The notes under the pieces were generated by a model. That model saw only the letters and a list, made by a program, of their open reading frames with translations, searched no databases and was not told where the DNA came from. Both the position numbers and the translations under genes were made by a program. From NCBI GenBank assembly GCA_025355105.1, contig JANYAE010000113.1, positions 1 to 64,000 on the forward strand: a stretch of 64,000 nt of DNA, read 5' to 3'. Shown here in pieces: positions 1 to 64,000 of the stretch. Every line of letters begins with the position of its first letter. The stretch's first letter is position 1. The DNA is from Pseudomonadota bacterium (GTDB lineage: Bacteria; Pseudomonadota; Gammaproteobacteria; Steroidobacterales; Steroidobacteraceae).

Positions 1-327
1 CGCGGCCGCCGGCGGGGCGGCAGCTTCCGGTGCCAGCGTGTGGAAGCTCGCGCGCGCGACCGCGATCCGCGACGGGGCGCCGAGCGGGTCGCTGCAGCTG
101 CCGCGGACCTTGAGGTCATCGCGGGCACCGCTGGCGAGCAGCAGCAGCTTGACCTTGTCGGCGATGCCGTCACACGAGTAATGACTCGTGAAACCGGCGT
201 ACGAGAAGGTGTATTCGTGCTTTTGCCAGACGCCGGCGGCCGGCAGCTCCTCCGGGGCCGCCGCCGCCGCGAGCGGCAGACCGGCGGCGCACGCCAGCAT
301 CGTCCGTTTCAGAGTCGCGATCCGCAT
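1..327 (-). CDS. Secreted protein of unknown function, C-terminus cut by window edge
   Basis: The gene runs leftward off the window; only its first 109 codons are present. The protein starts MRIATLKRTMLACAAG and has a typical Sec signal peptide ending near an Ala-rich stretch around residue 25. The mature part begins with Trp-Gln-Lys-His and includes the segments TSHYSCDG and VRGSCSD, so two cysteines about 30 residues apart could form a disulfide in the periplasm. A very good ribosome binding site (AGGAGGGAG) lies 5-6 nt before the ATG, which fixes the start. It is divergent from the kynurenine operon. I do not recognise a characterised family; it looks like a short conserved periplasmic protein. 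The coding call is solid, the function unknown. Confidence 0.75.
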   Translation of the reverse strand, partial: MRIATLKRTMLACAAGLPLAAAAAPEELPAAGVWQKHEYTFSYAGFTSHYSCDGIADKVKLLLLASGARDDLKVRGSCSDPLGAPSRIAVARASFHTLAPEAAAPPAAA

Positions 328-387
328 GGCCGCTCCCTCCTGCAAGTTCCAATGGCGTGACTTTTCGACCGTGCCGGCGCGCAGCGG

Positions 388-418
388 TTCCGGCCCGCGC
401 GGGCGCCGTGGCTATAAT
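388..418 (+). promoter_or_regulatory. Possible promoter of the kynurenine operon
   Basis: A perfect TATAAT lies at 413-418 in an otherwise GC-rich divergent intergenic region. The best -35 is TTCCGG at 388-393 with a 19-nt spacer, which is weak. Transcription would start near 425, leaving only about 10 nt before the ATG at 435, so the leader would be very short, with GAGG at 423-426 as ribosome binding site. The opposite strand of the same box (TATAGC/CATTAT) could serve the divergent secreted-protein gene. Confidence 0.3.
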
Positions 419-434
419 GGCCGAGGTACCCCCG

Positions 435-965
435 ATGCGCCCCACTCCGCCGTTCAACCTGCAGCACTGGATCGAGGCGCACCGCCATGCGCTCGTGCCG
501 CCGGTCGCCAACCGCCAGGTGTTCCCGGCCGGCGACTTCATCATCATGGTCGTCGGTGGTCCCAACGCGCGCCGGGACTACCACGTTGACCCAGGGGCCG
601 AATTCTTCTACCAGCTCGAGGGCACGCTGACGCTGAAGACCGTGCAGGACAGCCGGCCGGTGGACTACGCGGTCGGCCCCGGCGAGGTGTTCCTGCTGCC
701 GCCGCGGGTGCCGCATTCGCCGCAGCGGCCGGCAGGCTCGCTCGGCCTGGTGGTCGAGCGGCGCCGTGACCCGGGCGAGCGCGACGGGGTGCAGTGGTAC
801 TGCCCCGGCTGCCATGCGCTGCTGTACGAGGAGAGCTTCCCGTTGTCCGACATCGAGACCGAACTGCAGCCGGTGTTCGTGCGCTTCTACGCCGACCGCG
901 GCCGCCGCACCTGCCGCGGCTGCGGCACGGTGCTCGAGCCGCCGGCGACGCCGTCGCCGCGATGA
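435..965 (+). CDS. nbaC: 3-hydroxyanthranilate 3,4-dioxygenase
   Basis: This cytoplasmic non-heme iron enzyme opens the ring of 3-hydroxyanthranilate to 2-amino-3-carboxymuconate semialdehyde, which cyclises to quinolinate for NAD or is degraded. The 176-residue protein has the cupin iron ligands H50, E56 and H94, one residue off the numbering of the Cupriavidus enzyme. At the C-terminus it has the second, rubredoxin-like iron site of the bacterial family, with CxxC pairs C123/C126 and C160/C163. The ATG at 435 is preferred because the protein then begins with the family-typical PPFNLQHWIEAHR and GAGG lies upstream; ATG 417 would overlap the -10 box. Its stop overlaps the start of the next gene (ATGA). 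First gene of the kynurenine operon. Confidence 0.95.
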   Translation: MRPTPPFNLQHWIEAHRHALVPPVANRQVFPAGDFIIMVVGGPNARRDYHVDPGAEFFYQLEGTLTLKTVQDSRPVDYAVGPGEVFLLPPRVPHSPQRPAGSLGLVVERRRDPGERDGVQWYCPGCHALLYEESFPLSDIETELQPVFVRFYADRGRRTCRGCGTVLEPPATPSPR

Positions 966-1786
966 GCGAGGTCCTCCTGAGCCGCGGCGGGCAGCGCTAC
1001 GTTGCGGACCTCTCGAACCCGCTGTCGATCGCCATGCCGCTCGACTTCGACGGCGTTCAGCCGAACCACTTCGGCGCGCCGCGGGCGCACGCGCAGCCGC
1101 TCGCGGCCGCCGGCTTCGTCGGCGACGTCCGCACCGGCGGCAGCGTCAACTGCGAACGGCTGTCGATCGTGCCGCACTGCAACGGCACGCACACCGAGTG
1201 CGTCGGCCACGTCACGACCGACCGCATCGCCGTGCACGAGGTGTTGCGCGGCGGGCTGTCGATCGCCCGGCTGGTGTCGGTGCGCGCGACGCCGATCGGC
1301 GCGAGCGGCGAGCCGGCGGACCCGGACGCGACGCCGGGCGAGCCGGTGATCACGGCCGCCGCGCTCGGCGCGGCGCTCGCCGCGCTGCCGGGCGAGTCGG
1401 AGGCACTGATCGTGCGCACGCTACCGAACGACGCCAGCAAGCTCGGTCGGCGCTACGAGGGCGCGGCGCCGGCACCGTACCTGACGCCGGACGCGGCGGC
1501 GCTGCTGGTCGCCGCCAACGTCCGCCACCTCGTCGTCGACCTGCCCTCGCTCGATCGCGCCGCCGACGGCGGGCGGCTGGTGGCCCACCGCCTGTTCTGG
1601 GGCCTGCCGCCGGGGGCCCGGCGCGCGCACGACGCGACGCGCCGCGACGCGACCGTCACCGAGCTCGCCTGGATCGCGCCGACCGTGCACGACGGCTGGT
1701 ACATGCTGGACCTGCAGCTGCCGGCGTTCATGAGCGATGCCGCGCCGAGCCGCCCGATCCTGTACCCGGTACGACCGCATGACTGA
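962..1786 (+). CDS. Cyclase-family hydrolase, probable kynurenine formamidase
   Basis: A 274-residue protein of the metal-dependent cyclase/arylformamidase family (PF04199). The metal-binding signature reads HCNGTHTE, close to the family HxGTHxD. In bacterial kynurenine clusters this family (KynB) hydrolyses N-formylkynurenine to kynurenine and formate, and its position between the dioxygenase and kynureninase genes supports that role. It is longer than typical KynB (about 210 residues) and begins with extra sequence (LSNPLSIAMPLDFDGVQPNHFGAP), so it belongs to a divergent subgroup and the exact substrate is inferred from context. The start ATG overlaps the upstream stop, and its own stop lies 8 nt inside kynU, implying translational coupling. 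Confidence 0.8.
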   Translation: MSEVLLSRGGQRYVADLSNPLSIAMPLDFDGVQPNHFGAPRAHAQPLAAAGFVGDVRTGGSVNCERLSIVPHCNGTHTECVGHVTTDRIAVHEVLRGGLSIARLVSVRATPIGASGEPADPDATPGEPVITAAALGAALAALPGESEALIVRTLPNDASKLGRRYEGAAPAPYLTPDAAALLVAANVRHLVVDLPSLDRAADGGRLVAHRLFWGLPPGARRAHDATRRDATVTELAWIAPTVHDGWYMLDLQLPAFMSDAAPSRPILYPVRPHD

Positions 1787-3053
1787 GGCCGCGACGGAAG
1801 CGCGCGCGCTGGACCGCGGCGACGCGCTGGCGCCGTTGCGCGACCGCTTCCAGCTGCCGCTGGCGCCGGATGGCGAGCCGGCGATCTACCTCTGCGGCAA
1901 CTCGCTCGGACCCATGCCGCTGGCCGCGCCGGCCCGCGTGCAGGAGGTGCTCGAGCACTGGGCCACGCTCGCGGTGCGCGGCCACCACGGCGGTCCGGAT
2001 CCCTGGATGCACTTCCACGAGCGCTTCGCCGCGCCGCTCGGACGGCTGGTCGGCGCCGCGCCGGGCGAAGTCGTGGCGATGAACACGCTGACGGTGAACC
2101 TGCACCTGATGCTCGTCAGCTTCTACCGCCCGACCGCGACGCGGCACCGCATCCTGATCGAGCGCTCGTCATTCCCCTCCGATCGCTACGCGGTCGTCTC
2201 GCAGCTGCGCTTCCACGGCCACGCGCCGCAGCAGTCGCTGATCGAGGTCAGCCCGCGCCCCGGCGAGGAGTTGCTGCGGACCGACGATCTCATCGCGGCG
2301 ATCGAGCGCGAGGGCGAGGCGCTCGCGCTGGTGCTGCTGCCGGGCGTCCAGTACCTGACCGGCCAGGTGCTCGACGTCCCGGCCATCACGCGCGTCGCGC
2401 GCCGTCACGGCGCGCTGGTCGGCTGGGACCTCGCCCACGCGATCGGCAACGTGCCGGTCGAACTGCACGATGCCTGCGCCGACTTCGCCGTCTGGTGCCA
2501 CTACAAGTACCTGTGCGGCGGGCCCGGCGCGACCGCCGGCGCCTTCGTCCACGAACGCCACGGACACGGCACGACACTGCCGCGCTTCGCCGGCTGGTGG
2601 GGTCACGATGCCGCGACCCGCTTCGCGATGGGGCCGGACTTCGTGCCGATGGCCGGCGCCGAAGGCTGGCAACTGTCGAACCCGCCGGTGCTCGCGCTGG
2701 CGCCGCTGATCGCTGCCCTCGAGGCCTTTGACACCGCCGGCATGGCGGCGCTGCGCGCCAAATCGCTCGCGCTGACCGCGTTCGCGCGGCGCCTGATCGA
2801 GGAACGTCTGGCTGGCCGCATCACGATCGTCACCCCGGCCGCCGATGGCGACCGCGGCTGCCAGCTGTCGCTGCGCGTCGTCGGCGGCGCGAGCCGGGGG
2901 CGGCATGCCTTCGCCAGCCTCAGCGCGCGCGGCGTGATCGGCGACTGGCGCGAGCCGGACGTAATCCGGCTGGCACCGGCGCCGCTCTACAACCGCTTCG
3001 CCGAGGTCGAGCGCGCCATCGCGGTGCTCGAAACGGCGCTTCCGCCGTCTTGA
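1779..3053 (+). CDS. kynU: Kynureninase
   Basis: PLP enzyme cleaving kynurenine or 3-hydroxykynurenine to (3-hydroxy)anthranilate and alanine. The 424-residue product has the usual length and the aspartate-aminotransferase fold. Visible marks are YLCGNSLG near residue 40, the phosphate-binding region TVNLHLM, the Asp of GWDLAHA that holds the pyridine nitrogen, and the Schiff-base lysine K243 in HYKYLCGGPGA. Together with the flanking 3-monooxygenase and 3-hydroxyanthranilate dioxygenase it would act on 3-hydroxykynurenine. It starts 8 nt inside the formamidase gene and ends overlapping the TTG of the next gene. Confidence 0.96.
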   Translation: MTEAATEARALDRGDALAPLRDRFQLPLAPDGEPAIYLCGNSLGPMPLAAPARVQEVLEHWATLAVRGHHGGPDPWMHFHERFAAPLGRLVGAAPGEVVAMNTLTVNLHLMLVSFYRPTATRHRILIERSSFPSDRYAVVSQLRFHGHAPQQSLIEVSPRPGEELLRTDDLIAAIEREGEALALVLLPGVQYLTGQVLDVPAITRVARRHGALVGWDLAHAIGNVPVELHDACADFAVWCHYKYLCGGPGATAGAFVHERHGHGTTLPRFAGWWGHDAATRFAMGPDFVPMAGAEGWQLSNPPVLALAPLIAALEAFDTAGMAALRAKSLALTAFARRLIEERLAGRITIVTPAADGDRGCQLSLRVVGGASRGRHAFASLSARGVIGDWREPDVIRLAPAPLYNRFAEVERAIAVLETALPPS

Positions 3054-4414
3054 GCGACCCGGTCGTCATCCTCGGCGGCGGTTGCACCGGCCCGCTGCTC
3101 GGCCTGCTGCTGGCGCGCCGCGGCCACACGGTGCGCCTCTATGAACGGCGCGCTGACGCGCGCCGCGTGCAGCTCCCGGCCGGGCGCTCGATCAACCTCG
3201 CGCTCGCGGCCCGCGGCATCGCCGCACTCGAGCGCGCCGGCGTCGTCGAGGCCGTTCGCCCGCTGCTGGTCCCGATGCGCGGCCGCATGGTGCACGACCT
3301 TGCCGGTGAGCCGCGCTTCCTGCGCTACGGCCAGCGGCCGCACGAGCTGCTGTACGCGGTGTCGCGCGCCGATCTCAATCGCGTGCTGGTGGACGCCGCC
3401 GAGGCGGCCGGCGTCCAGTTTCACTTCGAGCACGCCTGCCGCGGCGCCGACTTCACGCGCGGCCAGGTCGAGATCGAGGACCTAGTGGCGGGGCTGCGAT
3501 TCGAACTGCCGCTCGCGGCGGTGCTGGCCGCCGACGGCTCGGGTTCGGCGCTGCGCCAGGCGATGGTCGGCGCAGGTCTCGCCAGCGCCCGCGAGGAGAC
3601 GCTGGCGCACCGCTACAAGGAACTCACCATCCCCGCCGGCCGCGACGGTCGCCACCAGCTGGCGCTCGGCGCGCTGCACATCTGGCCGCGTGGCGGCCAC
3701 ATGCTGATCGCGCTGCCAAACGTCGACGGCACGTTCACGGCGACGCTGTTCCTGCCGGCCGAGGGCGGGCCGGTCAGCTTCGCGTCGCTCGCGCCGGCCG
3801 GGGCCGCGCGGCGGCTGTTCGAGCGCGATTTCCCCGGCGTGCTGGCGCTGGTCGCGGACCTCGAGGCGCAATACGCGGCCAATCCCGTCGGACGCATGTC
3901 GACCGTCTATGCCGCGCCCTGGCACGCGGGCGGCCGGGCGCTGCTGATCGGCGACGCCGCGCACGCCATCGTGCCGTTTCACGGCCAGGGGATGAACTGC
4001 GCGTTCGAGGACTGCCGCGTGCTCGACGAGCTGTTGGCCACGGCGCCGGACTGGCAGACCCGCTTCGCGCGCTTCGACGCGCTGCGACGCGAGGACACCG
4101 CGGCGATCGCCCGCATGGCGATCGAGAACTACACCGAGATGCGCGACACGGTCCGCGACCCGTCGTTCGCGCTGCAGAAGGAGCTGTCGCTCGAGCTTGA
4201 GCGGCGCCACCCGGAGCGCTTCATCCCGCGCTACTCGATGGTCATGTTTCACTCCGAGATCCCGTACGCCGAGGCCGAGCGGCGCGGCGCCATCCAGGCG
4301 CGGCTGCTCGATGAGGCGACGCGCGGCTGCACGCGGCTCGGCGACGTCCGGCTGGCGCCGCTCGAGGCCGCCATCACCGCGCAGCTGGCCCCGATCGCGC
4401 CGCCCGGCGCCTGA
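3050..4414 (+). CDS. kmo: Kynurenine 3-monooxygenase
   Basis: FAD-dependent aromatic hydroxylase converting L-kynurenine to 3-hydroxykynurenine with NADPH and O2. The 454-residue protein has the N-terminal dinucleotide fold (GGGCTGPLLG), the conserved Arg/Tyr region LLYAVSRADLN, and the second FAD motif GDAAHAIVPFHGQGMN from residue 301. The start is TTG, sharing bases with the kynU stop (TTGA); no better start exists that would not lose the FAD loop. The last 41 nt overlap the 3' end of folA on the other strand. No tryptophan dioxygenase gene is in the window, so the first pathway step must be encoded elsewhere. Confidence 0.95.
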   Translation: MSDPVVILGGGCTGPLLGLLLARRGHTVRLYERRADARRVQLPAGRSINLALAARGIAALERAGVVEAVRPLLVPMRGRMVHDLAGEPRFLRYGQRPHELLYAVSRADLNRVLVDAAEAAGVQFHFEHACRGADFTRGQVEIEDLVAGLRFELPLAAVLAADGSGSALRQAMVGAGLASAREETLAHRYKELTIPAGRDGRHQLALGALHIWPRGGHMLIALPNVDGTFTATLFLPAEGGPVSFASLAPAGAARRLFERDFPGVLALVADLEAQYAANPVGRMSTVYAAPWHAGGRALLIGDAAHAIVPFHGQGMNCAFEDCRVLDELLATAPDWQTRFARFDALRREDTAAIARMAIENYTEMRDTVRDPSFALQKELSLELERRHPERFIPRYSMVMFHSEIPYAEAERRGAIQARLLDEATRGCTRLGDVRLAPLEAAITAQLAPIAPPGA

Positions 4415-4913
4415 GCGTGACAAAGCTGTAGGCGTACGCGTGACGCTCGTCAGCCGGATGCGCCTCGCGCGAGACCTCCTGCCAGTCCTCGCGGCGCCAC
4501 GCCGGGAAGTGCGCGTCGCCCTCGAGCTCCGCGTCGACCTCGGTCAGGTGCAGGACGTCGGCCTCGGCGAGCACGGCGCGATACAGCTGCGCACCGCCGA
4601 TCACCATCAGCCGGTCGGCACCGCTCGCGGCCGCATGCGCCTCGGCGAGCGAATGGACGACGCTGGCGCCGGCCGCCCGGAAGTCGCGGTCGCGGGTCAG
4701 CACGATGTTCAGCCGGCCGGGCAGCGGGCGGCCGATGCTGTCCCAGGTACGCCGCCCCATCAGGATCGGGTGGCCGAGCGTCACGCGCTTGAAGTGGGCG
4801 AGATCCGCCGGCAGACGCCACGGCAGGCCGTTGTCGCGACCGATGACGCCGTTGCGGGCCGCGGCGACGACGAGTTCCAGACTGGGACGTGCGACACGGG
4901 TCTCGATTGACAT
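4374..4913 (-). CDS. folA: Dihydrofolate reductase
   Basis: Reduces dihydrofolate to tetrahydrofolate with NADPH in the cytoplasm, restoring the folate oxidised by thymidylate synthase (thyA is also in this window). The 179-residue protein shows the family signature: GVIGRDNGLPWRLPADL with the active-site acid, MGRRTWDSIG for NADPH binding, and MVIGGAQLYR before the C-terminal strands. The ATG at 4913 gives a dozen residues more than E. coli FolA before the first strand and has no strong Shine-Dalgarno, so the exact start is less sure. It is convergent with kmo and overlaps it by 41 nt. A reasonable promoter lies at 4961-4990. Confidence 0.95.
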   Translation of the reverse strand: MSIETRVARPSLELVVAAARNGVIGRDNGLPWRLPADLAHFKRVTLGHPILMGRRTWDSIGRPLPGRLNIVLTRDRDFRAAGASVVHSLAEAHAAASGADRLMVIGGAQLYRAVLAEADVLHLTEVDAELEGDAHFPAWRREDWQEVSREAHPADERHAYAYSFVTLRRRAARSGPAAR

Positions 4914-4960
4914 AAGGAACCGGAACTGTGAAGTGTTCGCTGCCTGTCGCAGTCCTGCCC

Positions 4961-4990
4961 TTTATATCCTGCTGCTGCACCTGACGTCAT
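4961..4990 (-). promoter_or_regulatory. Probable folA promoter
   Basis: Read on the minus strand, ATGACG (4985-4990) and TATAAA (4961-4966) form a sigma-70 type promoter with an 18-nt spacer. Transcription would begin near 4954, giving a leader of about 40 nt to the folA ATG at 4913. This is the only AT-rich patch in the gap. Confidence 0.45.
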
Positions 4991-5071
4991 GGCGCCCGGA
5001 TGGCGCGGTCAGGGGCAGATCCTGGTGACGGACCGGCAAGCACCGCACTGACGCGGACCCTTGCGATCCAG

Positions 5072-5110
5072 GCCGCCGCGGCAGCGTGTTGGCTCCCGCG
5101 GCGGCTTTTT
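5072..5110 (+). terminator. Intrinsic terminator in the folA-coaX gap
   Basis: A perfect 10-bp GC stem (5072-5081 with 5096-5105), a 14-nt loop and five T directly after it give a textbook rho-independent terminator on the plus strand. No plus-strand gene lies between kmo (ends 4414) and this hairpin. It may end kynurenine-operon transcripts that have read antisense through folA, end an unannotated small RNA, or attenuate coaX. The rest of the 312-nt gap (4914-5225) holds the folA promoter and a small inverted repeat around 4981-5013 (CTGAC...GTCAG enclosing GCGCC/GGCGC). I see no gene in it. Confidence 0.65.
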
Positions 5111-5225
5111 CGCGGCCCGTGCCCCGGCCGCCGGCTGACGGGCCGGCACCTCAAGCCGAGCGGCTGCGCTGCGCCCCGTCCGGCCGCCCGCCGCAGTGCG
5201 GCAAGATCGCCTAGACTCTCCGGCC

Positions 5226-5954
5226 ATGATTCTCTTGCTCGACGTCGGCAACACCCGCGTCAAGTGGGCTTGGCTCGAGTACCTCGAGATCGCCCCGTCA
5301 GGGGCGGTCGCGCACGACGCCACCCACCGCAGCTGGCAGGGCGAGATCGAGGCGGACGGCCACCAGCCCTCGCGCATCGTCGTCGCCAATGTCGCTGGCC
5401 CCGCGTTCGCCGCGGCGCTGACGCTGTGGTCGCGCGACCACTACGCGGTGGAGCCCGAGTTCATCCTCGCGCGCGACCGCCTGCTCGGCGTCACCAACGG
5501 CTACCTGCGGCCCGCGGCGCTCGGTGTCGACCGCTGGCTGGCGCTGATCGCGGCGTGGCGCAGCGCGCCCCGTGCGACGCTGGTGGTCAACAGCGGCACC
5601 GCGCTCACCGTCGATACCGTCGACGGCGGCGGCCGGCATCGCGGCGGGCTGATCCTGCCAGGCGTGCAGATGCTGTCCGAGAGCCGTGCGCCGTGGGCAG
5701 CAGGTGCCGAGCTGCTGGCCGGGCGAGCGCTGGCGGGACTCCCGCGCGACCCGGTGCCGCTGACGCTCGCGGCACTGGCCGACCGCGCCTACGAGGCTTT
5801 CGCGCGCGACGTCGGCCCGGCGCCGCGCTTCATCCTGACCGGCGGCGACTCCCAGCTGCTGGACCCGCACCTGTCGCAGCCGGTCGAGATCGTCCCCGAC
5901 CTCGTGCTCACCGGGCTCGCGATCGTCGCGACCAGCGGGCAAGCCGGTGGCTGA
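5226..5954 (+). CDS. coaX: Type III pantothenate kinase
   Basis: Phosphorylates pantothenate in the first step of coenzyme A synthesis. The 242-residue protein has the three marks of the CoaX (ASKHA-fold) family: DVGNTRVKW at the N-terminus for ATP phosphate binding, GVDRWLALIAA, and NSGTALTVDTVDGGG with the catalytic acidic residues. The start at 5226 directly precedes the first strand; there is no strong ribosome binding site. Its last codons overlap the next gene by 8 nt if that gene starts at GTG 5947. CoaX-type kinases are usual in Pseudomonas and Xanthomonas relatives, which fits the suggested host. Confidence 0.93.
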   Translation: MILLLDVGNTRVKWAWLEYLEIAPSGAVAHDATHRSWQGEIEADGHQPSRIVVANVAGPAFAAALTLWSRDHYAVEPEFILARDRLLGVTNGYLRPAALGVDRWLALIAAWRSAPRATLVVNSGTALTVDTVDGGGRHRGGLILPGVQMLSESRAPWAAGAELLAGRALAGLPRDPVPLTLAALADRAYEAFARDVGPAPRFILTGGDSQLLDPHLSQPVEIVPDLVLTGLAIVATSGQAGG

Positions 5955-7227
5955 GCCGATGCCGCGGCTGCTGGCGGCCATCGAGTCGCGCCGCGACGAG
6001 CTGGTCGCGCTCACCCAGCAACTGGTGCGCATTCCGACCACCAACCCGCCGGGCGAGGCCTACCGTGAATGCGCCGAAGCCATCGGCCGGCGGCTGGCGC
6101 GGCGCGGCTTTTCGGTGGAATACGTGCGCGGCCTCGGCACGCCGGGCGACAGCGACCGCTACCCGCGCATCAACGTCATCGCGCGCCGCGAGGGCACGCG
6201 CCCCGGCCGCTGCGTGCACTTCAACGGCCACATCGACGTTGTCGAGGCCGGCCGCGGCTGGAGCGTCGAGCCCTTCGCCGCGCTGGTTCGCGACGGCCGC
6301 ATCTACGGCCGCGGCAGCTGCGACATGAAGGGCGGACTCGCCGCCGCGATCGTCGCGGTCGAGGCGCTGCTCGACTCCGGCCTGCCGCTGCCCGGCGCGC
6401 TCGAGATCTCGGGCACGGTCGACGAGGAGTCCGGTGGCTACGGCGGCGTCGCCTACCTCGCCGAGCGCGGCTGGTTCGCCCCGACCCGCGTGCAGCACGT
6501 GATCATTCCAGAACCGCTCAACGTCGATCGGGTCTGCATCGGCCACCGTGGCGTGTGGTGGTCCGAAATTGAGACGCACGGCCGGATCGCGCACGGCTCG
6601 ATGCCGTTCCTCGGCGACTCCGCGATCCGCCACATGGGCGCCGTGCTCGAGCGTCTCGAGCACGAGCTGCTGCCGCGCCTCGCGACGCGCACCACGGTCA
6701 TGCCGGTCGTGCCACCGGCCGCGCGCCAGTCGACGCTCAACGTCAACTCCGTGCACGGCGGGCAGCCGGAAGGCTACGACGGCCTGCCGTCGCCGTGCGT
6801 CGCCGACTCGTGCCGCATCATCATCGACCGGCGCTTTCTGGTCGAGGAGACGCTCGAGGGCGTCAAGGGCGAGCTGCGCGAGCTGCTCGATCGACTGGCG
6901 GCCGAGCGGCCGGGCTTCCGCTACGAGCTGCGCGACCTGTTCGAGGTGCTGCCGGTGATGGCGGATCGCGCCGGACCCGTGGTGCAGGCGACGCTTGCGG
7001 CGGTGCGCGAGGTGCTCGGCCGCGAGGCCGAGGTCGTCTGCTCGCCCGGCACCTACGATCAGAAGCACATCGACCGGATCGGGCGCCTCAAGGACTGCAT
7101 CGCCTACGGCCCCGGCATCCTCGATCTCGCCCACCAGCCGGACGAGTTCGTGCTGATCGACGACCTCGTCGCCTCGGCGAAGGTCATGGCGGTTGCCGCG
7201 CACCGGCTGCTGACCCTCGACGCATGA
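5947..7227 (+). CDS. M20-family metallopeptidase/deacylase
   Basis: A 426-residue dinuclear zinc hydrolase of the ArgE/DapE/CPG2 type. Metal and catalytic residues are visible: H95 in NGHIDVV, D126 in GRGSCDMKGG, and the general base/metal pair E160-E161 in DEESGGYGG. Family members cleave N-acyl amino acids or dipeptides. Because it is translationally coupled to a Dpp-type importer, it more likely handles an imported peptide or acyl amino acid than serves arginine or lysine synthesis; the substrate cannot be read from sequence. The start could be GTG 5947 (overlapping coaX) or ATG 5959; neither has a clear ribosome binding site. Its stop overlaps the next ATG. Confidence 0.88.
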   Translation: MAEPMPRLLAAIESRRDELVALTQQLVRIPTTNPPGEAYRECAEAIGRRLARRGFSVEYVRGLGTPGDSDRYPRINVIARREGTRPGRCVHFNGHIDVVEAGRGWSVEPFAALVRDGRIYGRGSCDMKGGLAAAIVAVEALLDSGLPLPGALEISGTVDEESGGYGGVAYLAERGWFAPTRVQHVIIPEPLNVDRVCIGHRGVWWSEIETHGRIAHGSMPFLGDSAIRHMGAVLERLEHELLPRLATRTTVMPVVPPAARQSTLNVNSVHGGQPEGYDGLPSPCVADSCRIIIDRRFLVEETLEGVKGELRELLDRLAAERPGFRYELRDLFEVLPVMADRAGPVVQATLAAVREVLGREAEVVCSPGTYDQKHIDRIGRLKDCIAYGPGILDLAHQPDEFVLIDDLVASAKVMAVAAHRLLTLDA

Positions 7228-9788
7228 GCGACCGGCGCCGGACCCGCATCGCGCGGCTCGCCGCCGCGCTCGCGCTCGCGGCATGGACGCTGGCGCCGGC
7301 GGCCGTCGCCGGCGACGGCGGCGCGATCGCGATCGGCATCCCGCTCGAGCCGCCGAACCTGGACCCGTCGGCGACCTCCGCCGAGGCCACCCAGGACGTG
7401 CTGTACGCCAACGTCTTCGAGGGCCTGACCCGCATCGTCGAGGACGGGCGCGTCGTGCCGGCGCTGGCGCGCGACTGGAGCGTCAGCGATGACGGCCTCG
7501 TCTACCGCTTCCGGCTGCGCCCCGGCGTCCGCTTTCACGACGGCACGCCACTGACCGCCGCGGACGTGCGCTTCTCGCTCGACCGCGCGCGAGCCGCGGA
7601 CTCAAAGAACCCGCTGCGCGACCTGCTGCAGCCGTTGCGCGCCGTGCGGGTCGAGGACGAACTCACGCTCAGCGTCGTGCTCGAGCGGCCGGTCGCCGAA
7701 CTCCTGACCTACCTCGGCTGGGGCAACCTGGTGATCCTGAGCCCGGCGAGCGCCGCCGCCGCCGCCACGGCACCGGTCGGCACCGGGCCGCTGCGCTTTC
7801 GCGAGTGGCGCAAGGGCGATGCGATCGTCCTCGAGCGCAATGCCGACTACTGGGGCCCGCCGGCGCTGCTCGCCCGGGTCACCTTCCGGGTCGTTCCCGA
7901 CGCGAGCACCGCTCTCGCGGCGCTGCTGGCCGGCGACGTCGACGCCTTCTCGAACTTCCCGGCACCCGAAAACCTCGCCGCGCTCAGCCGCGACCCGCGC
8001 TTCGCGGTCGTCGTCGGCTCGACCGAGGGCGAGACGCTGCTGGCGATCAACAACGCGCGCCCGCCGTTCAACGACCTGCGGGTACGCCAGGCGCTGGCGC
8101 ACGCGATCGATCGCAACGCCATCATCCAGGGCGCGATGTACGGCTACGGTCAGCCGATCGGCAGCCATTTCCCGCCGCACGATCCGGCCTACGTTGACCT
8201 CACCGGGCGCTACCCGCACGACCCGGCGCGCGCGCGCGAGCTGCTGCGCGCGGCCGGCTACCCGCACGGCTTCGACGTCACGCTGCGCCTGCCGCCGCCC
8301 TACTACGCCCGCCGCAGCGGCGAGATCGTCGCCGCCGAACTCGCCGCGGTCGGCGTCCGGGTACACATCCAGAACATCGAGTGGGCGCAATGGCTCGAGC
8401 AGGTGTTCAGGAACCGCGACTACGAGCTCACGATCGTGTCGCACACCGAGCCGATGGACTACGACATCTACGCGCGGCCCGGCTACTACTTCGGCTACTC
8501 GAATCCGCACTACGCGGCGCTGCTGGCCGAGCTGTCGCGCAGCCGCGACGCGGCGCGACGCCGGCAGCTGCTCGGCGAGCTGCAGCGCACGCTCGCCGAC
8601 GACTCGGTGAACGTGTTCCTGTTCGAGCTGCCGAAGCTCGGCGTCTGGCGACACGAGCTGCACGGCTTGTGGCACGAGGCCCCGATCCAGGGCATCGACG
8701 TGACGCGCGCCTATCTCGACGCGCCGGGCGACAGCGCGGCGCCGGGCGCGGCGTCGCGACTGCCCGCGCTACTGCTGCTGGCGACCGTCGTCGGCCTCGC
8801 CGGACTCGGCCTCGTCGCGCTGCGCCGCCACGTCAGCGCCTGGTACCTCGCCGGCCGCGGCGCCTCGTTGCTCGCGACGCTGCTCGCCGCCTCGGTCGTG
8901 ATCTTCGTGCTGGTCGACGTCCTGCCGGGCGACCCGGCCGCCTACATGATGGGACTCAACGCCAGCCCCGAGGCGGTCGCGGCGCTGCGCGCCGACTACG
9001 GCCTCGACGCGCCGGCCTGGCGCCAGTACCTCGACTGGATGCTGGGCCTCGCGCGCGGCGACTTCGGCACCAGCTATACCTACCGCGTGCCAGTCGCCGG
9101 GCTCGTCGCCGAACGATTGGCGGTGTCGCTACCGCTCGCGCTCTACGCGCTGACGCTGGCCGTGGCCATCGCCGCTCCGCTCGGGCTGGCCGCGGCGCTG
9201 CGGCGCGGGCGGCGCGCGGACGCGGTGCTGATGGGCGTCGCGCAGGCAGGGCTCGCCGTGCCGAACTTCTGGCTGGCGCTGCTGCTGATCCTCGGCTTCG
9301 CCGTCCACCGCCACTGGTTTCCGGCCGGCGGCTTCCCGGGATGGGGCGCCGGCGCCGGCGCCGCGCTCTGGGCGCTGACCCTGCCGGCGCTCGCGCTGGC
9401 GGTGCCGCAGGGCTGCATCCTGGCGCGCGTGCTGCGCGCCGCGCTCGGCGAGACGCTCGAGGAGGACTACGTCCGCACCGCCCGTGCCAAGGGCCTCTCC
9501 GAGCGCCAGGCGCTGCTGCGCCATGCACTGCCGAACGCGCTGATCCCGGTGCTGACCGTGCTCGGGCTGCAGTTCTCGTTCCTGCTCGCCGGCGCCATCA
9601 TCGTCGAGACGGTGTTCGCACTGCCCGGCCTCGGACGGCTGATCTTCCAGGCGACCGCGCAACGTGACCTGATCGTCGTGCGCAGCGTCGTGCTGCTGCT
9701 GGTCGCCGCGGTCGTGGCCGTCAACTTCGTCGTCGAGCTGCTGTACGCGGTGGTGGACCCGCGCCTGCGGCAAGGCGGGCAGGCATGA
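7224..9788 (+). CDS. Fused peptide-binding protein and ABC permease (DppA-DppB type)
   Basis: One 854-residue reading frame carries two proteins that are normally separate. Residues 1-29 are a signal peptide. About 30-505 are a family 5 solute-binding domain (PNLDPS, FHDGTPLTAADVRFSLDR, ARELLRAAGYPHGF). Residues 513-533 form a new membrane helix followed by Arg-Arg, consistent with the chain crossing from periplasm to cytoplasm. The rest is a complete DppB-type permease: first helix after GRGASLL, the LPGDPA periplasmic loop, and the EAA coupling loop ARAKGLSERQALLRHALPN near 750. The topology is self-consistent: the binding domain would be tethered in the periplasm instead of diffusing free. 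ATGA overlaps on both sides. No frame break is seen, so the fusion looks genuine. Confidence 0.9.
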   Translation: MSDRRRTRIARLAAALALAAWTLAPAAVAGDGGAIAIGIPLEPPNLDPSATSAEATQDVLYANVFEGLTRIVEDGRVVPALARDWSVSDDGLVYRFRLRPGVRFHDGTPLTAADVRFSLDRARAADSKNPLRDLLQPLRAVRVEDELTLSVVLERPVAELLTYLGWGNLVILSPASAAAAATAPVGTGPLRFREWRKGDAIVLERNADYWGPPALLARVTFRVVPDASTALAALLAGDVDAFSNFPAPENLAALSRDPRFAVVVGSTEGETLLAINNARPPFNDLRVRQALAHAIDRNAIIQGAMYGYGQPIGSHFPPHDPAYVDLTGRYPHDPARARELLRAAGYPHGFDVTLRLPPPYYARRSGEIVAAELAAVGVRVHIQNIEWAQWLEQVFRNRDYELTIVSHTEPMDYDIYARPGYYFGYSNPHYAALLAELSRSRDAARRRQLLGELQRTLADDSVNVFLFELPKLGVWRHELHGLWHEAPIQGIDVTRAYLDAPGDSAAPGAASRLPALLLLATVVGLAGLGLVALRRHVSAWYLAGRGASLLATLLAASVVIFVLVDVLPGDPAAYMMGLNASPEAVAALRADYGLDAPAWRQYLDWMLGLARGDFGTSYTYRVPVAGLVAERLAVSLPLALYALTLAVAIAAPLGLAAALRRGRRADAVLMGVAQAGLAVPNFWLALLLILGFAVHRHWFPAGGFPGWGAGAGAALWALTLPALALAVPQGCILARVLRAALGETLEEDYVRTARAKGLSERQALLRHALPNALIPVLTVLGLQFSFLLAGAIIVETVFALPGLGRLIFQATAQRDLIVVRSVVLLLVAAVVAVNFVVELLYAVVDPRLRQGGQA

Positions 9789-10624
9789 GCGGCGCGGCGC
9801 GGCGCGGCGTCGGGCCCGGCAGCGCGTTCGGCGCCGCGGTGCTCGCGCTCTACGCGCTGCTGGCGCTCGCCTCGCTGACGCCGCTGTTCGACGCCGCACT
9901 CACCCTCAACCTCGGCGCGCGACTCGTGGCGCCATCGTCGCAGCACTGGTTCGGGACCGACCCGCTGGGCCGCGACGTGTTCGCGATGGTGGCCGTCGGC
10001 GCGCGCACTTCGCTGCTCGTCGCCGCCGGTGCCGTGCTGCTCGGCCTGTTGCTCGGCACGCCGCTCGGCCTCGTCGGCGCGGCCCGCGGCGGCGTGGCCG
10101 GCGAGCTCGTGGCCCGCGGCAGCGATCTGCTATTTGCGTTCCCGGCGCTGCTGCTCGCGGTGCTGCTGTCGGCCGCGCTCGGCCCCGGCGCGCTGACGGC
10201 GGTGATCGCGATCGGCGTGTTCAACGTGCCGGTGTTCGCGCGGCTGGTGCGCGGCAGTGGCCAGGCGCTGATGACGCGCGACTTCGTGCTCGCCGCGCGC
10301 GCCGCGGGCCGCGGCCCGCTCGCGATCGCCTTCGTCCACGTCCTGCCCAACCTCGCCGGCCTGCTGCTGGTCCAGGCCGCGATCCAGCTATCGCTCGGCA
10401 TCGCCGCCGAGGCGGGGCTGTCCTACGTCGGCCTGGGCGCCCAGCCGCCCGCGCCCAGCTGGGGCCGGATGTTGAGCGATGCGCAGACGCTCGCCGGCGT
10501 CGCGCCGTGGCTCGCCTGGTTCCCGGGACTGGCGCTGGCGCTTGCCGTCCTGGCGCTCGGCCTGCTCGGCGACGGGCTGGCGCGCACGCTCGATCCGCGC
10601 GCTGGCGCCCGGCGCGCGCCGTGA
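9785..10624 (+). CDS. Peptide ABC transporter permease (DppC type)
   Basis: Second membrane subunit of the importer, 279 residues. It has the DppC N-terminal signature WFGTDPLGRDVFAMV preceding the helical core, and an EAA loop LAARAAGRGPLAIAFVHVLPN that contacts the ATPase. About six hydrophobic segments are visible. The ATG overlaps the stop of the fused binding protein/permease, and its stop overlaps the GTG of the ATPase gene, so the three transporter chains are probably made in fixed ratio. It would pair with the permease half of the preceding fusion. Confidence 0.93.
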   Translation: MSGAARRGVGPGSAFGAAVLALYALLALASLTPLFDAALTLNLGARLVAPSSQHWFGTDPLGRDVFAMVAVGARTSLLVAAGAVLLGLLLGTPLGLVGAARGGVAGELVARGSDLLFAFPALLLAVLLSAALGPGALTAVIAIGVFNVPVFARLVRGSGQALMTRDFVLAARAAGRGPLAIAFVHVLPNLAGLLLVQAAIQLSLGIAAEAGLSYVGLGAQPPAPSWGRMLSDAQTLAGVAPWLAWFPGLALALAVLALGLLGDGLARTLDPRAGARRAP

Positions 10625-12228
10625 CGCTGCTCGCCGTCCGCGGCCTCGGCGTCACGATCGGCGGCCGCACGCGGCTCGCCGGCCTCGACCTCGCGGTCGC
10701 GCCAGGCGAGGTGCTCGGGCTGGTCGGCGAGTCCGGCTCCGGCAAGTCGCTGACCGCGCTCGCGCTCGCCGGGCTGCTGCCGGCCGGCGCCGCGGTGACG
10801 GGCAGCGTGCGCTTCGCCGGCGAGGAGCTGATCGGCGCGCCGGACGGCACGTGGTGCCGCGTTCGCGGCCGTGGCGTCGGCATCGTGTTCCAGGAGCCGG
10901 CGACGGCCTTGAATCCGCTGATGACGATCGGCGCGCAAGTAGCCGAAACGGCGAGGGTCCACGCCGGCTGCTCCGCGGCCGAGGCCAGCGCGCGGGCGGC
11001 GGCGACGCTCGCGCGGGTGGGGTTGCCGGCCAGCGTCGCCGGGCCCGATCGCTATCCGCACCAGATCTCCGGCGGCCAGCGGCAGCGCGTCGCGATCGCG
11101 CTCGCCGTCGCGCTCGCGCCGCGGCTGCTGATCGCCGACGAGCCGACCACCGCGCTCGACGTCACGACCCAGGCGCAGATCCTCGAGCTGCTCGCCGGGC
11201 TCGCGGCCCGCGACGGGATGGCGTTGATCCTGATCAGCCACGACCTCGCCGTCGTTGCCGGCCTGGCCGCCCGGATCGCGATCCTGCGCGACGGCCGGAT
11301 CGTCGAGCAGGGCGGCACGCGCGCCGTGCTGCGTGCGCCGGCGCACGCCTACACGCGGGCGCTGGTGCGCGACTTCACGCCACGACCCGCGCCGGCGCGC
11401 GCGGTCGCGACAGCCCCGCCGCTGCTCGAGGCCGAGGCGCTGGTGCGCGACTACCGGATGCCGAGAACGCGCGTCTTCGACCCCGCACCGCTGCGCCGCG
11501 CCGTCGACGGCGTCAGCCTCACGGTCGCGCCCGGCGAGCGGGTCGGGCTGGTCGGCGAGTCCGGTAGCGGCAAGTCGACGCTGGTGCGGGCGCTGCTCGG
11601 GCTCGAGGCGCCCCAGGCCGGCTCGGTGCGCATCGCGGGAGAACGACTGATCGGCGCCTCGCGCGCGACCGCGCGGCGCCTCAGGCGCCTCGTGCAGGTC
11701 GTGTTCCAGGATCCGTACGGCAGCCTCAACCCGCGGCACGCGGTCGGACGCATCGTCGCCGAGCCGCTCGCACTCCTCGGCGGCCGGCTGTCAGGCGCCG
11801 AGCGCCGGCGGCGCGTCGAAGCTGCGCTGGTGGACGTCGGGCTCGCGGCGGGGGACGCTCGGCGCCAGCCGCACGAGTTCTCGGGCGGCGAGCGGCAGCG
11901 GATCGCGATCGCACGCGCGCTGGTCGTCGAGCCACGCCTCGTGATCCTCGACGAGGCCGTCTCGGCGCTCGACGCGTCGCTGCGCGCGCAGATCCTCGAG
12001 CTGCTGCTCGGGCTCTCGGCCGCGCGTGGCCTGGCGTACCTGTTCGTCTCGCATGACCTCGCGGTGGTGCGCGCGGTCACCGACCGCACGCTCGTGATGC
12101 GCGCCGGGCGCATCGTCGAGGCCGGCTTGACGGCCGAGGTGCTCGACCGGCCCCGACACCCTTACACTCAGCAGCTGGTGGCCGCGACCCCGAGCCTCGA
12201 GCGCGCGCTGGCCGCCACCGGTCGCTGA
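10621..12228 (+). CDS. Fused double ATPase of the peptide ABC transporter (DppD-DppF type)
   Basis: A 535-residue protein with two ABC cassettes in tandem, corresponding to DppD and DppF. The first has Walker A GESGSGKS (36-43), signature ISGGQRQR and Walker [13 protein letters not shown]. The second has Walker A from residue 312, signature FSGGERQR and Walker [13 protein letters not shown]. Both sets look complete, so both sites should hydrolyse ATP. Linker about 250-290. Such fusions (YejF/GsiA style) are known. The GTG start at 10621 overlaps the permease stop; possible upstream starts would only extend into dppC sequence. Energises import through the two preceding permease domains. Confidence 0.92.
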
Positions 12229-12240
12229 AGGATGCCGCGC

Positions 12241-13689
12241 ATGAGTCTGCCGTTCCGCTCCGAGCTGCTGCTGATCGGCGGCGAATGGCGCACGGCCGCC
12301 GGCGGCACGCTGCCGGTCGAGGATCCCTCGAGCGGCGCGATCATCGGCGCGATCGCGCGCTCGAGCGCGACCGACGTCGCCGCGGCGGTGGCAGCCGCTC
12401 GCGCCGCGTTCGAAGGGGAATTCGGCCGCCTGGCCGGCTTCGAGCGCGGCCGGCTGCTCGCCGCGCTCGGCCGCCTGGTACTTGCCCATGCCGAGCAGCT
12501 GACGGCGCTTGAGGTGCAGGATGTCGGCAAGCCCGTGACCCAGGCGCGTGCCGACGTCACCGCGCTCGCGCGCTACCTCGAATTCTACGGCGGCGCCGCG
12601 GACAAGCTGCACGGCACGACGATCCCCTACCTCAACGACTACACGATCTACGCGTTGCGCGAGCCGCACGGGGTCACGGCGCACATCATCCCGTGGAACT
12701 ATCCGATGCAGATCGTCGGCCGCTCGGTCGGCGCCGCGCTGGCGGCCGGCAACGCGGTCGTCATTAAGCCAGCCGAGGAGGCGTCGCTCTCGACGCTCGC
12801 CTTCGCGCGCCTCGCGCTCGAGGCCGGTTTTCCGCCCGGCGCGATCAACGTCGTGCCGGGACTCGGCGAGGAGGCCGGTGCCGCGCTCGCCGCCCACCCG
12901 GGCGTCAACCACGTCTCGTTCACGGGCTCGGTAGAGGTCGGGATCGCCGTCCAGGCCGCCGCCGCGCGCCACGTCGCGCCGGTCACGCTCGAACTCGGCG
13001 GCAAGTCGCCGCAGTTGGTGTTCGACGATGCCGACCTCGACGCGGCGCTGCCGCTGCTGGTTCGCGCCGGCCTGCAGAACGCCGGCCAGACCTGCTCGGC
13101 GAGCTCGCGCCTGCTGCTGCAGCGGGGCATTTATACGCAGGTCGTCGAGGCGCTCGCGCTGCGCTACCGGGCGCTGCGCGCCGGTCCCGCGGCGCGCGAC
13201 CTCGATCTCGGCCCGGTGATCTCGGCCGGCCAGCGGCGACGCATCCTGACCCTAATCGAGGCCGGGATCGCCGCCGGCGTGCCGGTGCTCGCGCGCGGCG
13301 AGGTCGTCGCCGATGCGCCGGCCGGCGGCCACTACCTGGCGCCGTTGCTGTTCGGGCCGGTGCCGCCCGGCAGCCCACTGGCCCAGGAAGAGGTGTTCGG
13401 GCCGGTGCAGGTGGTGCTGCCATTCGACAGCGAGGAGGAGGCGGTGGCGCTCGCCAACGGCACGCGCTTCGGCCTCGTCGCCGGCGTCTGGACGCGCGAT
13501 GCCGGCCGCCAGCATCGACTGGCGCGACAGCTGCGCGCCGGCCAGGTATTCCTCAACGACTACGGCGCCGCCGGCGGCGTGGAACTCCCCTTCGGCGGCG
13601 TCGGCTGGTCCGGCCACGGCCGCGAGAAGGGCATGGAGGCCCTGCACGGCTTCACGACGCTGAAGACCGTCGCCGCGCGCCACCGCTGA
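12241..13689 (+). CDS. NAD(P)-dependent aldehyde dehydrogenase
   Basis: A 482-residue class 3-fold ALDH oxidising an aldehyde to its acid in the cytoplasm. Visible motifs are IIPWNYP, the base E251 in LELGGKSP, the nucleophile C285 in GQTCSASS, and EEVFGPV. It resembles the betaine-aldehyde/gamma-aminobutyraldehyde branch, but the substrate cannot be assigned. The ATG at 12241 is chosen because AAGGA sits 8 nt upstream; ATG 12232 lies too close to it. It follows the transporter ATPase by 12 nt and precedes an SDR gene, so the three probably form a catabolic unit with the importer and peptidases. Confidence 0.9.
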   Translation: MSLPFRSELLLIGGEWRTAAGGTLPVEDPSSGAIIGAIARSSATDVAAAVAAARAAFEGEFGRLAGFERGRLLAALGRLVLAHAEQLTALEVQDVGKPVTQARADVTALARYLEFYGGAADKLHGTTIPYLNDYTIYALREPHGVTAHIIPWNYPMQIVGRSVGAALAAGNAVVIKPAEEASLSTLAFARLALEAGFPPGAINVVPGLGEEAGAALAAHPGVNHVSFTGSVEVGIAVQAAAARHVAPVTLELGGKSPQLVFDDADLDAALPLLVRAGLQNAGQTCSASSRLLLQRGIYTQVVEALALRYRALRAGPAARDLDLGPVISAGQRRRILTLIEAGIAAGVPVLARGEVVADAPAGGHYLAPLLFGPVPPGSPLAQEEVFGPVQVVLPFDSEEEAVALANGTRFGLVAGVWTRDAGRQHRLARQLRAGQVFLNDYGAAGGVELPFGGVGWSGHGREKGMEALHGFTTLKTVAARHR

Positions 13690-13722
13690 CCGACGACATC
13701 CATCGAACCGCGAGGCCACACC

Positions 13723-14469
13723 GTGCGACTGTCAGGCAAGAACGCGATCGTCACCGGCGGCGCCTCCGGCATCGGCGCCGGCATCGTCCGCCGCTTCGTC
13801 GCCGAGGGCGCGCGCGTCGCGATCGCCGACCTGAACGCCGATGCTGCCGCCGCGCTCGCGGCCGAGCTGGGCGCCGCGGCCGTGGCGATCAGCGCGGACG
13901 TGAGCAACGCGGCCTCGGTCGCGGCGCTCGCGGCGAGCGCCGCGAGCGCCCTCGGCCCGATCGACATCCTGGTCAACAACGCCGGCGTCGGCCACGTGCC
14001 GCAGCCGCTCGAGGCGCTCAGCGAGGAGGAATTCGAGCGCCTGCTCGCGGTCAATGTGCGCTCGATCTACCTGACGGCGCGGGCCTTCGTGCCCGGGATG
14101 AAGCAACGCCGCAGCGGCGCGATCCTCAACATCGCCTCGACCGCCGGGGTCAGCCCGCGACCGCGGCTCACCTGGTACAACGCCTCGAAGGGCTGGGTGA
14201 TCACCGCGACCCGCTCGATGGCGGTCGAGCTCGCGCCGGCCGGCATCCGCGTCAACGCGCTGAACCCGGTCGCGAGCGAGACGCCGCTGCTCGCCACGTT
14301 CATGGGCGAGGACACCCCCGAGATCCGGGCCCGCTTCCTCGCGACCATCCCGCTCGGGCGCTTCGCGACGCCGGCCGACATGGGCTTCGCCGCGAGCTAT
14401 CTGTGCTCGGACGAGGCCGCGATGGTCACCGGCGTCGCGCTCGAGGTCGACGGCGGCCGCTGCATCTGA
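13723..14469 (+). CDS. Short-chain dehydrogenase/reductase
   Basis: A 248-residue classical SDR oxidoreductase. It shows the Rossmann motif TGGASGIGAG near residues 11-20, DVSN and NNAGVG in the usual places, and the catalytic Tyr152/Lys156 in YNASKG preceded by NIAST. The Asp of IADLN after strand 2 suggests NAD(H) rather than NADP(H). The start codon is GTG 13723; no strong Shine-Dalgarno is evident. Lying 33 nt after the aldehyde dehydrogenase, it may oxidise an alcohol to the aldehyde used by that enzyme, but this is inference. Confidence 0.9.
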   Translation: MRLSGKNAIVTGGASGIGAGIVRRFVAEGARVAIADLNADAAAALAAELGAAAVAISADVSNAASVAALAASAASALGPIDILVNNAGVGHVPQPLEALSEEEFERLLAVNVRSIYLTARAFVPGMKQRRSGAILNIASTAGVSPRPRLTWYNASKGWVITATRSMAVELAPAGIRVNALNPVASETPLLATFMGEDTPEIRARFLATIPLGRFATPADMGFAASYLCSDEAAMVTGVALEVDGGRCI

Positions 14470-14485
14470 GCTCCAGGAGACACCC

Positions 14486-15475
14486 GTGCGCCCCGGCGAA
14501 CTCAATCTGATCACCGACGTGCCGGGCATCCGCGTCGGCCATGCCACCGACGAGCGCTCGCAGAGCGGCGTGACGACGCTGCTCGGCGAGCGGCCGCTCG
14601 CGGCCGGCGTCGACGTCCGTGGCGGCGCGCCGGGCGTGCGCGAGACCGACACGCTTGCCGCGGATGGCCTGGTCGGCCAGGCACACGCGATCGTGCTGGC
14701 CGGCGGTTCGGTGTTCGGGCTCGGCGCCGCGGACGGCGTCGCGACCGAGCTGTCGAACACCGGCATCGGGCTGCGGCTCCTCGCGCACACGCGCGCCATC
14801 CCGATCGTGCCGGCCGCGGTGCTGCACGACCTCGGTGGCGCCGGCGACAAGCATTGGGCCGAGCCACCGTATCGCGGCCTCGGCGTCGATTCGGTCCGTG
14901 CCGCAGGCCGGCATTTCACGCTCGGCCGGGTCGGCGCCGGACGCGGCGCGCGCGCCGGTCAGGTCGCCGGCGGCATCGGCTCGGCATCACTGGACCTCGG
15001 CGGCGGACTGATCGTCGGCGCACTGGTCGCGGTCAACTCGATTGGCAGCGCCTACTACCCTGACGGGCGCACGCCGTACGCGTGGCCGTACGAGATCGAC
15101 GCCGAATTCGGTGGCGCCCGGCCGGAGCGGCCGGCGCCGCTGGTCGATCCCGCACCGGCGGAATCCCGGCTCGCGGAGCTGGGTCAGCTGGAGCCCGGCA
15201 CGAGCACGGTCATCGGTGTGGTCGCGGTCTCCGCGGCGCTCACCGGCGCCGAATGCAGGCGGCTCGCGGTCATGGCGCACGACGGCATCGCACGCGCGGT
15301 GCGGCCGTCGCACACGCCCTTCGACGGCGACACGATCTTCGCCGTCGCGAGCGGCAGCGCCGCGCTGGCCATAGGTGGCATCCGCGCGGCGCTGGTCGCC
15401 CGGCTCGGATCGGCGGCGGCCGATTGCATGGCACGCGCCATCGCGCGCGGCGTCCACGAGGCCCGCCGGCCGTGA
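14486..15475 (+). CDS. P1-family (S58) aminopeptidase, DmpA/BapA-like
   Basis: A 329-residue N-terminal-nucleophile hydrolase that matures by self-cleavage into two chains. Hallmarks are ITDVPGIRVGHATD at the N-terminus, VRGGAPGVRETD, GGSVFGLGAADGV, and the cleavage/nucleophile region PGTSTVIGVVAVSA, where Thr241 (or Ser240) would become the catalytic N-terminus. Relatives remove N-terminal D-, L- or beta-amino acids from peptides. GTG start 14486 with CAGGAG upstream. Together with the M20 peptidase and the Dpp-type importer it suggests use of imported unusual peptides. No signal peptide is seen, so it acts in the cytoplasm. Confidence 0.88.
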   Translation: MRPGELNLITDVPGIRVGHATDERSQSGVTTLLGERPLAAGVDVRGGAPGVRETDTLAADGLVGQAHAIVLAGGSVFGLGAADGVATELSNTGIGLRLLAHTRAIPIVPAAVLHDLGGAGDKHWAEPPYRGLGVDSVRAAGRHFTLGRVGAGRGARAGQVAGGIGSASLDLGGGLIVGALVAVNSIGSAYYPDGRTPYAWPYEIDAEFGGARPERPAPLVDPAPAESRLAELGQLEPGTSTVIGVVAVSAALTGAECRRLAVMAHDGIARAVRPSHTPFDGDTIFAVASGSAALAIGGIRAALVARLGSAAADCMARAIARGVHEARRP

Positions 15476-15594
15476 CGCGGGCCGTCGGTCGCGCGGCGCG
15501 GATTCTGTCAAATCCGTGCGCTTCGCCGCCGCGCTAACCCCGTTGCGTCGGCGGCGCCGATTCATACAGCGACCGATCAGCAACGGGAGCTGCC

Positions 15595-16443
15595 ATGACA
15601 CGCCTTGGACTGACACTCGCCCTGAGCCTCGCCGCCGTTTCGCTCAACGCCCACGCCGTCGGCCGGCTGGCCGACGTCGAGATCGTCGATCGAACGACCG
15701 GCGCCACGCTTGAGACCCACTACTACCGCGGCGAGTACTGGGTCGCCGGGACGCCCGGCGGCCGCTACACGATTTCGATCCGCAACCGGCTCCGCGAACG
15801 CCTGCTGGCGGTGACCGCGGTGGACGGCGTCAACGTGATCTCCGGCGACACGGCCGGCTGGCAGCAGACCGGCTACGTGTTCGCACCCTTGCAGGGCTAC
15901 GAGATCAGCGGCTGGCGCAAGAGCGACCGCGACGTCGCGACCTTCGAGTTCACCGCTGCACCGAACTCCTACGCCGAGCGCACCGGCCGGCCGGCGAACG
16001 TCGGCGTCATCGGCGTCGCGCTGTTCCGCGAGCGGCCGCCGGCGCCGGCGCCGGCCGCGGCAATGCCCGCGCCGAGCGCGGCCGCCGACGCGTCCGCGCG
16101 GCAGACCGAGCCGTCCGCGAGCGGCGCGAGTCGATCCAAGGCCCTCGAAGCGGACGCTGGCAACGCGGTCGGTCGCCTGGTGGCCCCGCAGGCCAAGCTC
16201 GGTACGGGCCACGGCGAGCGCGAGGCCTCCTATGTCGAGCACACCGACTTCGATCGCGCGAGCGAGCGACCCACCGAGGTCATCCGGATCCGCTACGACA
16301 GCGCCGCGAACCTGGTCGCGACGGGCGTGATCCGGCAGCGGCCGCCGCTGCCGCCGCTGCCGCCGCGGCCGAACGCGTTCCCCGACTCGGCCGGCGGCTA
16401 CGTCCCGGATCCCCCGGGCTATTCGGCAAGCGGGCTGCGATAA
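15595..16443 (+). CDS. Secreted protein of unknown function upstream of ECF sigma gene
   Basis: A 282-residue protein with a clean signal peptide (cleavage near residue 21, LNAHAVG). Residues 25-140 form a conserved-looking globular part (EIVDRTTGATLETHYYRGEYWVAG...) with many beta-prone segments. About 145-185 are Ala/Pro-rich and low complexity. The C-terminal part holds YDSAANLVATGVI and a Pro-rich stretch. No catalytic motif is recognised. GGGAG lies 6 nt before the ATG. Only 8 nt separate it from the sigma factor gene, so the two are likely cotranscribed and this may be an envelope sensor or a target of that system. Function unknown. Confidence 0.8.
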   Translation: MTRLGLTLALSLAAVSLNAHAVGRLADVEIVDRTTGATLETHYYRGEYWVAGTPGGRYTISIRNRLRERLLAVTAVDGVNVISGDTAGWQQTGYVFAPLQGYEISGWRKSDRDVATFEFTAAPNSYAERTGRPANVGVIGVALFRERPPAPAPAAAMPAPSAAADASARQTEPSASGASRSKALEADAGNAVGRLVAPQAKLGTGHGEREASYVEHTDFDRASERPTEVIRIRYDSAANLVATGVIRQRPPLPPLPPRPNAFPDSAGGYVPDPPGYSASGLR

Positions 16444-16451
16444 TGGACTGA

Positions 16452-17030
16452 ATGGTTGACTCCGCCGAGAGCGACGAGGCCCTGATGCTGTCATTCGCGC
16501 GCGGCGACGCCGCCGCGTTCGAGGAGCTGTACCGTCGCCACGAGTCGCGTGTGTTTCGCTACCTGCGGCGGAACGTGCGCGACCCGGAGGCGGCCAACGA
16601 CCTGATGCAGGAGGTCTGGTTCGCGGTGGCACGCAGCGCCGCGCGCTACCAGCCGACCGCTCGGTTCACGACCTGGCTCTACACGCTCGCGCACCATCGC
16701 ATGGTCGACGCCTTCCGCGCCCGGCGCGACCACCTGAGCCTCGACGCCGCCAACGACGGTGACGGCGGTGCCAGCCTAATCGATCGTCTGCCTGCGGACC
16801 CGCGCAGCGAGCCGGCCGTCGAGGCGGAGACCGACCAGGACGCAGACCGCGTGCTGCGCGCGGTCGGCCAGTTGCCCGAGGAGCAGCGCGCCGCGTTCCT
16901 GCTCAAGGCCGAGGCCGGGCTCAGCGTCGAGCAGATCGCCGCCGCGACCGGCACCAGTTTCGAGACCGCGAAGAGCCGGCTGCGCTACGCGCGCCACAAG
17001 CTGCGCGAATTGCTGGCGGAGTACGCATGA
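16452..17030 (+). CDS. ECF-type RNA polymerase sigma factor
   Basis: A 192-residue sigma-70 family factor lacking regions 1 and 3. Region 2 spans about 25-95 (ELYRRHESRVFRYLRRNV, DLMQEVWFAVAR, FTTWLYTLAHHRMVDAFRAR) and region 4 about 135-190 (LPEEQRAAFLLKAEAGLSVEQIAAATGTSFETAKSRLRYARHKL, read in parts). It should direct transcription of an envelope or stress regulon and typically its own operon. The stop overlaps the ATG of the next gene, which encodes a membrane protein likely to hold the sigma factor inactive. I found no convincing autoregulated ECF promoter in the 119-nt gap before 15595. Confidence 0.93.
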   Translation: MVDSAESDEALMLSFARGDAAAFEELYRRHESRVFRYLRRNVRDPEAANDLMQEVWFAVARSAARYQPTARFTTWLYTLAHHRMVDAFRARRDHLSLDAANDGDGGASLIDRLPADPRSEPAVEAETDQDADRVLRAVGQLPEEQRAAFLLKAEAGLSVEQIAAATGTSFETAKSRLRYARHKLRELLAEYA

Positions 17031-17971
17031 ACACGCCCGAAGAGCGCGACGACGACGCACTCGACGAGCGCTACCGGCGCGCGAGCGGCGCGGCAAGCGA
17101 TGGGCCGAGCGCGGCGGTGCGGGCGGCGATCCTGGCCGAAGGCCGGCGAATCGCTGAGCAGCAGCGGCGCGCGGCGGCGCCGGTCAGCGTCGACACGCTG
17201 CGTCGCGCCGCCAACGACCGCCACTGGCGACTGGCCGCGATCGGCACGCTGATCGCGGCGACGATCGCCGGACTGCTGGTCGTGCCGATCTACCGCGAGC
17301 CCGCGCCGCTTCCGGGCGAGGCGGCGCTGACCCGAACCGAATCGCCGCCCGTCGCGAGTCCGCTCGCGGCCGACAGCGCTCCCGCACCGAATGCTGCGGC
17401 GCCGCCACCGGTGCCGGTGGCAGCGGCAAAGCTGCAGCAGCAGTCTGCGGCCGGCGCGGCGCTCGAGGCGCCGGCTGCACCGTCGGCGCGGCGGCCGCTC
17501 GCGCCCAGCGTCGTTCGGGCGGACGCCGAGCGCGCCGCCGGCGGCGCGAGTCCGCGGCAACGCGTCGAGCCAGCGCCTGCGGAACCGCGGGCGGCGGCGG
17601 CCGATCGTGCCGTGCTGGACGTGACCGCGGCGCGGCGCGCGTCGCCGAGTGCCGACGCGGCACCGGCGGCGCTGGCGGCATCGAGCCCGGATGCCGCCGC
17701 GAGCCTGCGCGCGGCAGTACTCGACGGCAACCGGAGCCGCGTCGCCAGCCTGCTCGAGGCCGGTGCGCCGCTCGGCGCGGTCGACGCGGACGGCCGAACG
17801 CCGCTGCTGCTCGCGATCGCGACAGGCCAGGTGGACGTGGTGCGCGCGTTGCTCGCGCACGGCGCCGATCCGAACATCCCCGGGCGCGACGGCCGCACAC
17901 CGCTCGCCGAGGCGCGGACGCGTCATCTGGATGACATCGCGGCACTGCTCGAACGCTCCGGCGCGCGCTAG
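17027..17971 (+). CDS. Membrane protein with ankyrin repeats, candidate anti-sigma factor
   Basis: A 314-residue protein in four parts. Residues 1-65 are cytoplasmic and polar, with the pattern LDERYRRASG...AVRAAILAEGRR common in anti-sigma partners of ECF factors. About 67-89 are one membrane helix. About 90-225 are Ala/Pro-rich, probably periplasmic. Residues 226-314 hold roughly three ankyrin repeats (DGRTPLLLAI, ALLAHGADPNIPGRDGRTPLAEA). Overlap with the sigma gene (ATGA) and the topology suggest a transmembrane anti-sigma factor whose periplasmic ankyrin tail could sense a protein partner. The coding call is firm; the regulatory role is inferred from position. Confidence 0.8.
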   Translation: MNTPEERDDDALDERYRRASGAASDGPSAAVRAAILAEGRRIAEQQRRAAAPVSVDTLRRAANDRHWRLAAIGTLIAATIAGLLVVPIYREPAPLPGEAALTRTESPPVASPLAADSAPAPNAAAPPPVPVAAAKLQQQSAAGAALEAPAAPSARRPLAPSVVRADAERAAGGASPRQRVEPAPAEPRAAAADRAVLDVTAARRASPSADAAPAALAASSPDAAASLRAAVLDGNRSRVASLLEAGAPLGAVDADGRTPLLLAIATGQVDVVRALLAHGADPNIPGRDGRTPLAEARTRHLDDIAALLERSGAR

Positions 17972-17983
17972 GTTCACGGCACC

Positions 17984-20398
17984 GTGATCACCTGGCCTGC
18001 CGCCCGGCGTGCCGCCGACCTGAGCCGCGCCGCCGTGCCGGCGCCGGCGCGCCGCTGCCGGACGTTCGCGGCCGTCATGCTGGCGACTGCCGGCAGCCTG
18101 ACGCCACCCGCGTCGCCGGCCGCGGAGCCGCGGGCGCAGAGCCTGCCGGACGTGATCGTCGGCACGACGCCGCTGCCCGGCACCGCGGTCGCGCTTGAGG
18201 ACCTGCCGGGCGAGGTGCACTCGCTCGAGCTGCCGGCCGCTGGCGGGATGCCGATGCGGACCGCGACCGAAGCGCTGGCCGGCCGCTTCGCCGGAATCGG
18301 CCTCGAGGACGCGCTCGGCGACGGCTTCCAGCTGAGCCTCGCCTACCGCGGCTTCGCGGCCTCGCCGCTACTCGGCACGCCGCAGGGACTCGCGGTGTAT
18401 CAGGATGGCGTGCGTCTCAACGAGGCCTTCGGCGACGTCGTCAACTGGGACCTCGTGCCGGCCTTCGCGATCCGGCGCATCGACATCGCCAGCGCGAACC
18501 CGGCCTACGGCGCGAACGCGCTCGGCGGCGCGGTCGCGTTCACGATGAAGAACGGCTTGACCGACCGCGGGCTCGCGGCCGAGCTCGAGGGCGGTTCCTT
18601 CGCAACGCGCGCGGCGACGCTCGAGTATGGCGCGCGCGGCGGCGACCTCGCCTGGTACCTTGGCGGCCGTGCGCTCGCCGAGGACGGCGCGCGCCGCTTC
18701 TCGGCCAACTCGCTGCGCCAGCTGTATGCGGACCTGCGCTACGTGACGGCGCGCGACACGCTCGCGCTCACGCTCGAGAGCGGTCACGACCGTCTCGAAG
18801 GCCCGGGCGCGGCGCCGCTGCAGGAGCTGGCGGTCAGCCGCTCGCTGACCTTCACCGGTCCGCAGCAGTCCGACAACCGGCTCGGCCTCGCGACGCTGCG
18901 CGGCACATCACGGCTCGGCGAGACGCTCAACCTCTCCGGCGTTGCGTACTACCGCCACGTCAGCCAGGAGCTCGTCAACGGCAACACCACCAGCTATCGG
19001 GCGTGCACCGGCGCCGCTGCCGCGGGGCTGCTCTGCCAGCAGGACGGTACGACGCCGCTCGCCGGCCTCGACGACGCGCCGCTCCTCGAGCCGGCCGCGG
19101 GCACCGCCGCGGCGCTCGGTGAGAACGACGCCGAGTCGCTGACGGCCAGCACCCGCGGCGCGAGCGTGCAGCTCGCCGGCCACGTGAGCTGGCACGGGTT
19201 GAGTCACGCGCTGGCGCTCGGCGCCGCGGTCGATGCGGCGCGGGTGCGCTTCGCGGCGACCGCGCGGGTGGGACGGCTCGATCCGGCGCTGCAGGTCATC
19301 GACGCGGGACCACCGATCGGCACCGCCGAGGGCACGCCGTTCGCGGCGACGCCGGTGGAACTCGGCATCCGCAGCCGGACGCGTGCCTGGCACGCCAGCG
19401 ACGCCGTCAGCGTGGCAACCGGCGTGACGGTCACCGCCAGCGCCCAGTACGCCGTCGAGGACATCGGCCTCGACGACCGCCGCGGCAGCGCGCTGTCGGG
19501 CGTTAGTCGCTACCAGCGCTTGAACCCCGCGCTCGGGCTGACCTGGCGCATGGCCGCCGGAGCCACCGCGTACGCGGGCTACGCCGAGACGACGCGGGCC
19601 CCGAGCGCGAGCGAGATCGAGTGCTCGGATCCGACGCGGCCGTGCCTGCTGCCCTCGACGCTCGCCGGCGACCCACCGCGACTGCGCCAGGTCGTCGCGC
19701 GCACCTGGGAGGCCGGGCTCCGACAGGGCGGCGCCGGCCCGGCGGGCCTCGGCTTCAGCGCCGGGCTGTTCCGCATCGACCTCGCCGACGACATCTACGG
19801 GATCGCGACCGGCGCCGGCAGCGGCTACTACGCCAACATCGGCGCGACCCGCCGTGAGGGGCTGTCGGCCGACCTCAGCTTCCGCGGCCCGAGCTGGTCA
19901 GGCTTCGCGAGCGGCGCGCTGATCGACGCGACCTTTCGCGACGCGCTGCTGATCCCGTCGCCGCAGAACCCGCTGGCGGATGCCCGGGGTGACATCTTGG
20001 TCCGTCCCGGCGCGCACCTGCCCGGCATCGCGCGGCTGCGCGGCACGCTCGGCGCAGAATGGCGCGCGACGCGGGACGTCAGCGTCGGCGCGACGCTGAG
20101 CGCCGCCGGCCCATCCCACTACCATGGCGACGAATCGAACCAGAATCCGAGGCTGCCGGGCTACGCGCGGCTCGATCTGCACGCGACGCTGGCGCTTGGC
20201 GAGCAGGTGGGGGTCACGCTCGCGCTGCTGAATGTGCTCGACGCTCACTACGCGACCAATGGCCTGTATGCGGACCCGACCGGCGTCGGCGCCCCGGGCG
20301 TGCCCGCAGCCGGCGCAGCCGATCCGGCCGCGGACCACCGCTTCGTGACGCCCGCGCAGCCGCTATCCTGGCGGCTCACGCTGCGTGTGCGCCTGTGA
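17984..20398 (+). CDS. TonB-dependent outer membrane receptor
   Basis: An 804-residue TonB-dependent transporter. After an N-terminal region with a likely signal (RTFAAVMLATAGSL) come a plug domain (about 55-190, with LPDVIVGTTPLPG, QDGVRLNEAFGDVVNWD, IASANPAYGANALGGAV) and a beta-barrel ending with SWRLTLRVRL, whose last residue is hydrophobic rather than Phe. The start is GTG 17984, giving an unusually long N-region before the signal; an internal ATG at codon 32 is an alternative. It follows the sigma/anti-sigma pair by 12 nt and may belong to that regulon. The substrate is not readable. Confidence 0.9.
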   Translation: MITWPAARRAADLSRAAVPAPARRCRTFAAVMLATAGSLTPPASPAAEPRAQSLPDVIVGTTPLPGTAVALEDLPGEVHSLELPAAGGMPMRTATEALAGRFAGIGLEDALGDGFQLSLAYRGFAASPLLGTPQGLAVYQDGVRLNEAFGDVVNWDLVPAFAIRRIDIASANPAYGANALGGAVAFTMKNGLTDRGLAAELEGGSFATRAATLEYGARGGDLAWYLGGRALAEDGARRFSANSLRQLYADLRYVTARDTLALTLESGHDRLEGPGAAPLQELAVSRSLTFTGPQQSDNRLGLATLRGTSRLGETLNLSGVAYYRHVSQELVNGNTTSYRACTGAAAAGLLCQQDGTTPLAGLDDAPLLEPAAGTAAALGENDAESLTASTRGASVQLAGHVSWHGLSHALALGAAVDAARVRFAATARVGRLDPALQVIDAGPPIGTAEGTPFAATPVELGIRSRTRAWHASDAVSVATGVTVTASAQYAVEDIGLDDRRGSALSGVSRYQRLNPALGLTWRMAAGATAYAGYAETTRAPSASEIECSDPTRPCLLPSTLAGDPPRLRQVVARTWEAGLRQGGAGPAGLGFSAGLFRIDLADDIYGIATGAGSGYYANIGATRREGLSADLSFRGPSWSGFASGALIDATFRDALLIPSPQNPLADARGDILVRPGAHLPGIARLRGTLGAEWRATRDVSVGATLSAAGPSHYHGDESNQNPRLPGYARLDLHATLALGEQVGVTLALLNVLDAHYATNGLYADPTGVGAPGVPAAGAADPAADHRFVTPAQPLSWRLTLRVRL

Positions 20399-20466
20399 GA
20401 ATTCCAGCGGCGGCCGCGCTTGCGACCCGCGGCGCGTGCCCTTCGGCGCGGCGACAGGAGAAGAGG

Positions 20467-21489
20467 ATGACGATGCGACGCGCGCGGCAGATCACGAGCT
20501 CGCGGTTATTGCCGGTGCTCGCCGCCGGCCTGCTGTGCGGCGTGACCGCAGCCGATGAGCTGACGACCGGCAAGGACTCGCCGCTTGAGGTCCCTGCGTG
20601 GCTGTTCCCGCTGAATCCGCCGGCCCCGGCCACGGCGGCGGCTCCGGCCGCCGACGCCGGCCGTGCGCTGCGGCTCCCGGGCGCCACCGCGACCTTCCGC
20701 GAGGCCGAGCTCAACAACCTCTTCTTCGCGCCGGACTGGCGACCGGACTCGCACCTGCCGATGCCGGCCATCGTCGCGCGCGGCCGCGCACCGCAGGTCT
20801 TCGCCTGCGGCTACTGCCACTCGCCAACCGGCCAGGGGCGTCCGGAGAACGCTTCACTGGCCGGGCTGACGGCGGACTACATCGTCCGGCAGGTTGCCGA
20901 CTATCGCAGCGGCGCACGTCGCAGCGCCTGGCACGGGCCGTACTCGCCGACCGACAAGATGGCGCAGGTCTCGCAGCACGTCACCGACGAGGAACTCGCG
21001 GCGGCGGCCGCGTACTTCGCGCAGCAGCGGCTGACGTCGCGCGCGATCGTGGTCGAGCGTGCGACGGTACCGCAGATGAAGGTGGTCGGTTTCGTCTGGG
21101 TGGCGGAGCCTGACGGCGGCGAGGAACCGATCGCCGGACGCCTGCTCGAGACCGCGCCGGACCCGGTTCGCCACGAGCGTCGCGACGACACGATGCGCTA
21201 CCTTGCGTACGCGCCGCCTGGCAGCCTCCAGCGCGGCGAGGCGATCGCCCGCTCCGGCGGCGAGGTGACGCTCGCCTGCACGAGCTGCCACGGCGAGGGG
21301 CTGCGCGGTGCCGGGCCGGTGCCACCGCTCGCGGGCCGTTCCCCGACCTACCTCCTCAGGCAGCTGGTCGCATTCCGCAACGGCGCACGCGCCGGACCGG
21401 GCGGCCAGCCAATGCGGCCGGTGGTCGCGTCGCTCGCCATCGACCAGATGGTCGCGGTCGCCGCCTACGCTGCCTCGCTGCCGCCGTAG
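20467..21489 (+). CDS. Periplasmic diheme cytochrome c
   Basis: A 340-residue secreted protein with a signal peptide (about 1-28) and two class I cytochrome c domains. Heme motifs are CGYCH in the first domain and CTSCH in the second, each followed by a distal loop (MAQVSQHVTDEEL; MRPVVASLAIDQM) that could supply the axial Met. The ribosome binding site AGGAGAAGAGG directly upstream of ATG 20467 is the best in this region and fixes the start. This layout matches the c4-like diheme cytochromes that pass electrons to oxidases or from dehydrogenases. It lies 68 nt after a TonB receptor; a functional link is not evident. Confidence 0.88.
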   Translation: MTMRRARQITSSRLLPVLAAGLLCGVTAADELTTGKDSPLEVPAWLFPLNPPAPATAAAPAADAGRALRLPGATATFREAELNNLFFAPDWRPDSHLPMPAIVARGRAPQVFACGYCHSPTGQGRPENASLAGLTADYIVRQVADYRSGARRSAWHGPYSPTDKMAQVSQHVTDEELAAAAAYFAQQRLTSRAIVVERATVPQMKVVGFVWVAEPDGGEEPIAGRLLETAPDPVRHERRDDTMRYLAYAPPGSLQRGEAIARSGGEVTLACTSCHGEGLRGAGPVPPLAGRSPTYLLRQLVAFRNGARAGPGGQPMRPVVASLAIDQMVAVAAYAASLPP

Positions 21490-21712
21490 GGCGCGCCGAG
21501 CGCCGCCAGCGAGATGCGCCCGGGCAGCGCGCGAGCGTGGCGGCGCTCTCGAGCCGCGATACCGTCCCACCCTGCGGTTGGCGCGGCGCAAGGTGCCGCT
21601 CGCGGCGATCCGTTGTAACCTCGGCGACCACCTATCTACCTGCCGCCGAAGACCCGCGCGCAACGCCGGCCCAGGCCGCAGTGGCCCGCACACGACCACT
21701 GGAGTTCCGCCG

Positions 21713-23311
21713 ATGCGCCGACTTCTTGCCTGGCTTCCCGCGCTCATCCTGACGATTCCCGCTCAGGCGTGCTTCGCGGCTGATGTCCCGGCCGGCAAGC
21801 CGGACGTGCCGCGCGTCGAGCCTTTCAAGCCGGAGCAGCAGGCCAGCAAGGGCAGCGTCACCGTCGAGGGCCGCCGCATCGACTACGAGGCGGTGGCCGG
21901 CACGCTCGTCGTCCACACCAAGGACTGGGATGACGTGCCGCAGAACGCCGACAAGGACGACAAGGCAGGGCCTGCCGAAGCGAGCATGTTCTATGTCGCC
22001 TATTTCGCGCCGGACCCGAAGGGCGCCGCGCGGCCGGTGACGTTCTTCTTCAACGGCGGCCCCGGCTCGGCGACCGTGTGGCTGCACATGGGCGCATTCG
22101 GCCCGAAGCGCGTCGTCACGGCCGACGACTCGCACACGCCGGCGGCGCCGTACGCGATCGTCAACAACGACTTCAGCCTGCTCGACGCCAGCGATCTCGT
22201 TTTCATCGACGCGCCCGGCACCGGCTTCAGTCGCGTCGCGGGCAAGGACCACGACAAGGCCTTCTACGGCGTTGACCCGGACGCGCAGGCCTTCGCCGAC
22301 TTCATCTCGCAGTTCCTCGCCAAGTACGGTCGCTGGAACTCGCCGAAGTACCTGTTCGGCGAGAGTTACGGCACGACCCGCTCGGCGGCGCTCGTCAACA
22401 TCCTCGAGACCGAGCGCTCGATCGACTTCAATGGCGTGATCCTGCTGTCGCAGATCCTGGCCTTCGACGGCAGCGTCGACCGCGCCGAATCGAACCCGGG
22501 CGTCGACCTGCCCTACGAGCTGGCGCTGCCGACCTATGCCGCGACCGCCTGGTACCACCACCGACTGCCGGACGCGCCCAAGGAGCTGGCGCCGCTGCTC
22601 AAGGAGGTCGAGCACTTCGCGCTCAACGAGTACGCGCTCGCGCTCGCCGCCGGCGCCGCGCTGCCCGACGAGCAGCGGCGCGCGATCGTCGCCCGCCTGC
22701 ACCGCTACACCGGCTTGCCGGAGGACTACATCGAGAAGGCGAACTTGCGGGTCAGCGGCGGCGAGTTTCGCAAGACGCTGCAGGCGGACCGCGACACGAC
22801 CACCGGCCGGCTCGACACGCGCTTCAACGGGCCGACCCTCGATCCGCTCGCCAAGACCGCCGACTACGATCCGCAGTCGGCGGCGCTGCGCTCGGCCTAC
22901 GTGTCGGCCTTCAACGACTACGCGCGCAAGGACATGCGCTACGGCGAGGGCAAGGCCTTCAAGGCGTCGGTGCCGCTGTTTCGCACCTGGGTGGGCAACC
23001 ACCAGCCGCCGGGCTCGACCTTTCCGGCCGCGCACGCGACCAACGTGATGCCGGACCTCGCCAACGCGATAAAGAACAACCCGAACCTCCGGGTCATGCT
23101 GCATGCCGGCTACTACGACCTCGCGACGCCGTACTTCCAGGGCATCTACGAGATGCAGCACCTGCCGATGGCGGCCAGCCTGCAGAAGAACATCGAGTAC
23201 CAGTTCTACGAGTCGGGCCACATGGTCTACGCGCACGAGGCCTCGTTGAAGACGCTGCACGACTCGGTGGCGGCCTTCATCCGTCGCACCGACAACGTCA
23301 AGGGACACTAG
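21713..23311 (+). CDS. S10-family serine carboxypeptidase
   Basis: A 532-residue exported peptidase (signal peptide ending near ACFAAD) with an alpha/beta-hydrolase fold. Motifs are FFFNGGPGSATVWLHMG forming the oxyanion region, DAPGTGFS, and the nucleophile S218 in GESYGTTRS. Near the C-terminus VMLHAGYYDLATP supplies the Asp and ESGHMVY the His. It should remove C-terminal residues from peptides in the periplasm. ATG 21713 is used as it opens the signal peptide. The 223-nt gap before it (21490-21712) shows no gene and no convincing promoter. Confidence 0.9.
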   Translation: MRRLLAWLPALILTIPAQACFAADVPAGKPDVPRVEPFKPEQQASKGSVTVEGRRIDYEAVAGTLVVHTKDWDDVPQNADKDDKAGPAEASMFYVAYFAPDPKGAARPVTFFFNGGPGSATVWLHMGAFGPKRVVTADDSHTPAAPYAIVNNDFSLLDASDLVFIDAPGTGFSRVAGKDHDKAFYGVDPDAQAFADFISQFLAKYGRWNSPKYLFGESYGTTRSAALVNILETERSIDFNGVILLSQILAFDGSVDRAESNPGVDLPYELALPTYAATAWYHHRLPDAPKELAPLLKEVEHFALNEYALALAAGAALPDEQRRAIVARLHRYTGLPEDYIEKANLRVSGGEFRKTLQADRDTTTGRLDTRFNGPTLDPLAKTADYDPQSAALRSAYVSAFNDYARKDMRYGEGKAFKASVPLFRTWVGNHQPPGSTFPAAHATNVMPDLANAIKNNPNLRVMLHAGYYDLATPYFQGIYEMQHLPMAASLQKNIEYQFYESGHMVYAHEASLKTLHDSVAAFIRRTDNVKGH

Positions 23312-23333
23312 CGGCTCGACGCCGCGCGCGCGG

Positions 23334-23939
23334 TCAGCGGCGCGCGGCAGCGAAGCAGCGCTGCTGGTGGTCGTCGACGATGCCGACCGCCTGCATGAAG
23401 GCGTAGCAGATCGTCGAACCGACGAAGGTGAAGCCGAGGCGCTTCAGCTGCTTGCCGAGGGCCTCGCTTTCGGGTGTCGATACTGCGATGTCGGTGAGCA
23501 GGCGCGGCCGGCGGCGCCGGCCGCCCGGCGCGTGCGCCCAGACGATCTCCTCGAGAGTGTGCCCGGCATCGCGCAGCGCCAGGTAGGCCCGCGCGTTGCG
23601 CACGAAGCCCTCCACCTTGAGCCGGTTGCGGACGATGCCGGGATCGGCGAGCAGCGCGGCCTGCTTGCGCGCCGAGTAGCGCGCCATGCGCTCGGCGTCG
23701 AAGCCGTCATAGACCTGCCGGTAGTGCTCGCGCTTGCGCAGCACGGTGATCCAGCTCAGCCCGGCCTGCGCGCCCTCGAGGCACAGCATCTCGAGCAGCA
23801 GTCGCTCATCGCGCACCGGCACGCCCCATTCGCTGTCGTGGTAGCGGACGTACAGCGGATCGGTGCCGCACCAGGCGCAGCGGTAGCGTCCGTCCGCGTG
23901 ACGCAGCGCCGGCCGGCGTCGCGCGCCAGCCTCAGCCAC
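23334..23939 (-). CDS. tag: DNA-3-methyladenine glycosylase I
   Basis: Removes 3-methyladenine from alkylated DNA. The 201-residue protein shows the Tag family pattern: CAWCGTDPLYVRYHDSEWG, with zinc-binding Cys and His near the N-terminus, LLEMLCLEGAQAGLSWITVL, FVGSTICYAFMQAVG, and a C-terminal DDH with the distal ligands. Start GTG 23939 has AGGAG 9-10 nt upstream. It is 14 nt after the preceding oxidoreductase gene on the same strand, so it may be cotranscribed from 26730. Confidence 0.95.
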   Translation of the reverse strand: MAEAGARRRPALRHADGRYRCAWCGTDPLYVRYHDSEWGVPVRDERLLLEMLCLEGAQAGLSWITVLRKREHYRQVYDGFDAERMARYSARKQAALLADPGIVRNRLKVEGFVRNARAYLALRDAGHTLEEIVWAHAPGGRRRRPRLLTDIAVSTPESEALGKQLKRLGFTFVGSTICYAFMQAVGIVDDHQQRCFAAARR

Positions 23940-23953
23940 AGGGCCGCTCCTGC

Positions 23954-25240
23954 TCAGACGCCGAGTGCATCGCGCAGCCGGTAGCCGACGACCGCCGCCG
24001 GCAGGAACCAGGGATTGCCGGTGTAGAAGGGCCGCGCCGGGAAGCGCAACCCGGCGAGCGCCGTCTCGCCGCCTGCCCGGCCGGCCATCGTCAGGCCGAT
24101 CTTGCGGCCGTAGTAGGTCGCGCTCGGCACGCCCTGGCCGCAGTAGCCCATGCAGTAGTGCAGACCGCGGTCCTCGCCGAGATGCGGCAACGTGTCGAAG
24201 GTGAAGCCGACGAAGCCCATCCAGGCACGGCTGATCCGCACCCGCGCAAGCTCGGGGAATATCTCGGCCAGCATCGCGCGCAGTCGTGGCACGCAGCGCG
24301 TGGCATCGGTCTCGCGCGCCGCGGCCCTGCCGCCGAACAGGATCCGGCGCCCGTCCGGCGACGGCCGGTAGTAGACGATGACGTGGCGCGTATCGCCGAT
24401 ATTGCGGCCGTGCGGGATCAGCCGCCGGACCAGGGCCGGGTCAAGCGGCTCGGTCGCGATGATGTAGCTGCCGATCGGCAGGATCCGGCGCCGGTGCCAC
24501 GGCGCGAAGCTGCCGGTGTAGCCATTGGTGGCCACCAGCACCTGCAGCGCACGCACCGTACCGCGCGCGCTACGCACCTCGAAACCGGACGCGCTGCGCT
24601 CAATCGCCGATACCGCGCAGTGGGCGCGAAACTCCGCCCCGGCGGCCTCCGCCCGCGCATGCAGCGCGCGCACCAGCTTGGCTGGGTGCACGGCCGCGTC
24701 CGCGGGATACAGCACGCCGCCGTGGTAGAGCGCGGTGTCGATCTCCTCCGCCTGCCGCGCGCGCGGCACGACGCGAAACGGCAGCTCGAGGCCCTGCGGC
24801 TGCGACTCTGCCTCGTGCACGAGCGCGCCGAACAGCCGCGGCGTGTGCGCGCCGACGAAGCAGCCGACGTCGCGCCAGTCGCAGTCGAGGCGCTCGTCGC
24901 GCGCCAGCGACTTGAGGTCGGCGACCGACTCGAGCGCCTCCTGGTAGATCCGGGTCGCGATGCGTGCGCCGTGCAGCGCGGTCAGCCGGCCGTGGCTCGG
25001 CTTGATGCTGAAGGCCACCTGCCCGCCATTGCGCGCCGAACAGCCGCCGCCGATCGGGCCGGCGTCGAGCACCAGCGTCGAGCGGCCGGCCAGCGCGGTC
25101 TCGCGCGCCGCGCTCAGCCCGGTGTAGCCGCTGCCGACGATCACGACGTCGGCGCACTCCGGCAGCGGTGCATCGGGCGCATCCGGCAGCGGTGCGTCCA
25201 GCGTCCAGTAGCACTCGGGCGCGTAGTCGTCGGCGTACAT
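23954..25240 (-). CDS. FAD-dependent amine oxidase of the PuuB/DAO family
   Basis: A 428-residue flavoprotein of the DAO family, similar in layout to gamma-glutamylputrescine oxidase PuuB. It has the N-terminal ADVVIVGSGYTGLSAA dinucleotide motif after a short lead containing YWTLDAP, GGGCSARNGGQ next to the flavin, and the C-terminal substrate/FAD region HLGEDRGLHYCMGYCGQGV. It would oxidise a secondary or primary amine to an aldehyde plus H2O2. The ATG at 25240 overlaps the TGA of the aldehyde dehydrogenase gene by one base, so oxidase and dehydrogenase form a natural two-step pair. Exact amine unknown. Confidence 0.85.
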   Translation of the reverse strand: MYADDYAPECYWTLDAPLPDAPDAPLPECADVVIVGSGYTGLSAARETALAGRSTLVLDAGPIGGGCSARNGGQVAFSIKPSHGRLTALHGARIATRIYQEALESVADLKSLARDERLDCDWRDVGCFVGAHTPRLFGALVHEAESQPQGLELPFRVVPRARQAEEIDTALYHGGVLYPADAAVHPAKLVRALHARAEAAGAEFRAHCAVSAIERSASGFEVRSARGTVRALQVLVATNGYTGSFAPWHRRRILPIGSYIIATEPLDPALVRRLIPHGRNIGDTRHVIVYYRPSPDGRRILFGGRAAARETDATRCVPRLRAMLAEIFPELARVRISRAWMGFVGFTFDTLPHLGEDRGLHYCMGYCGQGVPSATYYGRKIGLTMAGRAGGETALAGLRFPARPFYTGNPWFLPAAVVGYRLRDALGV

Positions 25241-26730
25241 CAGCCGCTCGCCCCGCCGCCGGCCGGCTTGCGGTCGCGGTACGGGAAGAACCACGGCTTG
25301 CGCTCCATCAGGTAGTCGAGGTGCACGTGCTTGGGCTCGCGGAACGCATCGAGGCCCTCCGCGCCGAGCTCGCGGCCGATGCCGCTGTGGCGCATGCCGC
25401 CGAAGGGCGCGGCGTCGTTGTCGGTCAGCGGGTCGTTGATCCAGAACGTGCCGGCCTTGATCGACTCCATCGCCCGCATCGCGGTCGCGAGGTCCTTGGT
25501 GTAGATCGACGCGCCGAGGCCGTACTCGGAGTCGTTGGCGAGCCGAATCGCCTCGTCCGCGTCCGCGACCGTGGTGATCGACAGCACCGGGCCGAAGATC
25601 TCCTCGCGGGTCGCGACGCTGCCGTGGCGCACGTCGGTCAGGATCGTCGGCTGGAAGAAGTGCCCCCGCAGCCCGGACGGCATGAATGCGCGCCCGCCGA
25701 GCTTGAGTCTGGCGCCGTCCTTGAGCGCGCGCGCGACCTGGTCCTCGACCCGCCGCGACGCCTCAAGCGAGATCAGCGGCCCGAGGTCGGTGTCCGGATT
25801 CAGCGGGTCGCCGACCTCGAGGAAGGCGACGTACTCGTGCATGCGCTCGACGAACTCGGCGGCGATCGGCCGCTCGACGTAGATGCGCTTGCTCGAGGTA
25901 CAGACCTGGCCCGAGTTCAGCAGCCGCGCCCACGCGACGCCCGGCACGGCGACGTCGAGGTCGGCGTCCTTGAAGACGATGAACGGGTCGATCGAGCCGA
26001 GTTCGAGGTTGACCTTCTTGAGCTGCGCTCCCGCCGCGGCAGCGATCTTGCGGCCGACCGCGGTCGAGCCCGTGAAGGCGACCAGGTCGACGTCCGGGTG
26101 CTCGGCAAGCGCGGTGCCGGTGCCGGCCGCGCCGGTGATCACGTTGACCACGCCCGGCGGCAGAACGTCGTAGACCTGTGCGAGCAGCAGGTTCGACAGC
26201 GGGTTCTGGTGCGGCGGCTTGCAAACGACCGTGTTGCCGGCGGCGATCGCCGGCGCGACCTTCCACGCCATCAGCAACAACGGGAAGTTGAACGGCACGA
26301 TCGCCGCGACCACGCCGTACGGCTCCTTGATCGTGAAGTTGAGCTGGTGCGGCGCGCCCGGCGGCACGGAATTTCCGTAGCTCGAGCGTGCGACCTCCGC
26401 GTAGTACTCGAAGCAGGCCGCGACCCAGTCGATGCAGTCGGTGGCTTCGCAGAGCGGCTTGCCGGTCTCCTGGGTCATCAGCGTCGCGAGCGCGTGCTCG
26501 CGGGCGCGGATCCGCGCGCCGATCTCGCGCAGCAGCTTGGCCTTGTCGACTCCCGGCACCTTCCACCAGCCGTGCTGCGCCGCCCGCGCCGCCGCAACCG
26601 CGCGCGCGACGTCGTCCGGGCCGCAGTCGGGCACACGGCCGAGGGGCTGGAGGGTCGCCGGGTTCTTGATCTCGCGACTGGCATCGGTCCGCGCGTCAAC
26701 CCATGCGCCGTCGATCAGGATCTGCTGCAC
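25240..26730 (-). CDS. Aldehyde dehydrogenase paired with the amine oxidase
   Basis: A 496-residue NAD(P)+ aldehyde dehydrogenase. It shows VPFNFPLLLMAWK, the nucleophile Cys in [20 protein letters not shown] and PFGGMRHSGIGRE. The segment around the general base reads NLELGSIDPF; the usual LELGGK has changed to LELGSI, keeping the Glu but replacing a Gly and the Lys. This may mark a subfamily with a different substrate. GTG start at 26730 with only a weak GGGG upstream. Transcribed divergently from the EamA transporter gene and coupled to the downstream amine oxidase. Likely role: oxidation of an amino-aldehyde produced by that oxidase. Confidence 0.88.
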   Translation of the reverse strand: MQQILIDGAWVDARTDASREIKNPATLQPLGRVPDCGPDDVARAVAAARAAQHGWWKVPGVDKAKLLREIGARIRAREHALATLMTQETGKPLCEATDCIDWVAACFEYYAEVARSSYGNSVPPGAPHQLNFTIKEPYGVVAAIVPFNFPLLLMAWKVAPAIAAGNTVVCKPPHQNPLSNLLLAQVYDVLPPGVVNVITGAAGTGTALAEHPDVDLVAFTGSTAVGRKIAAAAGAQLKKVNLELGSIDPFIVFKDADLDVAVPGVAWARLLNSGQVCTSSKRIYVERPIAAEFVERMHEYVAFLEVGDPLNPDTDLGPLISLEASRRVEDQVARALKDGARLKLGGRAFMPSGLRGHFFQPTILTDVRHGSVATREEIFGPVLSITTVADADEAIRLANDSEYGLGASIYTKDLATAMRAMESIKAGTFWINDPLTDNDAAPFGGMRHSGIGRELGAEGLDAFREPKHVHLDYLMERKPWFFPYRDRKPAGGGASG

Positions 26731-26823
26731 GTCCCGCGCCCCTGGTGGATTCGGCCCGGCTATGATGCCTCAGCGCCGCGCCAGCCCGGTAGCGTGGGGC
26801 ACCGCACCACGGCAGAATGGGCC

Positions 26824-27717
26824 ATGAACCTGACCCCCGCCGCGACGCCGCTGCTGTTGTGGCTCACCCCGTCGCTGATCGCGCTGTTCCTGTACGGCAT
26901 CGGCCAGGGGCTGGTGAAGAAATACATCGGCGAAGTGCCCCCGGCACGCTTCTGCCTGTATTTCGTGCTGGCCCGCTCGATCGTGTTCCTCGGTTACTTC
27001 GCCTTCGGCGGCGACCGGCCCTCGTTGCTGGCCGCCGACGGCCACGCGTTCCTGTCGCTCGGTGTGCTGGCGTACCTGTTCGACGGCGTCGGCTGGATCC
27101 TGTACTTCGAATCGATTATCGCCGGCCCGATCACCATCGTCGGCACCTTGTCGGCGGCCTACCCGGCGCTGACGGTCGTGTTCGCGCGCGTCTTCCTCGG
27201 CGAGCAGCTGAGTGGGCCGCAGTACCTGGCCGTGGCGCTGGTCATCGGCGGCTGCCTCGGACTGTCGTACTCGCCGGCAGGCGAAGGGCAGAAGATCACC
27301 AACCGGCGCTGGATCCCGCTCGCGTTCTCGGCGCTCGTCTGCTGGGCGACCTCCAATACGATCACCAAGTTCGCCTACACGATGCCCGAGGCGAACGAGA
27401 TCAACCTGTCGCTCTGCGGCGCGATCGGCGGCGCCTTGTCGCTCGGTAGCTACGGACTGCTGAAGGGCCGGCAGGGCGCGCACTCGCTGCGCGGATGGCT
27501 GCATTCCTTCGCCCCGATGGGGATGATGGCCGGCGGCGATCTCGGCGTGTTGATCGCGATGCACGCCGGACCCGCGTCGATCGTCGTGCCGCTGACTGGC
27601 GCCTATCCGGTTGTGACGCTCGCCTTCGCCGCGCTGGTGCTGAAGGAACGGATCGCGCTGCTGCAGTACGCCTGCATCGCGGCGATCATCATCGGCATGA
27701 TCCTGTGTCCCAGTTGA
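26824..27717 (+). CDS. EamA/DMT-family membrane transporter
   Basis: A 297-residue inner membrane protein with about ten hydrophobic helices arranged as two EamA repeats (about 10-140 and 160-295). GTLSAAYPALTVVFARVFLGEQL and its repeat counterpart LTGAYPVVTLAFAALVLKERI are the helix 4/5 signatures of the two halves. Such proteins move metabolites such as amino acids or nucleosides; the cargo is unknown. ATG 26824 is the only start that leaves a normal first helix. The 93-nt divergent gap to the ALDH gene contains TATGAT at 26761-26766 but no good -35. Confidence 0.9.
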   Translation: MNLTPAATPLLLWLTPSLIALFLYGIGQGLVKKYIGEVPPARFCLYFVLARSIVFLGYFAFGGDRPSLLAADGHAFLSLGVLAYLFDGVGWILYFESIIAGPITIVGTLSAAYPALTVVFARVFLGEQLSGPQYLAVALVIGGCLGLSYSPAGEGQKITNRRWIPLAFSALVCWATSNTITKFAYTMPEANEINLSLCGAIGGALSLGSYGLLKGRQGAHSLRGWLHSFAPMGMMAGGDLGVLIAMHAGPASIVVPLTGAYPVVTLAFAALVLKERIALLQYACIAAIIIGMILCPS

Positions 27718-27741
27718 AGGGCGCCGGCGGCGTCGATCGGC

Positions 27742-27765
27742 GCCGACCGGCATGCGCCGGTCGGC
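27742..27765. repeat. Perfect 10-bp hairpin after the EamA gene
   Basis: GCCGACCGGC and its exact reverse complement are separated by ATGC. It lies 24 nt after the EamA stop. No T-run follows on either strand, so it may be an L-shaped terminator, an mRNA 3' end stabiliser or a protein site. Confidence 0.5.
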
Positions 27766-27833
27766 TCGCCACGGCATAGTCGGGCTCGACCACCGCGAAG
27801 GAGCGCCGGCATGCGCTGTCGGCCGGACGACCC

Positions 27834-29189
27834 ATGCGACAGGACTACCTCGGTAACGCCGTCACCGGCGACAGCGACGCGACGCTCGCCGGCATCGACG
27901 ATTTCGTCGGCGGCTTCCTTGGCTACGAGGAACGAATGCTCGGCATCCTCGCCGCGGCCGACGCCGACCCGGGCAGCTGCCTCGCCAACGCCTACGCCGG
28001 CTGGCTGTGGATGTTCCTCGAGTCGCCCGACGGCCCGGGCCGCGCCGCCGCCTACCTCGGCCGCGCCGAGCGCGCCGCGGCCGGGGCAACCCGCCGCGAG
28101 CGGCTCGCGGTCGAGCTGCTCGGCGACTGGACCAGCGGCGACGTGGTCGGCGCGACGCGACGGGCGGACCTGATCCTGGCCGAGGCGCCGCGCGACCTGG
28201 CGGCACTCAAGCTCCACCAGTACTTCGATTTCAACCGCGGCCTGCCACCGCAGATGCTGCGCGTCGCGCTTATCGCGCTGCCGGCTGCCGCCGACGTGCC
28301 GCAGCTGCACGGCATGCTGGCCTTCGCCTACGAGCAGTGCCACCTGTTGCGCGACGCCGAGACCGCCGCGCGGCGCGCGCTCGCGCTGCTGCCGCGCGAA
28401 CCGTGGGCGCAGCACGCGCTCGCGCACGTGATGCTCAGCGAGGGCCGCATCACCGAGGGCATCGGCTTTCTCGAGTCGACGAGCCAGACGTGGACCGGGC
28501 TGACCTCGTTCATGTACACCCACAACTGGTGGCACCTCGCGCTCTTCTACATCTCGGAGGGCCGCTTCGGCGACGCCCTCGACGTCTACGATCGGCACGT
28601 CTGGGCCCGTGACCGCAGCTACTCGCAGGACCAGATCGGGGCGGTGGCGCTGCTGACGCGGCTCGAGCTCGCCGGCCATTCGGTCGGCGATCGCTGGGCC
28701 GGGCTCGGCGAGTACCTGCGGGTGCGCCACGCGGACACCGTCGAGCCGTTCCTGACGCTGCAGTACCTCTACGGCCTCGCGCGCGCCGGTCTCGCCGAGA
28801 CCGACCAGCTGCTCGCGGCGGTCGCGCGCCGGGCGCTGCAGGCGCCGACGCTACGGCGTGCCGCCTGGGCCGACGTCGCGCTGCCGGCCGCCCGCGGCGT
28901 GGTGGCGCACGCCCGCGGTGACTACCCGACGGCGTGCCGCGAACTCGGGCCGACGCTGCTGCGAATGCTCGAGATCGGCGGCAGCCATGCACAGCGCGAC
29001 CTCTTCCAGCAGCTGTATCTCGATAGCCTGCTGCGCTCCGGCGCGCATGTGCCGGCGCAGCAGCTGCTCGAGGAGCGACGGCGCCTTGAGCCGGACGGCG
29101 TCGCGCTCAACCGGACGCTCGCGAGCGTGTATGGCGAGCTCGGTCTGCCGGCGCAGGCGGCGGCGGCGGCGGCCCGGGCGCGCCGCTAG
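27834..29189 (+). CDS. TTC38-like tetratricopeptide repeat protein
   Basis: A 451-residue helical protein resembling the eukaryotic/bacterial TTC38 family: FVGGFLGYEERMLGIL near the start, LQYFDFNRG-like region, and the family mark YTHNWWHLALFY around residue 230. Several TPR-like helical pairs are visible (AETAARRALALLPREPWAQHALAHVML). No signal peptide, so cytoplasmic; molecular role unknown. The start is uncertain: ATG 27834 has no Shine-Dalgarno, whereas a strong AAGGAG at 27798-27803 is placed 7 nt before an ATG at 27811 that is in another frame. CTG at 27816 is in frame. Overlaps the hydrolase gene tail to tail by 4 nt. Confidence 0.85.
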   Translation: MRQDYLGNAVTGDSDATLAGIDDFVGGFLGYEERMLGILAAADADPGSCLANAYAGWLWMFLESPDGPGRAAAYLGRAERAAAGATRRERLAVELLGDWTSGDVVGATRRADLILAEAPRDLAALKLHQYFDFNRGLPPQMLRVALIALPAAADVPQLHGMLAFAYEQCHLLRDAETAARRALALLPREPWAQHALAHVMLSEGRITEGIGFLESTSQTWTGLTSFMYTHNWWHLALFYISEGRFGDALDVYDRHVWARDRSYSQDQIGAVALLTRLELAGHSVGDRWAGLGEYLRVRHADTVEPFLTLQYLYGLARAGLAETDQLLAAVARRALQAPTLRRAAWADVALPAARGVVAHARGDYPTACRELGPTLLRMLEIGGSHAQRDLFQQLYLDSLLRSGAHVPAQQLLEERRRLEPDGVALNRTLASVYGELGLPAQAAAAAARARR

Positions 29190-30139
29190 GGCGCGAGGCC
29201 GCCGAGGAACGTCGCCACGTCGCGCGCCGACTGAGCCGGGATCTCCACTTGCGGCAGGTGCCCGACCTGCGGGTAGGTGATGAGCTTGGCGCCGGCAATT
29301 GCGGCGGCGAATCGCCGTCCGCTCGCGAGCGGGATCAGCGGGTCCGCCTCGCCGTGTAGCACCAGCGTCGGCACCCGGATTGCCGCGAGTCGAGACTCGG
29401 AGGCGCTGGCGAACGAGCCGAGATCCGGCGACATGAGGATCGCGCGATGCCCGGGGGCGCGCTGCAATTCGGCCCAACGGTCGACGAACGCCGCCGTGAT
29501 CACCGCCGGGTCGACGACATCCTTGCGCAGCCCCTCCTCGATCAGCGGCCGGTTGTCGATGTGCGCGAGGACCCAGCGGCCGGCCCGGTACTGCAGGATC
29601 CGGAACGCGAGTGGCAGGTTCTTCGGCGGCGGCATCGGCCAGCCGGCGGCGTCGACGAGCACCAGCGCCGAGAGGCGCTCCGGGTGGCTGAGCGCGTACT
29701 GCCAGGCAACCCCGCCACCCAGCGAATTGCCGACGATCGCGAAGCGCGGCAGCGCGAGTGCGCTCGCAAAGGCGTCGACGACTTCGACGAGGCCCTCGGC
29801 CGACAGTCGATAGCCCTGCGGGGCGCGGGTCAGACCGTGGCCCGGCAGGTCGATGCTGTACACGCGGTAGTCGGCCGCGAGCACCGGGATCCAGCCTTCC
29901 CACGAGGTGAACGAGTCCCCGTAGCCGTGCACGAGTACGACGGCCGGCCGGCTCGGGTCGCCGGCCACCTGGTAGTGCAGGCGCACGCCGTCCGGCAGCT
30001 CGACGAGCGCTGGGCCGCGCGCGGCATAGCGGGCCTCGAGCGTCGCGTAGGGGATGTCCGGGCCGCGCAGCTTGAGCCAAGCGACCGCCAGCAGCGCGGC
30101 GAGGGCCGCCGCCAGCACCATCAGCACCTTGAGCAGCAT
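29186..30139 (-). CDS. Membrane-anchored alpha/beta hydrolase
   Basis: A 317-residue protein with a single N-terminal membrane helix (about 2-24), so the hydrolase domain is probably anchored on the periplasmic face. Motifs: VVLVHGYGDSFTSW (oxyanion HG), nucleophile S139 in GNSLGGG, acid Asp in LHGEADPLIP, and His in QVGHLPQ. This is the pattern of the MhpC/haloalkane-like esterases; the substrate is unknown. ATG 30139 has GGAG 7 nt upstream and is preferred to GTG 30142. It is 28 nt downstream of the TonB receptor stop and may share its transcript. Confidence 0.88.
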   Translation of the reverse strand: MLLKVLMVLAAALAALLAVAWLKLRGPDIPYATLEARYAARGPALVELPDGVRLHYQVAGDPSRPAVVLVHGYGDSFTSWEGWIPVLAADYRVYSIDLPGHGLTRAPQGYRLSAEGLVEVVDAFASALALPRFAIVGNSLGGGVAWQYALSHPERLSALVLVDAAGWPMPPPKNLPLAFRILQYRAGRWVLAHIDNRPLIEEGLRKDVVDPAVITAAFVDRWAELQRAPGHRAILMSPDLGSFASASESRLAAIRVPTLVLHGEADPLIPLASGRRFAAAIAGAKLITYPQVGHLPQVEIPAQSARDVATFLGGLAP

Positions 30140-30167
30140 CACGTGTCTCCGCTGCGGCGGCCGCGGC

Positions 30168-32441
30168 TCAGAACGCCAGCTTCACGCGCACGCCGAACGT
30201 GGTCGGCTCGCCGGCGAGCCCGACGTTGGTGCTCGGCAGGAAGAAGTTCTTGGTCAGGTAGTACTTCTGGTCGGTCAGGTTGTGCACCCAGAGCGACACC
30301 GCCCACCGCTTGCCGGCCGTCGGCGCCAGCGTCACGCTCGCGTTGGCGAGCCAATAGGAATCGATGCGGAACTGCGGTGCGCCGGCGACGCTGCCGTCGG
30401 CCTGCAGCGGCTCGAGCAGGAACAGCTGGTCGTAGCGATCGTGGTAGCTGTAGTTGATCTCGCTACGGAGGCTGAACTCGCCCAGCGGCAGCGCGTACGC
30501 CAGCTCGCCGCCGTAGCTGGTCTTCGGGAAGTCGATGTCCTTGCCGTCGAAGTTGACCAGCACTGGGTTCAACGGGTCCGGCCCGCCCTCGTTGGCATAG
30601 ACGGTGTCCGTGAACTTGCCGACCTTGTAACCGGCGAACTGCGTGATCTCCAGGCCATCGAGCGGCCGCCACACGAGGTCGGCCTCGATGCCGTCGATCT
30701 TCGACTTCGGCGCGTTGACGAATCGGCCGATGAACGACTGCGACACGGAGTCGAAGACCTTCGACAGGATCTGCTGGTCGCGGTATTCATAGTGGAATGC
30801 CGCGGCGTTCATGCGCAGCGTCGGCGTCAGGTCGGACTTGATGCCGACCTCGAAGGCCGTCAGCTTTTCGGGCTGGAACGGGTCAACCGCCGCCACGTTC
30901 AGCGTGTTGTGGGCGGTGAAGCCGCCGGACTTCACGCCGCGACTGACGCTGCCGAACAACAGCGTCTGCGGCGTCAGCTGGAACTCCAGCGCCGCCTTGC
31001 CGGAAACGTCGGAGTTCGACAGCGAGCGGCTGAGCGGGCTGCTGAGGTTGAACGCGGACGAGTAGTCAACCGGGTCGCTGACCGAGAACAGCGTGTTGAG
31101 GTTCGACAGCTCACGCTTCTCGTGCTCGTAGCGCAGCCCGAGGATGGCCTTCAGGCGGTCCGTGAAGCGGTAGTTGCCCTGCCCGAAGACGCCGAGCGAC
31201 TTGCCGTCCTGCTCGTAGTAGGTCAGCGCCGCACCGCCGAGGCGCTGCTGGAAGTCGCTGAAGAACTGCTCGTTCAGGCGCTCGTCGGAGTAGTAGACGC
31301 CGCCGAGCCAGCCGAGCGGGCCGGTGCCGGTCGAGGCCAGGTGCGCCTCCTCCGAGAACACCGCGACGTGGTCGTGGAAGTAAACGTCGGACTCAACGTA
31401 CTGGCTCGCGTCCCAGTCACCGAGCTCGCGGCGGATCAGCTTGCTGTAGGCCGTGACGCTGCTGAGCTTGGCCCCCCCGAGGTCGACGCTGACGTCCAGG
31501 CTCACGCCGACGTTGCTGTTGTCGAGACCCGGCTTCGAGCCGGCCGCGACGCCGATCGCGGACGCAAACCCCGGACGCAGGCTCCAGCCGGCGGCGTACG
31601 GGCTCGAATCCGCCGGCAGCGGCGGCGCGCCGGCCGCGGTCGGCTGGAATGGCGCGATCAGCTGCAGCCCCTGGGCGTCGGACTTGTCACCGGAGGCGTG
31701 CAGCGTGAGCCGCAGGCTGGTGCTCGCGCTCGCGTCCCACTCAAGCTGCAGCCGCAGCGCGGTCTTGTCCCGGTCGCCGAGCTTGGCGTTGCTGACGCGG
31801 TCGCGCTGCCACGCGCCGCCCTGCTCGGTCGCGACCGCGATGCGCGCGCGCCAGCCGTCGGCCAGCGCGCCGGAGGCGAAGGCCTCGGCGGCCAGCGCGC
31901 TGTGCGAGCCGTAGCTGACGTCGACGCCGGCCTGCAAGTCGTTGCTCGGCCGGTTGCTGATGAAATTGACGGCGCCGCCGGTGGTGTTGCGGCCGTACAG
32001 CGTGCCCTGCGGCCCACGCAGCACCTCGACGCGGCTGACGTCGAACAGCTGCCCTTGCGTCTGGATCGGGAACGGCAGCGCTACGCCGTCGAGGTTCACG
32101 GCCACTGGCGAGCTGTTGTTGGAGGTGTAGTCGATGAAGCCGACGCCACGCAGTCGGAACTGCGCCTGGCCGCTGCCGAAGGCCGGCTCGACTTCGAGGC
32201 CCGGTGTCGTGTTCTGCAGGTCGTTGACCTTGGCGACGCCGGCATCCTCCAGCGCCGCCGCCGACAGCACCGTCAGCGCGACGCCGATGCGCTGCGCCGA
32301 CTCCTCGCGGCGCTGCGCGGTGACGATGACCTCGTCGAGTCGGCCGGCCTCGGCGCCCTTGGGCGGCTCGGCCAGGGCGGTGCCGAGGGCGCTCGCCGCG
32401 GCAACGGCGACTGCGGCGGTCAGCTTCATCGAGCGGTTCAT
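30168..32441 (-). CDS. TonB-dependent outer membrane receptor
   Basis: A 757-residue transporter with signal peptide (about 1-24), TonB box region RLDEVIVTAQRR, plug domain (about 50-165: FRLRGVGFIDYTSNNSSP, VEVLRGPQGTLYGRNTTGGAVNFIS) and a beta-barrel ending FGVRVKLAF with terminal Phe. The EVIVTAQRR type is common in environmental Gammaproteobacteria that import complex organics. GGAG 6 nt before the ATG. It lies downstream of the aminotransferase/mmsA pair on the same strand, but a separate promoter is likely in the 218-nt gap. Substrate unknown. Confidence 0.93.
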   Translation of the reverse strand: MNRSMKLTAAVAVAAASALGTALAEPPKGAEAGRLDEVIVTAQRREESAQRIGVALTVLSAAALEDAGVAKVNDLQNTTPGLEVEPAFGSGQAQFRLRGVGFIDYTSNNSSPVAVNLDGVALPFPIQTQGQLFDVSRVEVLRGPQGTLYGRNTTGGAVNFISNRPSNDLQAGVDVSYGSHSALAAEAFASGALADGWRARIAVATEQGGAWQRDRVSNAKLGDRDKTALRLQLEWDASASTSLRLTLHASGDKSDAQGLQLIAPFQPTAAGAPPLPADSSPYAAGWSLRPGFASAIGVAAGSKPGLDNSNVGVSLDVSVDLGGAKLSSVTAYSKLIRRELGDWDASQYVESDVYFHDHVAVFSEEAHLASTGTGPLGWLGGVYYSDERLNEQFFSDFQQRLGGAALTYYEQDGKSLGVFGQGNYRFTDRLKAILGLRYEHEKRELSNLNTLFSVSDPVDYSSAFNLSSPLSRSLSNSDVSGKAALEFQLTPQTLLFGSVSRGVKSGGFTAHNTLNVAAVDPFQPEKLTAFEVGIKSDLTPTLRMNAAAFHYEYRDQQILSKVFDSVSQSFIGRFVNAPKSKIDGIEADLVWRPLDGLEITQFAGYKVGKFTDTVYANEGGPDPLNPVLVNFDGKDIDFPKTSYGGELAYALPLGEFSLRSEINYSYHDRYDQLFLLEPLQADGSVAGAPQFRIDSYWLANASVTLAPTAGKRWAVSLWVHNLTDQKYYLTKNFFLPSTNVGLAGEPTTFGVRVKLAF

Positions 32442-32536
32442 GGCAGGCTCCGGTGGATCGCGCCCTGATCATGGGAGCGGCCGTCGCGGGCGCGAGCGGG
32501 CCTCGGCAGCTCCATCCTCGTGACACGATCGCCGGC

Positions 32537-32593
32537 GTTGCGCCTCCGCAACGCCTCCCGTCAGAGCCTAACGCCGACGGCAAATGCCGGCAA
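32537..32593 (-). promoter_or_regulatory. Putative promoter and hairpin upstream of the TonB receptor
   Basis: On the minus strand TTGCCG (32588-32593) and TAGGCT (32565-32570) are spaced by 17 nt. A 6-bp hairpin GTTGCG/CGCAAC with loop CCTC lies at 32537-32552, just after the expected start of transcription near 32558. No terminator with a T-run is visible after mmsA in this gap. Confidence 0.3.
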
Positions 32594-32659
32594 TCGTGTT
32601 GTCGCGCGTACGGTACCACCGGCAGGCACCGACGCTCATCACTTCGCGTCAGATCACCA

Positions 32660-34195
32660 TTACTTCATCGTCGGCATGACGAAGTCGGCGCGCACCGCGT
32701 CCGGCTCCGGCCAGCGCTGCGTGACCGTCTTGAGGCGCGTATAGAAGCGCACGCCCTCCGGCCCATGCATGTGGTGGTCGCCGAACAGCGAGTGCCGCCA
32801 GCCACCGAAGCTGTGGAAGGCCATCGGCACCGGGATCGGCACGTTGACCCCGACCATGCCCACCTCGACATCACGCGTGAAGGCGTGCGCCACGGCGCCG
32901 CTCGAGGTGAACACCGCCGTGCCGTTCGCGAACTCGTGGCTGTTGACGAGCTTGAGCGCCGCCGCGTAGTCCGGCGCGCGCACCACCCCCAGCACCGGCC
33001 CGAAGATCTCCTCGCGGTAGATGCGCATGTTCGGCCGCACGTGGTCGAACAGCGTCGGGCCGACGAAGAAGCCGTCGTCGCAACCCGGCACGCGCACACC
33101 GCGGCCGTCGACCACCAGTGTCGCGCCTTCCTTGACGCCGTCGTCGATGTAGCCGCGGACGCGCTCGCGCGCCGCGCCGTTGACCAGCGGCCCCATGTCG
33201 GCGCCCGGCGCGTCGCCAGCGCCCACCTTGAGCGCGCCGACGCGCTTGTGGAGGCGCGCGACGAGTGCCTCGGCGGTCGCCTCACCGACCGCGACCGCGA
33301 TCGAGATCGCCATGCAGCGCTCGCCGGCCGAGCCGTACGCCGCGCCGATGATCGCTTCGGTGGCGGCGTCGAGGTCCGCGTCCGGCATGACGACCGCATG
33401 GTTCTTGGCGCCGCCGAGCGCCTGCACCCGCTTGCCGTGGCGGATGCCCTCGGACTGGATGTAGCGCGCGATCGGCGTCGAGCCGACGAAGCTCACCGCG
33501 GCGATGCCCGGGTGTTCGAGGATCGCGTCCACCGCGGCCTTGTCGCCCTGCACTACGTTGAACACACCGTCCGGCAGACCGGCCTGCTTCAGCAGCTCGG
33601 CGAGCATCAGCGACACCGACGGGTCGCGCTCCGAGGGCTTGAGGATGAAGGCGTTGCCGCAGGCCAGCGCCACCGGAAACATCCACATCGGCACCATCGC
33701 CGGGAAATTGAACGGCGTGATGCCGGCGACCACGCCGAGCGGCTGGCGGATCCCGAAGCTGTCGACGCCGGTGCCGACGCTGTCGCTGAACTCGCCCTTC
33801 AGCAGCTGCGGCGCGCCGCAGGCGAACTCGACCACTTCCATGCCGCGGGTCAGTTCGCCCTCGGCGTCGGCGAGCGTCTTGCCATGCTCCTCCGACAGCG
33901 TCCGCGCCAGGCCCTTGGTGTGCTGGAGCAGCAGCTCCTTGAAGCGGAACAGCACCCGCGCCCGCTGCAGCGCCGTGGTCCGGCCCCACGCCGGCTGCGC
34001 GGCCTGCGCGCTCCTGACGGCGGCATCGACGTCGGCCTTGTCGGCCATCGCGACCTCGCGGACCGGCCGGCCGAGCGCCGGGTTGAACACCGCCACGCGG
34101 CGCGCGCCGGCCGACGGGACGATGCGGCCGTCAATGTAGTGACTGACGACCGCGGCCGGAGCCGGGACTCCGCAAGACTGCAGCTGGGCGCTCAT
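32660..34195 (-). CDS. mmsA: CoA-acylating methylmalonate-semialdehyde dehydrogenase
   Basis: A 511-residue dehydrogenase that turns malonate or methylmalonate semialdehyde into acetyl- or propionyl-CoA, with NAD and CoA. It differs from ordinary ALDHs in the way typical of Mms[33 protein letters not shown] in place of ELGGK, and nucleophile C294 in AGERCMAIS; ends with [16 protein letters not shown] 34195 has GAGGAGA 7 nt upstream. It is 11 nt after the aminotransferase gene. The pair is the classic beta-alanine/omega-amino acid route: transamination to the semialdehyde, then oxidation to the CoA ester. Confidence 0.94.
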
Positions 34196-34206
34196 GACGA
34201 TTCTCC

Positions 34207-35553
34207 TCAGACGGGCACGGCGCGCAGCGCGCGACGCAGGCCCTCGACCATGTTCTCGACCTCGGTGGACGAGCTGACGAACGGCGGCGCGACCGCGAGC
34301 GTTTCGCCGCTGAAGCGCACCAGCAGACCCTCGTCGAGCGCACGCTCGAAGACGCGGATCGCCCGCAGGCCCGGCTGACCGTCGATCGGCGCGAGGTCGA
34401 TGCCGGCGGCGAGGCCGACGTTGCGGATGTCGACCACGTGCGGCTCGCCCTTCAGCGAGTGGATCTTCTGCTCGAGCACCGGCGCGAGCTCGGCGGCGCG
34501 CGCGATCAGCCTCTCGTCGGCCATCACGTCGAGCGTCGCGTGGGCGGCGGCGATCGCGAGCGGGTGCGCCGAGTAGGTGTAGCCGTGGAAGAACTCGATC
34601 ATGTGCGACGGGCCGGTCATGAAGGCCTGGTAGATGTCGTCACGCGCGATCACGCCGCCGAGCGGCACGGTCGCGTTGTTGACCGCCTTGGCGAAGGTCG
34701 TCAGGTCCGGCTGCACGCCGAAGAAGTCGGCGCCGAACGGCGTGCCGAGGCGGCCGAAGCCGGTGATGACCTCGTCGAAGATCAGCAGGATGCCGTGCTT
34801 GGTGCAGATCTCCCGCAGCCGCTCGAGATAGCCCTTCGGCGGCACCAGCACGCCGGTCGAGCCCTGCATCGGCTCGACGATCACGGCCGCAATCGTCGAG
34901 GCATCGTGCAGCGCGACCAGGCGCTCGAGCTCCTCGGCGAGATGCGCGCCCCAGCTCGGCTGGCCGCGGCTGTAGCGCATCTCGGCCGGGTTGTAGGTGT
35001 GCGGCAGGTGATCGACGCCGGGGATCATCAGCGGCGCGAACATCTTGCGATTGGCGACCATGCCGCCGACCGAAATGCCGCCCATGCCGACGCCGTGGTA
35101 GCCGCGCTCGCGGCCGATGATGCGGGTCCGCGACGCGTCGCCGCGGGCGCGGTGGTACGCGACCGCGATCTTGAGCGCCGTATCGACCGCTTCGGACCCG
35201 GAGTTGGTGAAGAACACCCGGTCCTGCGGCCGGCTGGCGAGCGCGGCGATGCGGGTCGCGAGGCGGAATGCGCCCTCGTGGCCCATCTGGAACGACGGCG
35301 CAAAGTCGAGCGTGTCGAGTTGCGCCTTGACCGCCTCGACCACGCGCGGGTGCGAGTGGCCGAGCGGTGAGCACCACAGCCCCGACAGGCAGTCGAACAC
35401 CTTGCGGCCGTCGGCGAGCGTGAAGTACGCGCCCTTCGCGGACGCGACCAGGCGCGGCGCAGCCTTGAACATCCGGTTGTGGGTGAACGGCATCCACCAG
35501 GCGCGCAGTTCGGCCTCGCGGGACTCAGGGTGCAGCTGGCTGACGGCGTTCAA
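34207..35553 (-). CDS. Omega-amino acid (beta-alanine)-pyruvate aminotransferase
   Basis: A 448-residue class III PLP aminotransferase. It opens with [13 protein letters not shown], close to the beta-alanine:pyruvate transaminases, and has [33 protein letters not shown], and the PLP lysine K289 in [16 protein letters not shown]. The reading frame is open further upstream, but the start is taken as TTG 35553, which has GAGGAGAGG just before it; a longer product would run across the operator. Moves the amino group of beta-alanine or a related omega-amino acid to pyruvate, feeding MmsA. Divergent from a MocR regulator whose own domain is related to aminotransferases. Confidence 0.9.
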
Positions 35554-35678
35554 GGGCCTCTCCTCGCCGGGCGGCGCCCGGGCTTCAGGGTCATTCGGGG
35601 GCGCGCCGGGCGCGCGACTAACGAAAGATTGCGCTCTCCCGGCAAGCGGGGCCAGACACGGTGACTGGCTTTTCGAGC

Positions 35679-35709
35679 TATACTGTACTGTTATATATGC
35701 CAATACAGT
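35679..35709. promoter_or_regulatory. MocR operator and divergent promoter region
   Basis: This is the most AT-rich spot of the region. An inverted repeat ACTGTA (35682-35687) and TACAGT (35704-35709) has centres 22 bp apart, two helical turns. A second ACTGT at 35687-35691 makes a direct repeat with the first. TATACT at 35679-35684 resembles a -10 box for the plus strand and TTGGCA (35698-35703, minus strand) a -35 for the aminotransferase gene, so a bound regulator would cover both promoters. MocR proteins are known to use such paired sites. Confidence 0.55.
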
Positions 35710-37106
35710 CACGCCCATCCGCCCGCCCGGCGCGCTCGCTGCGCAGTGTGCTGGTCGAGGAGTTGCGCCAGCGGATCGCGGCCGGTGCATTGGCACCCGG
35801 GATGGCACTGCCGTCGGTGCGCAGCCTCGCCCGCGAGCGCGGCGTCAGCACCTTCACGGCGGCCGAGGTCTATAACGTGCTGACCGCGGCGGGCCTCGTC
35901 GAGGCACGACGCGGCAGTGGCTATTTCGTCGCCGGTCGGCGCGCTGCGCCGCTGCCGCCGCAGCCGGCCGGGGCCTCCGCCGATGCGCTCTGGGAACGGC
36001 GCCTCGAAGCGCGCGCCCAGCCGATCCTGGTCGATGCCGGCGGCGGCTGGCTGCCGGCCGCCTGGCAGTTCGGCGACGGGCTGCGCGCCGGGCTGCGCAG
36101 CCTCGCCAGGCTGCCGCTGCCGGACGACGGCTACGGCTCGCCGCTCGGGCTCGAGGGGCTGCGCGCGCACTTCGCGACCCAGCTGCAGGGCCGCGGGCTC
36201 GCGCTTGGCCCCGAGCAGCTGGTGCTGACCCAGGGCGCGAGCCAGGCGCTTGACCTGGTCGTGCGGGCGCTGCTCGAGCCGGGCGACCGCGTCGCGGTTG
36301 AGGATCCCGGCTATCCGCCGACGCTCGAGCTGCTACGCGCCCGCGGCGTGCGCCTGGTCGCCATCCCGCGCCTCGCGAGCGGACCGGACCCGGCGGCACT
36401 CGAGGCCGCGGTGCGGCGCCGGCCGCTGCGCGCCTTCTTCACCAACACGACGCTGCAGAACCCGACCGGCACGACGACCGAGCTGCCGGTCGCCCGCCGC
36501 ATCCTCGAACTCGCCGACCGGCACGGCTTTCTGGTGGTCGAGGACGACATCTTCGCCGAGCTCGCGCCGACGCCGGCGATGACGCTCGCAACGCTCGACC
36601 AGTGCCGGCGAGTCGTCTACGTCTCGAGCGTCTCGAAGACGATCTCGCCGACGCTGCGCGTCGGCTATGTCGCCGCACCGCCCGAGGCCGCGCCGCGTCT
36701 CGCGCGCCTCAAGGCGCTCTCGGCGCTGGCCTCGAGCGAGCTGTCCGAGCGCCTGGTGCTCGAGGTGCTGACTCAGCCGCACTACCGGCGCCACCTCGAA
36801 GCGCTGCGCCGCCGGCTGGCGGCCACCCAGCAGCGCGTCCAGCAGACGCTGCTCGCGCGTGGCGTCGAGCTCGCCTTCCGCCCGGCCGCCGGCATGTTCC
36901 TGTGGGGCCGGCTGCGTTCGCGCGAAACGGTGGGCAAGCTGTGGCGCTCGGCGGTGGCGGCGGGCGTGCTGCTCGCTCCCGGCGAGCTGTTCCGCCCGGA
37001 TGGCAAGGCCACGCCCTATTGGCGCTTCAACGTCGCGCACTGCGACGGTGGCGCCCTGACCCGCTTCCTGGATGGCGTCGCCGAACGCGACGCCCGGCCT
37101 GGCTAG
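35697..37106 (+). CDS. MocR/PdxR-type transcriptional regulator
   Basis: A 469-residue chimeric regulator. Residues 1-80 are a GntR winged helix (LRSVLVEELRQRIAAGALAPGMALPSVRSLA, VSTFTAAEVYNVLTAAGLVEARRGSGYFV, read in parts). About 110-465 are a fold-type I aminotransferase domain with PGYPPTLELLRARG, NTTLQNPTGT, and PLP lysine K314 in SSVSKTISPTLRVGY, so it can bind PLP. ATG 35697 lies within the operator, so binding would also limit its own translation or transcription. It is divergent from the omega-aminotransferase/mmsA genes, the usual arrangement for MocR proteins and their targets; the effector is likely PLP combined with an amine or amino acid. Confidence 0.92.
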   Translation: MPIQSRPSARPARSLRSVLVEELRQRIAAGALAPGMALPSVRSLARERGVSTFTAAEVYNVLTAAGLVEARRGSGYFVAGRRAAPLPPQPAGASADALWERRLEARAQPILVDAGGGWLPAAWQFGDGLRAGLRSLARLPLPDDGYGSPLGLEGLRAHFATQLQGRGLALGPEQLVLTQGASQALDLVVRALLEPGDRVAVEDPGYPPTLELLRARGVRLVAIPRLASGPDPAALEAAVRRRPLRAFFTNTTLQNPTGTTTELPVARRILELADRHGFLVVEDDIFAELAPTPAMTLATLDQCRRVVYVSSVSKTISPTLRVGYVAAPPEAAPRLARLKALSALASSELSERLVLEVLTQPHYRRHLEALRRRLAATQQRVQQTLLARGVELAFRPAAGMFLWGRLRSRETVGKLWRSAVAAGVLLAPGELFRPDGKATPYWRFNVAHCDGGALTRFLDGVAERDARPG

Positions 37107-37136
37107 CGCTGCGCCAGCCCCGGGCCGCGGTTCGGA

Positions 37137-37694
37137 TCAATCTAGCGGGAACGTCGCCGAACGCGATTGCCGGTCGCGTGCCACCGCCACGGCGAGGGCC
37201 GCGAGCGCGCCGCGGACCGGCGTCGCGACCCAATCCGCCGTCACCATGGCGTCCTCGCCGAGATGGGCGCCGAGCAGCGGCAGGCTGATCGAGGCGGGCT
37301 CGACGATGACGGCCGCCATCGTTCGCAGCGTCTCGCGCAAGGCGGCGTCGGCATGCCTTGCGCGCGGCGAGGCGTTCAGTACCGCGACGTGCTTGCAGGC
37401 AAAGGGCTCGAAGCTCACCAGCCAGTCGAGCGCGTTCTTGATCGTACCGCTGACGCCGTGGGCGTACTCCGGGCTCGCGACCAGCAGCGCGTCGGCGGCG
37501 GCGATCCGCGCGTGGAACTCCACCACCGGTGGCGGCGGCCGTTCGGCCGCGTCGGGGTTGAACAGCGGCAGCCGGCCGAGACCGGTCTCCACCGTGACGA
37601 CGACGCCCGCCGGCGCGAGCCGCGCCGCGGCGCGCAGCAGCGCCGCGTTGATCGATGCTGCCCGCAGGCTGCCGGGAAGTGCGAGGAAGCGCAT
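37137..37694 (-). CDS. NADPH-dependent FMN reductase-like flavoprotein
   Basis: A 185-residue flavodoxin-fold oxidoreductase of the SsuE/ChrR/azoreductase group. GSLRAASINAALLR binds the FMN phosphate, and SPEYAHGVSGTIKNALDWL is the family signature around the flavin ring. It may reduce quinones, chromate or free flavin; sequence does not decide. No strong Shine-Dalgarno before ATG 37694. It converges with the MocR gene, with a 30-nt gap between stops. Confidence 0.9.
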   Translation of the reverse strand: MRFLALPGSLRAASINAALLRAAARLAPAGVVVTVETGLGRLPLFNPDAAERPPPPVVEFHARIAAADALLVASPEYAHGVSGTIKNALDWLVSFEPFACKHVAVLNASPRARHADAALRETLRTMAAVIVEPASISLPLLGAHLGEDAMVTADWVATPVRGALAALAVAVARDRQSRSATFPLD

Positions 37695-37735
37695 GGCCGC
37701 GACAATACCCTGCGCTCGCTGCGCGCGCGACGCCG

Positions 37736-38359
37736 CTAGAGATCGACGCCGAGGGATGGTCGCCGACGAAACCAGCCGGTCAGGCTTGCGCGCTCGCGGC
37801 GCGTCTCGCGCACCTCGTGCTCGAAGCGCTGACTGAGAAAGACCGCGAGCGTGCCCGCGGCGGGCGGCACGACCACCTCGCGATCGTCGGCGGCGATCAC
37901 GAGCTCACCGCCATCGGCGGGTCCCCAGTCATCGTTGAGGTACAGCACCAGCGAGACCACACGCTCGGCACCACGCGGCGAGCGATCGAGATGCCGCGCG
38001 TAGCGCGCGCCGGCGGCATAGATCGCGTAGTGGCACTCGAAGTCGACGACGCCGAGCATCAGCGTGCGATTGAGTTCGAGCCGAAGCGCGTCGAGGCGCG
38101 ACAGGACGGCGCGCTCGGCGTCGTCGTCGGCGTTCAGCAACCAGCAGATCCGGTCACCACGGATCTGCGGCCGCACGGCGCGGTTCCGGCCGGCGCCGAC
38201 CGCCGCGGCGCGAAACTCGCCGGCGCCGTCGCGCCGCGCCACGGCCGCCGCGAGCCCATGCACCAGCGCAGGTGCCGCGAAGCCGGTGTCGATCCCGAAG
38301 CCGGGGCCGGCGAGCGCCTCGACGAGGAGCGACGCCGGCGGGTCCGGGGGCGGGCTCAC
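37736..38359 (-). CDS. 2-oxoglutarate/Fe(II)-dependent oxygenase
   Basis: A 207-residue double-stranded beta-helix oxygenase, similar to SM-20/prolyl hydroxylase-like proteins. The iron triad is visible as H and D in YARHLDRSP and the distal H in QRFEHEV, with the 2-oxoglutarate Arg in ERASLTGWFRR. LVLYLNDDWGPADGGEL is the typical strand pair. Substrate might be a protein side chain. The GTG start lies 2 nt after the stop of the SET-domain gene, so the two are cotranscribed and likely translated together; a shared protein target is possible but unproven. Confidence 0.88.
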   Translation of the reverse strand: MSPPPDPPASLLVEALAGPGFGIDTGFAAPALVHGLAAAVARRDGAGEFRAAAVGAGRNRAVRPQIRGDRICWLLNADDDAERAVLSRLDALRLELNRTLMLGVVDFECHYAIYAAGARYARHLDRSPRGAERVVSLVLYLNDDWGPADGGELVIAADDREVVVPPAAGTLAVFLSQRFEHEVRETRRERASLTGWFRRRPSLGVDL

Positions 38360-38361
38360 GC

Positions 38362-38892
38362 TCAGGCGCGCTTGCGCGCCGGCGGGCGCTCGCGCGCGCG
38401 CACCGGCCGCCGTGCCGGCCGCCGCTTCGGCAGCTTCGGTGGCAGCAACATCGTACCGCGGCAGGCGGTGGCGCCGCAGCGGCAGCCGAACACCCGGTCG
38501 ATGTTCGGCGGGTCGCTCGCGTCGCGCTCGATCATGTAGTCGTAGACCAGTTCGTCGCCGCTCTCGATGTCGCGGATCGCTTCGATGAAGATCCGGCGTT
38601 CCTCGACCACCGTCTCGCAGTTCGGCTCGCAGGAGTGGTTGATCCAGCGCGCGGCGTTGCCGCCGACGCCGGCGTCGATCACGATGCGCGCATCGACCGT
38701 GAACAGGAACGTGTGGTTGTCGTCGTCGGCCTTGGCGGCGTAGCGACGGTCCGCCTCGGCGTGCGAGACGCGTTCGCCGAGGTACTCGACGACGCGCTCA
38801 CCCCTCAGGATGCGGCGCGTCGCAAACACGCCGGTGCCATGGATTTTCGATCGACGGACGCGATACGGCAGCGAGCCGCTGGAACTCTTCAT
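38362..38892 (-). CDS. SET-domain lysine methyltransferase
   Basis: A 176-residue protein with a compact SET domain (about 8-130): RRSKIHGTGVFATRRI at the N-terminus, the pseudoknot motif WINHSCEPNC, and ELVYDY with the active-site Tyr. It is followed by a post-SET zinc motif CRCGATACRG (C-x-C-x4-C). It therefore has the architecture of eukaryotic-type histone methyltransferases but is a stand-alone bacterial protein. It ends in a very basic tail (KLPKRRPARRPVRARERPP) that could bind nucleic acid or a chromosomal protein. Substrate unknown. Directly followed by a 2OG oxygenase gene. Confidence 0.9.
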   Translation of the reverse strand: MKSSSGSLPYRVRRSKIHGTGVFATRRILRGERVVEYLGERVSHAEADRRYAAKADDDNHTFLFTVDARIVIDAGVGGNAARWINHSCEPNCETVVEERRIFIEAIRDIESGDELVYDYMIERDASDPPNIDRVFGCRCGATACRGTMLLPPKLPKRRPARRPVRARERPPARKRA

Positions 38893-38934
38893 GCGGGGTC
38901 CTCTGGACGCAGGGGCGGAAATCGAATCGCGGGA

Positions 38935-39729
38935 TCAGACGGCCACCGGCGCGCGGATCGCGGCATGGGGGCTGTAGTCGAGGATCGCGAAGTCCTCGTA
39001 GACATAGTCGAACAGCGTCGGCGGCCGGCGACGGATCTCGAGCCGTGGCAGCGGCCGCGGCTCGCGTGACAGCTGTAGGTCGACCTGCTCGAAATGGTTG
39101 CGGTAGAGGTGGCAGTCACCACCGGTCCAGACGAAGTCGCCGACGCCGAGGTCGCACTGCTGCGCGACCATGTGCGTCAGGACCGCGTAGCTCGCGATGT
39201 TGAACGGCACGCCGAGAAACAGGTCGGCGCTGCGCTGGTAGAGTTGGCAGCTCAACTTGCCGTCGGCGACGAAGAACTGGAAGAACGCATGACAGGGCTG
39301 CAGCGCCATGCGCTCCAGTTCGCCGACATTCCAGGCGCTGACGATGATGCGCCGCGAATTCGGGTTGCTGCGCAGGGTCTCGATCACGCCGCGGATCTGG
39401 TCGATGTGCCGCCCGTCGGCTGCCTGCCAGTCGCGCCACTGCTTGCCGTACACCGGCCCGAGCTCGCCCTGCTCGTCCGCCCACTCGTCCCAGATCGTCA
39501 CGCCATGCTCGCGCAGGTAGCGGACGTTGGTCTCGCCGCGCAGGAACCAGAGCAGCTCATGGACGATGCTCTTGAGATGCAGCTTCTTGGTGGTGACCAG
39601 TGGGAAGCCCGCGGCGAGGTCGAAGCGCAGCTGCCAGCCGAACACTGCCAGCGTGCCGGTACCGGTGCGGTCTTCCTTGCGCGCGCCGTGCTCGCGCACG
39701 TGGCGAAGCAGCTCGAGGTACTGGCGCAC
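38935..39729 (-). CDS. thyA: Thymidylate synthase
   Basis: Makes dTMP from dUMP with methylenetetrahydrofolate. The 264-residue protein has the same length as E. coli ThyA and even the same nucleophile number: C146 in [12 protein letters not shown]. Other marks are [30 protein letters not shown], and [20 protein letters not shown] start 39729 with GGGAGA upstream. It follows lgt by 10 nt, the lgt-thyA order known from E. coli and relatives. Folate is regenerated by FolA, encoded at 4374-4913. Confidence 0.97.
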
Positions 39730-39739
39730 CGTGTCTCCC

Positions 39740-40588
39740 TCAGCCTGCCGACGGCTGCTGGTTGCCCGAGGCGACGTGCCGCCAGTAGGCGTAGCCGATC
39801 ATCGCCGCGCCGGCGACCAGCATCGGCAGCGACAGCAGCATGCCCATCGTCAGCCAGCCGCCCGCGAGGTAGCCGAGCTGGGCGTCCGGCACGCGCACGA
39901 ACTCGACCAGGATCCTGAAGCAGGAGTAGCCGACGCCGAACAAGCCGGCCGCCGCCCAGCGCGGCCGCGACGTCGAGGTGAACCACCACACGAGCACGAA
40001 CAGGAGCGCGCCCTCGAGCCCGGCCTCGTAGAGCTGCGAGGCGTGCAGCACCTGCACGCTGCCGTCCGGCTGGTGCACGGCGAAGCCCCACGCCACGCCG
40101 GTGGGTTTGCCCCACAGCTCGCCGTTGATGAAGTTGCCGACGCGCCCGGCACCGAGGCCGATCGCGCACAGCGGCGCGGTGAAGTCCCAGACGTCGCCGA
40201 GCGCGCGGCCGCGGCGGTAGGCGAACACGGCGAGCGCGATCATCACGCCGAGCAGCCCGCCGTGGAAGCTCATGCCGCCTTCCCAGATCTTGTACCAGTA
40301 GCTCGGGTCGCTCGCGAGCGCCTCGTGTCCGTAGAACGCGAGCCAGCCGAGCCGGCCACCGAGGATCACGCCGAATACGGCGAAGAAGATCAGGTCGTCG
40401 ACGTCAATCGGCGTCCAGGTGGAACCCGGCCGCGCCGCGCGCCGCCGCGCCAGCCACCATGCGGCGAGGAAGCCGATGACGTACATGATGCCGTACCAGC
40501 GCAGCTTGAGCGTCACCGCGCCGAGCCACGGCAGCGTGACCGGACCGATGGCAAGCGCGACGGGATCGAAGCCGGGGTAGTTGATCAT
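39740..40588 (-). CDS. lgt: Prolipoprotein diacylglyceryl transferase
   Basis: Inner membrane enzyme that adds diacylglycerol to the lipobox cysteine of prolipoproteins (one such, a cytochrome c, is encoded at 46383-46799). The 282-residue protein has about seven membrane helices, [10 protein letters not shown] in the first, [11 protein letters not shown], and the Lgt signature [16 protein letters not shown] with the essential Arg and Asn. Start ATG 40588. Upstream partner of thyA. Confidence 0.96.
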
Positions 40589-40625
40589 GACGGGAGTCTA
40601 ACGAAATCCCGCGGCCGGACCCACG

Positions 40626-41384
40626 TCAGCGCTCGAGGCCGAGACGGGCGACCGCGAGGCCCGCCATCTCGTAGACGGCCTGAGTGCTGCGCTCGAGCGC
40701 GGCACTGCGCGGCAGCCACGACGCCAGGCCGCGACCGACCGTCAACGTGCCGCCGACCGGCGCCGGAATCACCGTGACGCCGGCCGCCTCGAACTCGCCG
40801 ACCGCGCGGCGCATGTGGACCGCCGTGGTCACTAGGACGACGTTCTTGATCCAGGCCGGCGCGAGCAGCGCGGCGGTCTCGCGCGCGTTCTCGCGCGTCG
40901 TCCGCGAGCGTCGCTCGACGAAGCGCGCCTCGAGGCCGAAGTCGCGCTTCAGCGTGGCCTGCATCACGTCCGCCTCGGCGGGGCCCGGTTCGACGCTGCC
41001 GCCGGACAGCACCAGCGGCAGGCCGGTGCGGCGGGCGAGGGCCGCGCCGCCGGCGAGCCGCTCGAGGCTCTGCGGGGTGAGAGCGGCCCCGGCGGAATCG
41101 GCGGCGTTGCGACGGATGCCGCCGCCGAGCACCACGATCGCGCCGACCGGCGCCGGTTGCGAGGCGCCGAGCGGCGGATACTCCTCGACGGCCAGCGACA
41201 GCAGGTCGGCGACGACCGGCAGCGCCAGCAGCCAGAGCGCCGCCAGGGCGGCCGCGGCGCAGGTCCGCCCGACCCGCGGCCACCAGCGCGACACGACGAT
41301 GCCGAAGAATGCGAGCAGTATCGGCCCGCCCGGCGGCAGCACGCAGGCCCGCGCGATCGCCCGGAACGCGAGGTCAGCGTCCAT
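40626..41384 (-). CDS. YdcF/ElyC-family membrane protein (DUF218)
   Basis: A 252-residue protein with two N-terminal membrane helices (about 14-32 and 41-62) and a DUF218 domain: GAIVVLGGGIRRN, LPLVLSGG, RSRTTRENA and VLVTTAVHMRRA. E. coli ElyC/SanA-type proteins of this family affect peptidoglycan or envelope integrity; the reaction is not established. It lies 37 nt upstream of lgt and 9 nt after the methyltransferase gene on the same strand, probably in one operon. Confidence 0.88.
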   Translation of the reverse strand: MDADLAFRAIARACVLPPGGPILLAFFGIVVSRWWPRVGRTCAAAALAALWLLALPVVADLLSLAVEEYPPLGASQPAPVGAIVVLGGGIRRNAADSAGAALTPQSLERLAGGAALARRTGLPLVLSGGSVEPGPAEADVMQATLKRDFGLEARFVERRSRTTRENARETAALLAPAWIKNVVLVTTAVHMRRAVGEFEAAGVTVIPAPVGGTLTVGRGLASWLPRSAALERSTQAVYEMAGLAVARLGLER

Positions 41385-41393
41385 GCCCGGCCA

Positions 41394-42641
41394 TCAATCG
41401 TGCGTCACGCGGCACAGGAAGGCCTTGAGGTAGCGCGTCTCGGGGATCGCCGGGTGCACCGGGTGATCCGGCGCCTGACCGCCGCTCGCGATCACCTGCA
41501 CGAAGCGGCCGAGGTGGCGGCCACCCTTCTGGATGGCATCGAGCAGCGCCCCGGGCTCGAGGTGGTACGAACAGGAGCACGACACCAACAGGCCGTCGCG
41601 CGGCAGCAGCTGCATTGCGAGCTGGTTGAGGCGCTTGTAGGCGGCCTCCCCCTTGCCGGCATCCTTGCGGCGCTTGATGAACGCCGGTGGGTCGACGATG
41701 ACGACGTCGAACTTCTCGCGGGCCGCGTGGAGATCCTCGAGCGCGGCGAAGGCGTCGGCCTTGATCGTGCGCAGTTGCACGCCGTTGGCGGCCGCGTTGC
41801 GGTTCGCCGCCTCGAGCGCGGCCGCGGACGAGTCGACGCAGCTTACCTCCGCGCCGGCGTGCGCCGCCGGCACGCCCCACGCGCCGACGTAGCTGAACAC
41901 GTCGAGCACGCGCTTGGCGCCCTTCATGAGCGGCAGGAACTGCCGCCGGTTGGCCGCCTGGTCGTAGAACCAGCCGGTCTTCTGGCCGCCTTCAAGCGGC
42001 GTCGTGAACGTCAGGCCGGCCTCGACCACCGTCAGGCGGGCCGGCAGTGCGCCGAGCCCCGCCTCGACGTACTTCGGCAGCGCCTCGAGCTCGCGGGCGC
42101 CGGAATCGTTCTTGAACACGACTGCCGACGGCTTCACGACCTTGTCGAGCGCCGCGATGATGGCCTCCTTCTGGGCCTCCATGCCGGCGGTGGCGATCTG
42201 CGCAACCAGCACGTCGCCGTAGCGGTCGACGACGAGGCCGGGCAGCAGGTCCGACTCGCCGTGCACGAGGCGGTAGTACGGCGCGTCGTAGAGCCGCTCG
42301 CGCAGCGCGAGCGCGACCCGCAGTCGGTGCACGAGCAGCGACGGCCCCGGCGCGAAGCCGGTCTGGCGGCTGAGGATCCGCGCCGCGATCAGCGAGTGCG
42401 GGTTGACGTAGGCGTAGCCGAGGAAGCGATCGCGGTTGGAGCGCACCGCGACGATCGCGCCGGCGCTGAAGGCGGTCAACGGCGTGGCGGCGGTGTCCAC
42501 CTCGTTGGAAAAGATCCACAGGTGGCCGGCGGCGACGCGTCGTTCCTCGTGGCGCTTCAGGCGCAGCACCGGAACGTCGGCCGCAGCCTCGGCCTCGGCG
42601 ACCTCAGGCAGCTCGGCGTCGGCGTCGTGTTCTTGGCTCAT
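41394..42641 (-). CDS. rlmI: 23S rRNA (cytosine) methyltransferase, RlmI type
   Basis: A 415-residue SAM-dependent m5C methyltransferase. An N-terminal PUA-like RNA-binding part is seen (LKRHEERRVAAGHLWIFSNEV), then the linker region GLVVDRYGDVLVAQI, then the Rossmann methyltransferase: VLDVFSYVGAWGV for SAM, DVVIVDPPAFIKRRKD (DPPxF motif) and the catalytic Cys in VSCSCSYH. The first 25 residues are acidic and low complexity, unlike E. coli RlmI, so the start could lie later, but no better Met is near. E. coli RlmI methylates C1962 of 23S rRNA; the assignment here is by family. Confidence 0.88.
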   Translation of the reverse strand: MSQEHDADAELPEVAEAEAAADVPVLRLKRHEERRVAAGHLWIFSNEVDTAATPLTAFSAGAIVAVRSNRDRFLGYAYVNPHSLIAARILSRQTGFAPGPSLLVHRLRVALALRERLYDAPYYRLVHGESDLLPGLVVDRYGDVLVAQIATAGMEAQKEAIIAALDKVVKPSAVVFKNDSGARELEALPKYVEAGLGALPARLTVVEAGLTFTTPLEGGQKTGWFYDQAANRRQFLPLMKGAKRVLDVFSYVGAWGVPAAHAGAEVSCVDSSAAALEAANRNAAANGVQLRTIKADAFAALEDLHAAREKFDVVIVDPPAFIKRRKDAGKGEAAYKRLNQLAMQLLPRDGLLVSCSCSYHLEPGALLDAIQKGGRHLGRFVQVIASGGQAPDHPVHPAIPETRYLKAFLCRVTHD

Positions 42642-42741
42642 CGGATCTCAGATCGCGGCCGGTGCGCAGCTGCGACGGTCGCGTATAGTCGCGGGGCCGG
42701 CATTCTAGCCGACACGCCCTGCCAGGCCCGTACTTTCCGCC

Positions 42742-44835
<2,094 letters not shown>

Positions 44836-44844
44836 CGGCGCGGG

Positions 44845-45315
44845 CTAGTCGCGCGGCCGGAGCGCGAGACGGGCCGCGGCGCCGGCCTGCAGGCGCGCCA
44901 GTAGTGGACCGTGCAAGCCCACGTCGAAACGCGGCGCGGCGCTCCAGTCCCACGCCCACGGTTGCGCCGTGACGAGCGCCGCCGGTTCGTCGCCGCGCCG
45001 CGGGAAGAGATGCGCGTGCAACGCCGGCTCGAGGTTGCCGTAGATCGCGTAGTTGATCCGGCTGGCCCCCAGGACTTCGCGCAGCAGGTCGCCGGCCGCG
45101 GCCATGTCGGCGAGGAAGGCCGCGCGCGGCGCGCGCGCCAGCGCGTTCAGGTCTGCGACCACCGGATCCGGCAGCAGCAGGCAGTAGCCCGAGATCACCT
45201 GCGGATCGCCGAGCACCAGCCAGCCACTGGCGAGGCGCGCGATCGCGGTCGGCTCGCCGCCGGCCCGCAGCGCCGCGACCCGTCGATGGATGGCCGTCGG
45301 CAGCGCGTCGCTCAT
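44845..45315 (-). CDS. HIT-like nucleotide-binding protein
   Basis: A 156-residue protein resembling the HIT superfamily. The shape is right: WLVLGDPQVISGYCLLLPDPVV resembles the HIT strand region, and ALHAHLFPRR gives the His-x-His of the active site. The third His of HxHxH is replaced (HAHLF), so nucleotide hydrolase activity is uncertain. The ATG at 45315 overlaps the DUF486 stop (ATGA), showing translational coupling. The reading frame remains open upstream across the DUF486 gene, but coupling and protein start favour 45315. Converges with the YyaL gene. Confidence 0.78.
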   Translation of the reverse strand: MSDALPTAIHRRVAALRAGGEPTAIARLASGWLVLGDPQVISGYCLLLPDPVVADLNALARAPRAAFLADMAAAGDLLREVLGASRINYAIYGNLEPALHAHLFPRRGDEPAALVTAQPWAWDWSAAPRFDVGLHGPLLARLQAGAAARLALRPRD

Positions 45316-45659
45316 CCCTGGCCCCGGAACATGAAGTACACGGCACCGAGCATGCAGAGCGATGCCCACAGGTAGTCGAGCTTGAGGCCCTGCTTGAGGT
45401 AGAAGAGCACGAACGGCACGAACACCGCGAGCGTGATCAGTTCCTGCAGGATCTTCAGCTGCGGCACGCTCATCACGGTGTAGCCGACCCGGTTCGCTGG
45501 CACCTGCAGCAGGTACTCGAACAGCGCGATGCCCCACGAGGCCAGCGCCGCGATCCACCAGGCGCGATGATTGAGCGTCTTCAGGTGCGCGTACCAGGCG
45601 AAGGTCATGAAGACGTTCGACAGCGACAACAGCAGGATCGTGCGCGCCATCGGTGACAT
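45312..45659 (-). CDS. DUF486 small membrane protein
   Basis: A 115-residue protein with four hydrophobic helices, of the DUF486/DMT-like group. Marks: SNVFMTFAWYAHLK in helix 1, FEYLLQVPANRVGY, LKILQEVITL-like region (LKILQELITLAVFV) and a C-terminal helix ending FMFRGQG. Half the size of EamA transporters, so it would act as a dimer. Start 45659 has AGGGAGGA close upstream. Function unknown. Confidence 0.9.
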   Translation of the reverse strand: MSPMARTILLLSLSNVFMTFAWYAHLKTLNHRAWWIAALASWGIALFEYLLQVPANRVGYTVMSVPQLKILQELITLAVFVPFVLFYLKQGLKLDYLWASLCMLGAVYFMFRGQG

Positions 45660-45685
45660 CCGTCCTCCCTGCGTGCCGCCGCCGC

Positions 45686-46378
45686 TCAGGCGTCGAGGCG
45701 TTGCAGCGCGCGCACGCCCTCGGCGTCCGCGGCTGCGAGCCGCAACACGAAGTCGAAGCGATCAACCGACGCGCACAGCGCGAAGTCCGCTTCCGGCGCC
45801 CAGCTGGCCGCCGGATCGAAGAATTTGGCGGCCGCGGGCGCGGCGCGCAAGCGCGCCGCCAGCTCGCTGGTGTCGTAGTCGCGGCCCGCCAGGCGCGTCG
45901 CCAGCAGCTCGGCGCACAGGTCGTCCTCGACCGAGCGCTCCCGCGCCTCGTGGCCCATGCGCACGATCGACACAACCGCCGGCGTCTGGCGCCGCAGGTA
46001 GCGGACGATCGCCGCCGCATTGACGAGGCTGCCCGTGAGCACCTCGTCGGCAACGTCGGCCTGCGTCACGCCCTGCGTCCCGGCGTGCGTGGTGTGCACG
46101 AGCGTTCGGCCCGCGAGCGGTGCGGCGGCGATGCGCGCCGGCGAGTTGCCGAAATGAAAGCCCGGCAGGTCGCGACCCTGTCGCTCGCCGGCGAGCAACC
46201 AGTCGGAGTGGCGTGCGCCGAGCGCGCGGGCGACCTCGATGTCCGCGACCGGAACGACGCGGGCGCCGGCGGCGGACGCGTAACACGCGGTCGTGAAGGC
46301 GCGGAACACGTCGATGACGACCACGCTGCCGCGCGCCTCGCGGGCACCGGCGACAAAATCGAGAATCTCGACGCGCAC
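45686..46378 (-). CDS. 2-phosphosulfolactate phosphatase family protein (ComB-like)
   Basis: A 230-residue protein of the ComB family. Characteristic parts are VVVIDVFRAFTTACYASAAGA, ERQGRDLPGFHFGNSPA and TTHAGTQGV, plus acidic metal-binding residues near VEDDLCAELL. In methanogens ComB dephosphorylates 2-phosphosulfolactate for coenzyme M; many bacteria without coenzyme M carry homologs of unsettled role. GTG start 46378. Four nt separate it from the preceding cytochrome gene on the same strand. Confidence 0.85.
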   Translation of the reverse strand: MRVEILDFVAGAREARGSVVVIDVFRAFTTACYASAAGARVVPVADIEVARALGARHSDWLLAGERQGRDLPGFHFGNSPARIAAAPLAGRTLVHTTHAGTQGVTQADVADEVLTGSLVNAAAIVRYLRRQTPAVVSIVRMGHEARERSVEDDLCAELLATRLAGRDYDTSELAARLRAAPAAAKFFDPAASWAPEADFALCASVDRFDFVLRLAAADAEGVRALQRLDA

Positions 46379-46382
46379 CGGA

Positions 46383-46799
46383 TCAGCGTGCGCGGTGCGC
46401 CGCGCGCGCCTCGGCGACCATCGCCGGAGTGATCGCGCTGGCGTGGTTGCCGAAGCTCGAGCGGACGAAGCTCAGCAGCGTGGCGAGATCGTCGTCGGAG
46501 AGGTAGCCGAACTGCGGCATCACGCCGGCGTACTGGCCGCGCGGCAGCGAATCCGGGCGCTCGCCGAACAGCACCCAGCCGAGGAGTTCTCGCGGATCGC
46601 CGACCGGCACCGGCGTGGCCGCGAGCGGCGGTTGCACGCCGGGCACGCCCGCACCGTCCTTCTGATGGCAGGCGAGGCAGTTGTTGGCGTAAAGCCGAGC
46701 GCCGGGACTCGGTGGCGCCGCCGCCGTCCCGCCCGGGCCGCAGGCCGCGAGGACGCTCGCGGCGACGACGGCAATGAGGGCAAGGCGCGGACAGATCAT
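46383..46799 (-). CDS. Lipoprotein c-type cytochrome
   Basis: A 138-residue exported protein with a lipobox SVLAAC (lipid-modified C20), so it is anchored to a membrane by Lgt-dependent modification. It holds one class I cytochrome c domain: heme motif CLACHQKDGAG, and GVMPQFGYLSDDDLATLLSF with the probable axial Met. A small membrane-tethered electron carrier. ATG 46799; the downstream ComB-like gene starts 4 nt after its stop. Confidence 0.9.
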   Translation of the reverse strand: MICPRLALIAVVAASVLAACGPGGTAAAPPSPGARLYANNCLACHQKDGAGVPGVQPPLAATPVPVGDPRELLGWVLFGERPDSLPRGQYAGVMPQFGYLSDDDLATLLSFVRSSFGNHASAITPAMVAEARAAHRAR

Positions 46800-46835
46800 C
46801 GGCAGCTGGCGAAACGATACGCTGCGAGCCGCGCC

Positions 46836-47417
46836 TCAGCCGACCCAGCGACGCACGCGCCCCGTGTCGAGGTGCACGAACTGCGGGCCGTAGTAGTAGC
46901 CGACGCCGCCCGCGCCGAGCGCAAGACCGGCATCGCGCAACCGCGCCAGGTCGCCGCCGACGAGCCGGACATCGATCGCCCGCCCTTCCATGTGCAGGCT
47001 GTGCGCGGCGACCCCGCCGGAGCGCGCGTGCATCGCAGCATTGCTTTCGGGCGAACGATAGCCGGAAATCACCTCGAACTCGGCGTCCCGGTCGCAACGC
47101 CCGGCCGCCGCATGCAGCAGGTCGAGGAGCGCCGGATCAATGGCGTGCACCGCGCCATTGCGGTGGTCGCGCAGCAGCTGGTTGACCGCGAGCAGCGCCG
47201 GACCGCAGTAGGCGCCGTCGCGGCAATAGTCCACCGCGAGCGATTCCTCGGTGTGCGTGTTGTGCAGCACGATGCGGCGCGTGGCGGGAGCCGCCGCCCG
47301 GGCCGGCGCGGCGAGCAGTGCGAGCGCACCGGCGCCGCCGAGCGCGAGCGCGCGCAGCGCCGTCCGGCGGCTCAGCAGGCCGGGCTCAGGTGACGGGATC
47401 AGGCGCGTGCGGGACAT
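46836..47417 (-). CDS. YcbK-like (DUF882) peptidase-fold protein with Tat signal
   Basis: A 193-residue protein of the YcbK/DUF882 family, related to the M15 D,D-peptidase fold. It has a twin-arginine signal (LLSRRTALRALALGG, cleaved near AAPARA) and therefore folds before export. The zinc/active-site pattern is present: ISGYRSPESNAAM and HSLHMEGRAIDVR, with FVHLDTG at the end. Likely a periplasmic peptidoglycan-interacting protein. ATG 47417 is chosen since it gives a normal Tat N-region; a TTG start at 47456 is possible. No strong ribosome binding site for either. Confidence 0.87.
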   Translation of the reverse strand: MSRTRLIPSPEPGLLSRRTALRALALGGAGALALLAAPARAAAPATRRIVLHNTHTEESLAVDYCRDGAYCGPALLAVNQLLRDHRNGAVHAIDPALLDLLHAAAGRCDRDAEFEVISGYRSPESNAAMHARSGGVAAHSLHMEGRAIDVRLVGGDLARLRDAGLALGAGGVGYYYGPQFVHLDTGRVRRWVG

Positions 47418-47465
47418 GCGGCGAGTGTTGCTCAGCCACCCGAAATACTCAAGCAAAATCAGCGC

Positions 47466-48698
47466 TCAGGACGCGCCGACCGTGACGGCGGTCAGATCGC
47501 CTGCGTCGCCCTCGTCACCCTCGTCGCCGTTGACCGCGATGATCCGCGCCCGGCGGATGAAATTGAAATCGGTGGCGCAAGCCGAGGTGTAGGCACCCAT
47601 CTGACGGCCGACGACCAGGTCGCCGGCTTCGAGCATCGGCAGCTCGAGATGGTCGTCGATGACGTCGATGACGTCGCAGGTCGGGCCGGCCAGTACCGCG
47701 GCCACGCGTTCGCCGTCGTCGCGCAGCGCGGCGACCGGGTAGCGCATGTGATCGAAGAGCTGGCCGCTGTAGGAGCCGTAGATACCGTCGTCGAGGTAGA
47801 ACCACCAGCGACCGTCGCGCAGTGCCCGCCCCATGACCGTGCCGACCGCGGTTCCGGCAGCAGCGGCGACGAAGCGGCCGGGCTCGGCGATGATCCGCAG
47901 GCCCGGCGGAAGCGCCGCGAGCGCACTGCGGATCGGCGCGCAGAATTCCTCGATCGGCGTCGTCCGCTCGCGGTAGTCGGCCGGGAAACCGCCGCCGATG
48001 TCCAGCGTCGTGAGCCCCTCGTACCCCGCGGCACGGGCTTCGGCGATCAGTCGCCCGCAGGCCTCGATCGCCCGGACGTGCATCGTCGGCGTCGGCGTCT
48101 GCGAGCCGACGTGGAACGAAAACCCCGTCACCGGCACGCCGAGGCGGCGCGCGACCGCGAGCAGGCCGGCAACGGCGCCGGTCTCGCAGCCGAACTTGCG
48201 CGACAGGTCGACGACCGCATCCTCGGCGCTGAATGCGACCCGCAGCAGCACGCCGACGCGGCGCTTGTGGCGGACGAACTTGCCGAGCTCGTCGACGTTG
48301 TCGGCGACGAAGGTGCGCACGCCGAAGCGCAATGCGTCGCGGATGTCGGCGTCGCGCTTGATCGGGTGGGTGTGGATGCAGCGCGCCGCCGGCACGCCGG
48401 CGGCCCGCACCCGCTCGACCTCACCGCTGCTCGCAAGATCGAAGAAGCCGCCGATCCCGTTCAAGGCGGCGACCACGGCGGCGTCCGGTAGCGGCTTCAG
48501 CGCGTAGTGCAGGTCGACGCCCGGCAGCGCCGCCTGCAGGCGCCGGTACTGTGCCCGCACGACGTCGCAGTCGACGATCATCAGCGGCGAGCCGTAGCGC
48601 GCCACCAGCGCCTCGATCTCGGCCCGCGTGTAGGGGGCGACGAGCCGCGCCGCAGGCGTCGGTTCGCGGTGGCGTACGGTCGTGGCGGGCTTCGGCAC
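47466..48698 (-). CDS. Fold-type III PLP decarboxylase (ornithine/lysine decarboxylase-like)
   Basis: A 410-residue alanine-racemase-fold decarboxylase. PLP lysine K68 lies in YALKPLPDAAV; FSFHVGSQ and LDIGGGFP bind the cofactor; EPGRF and the catalytic C341 with Asp in GPTCDVIDVI come from the C-terminal domain. This is the pattern of eukaryotic-type ornithine decarboxylases, so it probably makes putrescine (or cadaverine). The C-terminus is odd: an acidic repeat GDEGDEGDAGD encoded by a 9-nt repeat at about 47505-47528. Lies 30 nt downstream of tsaC on the same strand. Confidence 0.9.
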   Translation of the reverse strand: MPKPATTVRHREPTPAARLVAPYTRAEIEALVARYGSPLMIVDCDVVRAQYRRLQAALPGVDLHYALKPLPDAAVVAALNGIGGFFDLASSGEVERVRAAGVPAARCIHTHPIKRDADIRDALRFGVRTFVADNVDELGKFVRHKRRVGVLLRVAFSAEDAVVDLSRKFGCETGAVAGLLAVARRLGVPVTGFSFHVGSQTPTPTMHVRAIEACGRLIAEARAAGYEGLTTLDIGGGFPADYRERTTPIEEFCAPIRSALAALPPGLRIIAEPGRFVAAAAGTAVGTVMGRALRDGRWWFYLDDGIYGSYSGQLFDHMRYPVAALRDDGERVAAVLAGPTCDVIDVIDDHLELPMLEAGDLVVGRQMGAYTSACATDFNFIRRARIIAVNGDEGDEGDAGDLTAVTVGAS

Positions 48699-48728
48699 TC
48701 TGCAGCTCCTCGGGAAGAGGCGCGGATT

Positions 48729-49688
48729 CTAGGCTGAATCCTCGGCACCGCAAGCCGCTGCTGCCCGGGCGAGCCGGTCGCGCACCGCCTCCCAGGCCGG
48801 ATCCTGCGGGACCGCCTCGACGACGATCGTCGCCGCGCCAGCGTGGTCAAGGCGGCGCAGGTTCGCATACAGATCATGGGCGTAGTCGACGGGACCTGCC
48901 GGGGCCGCCAGCCAGAGCAGGCCGCCGAAGCCCACCGGTGCCGGACGCCGCGCGAGCACGGCGCTTGCCGGCCCCGCGGTCGTCGCGAGCGCGGGGCCGG
49001 CGACCATCACCAGCCGCGTTGCCGGGGCATAGTGCGCGCGGCTCGTGCCCGGCGCGCGCGGGCCCTCCCCGGCCGCCGCGCGGCGCAAGGGTCCGGTCAC
49101 GGCCTCAAGCTCGGCGGCGGCGATACCACCGGGGCGCACCAGCAGCGGCTCGCCGACCAGGCTGACGATGGTCGACTCAAGACCGACGCTGCAGTCGCCG
49201 CCGTCGAGCACGAAGGGGGCGTCCGACCCGAACTCCTCGCGCACGTGTTGCGCCGAGGTCGGGCTGACCCGGCCGTAGCGGTTCGCGGACGGGGCGGCGA
49301 CGGCGCCGCCGAAGGCCGCGAGCAGCGCGCGCGCGAGCGGGTGCGACGGCACGCGCAGGCCGATGCTGTCCTGGCCGCCGGTCAGCGCGTCGGACACCCC
49401 GGCCGCGCGCCGCAGAATCAGCGTCAGCGGTCCCGGCCAGAAGCGCGCCGCGAGCCGGCGCGCGGTCTCGGGCACCTCCGCCGCCCACTCCGCCAGCACG
49501 TCCGCCGACGCCAAATGCACGATCAGCGGGTGGCCGGTCGGCCGACGCTTGAGCGCGTAGATCTTGCCGACCGCGGCGTCGCTGCGCGCGTCGGCGCCGA
49601 GGCCGTAGACGGTCTCGGTCGGAAACGCCACCAGCTCGCCGGCACGGAGCAGGTCGGCCGCGCACGCGACGTCCTGAGCGGTCGTCAT
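48729..49688 (-). CDS. tsaC: L-threonylcarbamoyladenylate synthase
   Basis: Makes threonylcarbamoyl-AMP from threonine, bicarbonate and ATP for the t6A37 modification of ANN-decoding tRNAs. The 319-residue protein is of the longer Sua5 type: YrdC domain about 1-195 (VAFPTETVYGLGADARSD, KRRPTGHPLIVHL, PSANRYGRVSPTSAQHV, ESTIVSL) and a C-terminal Sua5 domain reached through the linker APGTSRAHYAP. ATG 49688 overlaps the DUF72 stop (ATGA). Confidence 0.94.
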   Translation of the reverse strand: MTTAQDVACAADLLRAGELVAFPTETVYGLGADARSDAAVGKIYALKRRPTGHPLIVHLASADVLAEWAAEVPETARRLAARFWPGPLTLILRRAAGVSDALTGGQDSIGLRVPSHPLARALLAAFGGAVAAPSANRYGRVSPTSAQHVREEFGSDAPFVLDGGDCSVGLESTIVSLVGEPLLVRPGGIAAAELEAVTGPLRRAAAGEGPRAPGTSRAHYAPATRLVMVAGPALATTAGPASAVLARRPAPVGFGGLLWLAAPAGPVDYAHDLYANLRRLDHAGAATIVVEAVPQDPAWEAVRDRLARAAAACGAEDSA

Positions 49689-50701
49689 GCCGGCGGCAGC
49701 GGCTCGCGCGCACGGCGCTCGAGCTCACGCGCCAGCCCGAACAGCGTCAGCGGCGCGCAGCCCTCCGCCTTGTTGTTGGCGATCACGATCGCCTCGTTGC
49801 CACGGCCGAGGATCCGTGCGAGCAACGTCGCCACCGCGGCGCGGTTCGCGGGGTCAGGGTCGACGATCCGGTCGAACGGAAAGTAACGCTCGCGCGCCGC
49901 CTCGTAGTCCTGCTGCGGATGCAGCATCCAGCGCACGACCACCGCACCGGACAGCCAGGCGTTCTCGCCGAGCACCGCCGCCTGCTCGAGCACACCGGCC
50001 ATCCGCGGGTGCACGTTGAAGCAGTGCGTGGCACCGTTGCGCGCCAGCACGTCCGCGTAGGCCGGCCCCAGCACCTCGCGGTTGCGCAGCTCGATCGCGT
50101 ACTGCGGTCCGCGCGGCAGCGCGTCGAGAAAGGCGCCGAGCGCATTGACGAACAGCTGCGGGTCCCGCGCGTAGGGCAGCCCGAACGGCGGGAACTGGAA
50201 CAGCAGCGCTCCGAGCCGCTCGCCGAGCCCTTCGACGACCGGCGTCACCACGCGCTCGATCGCGTAGCGCAGGTCGAGGAAGCGATCGACGTCGGGGGTC
50301 ACTGCGACGTTGCGCGCCTGCCGGTCGATCGGCGTCGTCAGCGCCGCGTGCGCCTTGACGACGAAACGGAAGTCCGGCGGCACGATGCGCGCGTAGTGGC
50401 GGAATTCCTCGGCGCCGAGCGGCGCGTAGAACGCGCGGTCGACGCTGACCGCGCGCAGCAGCGGGTGACGGGAGTAGGCACCAAGGCCCTGGCGCGCGAG
50501 CATCTGCTCGCCGACCCGGTTGGCATAGACGATGCCCGCCCAGCCCGGGAAGGCCCAGCTGGAGGTCCCCAGCCGCAGGCCCGCCGGCAGCGCCGACGCC
50601 GCGCTCTCGAGGTCCGCCGGCAGCGGCGCGGCGCCGATCAGGTCGGCATCGGAGCCGCCGGTCGCGAACAGCTCGAACTGGGTGGAGGGATCGGGGATCA
50701 C
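49685..50701 (-). CDS. DUF72 (YecE-like) TIM-barrel protein
   Basis: A 338-residue protein of the DUF72 family: GTSSWAFPGWAGIVY near the start, DFRFVVKAHAALT, LGALLFQFPPF, AIELRNREVL and a C-terminal AIVIANNKAEGCAPL. These proteins have a TIM-barrel fold and no confirmed reaction. The first 40 residues are an extension specific to this subgroup. GTG start at 50701 with weak GGGAA upstream. First gene of a likely DUF72-tsaC-decarboxylase operon with a candidate promoter at 50729-50757. Confidence 0.9.
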   Translation of the reverse strand: MIPDPSTQFELFATGGSDADLIGAAPLPADLESAASALPAGLRLGTSSWAFPGWAGIVYANRVGEQMLARQGLGAYSRHPLLRAVSVDRAFYAPLGAEEFRHYARIVPPDFRFVVKAHAALTTPIDRQARNVAVTPDVDRFLDLRYAIERVVTPVVEGLGERLGALLFQFPPFGLPYARDPQLFVNALGAFLDALPRGPQYAIELRNREVLGPAYADVLARNGATHCFNVHPRMAGVLEQAAVLGENAWLSGAVVVRWMLHPQQDYEAARERYFPFDRIVDPDPANRAAVATLLARILGRGNEAIVIANNKAEGCAPLTLFGLARELERRAREPLPPA

Positions 50702-50728
50702 GGCAAGATTCCCGGCGCTGGGGCCTGC

Positions 50729-50757
50729 AAGTTAATGAATGGCGCGCGTGCCGGCAA
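50729..50757 (-). promoter_or_regulatory. Putative promoter of the DUF72-tsaC-decarboxylase operon
   Basis: On the minus strand TTGCCG (50752-50757) and TAACTT (50729-50734) are separated by 17 nt, in an AT-rich patch 28 nt before the GTG of the DUF72 gene. A 7-bp stem GCGGCCG/CGGCCGC at 50791-50810 follows the stop of the upstream protease gene but lacks a T-run. Confidence 0.35.
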
Positions 50758-50810
50758 CCGACGCCGTCACGGCCCGGCGATCTGCCCGCCGCGGCCGTGG
50801 CGCCGGCCGC

Positions 50811-53687
50811 TCAGTCCAGGGCGCGGCGCTCCCAGTCGACCGCGCCGCGGCGCAGCTCGTAGGTTGGCCAGTACTTCTTGTCGAGCTTGAGCGTGATCAC
50901 GTCGGTGGAGTTGTTCCACGTGACGGTCTTGAGCCGGAGCGAGGCCCGATCCTGCTTGCCGCCGACCGCGGCCAGGAACGCATCGAGATCCGGCGTCGGC
51001 TTGCCGTCAACCTCGACGATCCGCCGCCCGGCCCAGAGCCCGTAGCGGGTCGCCGGCGAGCCGTAGAGGAAGAAGGCGACGAACACGCCGTTAGGCGCGA
51101 CGCCGCGCTGCGCCGCGAGCGCGCGGTGCGGCGCCTGCAGGATCGCGCCGGCCCAGACCAGCACCCGATCGAGGTCGGCCCCACGCAGTGCCGCGGTCGC
51201 CAGCTCGACCGTCAGCTCGGCGCCGTTGCGCCAGACCGTGACGCGCAGCTTTGGCTGCTGCACGGCCTGGTCAACCTCGCGGAAACGGTTGACGACCTTG
51301 TCGTCGATCGTCAGTAGCAGGTCGCCGGTCTGCAGCTGCTCGGCGGCCGCCGAGCCGGCCACCAGCCGCCCGACGCCGAGCACCTGGCGCCGCCCCGGGC
51401 TGTGGGCTTCCACGCGTCGCACCCACTCCTCGTTCAGCCCGAGCTTGCGGGCCACCGACAGCGGCACGGTCTGCAGCTCCGCCTCGAGCGAGCGAAGCGG
51501 ACGGCCGCTGCGCACCATATCAACCATCGCCGTAACGACCTCGGTTGGCACGCCGAGATTCTGCTGCTGCAGCTCGCGACCGCTGTCGAACGCGAAGCTC
51601 GACCACAGCGCGCGCACGTCGCCGGCCTTGTCGGTGATGACGCCGTCAAAGTCGGTCGGGCCGTTGACCAGCGTCACCACCTCGAGATTGGCGTCGCGGA
51701 ACGCGAGCGTCCGCGACAGCGGAAACTGCGCCGCCTCGACCGCCGCGACCTTGCTCTCGAGCGCCGCGAGACGCTGGTCGGCGCGCAGCCCGATCACCCA
51801 GACGCCGTCGCCCGGCGCCAACTCCTTGGAGGAGAAGCGCGCCGCGCGGACCGGCGTCGTGCCGATCAGCTTCGGATCGTAGGAGATCACCGCGAGGTTG
51901 TGCAGCGGGTGGATGTACTCGACGCGTCCCGGGACTTCGATCGTGCCGGCGAAGGTCAGCCGGACGTCGCCGAGCGCGACCGGCACCGTGTTGCGATCGG
52001 TGACGACGAGACCGCGCGCCGCATCGACGACGACTCCGGTGCCGCGGTAGCTGCGTTCGGTAACCCCGGACACCGAGTACGGCATGTCGAAGTTGATGAC
52101 CACCAGCGACGGCGCGAGCCGCTCGGCGCGCGCGTCGCCGCTGTCGCCGAAGGTCGTGCTGGCCGGCTCCGGCGGCGTCGGCGGCGGGCCGTCGGCGAGC
52201 GTGCGGCACGGCCAGTAGCCGAGTGTGTCGTCGCGCTTGCAGCGCCGCGCCGGGAACCACTGGCGGTCGACACGGACGACGCGGACCTGCTGCGAGCGCG
52301 TGTCCTCGAGCGTGAAGAAGCGCACCGTGGCGCGATCGCCCTGCGCCAGATCGGCGACCACCTTCTCGAAATCGTCGAGGTTCTTCAGCGGCTTGCCGTT
52401 GAACGACGCGAGCACCGCACCGCGCGGCACGCCGGCCGAGCCGAACACGTAGCCAGGATTGGCGACGTACACGCCGCGAATCGGCACGTTCATGTGCCGC
52501 GCCATCTGGTACGAGAGCCGGTTGACGACCGCGTCGCCGAACTCGACGTACTCGTCCGGCGTGATCGCGTGCAGGTCCTCGACCGGCAGCTCGCGGCTGA
52601 GCAGCGCGCCGCCGCGTTGAACTTCGAGCCGCAGCGTCCGTCCGACCGACTCGTCGAGAATGCCCTCGAGTGTCAGGAATTCGGTGACGTAGCGACCGTC
52701 GACGCGCACCAGCACGTCGCCGGGCTCGAGCACGCCGTCGCTGGCCGAGCCCGGCTGCACTTCCTTGACCACCAGCATACCGACCTGCTTCGGAAACGCC
52801 CGCCGCACCTCGGCTTCGGTGTCCTGCTTCAGGCCGAGGCGCCGCAGCTCATCGTAGGGCGTGTACTCGAAGACGATCTCGAGCGTGCCACGCGGCACCG
52901 GCTTGCCATCCTGGATCAGCTTCAGCGCCCGCACCACCCGGTCGAGCGGCAGATAGAAGCTTGACGCCGCCTGGCTCGAGCCGCCGGCGTTGAGCGCGAC
53001 CGCCCGGCCCTTCACGTCCAGCACCGGCGAGCCGGACGAGCCGCCGGAGGTGCTGGAAGCCGCCTGGTAATAGAAGGTGTTGAAGTCGTTGTACTTGCCG
53101 ACGCCGTAGGCCGGCGCGTCGCGGTCGAGCCGCGCCAGCGTGCCCGCCAGGATCGACAACTGCTCGCCGGCGTCGTTGCCGACGACGCGGATCTCGGTGC
53201 CGATCTTCGCGCCTTCCGGCGCGAGCGGGATCTGCTGCGGCTGAATGAAGCGCAGCTTCGCCGGGTCGTAATGGTAGATGCCGAAGTCGTGCACCGGGTC
53301 GCGGTACACCGGATAGAGCTGCACTTCCTCGCGATTCATGAAGACCGCCTGCGCCGTCACCGGTCCCGGTGTCACGACGTGGCGGTTGGTCAGGATCAGG
53401 CCGCGCTTCGCGTCGACCACGAAGCCGGTCGCCTGGGCAGACGAGTTCCACTCGGTGTCGAAGGCCCGCGTTTCGTCGATCTGGATCGCGACCACCCCCA
53501 CCGCGATGCGCTCGAGCGTACGCGCCCATTCGGGCCGCTCCTCGATCGAGTCCGCGCCGACCGCCGCGGCGGCCGCGGTCGCACCACTCGCGCCCGCGGC
53601 GGCAGCCTGCGGCTCGGCTGGTGCCCCGCCGGCCGCCAGACCGAGGAGCAGCACCGCCGCGGCTCGCGCGCGTACGTCGATCAGCAT
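50811..53687 (-). CDS. Tandem HtrA-type PDZ serine protease, Nma111/Deg7-like
   Basis: A 958-residue exported protein (signal about 1-24) with two trypsin-like domains and interspersed PDZ domains. The first protease domain has a full triad: H103 in LTNRHVV, D134 in VHDFGIY and S218 in SGGSSGSPV. The stretches around Ser and VALNAGGS...SFYLPLDRVVRAL strongly recall yeast Nma111 and plant Deg7, as does the length (Nma111 is about 1000). The second protease-like domain (about 520-740) is degenerate: LVVTDRNTV lacks His, and no GxSGG is present. PDZ-like parts occur near 300-370, 400-460, 770-830 and 850-940. Likely an envelope quality-control protease or chaperone. Confidence 0.88.
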   Translation of the reverse strand: MLIDVRARAAAVLLLGLAAGGAPAEPQAAAAGASGATAAAAAVGADSIEERPEWARTLERIAVGVVAIQIDETRAFDTEWNSSAQATGFVVDAKRGLILTNRHVVTPGPVTAQAVFMNREEVQLYPVYRDPVHDFGIYHYDPAKLRFIQPQQIPLAPEGAKIGTEIRVVGNDAGEQLSILAGTLARLDRDAPAYGVGKYNDFNTFYYQAASSTSGGSSGSPVLDVKGRAVALNAGGSSQAASSFYLPLDRVVRALKLIQDGKPVPRGTLEIVFEYTPYDELRRLGLKQDTEAEVRRAFPKQVGMLVVKEVQPGSASDGVLEPGDVLVRVDGRYVTEFLTLEGILDESVGRTLRLEVQRGGALLSRELPVEDLHAITPDEYVEFGDAVVNRLSYQMARHMNVPIRGVYVANPGYVFGSAGVPRGAVLASFNGKPLKNLDDFEKVVADLAQGDRATVRFFTLEDTRSQQVRVVRVDRQWFPARRCKRDDTLGYWPCRTLADGPPPTPPEPASTTFGDSGDARAERLAPSLVVINFDMPYSVSGVTERSYRGTGVVVDAARGLVVTDRNTVPVALGDVRLTFAGTIEVPGRVEYIHPLHNLAVISYDPKLIGTTPVRAARFSSKELAPGDGVWVIGLRADQRLAALESKVAAVEAAQFPLSRTLAFRDANLEVVTLVNGPTDFDGVITDKAGDVRALWSSFAFDSGRELQQQNLGVPTEVVTAMVDMVRSGRPLRSLEAELQTVPLSVARKLGLNEEWVRRVEAHSPGRRQVLGVGRLVAGSAAAEQLQTGDLLLTIDDKVVNRFREVDQAVQQPKLRVTVWRNGAELTVELATAALRGADLDRVLVWAGAILQAPHRALAAQRGVAPNGVFVAFFLYGSPATRYGLWAGRRIVEVDGKPTPDLDAFLAAVGGKQDRASLRLKTVTWNNSTDVITLKLDKKYWPTYELRRGAVDWERRALD

Positions 53688-53709
53688 GGGCTTTACTCCG
53701 TCGCTCAGG

Positions 53710-54642
53710 TCAGAAGCGGTAGCCGAACGCAGCGTGGAAACGCTCGCCGATCTCGTCCGCGGTGAAGTGGTGCGACTGCGTGCCGTGCTTCGCGATCTTG
53801 AGCGCGCCCATCAGCGAGGCCAGCCGGCCGGTCGTCGGCCAGTCGAAGCCGCGCGTGAGCCCGACGATGAAGCCGGCCCGGTAGGCGTCGCCGCAGCCGG
53901 TCGGGTCGACGACGCGCTCGGCGCGCACCGCCGGGATCTCGGTCACCCGGCCGTCGGCATAGATCCGCGAGCCCTCGGCGCCACCCGTGACGACGTAGGC
54001 ACGGCAGCGCGCCGCGATCGCCTCGGGCGCGAGCCCGGTCCGCTCCTGGATCAGCTGACCCTCGTAGTCGTTGACGATCACCCAGCTGGCCTGGTCGAGG
54101 AACACCTCGAGGTCCTGGCCGCCGAACATCGGCAGGCCCTGGCCGACGTCGAAGATGAACGGGATGCCGGCATCCGCGAACTGCTGCGCGTGGCGGATCA
54201 TGCCGTCGCGGCTGTCAGGGCCGACGAGCCCGAGCGAGATTCCGGCGCCAAGCGGCACCGCGAGCTCGCCCGAGTACTGCATCGCGCCGGGGTGGAAGGC
54301 GGTGATCTGGTTGTCATCCAGGTCGGTGGTGATAAAGGCCTGCGCCGTGTAGCTGTCCGGAATGCGGCGCACGTGCTCGAGGCTGAGACCGTGGCGGCGC
54401 ATCCAAGTTTCATACGGATCGAAATCGTCGCCGACGGTCGCGAGCACCTGTGCCTTCACGCCGAGCAGGCCGAGGTTGTAGGCAATGTTGCCGGCGACCC
54501 CGCCGAAGTTGCGGCGCAGCTGCGGCACCAGGAACGACACCGACAGCATGTGGATGCGATCGGGCAGGATGTGTTCCTTGAAGCGCCCGTCGAACACCAT
54601 CACGGTGTCGTAGGCAATCGAGCCGCAGATCATCACTGTCAT
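53710..54642 (-). CDS. PfkB-family sugar/nucleoside kinase
   Basis: A 310-residue ribokinase-like kinase. It has GSIAYDTVM at the start, RNFGGVAGNIAYNLGLLG for the sugar site, and the ATP/anion-hole signature VVDPTGCGDAYRAGF. The overall pattern is close to bacterial adenosine-kinase-like PfkB proteins, but the sugar or nucleoside is not certain. GGGAGG 8 nt before ATG 54642 gives strong translation. It follows dgkA by 90 nt and precedes the Nma111-like protease by 22 nt. Confidence 0.92.
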   Translation of the reverse strand: MTVMICGSIAYDTVMVFDGRFKEHILPDRIHMLSVSFLVPQLRRNFGGVAGNIAYNLGLLGVKAQVLATVGDDFDPYETWMRRHGLSLEHVRRIPDSYTAQAFITTDLDDNQITAFHPGAMQYSGELAVPLGAGISLGLVGPDSRDGMIRHAQQFADAGIPFIFDVGQGLPMFGGQDLEVFLDQASWVIVNDYEGQLIQERTGLAPEAIAARCRAYVVTGGAEGSRIYADGRVTEIPAVRAERVVDPTGCGDAYRAGFIVGLTRGFDWPTTGRLASLMGALKIAKHGTQSHHFTADEIGERFHAAFGYRF

Positions 54643-54732
54643 CGCGACGGCCTCCCGAGAAAGCGGCCACCATACCGGCCGGCGACGGGCGCCGCCACCG
54701 GCCCGTCACGGATTTCGCGCACGGAAGCCCGG

Positions 54733-55131
54733 TCAGTGGCCGAGCAGCACCAGGATCCAGGTGGCTGCGAGCAGCAGGAACGAGACGAATACCGCCGCGG
54801 AGCCGAGGTCCTTGGCGAGGCCCGACAGCGCGTGACGCTCGGTGCCGATGCGGTCGATCGCCGTCTCGATGGCGCTGTTGAGCAGTTCGACGATCAGGAT
54901 CAGCAGCATCGGCCCGATCAGCACCGCGCGTTCGACGCCGGTGCCGCCGAACCACAGCGCCGCCGGGATGGCGACCAGCGCGAGCAGGCACTCCTGACGG
55001 AACGCCTCCTCCTCGCGCCAGCAACCGGCGAGCCCCTGCCACGTGTTGCCGAAGGCCCTCAGCAAGCGCGCGATGCCCCGCGGCTTCGCGCCGGGGCGGA
55101 CGGTGCCATGACTCGCTTCCGATGAACTCAT
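54733..55131 (-). CDS. dgkA: Diacylglycerol kinase
   Basis: Small inner membrane kinase that phosphorylates diacylglycerol left over from envelope synthesis. The 132-residue protein has three membrane helices and the DgkA signature [15 protein letters not shown] after the amphipathic N-terminus with REEEAFRQE. The ATG at 55131 overlaps the gcvPB stop (ATGA), so it is cotranslated with the glycine cleavage operon, an unusual partner for this enzyme. An upstream open extension overlaps gcvPB and is rejected. Confidence 0.94.
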
Positions 55132-56609
55132 GCTGCGGGCTTCCAGGTCAGATCCAGCTGCTTCGCCGCACGCACGTCGTCGAGGCGACGCACCGGCAGC
55201 GTGTAGGGTGCGCCCTTGAGCCGGCTCGGGTCCGCCGCGGCCTCGCGCTGGATCGCGATCATCGCATCGACGAAGCCGTCGAGCGCCTCCTTGGCCTCGG
55301 TCTCGGTCGGCTCGATCAGCAGGCATTCGGGCACGAGCAGCGGAAAGTAGGTGGTCGGCGCGTGGTAGCCGAAGTCCAGCAGGCGCTTGGCGAAGTCCAT
55401 CGCCGTCGCGCCGTGCTCGCGCGCCTCGCGCTTCATCGTCAGGATGAACTCGTGGGTCGCGCGCCGGCTCGGGTACGCCGGCTCGAAGCCTGCCTGGCGA
55501 AAGCGCGCCAGCAGATAGTTTGCGTTCAGCGTCGCGTACTCGCCGATGCGCTGCATGCCCTCGCGGCCGACCATGCGCATGTAGATATAGGCCCTGAGCA
55601 GCACGCCGGCGTTGCCCATGAAGCCCGACAGCCGGCCGATCGACGCCGGCAGGTCGCGCTCATCGAGCCAGCGATAGGTGTCACCGTCGCGGCCGACCAC
55701 CGGGATCGGCAGGTAGGGCAGCAGTCGCGCGCCGACGCCGACCGCGCCGGCGCCAGGCCCGCCGCCGCCGTGCGGCGTCGAGAAGGTCTTGTGCAGGTTC
55801 ATGTGAATGACGTCGAAACCCATGTCGCCCGGCCGAACCTTGCCGAGGATCGCGTTGAGGTTCGCGCCGTCGTAGTACAGCAGGCCGCCGGCCGCGTGCA
55901 CCAGCTTCTCGATGTCCGCGATTGTGCGCTCGAAGACGCCGAGCGTCGACGGATTGGTCAGCATGATGCCGGCGGTGTTCGGTCCGACGACATTGCGCAG
56001 CGCGTCGAGGTCGCAGTCGCCTTCGGCGTTGCACGGGATCTCGATCACCTTCATGCCGCACATCGATGCGGTGGCCGGGTTCGTGCCGTGCGCCGCTTCC
56101 GGCACGATGATCTCGTTGCGCGCGAGATCGCCGCGCGCACGGTGGTAGGCGCGGATCATCGCGACCCCGGCGAACTCGCCCTGCGCTCCGGCCATCGGCG
56201 TCAGCGACACGCCCTGCATGCCGGTCACCTCCTTGAGCATCTCCTGCAGCTCGTGCAGGCACGCGAGCACGCCCTGGCCGAGCGACACCGGCGCGAGCGG
56301 ATGCCGGCCGAGAAACTCGGGCAGCATCGCGTACTGGTTGCAGCCGCGCGGGTTGTATTTCATCGTGCACGAGCCGAGCGGATAGAAGTGCGTGTCGATC
56401 GAGAAGTTCAGTTGCGAGAGGCGCGTGTAGTGGCGCACCGCCTGCAGCTCGGAAACCTCCGGTAGCAGCGGCCGACGCCGGCGGCGCAGCTCCGCCGGCA
56501 CCTGCGCCGCGAGCGGTGGCGGCATCTGCGCCGTCGCGCCGCGGCCGGGCCGCGACAGCTCGAAGATCGTCGGTTCGCGCTGCGCGGCGCCGCTTTGGGT
56601 GTCACTCAT
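55128..56609 (-). CDS. gcvPB: Glycine dehydrogenase (decarboxylating) subunit 2
   Basis: Second half of the split P-protein, which decarboxylates glycine and loads aminomethyl onto lipoyl-GcvH. The 493-residue protein holds the PLP site: the lysine in [18 protein letters not shown], and [15 protein letters not shown]. It begins with a low-complexity lead before [23 protein letters not shown], the usual start of the conserved part. ATG 56609 has GAGGAGGA 7 nt upstream. It needs GcvPA, encoded just upstream, as partner in an alpha2beta2 tetramer; that gene carries a premature stop here. Confidence 0.95.
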
Positions 56610-56622
56610 CGGCTCATCCTCC

Positions 56623-57996
56623 TCACGCCGCCCGCGCGGTGCCGAGCACCGCACGCAGCGCCGATGCGTAGTTCGCGATGTCGCCTGTCGTCTTGGTCTC
56701 GGTGGCGCAGATGAGCAAGGCCTGGCCGAGCTCGGGGTAGTCGTGCGAGGCGTCATAGCCGCCGGCGATGCCGCGACGCGCGAGCTCCTCGAGCACCGGG
56801 CCGACGGGCCGTTCGAGCCTGAGGAGCGCCTCGTGGAAGCGCGGCGTCGTGAAGACCTCGCGCACCCCTTTGATCCTGGTCAGTTCGGCGACCAGCTCCG
56901 CGGTGCGCGCCATCGACGCGCTCGCCACGCGTTCGAGTCCCTCCGGGCCGACGATCGCGAGGTAGATGGTGGCCGCGCTCATCAGCAGTCCCTGATTGGT
57001 GCAGATGTTCGAGGTCGCCTTGCCGCGGCGGATGTGCTGCTCGCGCGCCTGCAGCGTCAGCGTAAAGCCCGGCCGGCCGTCGAGATCGAGGGTGCGGCCG
57101 ACGATCCGGCCCGGCATTTGCCGGACGTGCTCCATGCGCGTGGTCATGAAGCCAAAATACGGCCCGCCGGCGGCGAGCGGCACGCCGAGCGGCTGGCCCT
57201 CGCCGACCGCGATGTCGACGCCGTGCTCCCCCCACTCGCCCGGTGGCTTGAGCAGCGCCAGCGAGGTCGGATTGACGACCGCAATCACGAGCGCTCCTTG
57301 CTTGTGCGCCCAGTCGGTCAGCCGATCGACGTCCTCGAGCGTGCCGAAGAAGTTCGGCTGCTGGATCACGACCGCCGTGATGTCCTCGCCTGTGTGGCGC
57401 GCGAGCGAATCGAATGCCGTCTGACCGGACGCCGCATCGAAGCCGACCTCCTCGAAGCGCAGGTTCTGGTTGCCCGCGATCGCGTGCACGCACTTGCGGT
57501 AGGTCGGATTGACGGCCTTCGGCATCAGGATACGCAGCGACTTCGAGCGGCGGTTGGCCCGCACCGCCATCAGGCACGCCTCCGCGAGACCCGAGGCGCC
57601 GTCGTAGAGCGAGGCGTTGGAGACCTCCATGCCCGTCAGGCTGGCGATCATCGTTTGGTACTCGTAGATCGTCTGCAGAGTGCCCTGGCTGGCCTCCGCC
57701 TGATAGGGCGTGTACGCGGAGTAAATCTCGCCGCGCGTCACAATCGCCCAGACCGCCGCCGGAATGTGGTGCTCGTAGGCCCCGGCGCCGATGAAGTTCA
57801 GCGGCCGCCCGTCGCGCGCCGCGCGCTCGGACATCAGCCGGCCGATCTCCATCTCGGAAGCGGCGGGCGGAAGCGCGGTGAGCGGCGCGGCACGCAGCGC
57901 CGGCGGGATCTAGTCGAACAGGTCCTCGATGCGCTCAACGCCGATCGTCGCGAGCATCTGCCGAACGTCGTCGTCGGTGTGCGGGATGAAGGCCAT
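56623..57996 (-). pseudogene. gcvPA: Glycine dehydrogenase subunit 1 with in-frame TAG at codon 29
   Basis: The full gene would encode 457 residues, the normal GcvPA length. From ATG 57996 (GGAG just upstream) the sequence reads [19 protein letters not shown]... to EDLFD, then TAG (57912-57910), then IPPALR... in the same frame down to 56623. Relatives have LFDEIP here, so one GAG to TAG change explains the stop. All downstream sequence is intact and conserved ([45 protein letters not shown]). The only nearby restart is ATG 57852, which would drop 48 residues and has no good ribosome binding site. It may be a true nonsense mutation, a sequence error, or a read-through codon. TAG ends other genes here, so it is not globally reassigned. 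Confidence 0.88.
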
Positions 57997-58034
57997 GATC
58001 TCTCCAGGTGGGCGCGTCTGCGCGAAGGCCGACG

Positions 58035-58433
58035 CTACTCGGCGGACTCGGCGAGCAGGCGCTGGTAGCCGCTCGCGTCGAGCAGCGCCTCGAGGTCCTC
58101 AATTGCGGCGGGCTTGAGCTTCCACAGCCAGCCCTCGCCGTACGGATCGGTATTGATCTTTTCCGGGGCGTCGGCCAGTCCGCCGTTGCCCTCGAGCACC
58201 GTTCCGGCGAGCGGCGCGTAGACATCCGACGCGGCCTTGACCGACTCGACGACCGCGCACGCCTCGCCGGCGGCCAGCGTCCGGCCGGACTCCGGCGTTT
58301 CGGCGAATACCAGGTCGCCGAGCGCGTGCTGCGCGTGGTCGGTGATGCCGATCGTCGCCGTGCCGTCGGGGTTCTTGCGGACCCACTCGTGCGACTTCGT
58401 ATAGCGGAGCTCGGCCGGAACGTTGTTGCTCAT
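58035..58433 (-). CDS. gcvH: Glycine cleavage system H protein
   Basis: Lipoyl carrier that shuttles the aminomethyl group between the P-, T- and L-proteins. The 132-residue protein has the lipoylated K66 in [13 protein letters not shown], preceded by [13 protein letters not shown] and followed by [14 protein letters not shown], all at family positions. Second gene of the gcv operon, 56 nt after gcvT and 38 nt before gcvPA. Confidence 0.97.
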
Positions 58434-58489
58434 GCGGACATCCTCACCAGGGTGGCGGTCGGGGAATGGGAAATCGGTGTCGCGGCGCG

Positions 58490-59590
58490 CTACAGCGGAA
58501 TCTGCGTGCGGCCGTGCCGAACGAACGGCGGTCGCACGACGCGGGCCTTGAGGCGCTTGCCGCGGATGTCGACCTCAACCTCGGCGCCGGTGGCCGCCGG
58601 CACGCGCGCCAGCGCGATCGAGCGCTCGAGCGTCGGCGAGTAGCTGCCGCTGGTCGTTTCGCCCTCGCCGGCCGCTCCGGCGTACACCTTCTGGTGACTG
58701 CGCAGGATGCCCTTGTCCTCGAGCAGCAGCCCGACGAGCTTGCGCGGCACGCCGGCGGTGCGCTGCGCCTCAAGCGCGCCGCGGCCGATGAAGTCGCGGC
58801 CCGGGTCGAAGACCACGGTCCAGGCGAGTCCCGACTCGAGCGGCGTCGTCTGGGCGTTCATGTCGTTGCCGTACAGGTTCATGCCGGCCTCGAGCCGCAG
58901 CGTGTCGCGCGCGCCGAGGCCGCAGGGCCGGACGCCGGCGTCGAGCAGCCGGTTCCACAGCGACACCACGTGCTCGGCGGGCAGCATGATCTCGAAGCCA
59001 TCCTCGCCCGTGTAGCCCGTGCGGGCGACGAATACGCTGCCGCCGAGCACGCCGAGCCCGGTGCCGAAGAAGGTCTCGAGCGCCAGCGCTTTCGCCTCGT
59101 CGTCCGCCGGCAGCAGCCCGGCGGCCTTGGCGCGCGCGTTCGGCCCCTGGACCGCGACCATCGCGAGGTCGCCGCGCGGCCGCACCGTGACGCCGTAGCC
59201 GCCGGCCTGGCGCCCGATCCAGACGAGGTCCTGCTCGGCAGTGCCGGCGTTGACCACGAGGCGGTAGCGGCCCGCCTCCTGGAAGTAGACGATCAGGTCG
59301 TCGATGACGCCGCCGGATTCGTTCAGCATGCAACTGTAGAGCGCCTTGCCGCGTGCTGCGAGCCGTGCGACGTCGTTGGCCAGCAGCCGTCGCAGGAACT
59401 CCTGAGCACGCGGCCCCTCGACGTCGACGGCGCGCATGTGCGACACGTCGAACATGCCGGCGTCGCGGCGCACCGCGTGGTGCTCCTCGAGCTGGGAGCC
59501 GTACTGCAGCGGCATGTCCCACCCGCCGAAATCGACGAGGCGGGCGCCGAGCGCAACGTGCCGGTCATGTAACGGGGTCTTCTGGGGCAT
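58490..59590 (-). CDS. gcvT: Glycine cleavage system T protein (aminomethyltransferase)
   Basis: Transfers the methylene group from aminomethyl-GcvH to tetrahydrofolate and releases ammonia. The 366-residue protein shows [26 protein letters not shown] at the start (read in parts), [21 protein letters not shown] with the catalytic region, and [20 protein letters not shown] 59590 has GGAGAT close upstream. The frame is open further up but that would run through the riboswitch and is rejected. First gene of the gcvT-gcvH-gcvPA-gcvPB-dgkA operon. Confidence 0.96.
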
Positions 59591-59631
59591 CAGGATCTCC
59601 GCTTCGGACGCTTCCGGCGGACCGTCACCCC

Positions 59632-59667
59632 AAAAATAAGGGGCGACAGGCCACCGCCTGTCGCCCC
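59632..59667 (-). terminator. Intrinsic terminator of the glycine riboswitch
   Basis: Perfect 12-bp stem (59656-59667 with 59640-59651), 4-nt loop, followed on the minus strand by TTATTTTT. It begins within one or two bases of the 3' side of the second aptamer's closing helix, so glycine-bound aptamer and terminator compete for the same G-run. It lies 42 nt before gcvT. Confidence 0.85.
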
Positions 59668-59876
59668 TCTGTCCTGTGACCTGAGAGATCAAGCGCAGCT
59701 CGAGCTGCGCCGCACCCCTTCGGTGGGCCGGGCACTTCCGCGCCGGGCCGCTCTCCAGAGCTCGCGAGATTCTGCCGTACTGGTGCCTGAGCGTTTCCGG
59801 GCGGGTTGCGCCTTCGGCGCCGCGCGTACCTCGACGAGCCTTCGCTCGCCAGAGCCGCGCGGTCTCTCCGGTCAGA
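59664..59876 (-). ncRNA. Tandem glycine riboswitch
   Basis: The leader of gcvT contains two glycine aptamers in series. In transcription order aptamer 1 (about 59876-59762) has CGGAGAGACC, CGCCGAAGGCGCAA and AAACGCTCAGGCACCAGTAC. Aptamer 2 (about 59758-59664) has CTCTGGAGAGC, CACCGAAGGGG and ATCTCTCAGGTCACAGGACAG. These are the conserved core blocks of the class. The closing helix of aptamer 2 (CTCTG with CAGAG) abuts the terminator, the usual ON-switch that lets glycine turn on its own cleavage system. The whole 399-nt gap 59591-59989 is thus accounted for by riboswitch, terminator and two promoters. Confidence 0.93.
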
Positions 59877-59894
59877 TCTTGTCGCGAAGCCGCC

Positions 59895-59923
59895 ATCATA
59901 GCGGGCCGCGGGCCGACACCCAA
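59895..59923 (-). promoter_or_regulatory. Promoter of the gcv operon
   Basis: On the minus strand TTGGGT (59918-59923), a 17-nt spacer and TATGAT (59895-59900). Transcription would start near 59888, a dozen bases before the first aptamer, which supports the call. Confidence 0.55.
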
Positions 59924-59928
59924 CAAAA

Positions 59929-59958
59929 TTGTGCGCCGGGCCTCGCACCGGCCTTAAT
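59929..59958 (+). promoter_or_regulatory. Possible promoter of the DUF885 peptidase gene
   Basis: TTGTGC (59929-59934) and CTTAAT (59953-59958) are spaced by 18 nt; start of transcription near 59965, 25 nt before the ATG at 59990. It is back to back with the gcv promoter. Confidence 0.4.
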
Positions 59959-59989
59959 CTGGCGATGCCTGTCTCATCTGGGAGCCACC

Positions 59990-61768
59990 ATGGTCCGTCG
60001 ACTCTTGACCGCGTTCACCGCCGCACTGCTGCTTGCCGCGGGCGGCGATGCCCGCGCCGCCGCCGCGACGACGCCCGTCGCCGCGCTGCACCATCTGTTC
60101 GACAGCGCGTGGGAGCAGGATCTCGTCGACAACCCGCTCGCGGCGACGTACTACGGCGAAACGCGATTCAACGACCGCTGGCCGGACCTGTCGCGTGCGA
60201 GCCTCGAACGGGCGCACGCCCACGATGGTGAGGTACTCGCGCGCCTGAAGCGCATTCCGCGCGGCGCGCTGGCCGGCGCCGAGCAGCTGAACTACGACCT
60301 CTTCAAGGGGGAGTACGAGGATCGGCTGGCCGAGTGGCCGTTCCACACCGAAGCCTACGGCATCAGCGCCTCCGGCGGCATCCAGACGCTGTCGGAGCTC
60401 TCCGAAATCATGCCCTTCGAGACCGTCGCCGACTACGAGCAGTGGCTCAAGCGACTGGCCGCGATGCCGCAGTTCATCGACCAGACGGCGACGCTGCTGC
60501 GCCAGGCGGCGCACGACGGCCGCACTCAACCGCGCGTGCTGATGGAGCGCGTCGTGCCGCAGCTCGCGCAGCAGGTGGTCGGCAAGGCCGAGGACAGCCC
60601 CTTCTACCAGCGCTTCACGCAGTTTCCCGACCGGATCCCGCTGGCCGAGCGCGAGCGCCTCGGCGCCGCGGCACGCACCGTCATCGGCGGCAGCGTGTTG
60701 CCTGCCTACCAGCGCTTCGACCGCTTCTTCCGCGAGGAGTACCTGCCGGCCTGCCGCACCACGGTCGGCATCTGGGACACGCCGGACGGCGAGGCCTACT
60801 ACCGCAACCGCATCCGCCACCACACCACGACCGGCCTGACCGCCGACGAGATCCACGCGATCGGTCTCAAGGAAGTGGCGCGCAACCGCGCCGAGATGCA
60901 AAAGGTGATGGACGAGGTCGGCTTCAAGGGCACGCTGCAGGAGTTCTTCGTCAAGCTGCGCAGCGACCCGCAGTTCTACTACGCGACTCCCGACGAGCTC
61001 TATCGCGCCTACATCGTGACCGCCAAGCAGATCGAGCCGGAGCTGCCGAAACTCTTCGGCCACCTGTACCGCACCCCGTTCGGCGTGCGGCCGATCCCGG
61101 CGATCTCGGCGCCGAACACGACGACCGCCTACTACAGCGGCCCGTCCGAGGACGGCCGACGGGCCGGCTTCTTCTACGTCAACCTCTACCGTCCCGAAGT
61201 CCGGCCGAAGTACGAAATCGAGGTGCTGACCTCGCACGAGTCGGTGCCGGGTCACCACCTGCAGATCGCGATCGCCCAGGAGCTCGGTGAACTGCCGAAA
61301 TTCCGCCGGCTCGGCGGTTACACCGCCTTTATCGAGGGCTGGGGTCTCTACTCGGAACGCCTCGGCTACGACATCGGCCTCTACAAGGACCCGTACTCGC
61401 GCTTCGGGCAGCTGACCTACGACATGTGGCGCGCGGTCCGGCTGGTGGTCGACACCGGCATGCACGCCAAACACTGGACCCGCCAGCAGGCGATCGACTA
61501 CTTCAAGGACAACGCCGCCAAGACCGAGACCGACATCGTCAACGAGATCGACCGCTACATCGGCTGGCCCGGCCAGGCGCTCGCCTACAAGATCGGGCAG
61601 CTGAAGCTGCTGGCGTTGCGCGCGGAGGCCGAACAGGTGCTCGGACCCCGCTTCGACATCCGCTCGTTCCACGACGCGGTCCTCGCCAACGGCGCCGTTC
61701 CGCTCGAAGTCCTCGAGCAAAAGGTGCACGCGTGGATCGCGAGCCAACGCGGTGGCGGCGCTCACTGA
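59990..61768 (+). CDS. DUF885 exported metallopeptidase-like protein
   Basis: A 592-residue protein with signal peptide (cleavage near GGDARAAAA). It is of the DUF885 family, which resembles M32-like zinc carboxypeptidases: zinc motif HESVPGHHLQ from H416, with GGYTAFIEGWGLYSERLG as the downstream Glu-containing part. YTGLTADEIH-type helix (TTGLTADEIHAIGLKEV) and KIGQLKLLALR at the end are also family-typical. Likely a periplasmic peptidase of unknown specificity. GGGAG lies 6 nt before ATG 59990; longer open sequence upstream crosses the riboswitch antisense and is rejected. Confidence 0.92.
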   Translation: MVRRLLTAFTAALLLAAGGDARAAAATTPVAALHHLFDSAWEQDLVDNPLAATYYGETRFNDRWPDLSRASLERAHAHDGEVLARLKRIPRGALAGAEQLNYDLFKGEYEDRLAEWPFHTEAYGISASGGIQTLSELSEIMPFETVADYEQWLKRLAAMPQFIDQTATLLRQAAHDGRTQPRVLMERVVPQLAQQVVGKAEDSPFYQRFTQFPDRIPLAERERLGAAARTVIGGSVLPAYQRFDRFFREEYLPACRTTVGIWDTPDGEAYYRNRIRHHTTTGLTADEIHAIGLKEVARNRAEMQKVMDEVGFKGTLQEFFVKLRSDPQFYYATPDELYRAYIVTAKQIEPELPKLFGHLYRTPFGVRPIPAISAPNTTTAYYSGPSEDGRRAGFFYVNLYRPEVRPKYEIEVLTSHESVPGHHLQIAIAQELGELPKFRRLGGYTAFIEGWGLYSERLGYDIGLYKDPYSRFGQLTYDMWRAVRLVVDTGMHAKHWTRQQAIDYFKDNAAKTETDIVNEIDRYIGWPGQALAYKIGQLKLLALRAEAEQVLGPRFDIRSFHDAVLANGAVPLEVLEQKVHAWIASQRGGGAH

Positions 61769-61960
61769 GGCCGGCGACCGCTCGACTGAATGACCGTTCA
61801 GGGGTGTTGCGTGGCGTCCACACGGACGCCGGCGCCGCCTGAACCGCTGACTAAGTGCCGCGTTTTAAGCGCCTTGAGTGTCGGCCCTGCCTGATTCTTG
61901 CTTCCAACACGTCGTTGCGACAAACTGGAATCGAGCGCCAAGGGAAGCGGGATTGACCGT

Positions 61961-61975
61961 GCATTCAATGAATGC
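61961..61975. promoter_or_regulatory. Palindrome upstream of a TonB receptor, possible operator
   Basis: GCATTCA and TGAATGC flank a single A, a perfect 15-bp palindrome 58 nt before the receptor ATG. TTGACC at 61953-61958 adjoins it and could be a -35 element, but no good -10 follows at 17 nt. A further 7-bp stem GGCGTCC/GGACGCC (61813-61830) without T-run lies after the DUF885 stop. Confidence 0.35.
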
Positions 61976-62033
61976 CGCGCCGCCGACCGACCGGCAGCCA
62001 TAGAACACAGCCAGCACGCGAAGGGGACTTGCC

Positions 62034-64000
62034 ATGCGGATCAACAGGCCGACGGACTCTGCGGTGACACCGAAGCTCGCCTACGCGATCGCGGCCGTCT
62101 TGAGCGGCGCGTCAATCGCACCGCTGGCAACCGCCGCCGGTGCCAGCGACCCGTCGTCTGACTCGCTCGGCGAGATCATCGTCACCGCGCAGCGCCGCTC
62201 GGAAAGCATGCAGAACGTGCCGATCTCGATGCAGGCGTTCACTGCGACGGCGCTCGCCGAGCTCAATATCTCGACCTTCGACGACTACATCAAGTACCTG
62301 CCGAACCTGACCTCGGCCAACAACGGCCCGGGGCAGAACGAGGTCTTCATGCGCGGCCTCAGCGCCGGCGCGCAGCCGAGCCAGGGCAGCGGCTCCACCG
62401 CCGCCTACCCGAACGTCGCCATCTACCTCGACAACCAGTCCGGCCAGCTGCCGGGCCGCAACCTCGACATCTACGCGGCCGACCTCAACCGCATCGAGGT
62501 GCTGGAAGGGCCGCAGGGCACGTTGTTTGGCTCCGGCGCCGAGGCCGGCGTGATCCGCTACATCACCAACGAGCCGAAGCTCAACGTCACCGAGGGCAGC
62601 GCCAAGGCCGGCTATGGCGTCACCGCGCACGGCGATCCGAACAGCGACGTGACCGCGGTGCTCAACCTGCCGCTGATCACCGACAAGCTGGCGGTGCGCG
62701 GCGTGTTCTACACCGACCAGCGCGGCGGCTACATCGACAACGTGCCGGCGACCTTCACGCGCAGCAACACCGACATCGGCATCCACTACGCCAACTACGC
62801 GACTGGCTGCGCGATCGGCTCGCCGGCCAGCGGCGCGTGCGCACCGGTCATCGACCCGGTCACCGGCAAAAATACCAATTCGGCCACCAGCTTCGGCGTG
62901 CCGCCGAACAGCACGGCGATCAACAACTACAACCAGGCGCACCGCGCGATCAACCCGACGAACTACACCGGCATGCGGCTCTCGGCACTGCTGAAGTTCA
63001 ACGACGACTGGGACCTGCTCCTCACGCAGACCTACCAGAACCTGCACACCGATGGCGTGTTCTACCAGCAGCCGAACGCCTCGGACGGCCAGGCGCTGAA
63101 TCCGCTCGAGGTCACGCTGTTCAATCCGTCCTACAACAAGGACCGCTTCGAGAACACCGCCTGGACGCTGAACGGCCGGATCGGCGCTCTGAAGATGGTC
63201 TATACCGGCGGCTACCTGGTGCGCAATGTGCAGCAGGTCAGCGACTACACCAACTACTCGCGCGGCGTGTACGCCGACTACTACCAGTGCTACGGCCCGA
63301 CCGGCGGCACGCTGAACTATCCGTCGACCTGCTTCTCGCCGAGCGCGGTCTGGCGGTCGGTGGAGCGCAACGAGCACATGCAGCACGAGTTCCGCCTCAG
63401 CACCCCGGACGACTGGCGCCTGCGCGGCATCGCCGGTGTGTACTACGAGGACAACAAGCTGCAGGACCAAAGCGACTGGCGCTACAAGACCGTGCCATCG
63501 TGTACCTCCAACGGCGTGCCGGGCGAGGATCCGGGCAACACCGGCTGCTTCTCGAACATCGGCACGGTGGCGGGCACGACGGTCGTCAACCCGGGGGTGC
63601 GCGACTCAAACAGCTCCTTCTATCAGGATGACGTCCGCGAGACCAAGCAGACCGCGTTCTTCATCTCGGCGGACTACGACATCATCCCGAAGGTGCTGAC
63701 CGCGACGCTCGGCACGCGCCACTTCAAGTTCGACAACTCGTTCAAGGGCGCCGTCAACGGCAGCTTCTTCTGCTACCAGGGCGGCGTGGTGCCCGGCGGC
63801 TGCCAGGGCAGCACCGCCTACAACCTCGACGCCGCCAACCTCTCCGGCAGCGAGTCCGGCTGGAAGAGCCGCGGCAACCTGACCTGGCACATCACGTCGA
63901 ACGTCATGGTGTACGGCACGTACTCGCAGGGCTTCCGGCCCGGCGGCTTCAACCAGAACGGCGGCAGCCTGCACATCTACGGAACGGACGGCGTGCAGCA
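62034..64000 (+). CDS. TonB-dependent outer membrane receptor, cut by window end
   Basis: The open frame runs from ATG 62034 to the window end (655 full codons) with no stop, so the C-terminal barrel is missing. Signal peptide about 1-36; TonB box region LGEIIVTAQRRSESMQNVP; plug with YIKYLPNLTSANNGPGQNEVFMRGLS (read in parts) and IEVLEGPQGTLFGSGAEAGVIRYITN; then barrel strands rich in Asn, Tyr and Thr, with several extracellular Cys (DYYQCYGPTG, TGCFS). It belongs to the same EIIVTAQRR group as the receptor at 30168-32441. AAGGGG about 8 nt before the ATG supports the start. Substrate unknown. Confidence 0.93.
   Translation, partial: MRINRPTDSAVTPKLAYAIAAVLSGASIAPLATAAGASDPSSDSLGEIIVTAQRRSESMQNVPISMQAFTATALAELNISTFDDYIKYLPNLTSANNGPGQNEVFMRGLSAGAQPSQGSGSTAAYPNVAIYLDNQSGQLPGRNLDIYAADLNRIEVLEGPQGTLFGSGAEAGVIRYITNEPKLNVTEGSAKAGYGVTAHGDPNSDVTAVLNLPLITDKLAVRGVFYTDQRGGYIDNVPATFTRSNTDIGIHYANYATGCAIGSPASGACAPVIDPVTGKNTNSATSFGVPPNSTAINNYNQAHRAINPTNYTGMRLSALLKFNDDWDLLLTQTYQNLHTDGVFYQQPNASDGQALNPLEVTLFNPSYNKDRFENTAWTLNGRIGALKMVYTGGYLVRNVQQVSDYTNYSRGVYADYYQCYGPTGGTLNYPSTCFSPSAVWRSVERNEHMQHEFRLSTPDDWRLRGIAGVYYEDNKLQDQSDWRYKTVPSCTSNGVPGEDPGNTGCFSNIGTVAGTTVVNPGVRDSNSSFYQDDVRETKQTAFFISADYDIIPKVLTATLGTRHFKFDNSFKGAVNGSFFCYQGGVVPGGCQGSTAYNLDAANLSGSESGWKSRGNLTWHITSNVMVYGTYSQGFRPGGFNQNGGSLHIYGTDGVQ

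Follow-up and report, generated by a model that had tools for sequence, protein, structure and literature searches.

The window, a 64,000-nucleotide stretch of contig JANYAE010000113.1 in the Steroidobacteraceae assembly GCA_025355105.1 (hereafter the present genome, G000), carries on its minus strand a tandem glycine riboswitch (59667-59882) followed in order by gcvT, gcvH, gcvPA, and gcvPB. Both riboswitch aptamers exceed the gathering score of Rfam RF00504, aptamer 1 (59765-59882) at 53.8 bits and aptamer 2 (59667-59760) at 37.4 bits, and tandem aptamers also precede gcvT in all three congeners checked (G010, G004, and G008). The minus-strand frames of gcvT (58490-59590, with its start placed by us where the family match begins), gcvH (58035-58433), and gcvPB (55128-56609) are open and score above their family cut-offs, gcvT and gcvH each ending in TAG; the preliminary description of these three genes as intact under a well-kept riboswitch therefore stands. 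The four genes presumably form one operon.

The gcvPA reading frame (56623-57996, minus strand) has 458 codons counting its terminal TGA, and is the sole copy detected in the assembly. It starts with ATG at 57996, which follows at a spacing of 3 bases a Shine-Dalgarno-like GGAGAG (58005-58000, minus strand, read directly), and it is interrupted at codon 29 by an in-frame TAG (57910-57912, minus strand), while the remaining 456 codons ahead of the terminal TGA contain no stop. Like GcvPA proteins (NCBIfam NF001696; Thermus 1wyt_A), the frame aligns over its whole length to a relative, and its 409-residue part from Met49 onward scores 533 bits against the NF001696 cut-off of 364 (an intact relative scores 583 bits); unlike them, it has TAG at codon 29 and is not an uninterrupted reading frame. 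A premature stop in the orthologue of a gene that is intact in relatives is what marks a nonsense pseudogene, and it is found here. The draft assembly spans 4.33 Mb over 142 contigs, at 91% completeness and 1.8% contamination, and the window lies on a contig of 102 kb. Predicting the structure of a relative's GcvPA from 22 sequences gave a poor model (mean pLDDT of 68.8, with mostly low values at the N-terminus), which was left unused.

At residue 29, all 107 other distinct gcvPA proteins in our alignment have Glu. These proteins were drawn from 141 matches starting no later than query residue 3, reaching residue 430, and exceeding 55% identity; the set excludes the present gene and includes L173 of G206, fetched on account of a stop of its own. 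Codon 29 reads GAG, one base from TAG, in eight gene copies from seven congeners, and a ninth copy (G006), missed by our DNA motif, has Glu at residue 29 in translation. The proposal that a single-base change produced the TAG in an otherwise intact gcvPA is thus upheld. Glu codon usage at the site is GAG at 61 and GAA at 22 of 83 loci, in a DNA motif search that demands a Glu codon by design and counts several copies of one gene. A P-protein was matched in 51 of 60 genomes (the present genome among the 60), and genome contigs yielded 80 loci, almost all with proteobacterial titles, some of these contigs overlapping the 60-genome search. The Thermus alpha subunit 1wyt_A, whose alignment begins at residue 1, has His in this column, so that Glu is not required there in more distant P-proteins.

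The preliminary description had offered four explanations of the TAG, of which a recent nonsense mutation and a base error in the assembly remain viable, while read-through is unsupported and an internal restart is unlikely. For the restart, the first in-frame ATG, GTG, or TTG after the stop is Met49 (57850-57852, minus strand), 57 bases downstream of the TAG, and Met is common at that position among relatives, as would suit a working 409-residue GcvPA begun there. Met49 is not universal, however, direct reading finds no Shine-Dalgarno-like sequence before the ATG at 57852, and the shortened product would lose all 12 of the near-invariant columns that residues 1-48 hold in the alignment of relatives; 1wyt_A, moreover, aligns from residue 1. 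It had also been suggested that the upstream part would be non-coding if relatives all began at 57852. They carry an upstream PHT/PHS motif, seen in those of their rows that display the right strand (loci on the opposite strand show an unrelated frame upstream), and their starts lie upstream, at the position of the start used here, so the N-terminal part of gcvPA is coding. Restart at Met49 is in our estimation the most improbable of the explanations.

Neither loss of RF1 nor avoidance of TAG as a terminator, both expected under genome-wide TAG reassignment, is seen: RF1 (prfA) is present at 515 bits against a cut-off of 423, and of 36 genes counted, 8 terminate with TAG, 27 with TGA, and 1 with TAA, the 8 including gcvT and gcvH directly upstream of gcvPA. 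This count derives from 45 hand-picked frames, nine of which were dropped because the third-position GC of a rival frame equalled or exceeded theirs (seven near-ties, two clear), and it includes gcvPA by its terminal TGA. None of the 38 tRNA genes typed has the CUA anticodon that reads UAG; none was named as a Cys, Trp, or Ile tRNA either, so the tRNA census is incomplete. A tRNA-SeC gene with UCA anticodon lies on L149 (G000:C138), so TGA may be decoded as selenocysteine in this genome. A pyrrolysine option was raised by an Rfam PYLIS_3 match in congener G004 (L181:2196-2294; 39.0 bits, gathering score 38), located in a 531-aa frame that has no internal stop and is probably MttB-like, judging from the Rfam title. 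We set this option aside, as PylS stays below the cut-off throughout the genus (0 of 15 genomes above it, with weak sub-cut-off matches in all 15). General recoding of TAG is disfavored by RF1, the TAG terminators, and the lack of any PylS above the cut-off.

Read-through confined to this codon, by near-cognate decoding or by an undetected suppressor tRNA, could in principle give a useful yield of GcvPA. It would account for the full retention of gcvPA and its operon; a suppressor tRNA could be missing from the census just as the Cys, Trp, and Ile tRNAs are; and the gcvPA of G206, from the same family, also has an internal TAG. Programmed read-through would be expected to leave the stop conserved across relatives, yet none of the 107 has one at this position, and the stop in G206 lies elsewhere, at the variable residue 190. 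Together with RF1, the TAG terminators, the tRNAs typed, and the absence of PylS above the cut-off, this makes read-through improbable, and the suggestion of suppression finds no support, with the reservation that the tRNA set is incomplete. A related notion, slightly less probable still, is a tolerated leaky stop: some ribosomes would place an amino acid at residue 29, which would set the P-protein output of the riboswitch-controlled operon low while the pathway is retained. Overall there is no support for TAG as a sense codon, and rare read-through is a disfavored possibility.

Apart from the stop, gcvPA appears fully constrained. Among 128 columns that are at least 97% conserved in relatives, the present protein departs at one, namely the stop, while 42 of the 107 relatives depart from the consensus in at least one of these columns. 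Lineage-unique changes in gcvPA (amino-acid to silent) number 4:19 in the present genome, the stop counted, compared to 20:78 in four other congeners (Fisher p = 1.0), and those in gcvPB number 1:17 compared to 14:109 (p = 0.69); at the 78-83% DNA identity of the genes in this five-congener comparison, only old decay is detectable. Since the ratio matches that of the congeners, gcvPA shows no sign of old decay. The ratios in gcvPA likewise give no sign of relaxed selection after the lesion, and a very recent lesion would look alike: one far younger than the divergence from the closest congener would escape the test. By this measure the lesion is either very recent or not real, and the lack of additional decay is compatible, too, with a base error or with a gene that still works.

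In these respects the gene resembles the single-nonsense pseudogenes and polymorphisms described in PMC7918605, having one stop in an orthologous gene that lacks signs of old decay; according to that study, bacterial genes widely carry internal stops, most of which do not persist for long. It differs from the cases there in that its stop is known from a single genome. Within the family, 191 of 217 genomes searched match gcvPA, and nine of about 150 gene rows among the matches listed (a hand count) were flagged for stops, of which two are true internal stops, those of the present genome and of G206. In the seven other flagged rows the aligned gene is free of stops to query residue 440 or beyond. 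We considered an oxidative-damage signature (G:C to T:A) from the two true stops and dropped it, as the G206 residue, at position 190, varies among the relatives read and so points to no single original codon. TAG is the expected kind of stop, since 69 of the 101 stop-creating changes among 4113 possible single changes in a relative's gcvPA give TAG. A single stop in a single gene is within the rate of lesions or base errors.

A base error, or a letter from a minority strain fixed in the draft consensus, would leave the organism's gcvPA intact, and we consider it quite possible, at somewhat less than an even chance. The assembly is fragmented as well as draft, the records of most named relatives (though these are relatives and not the present genome) are titled metagenome-assembled, and the fully constrained frame shows no other damage. 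A study of 126,564 genomes (PMC11017572) concludes that many assembly pseudogenes are errors linked to assembler, platform, and coverage; the present stop resembles such spurious pseudogenes in being an isolated internal stop, in a draft genome, in a gene otherwise undamaged. It departs from them in the outcome of an assembly-quality control, in which frames from the window's contig and 18 kb of contig C64 were matched to congener G010 and kept if their third-position GC was within 0.02 of the best of six. The control yielded 77 frames and 30,610 codons, 69 frames without a stop and eight with one, and no query was split. Seven of the eight stops, with translations judged by eye, fall in wrong frames or lie upstream of or outside a recognizable gene (on the window's contig at 2579, 32552, 77801, 96653, 72164-73051, and 79795-80124; on C64 at 9497-10717). 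The eighth is gcvPA, the lone true premature stop in the 77 frames, so the assembly is locally not very error-rich; the length of the contig also counts against a base error. This control replaced an earlier one of 83 frames, several of them antisense or shadow frames; 12 of the 83 had a stop, and a 78-residue fragment at 87265-87032 was left out of the inspection. A look at 80 kb of relatives as a control met the same antisense and shadow-frame trouble.

What a real stop would cost the cell depends on other P-proteins. Besides gcvPA and gcvPB, the 91%-complete assembly yielded neither a second alpha subunit nor a fused P-protein, in a search that recovered fused-type GcvP from other genomes (E about 1e-50). 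On this basis the stop would be predicted to disable glycine cleavage, as the preliminary description had supposed. Across the 15 genomes of the genus, full-length gcvPA is present in nine, the present genome included; in G012 it is a fragment at a contig edge, and G009 has a fused-type GcvP match only. The gcvPA search gave no match in four others (G001, G003, G013, and G014), in which gcvPB likewise has no real match (best E 2.5e-4, in G001) and the best gcvT matches reach at most 36% identity, a range rich in paralogues. With gcvPA, gcvPB, and a gcvT orthologue all missing from these four genomes, the genus tolerates loss of the glycine-cleavage system, but as a whole unit.

The reading we tentatively prefer, though it falls just short of an even chance, is that the TAG arose very recently in gcvPA, as a nonsense allele of one changed base carried by the strain or population sampled; on this reading we infer that the base is real and the product lost. 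Translation would start at 57996 and end after 28 residues, a functional P-protein alpha subunit would be absent as a result, and the gcvT-gcvH-gcvPA-gcvPB operon would be left under its glycine riboswitch without a working P-protein. Against the nonsense allele, a base error accounts for the same letters, and the four system-less congeners have lost everything, not gcvPA alone. We place the real allele slightly ahead of the base error on the grounds of an otherwise clean contig and of a pathway that is dispensable in the genus. As a sequence feature the codon-29 TAG is confirmed, and biologically it is unremarkable: an ordinary nonsense lesion, most likely either a very recent loss-of-function mutation or an assembly error in one base, and no new decoding trick. 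If the allele is real, it would show a glycine-cleavage operon just beginning to be lost, in a genus with 4 of 15 sampled genomes system-less; if it is a base error, it illustrates that a stop inside a gene of a draft genome should be backed by reads before it is given a biological meaning. Neither outcome would be surprising.

Two further observations concern the genus. The gcvPA genes on G002:C85 (L164) and G007:C285 (L159) are identical but for 1 of 1371 bases; G002 carries another gcvPA on C42 and possibly includes a foreign contig. The present genome has 14 GcvT matches, and the 15 genomes of the genus have 9-17 each, suggesting that methylated glycines are extensively demethylated there. 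One such match in the present genome, at 92388-95576 of the window's contig (L184:8388-11576), is a 1063-aa protein of the sarcosine-oxidase-alpha type (TIGR01372, 1422 bits).
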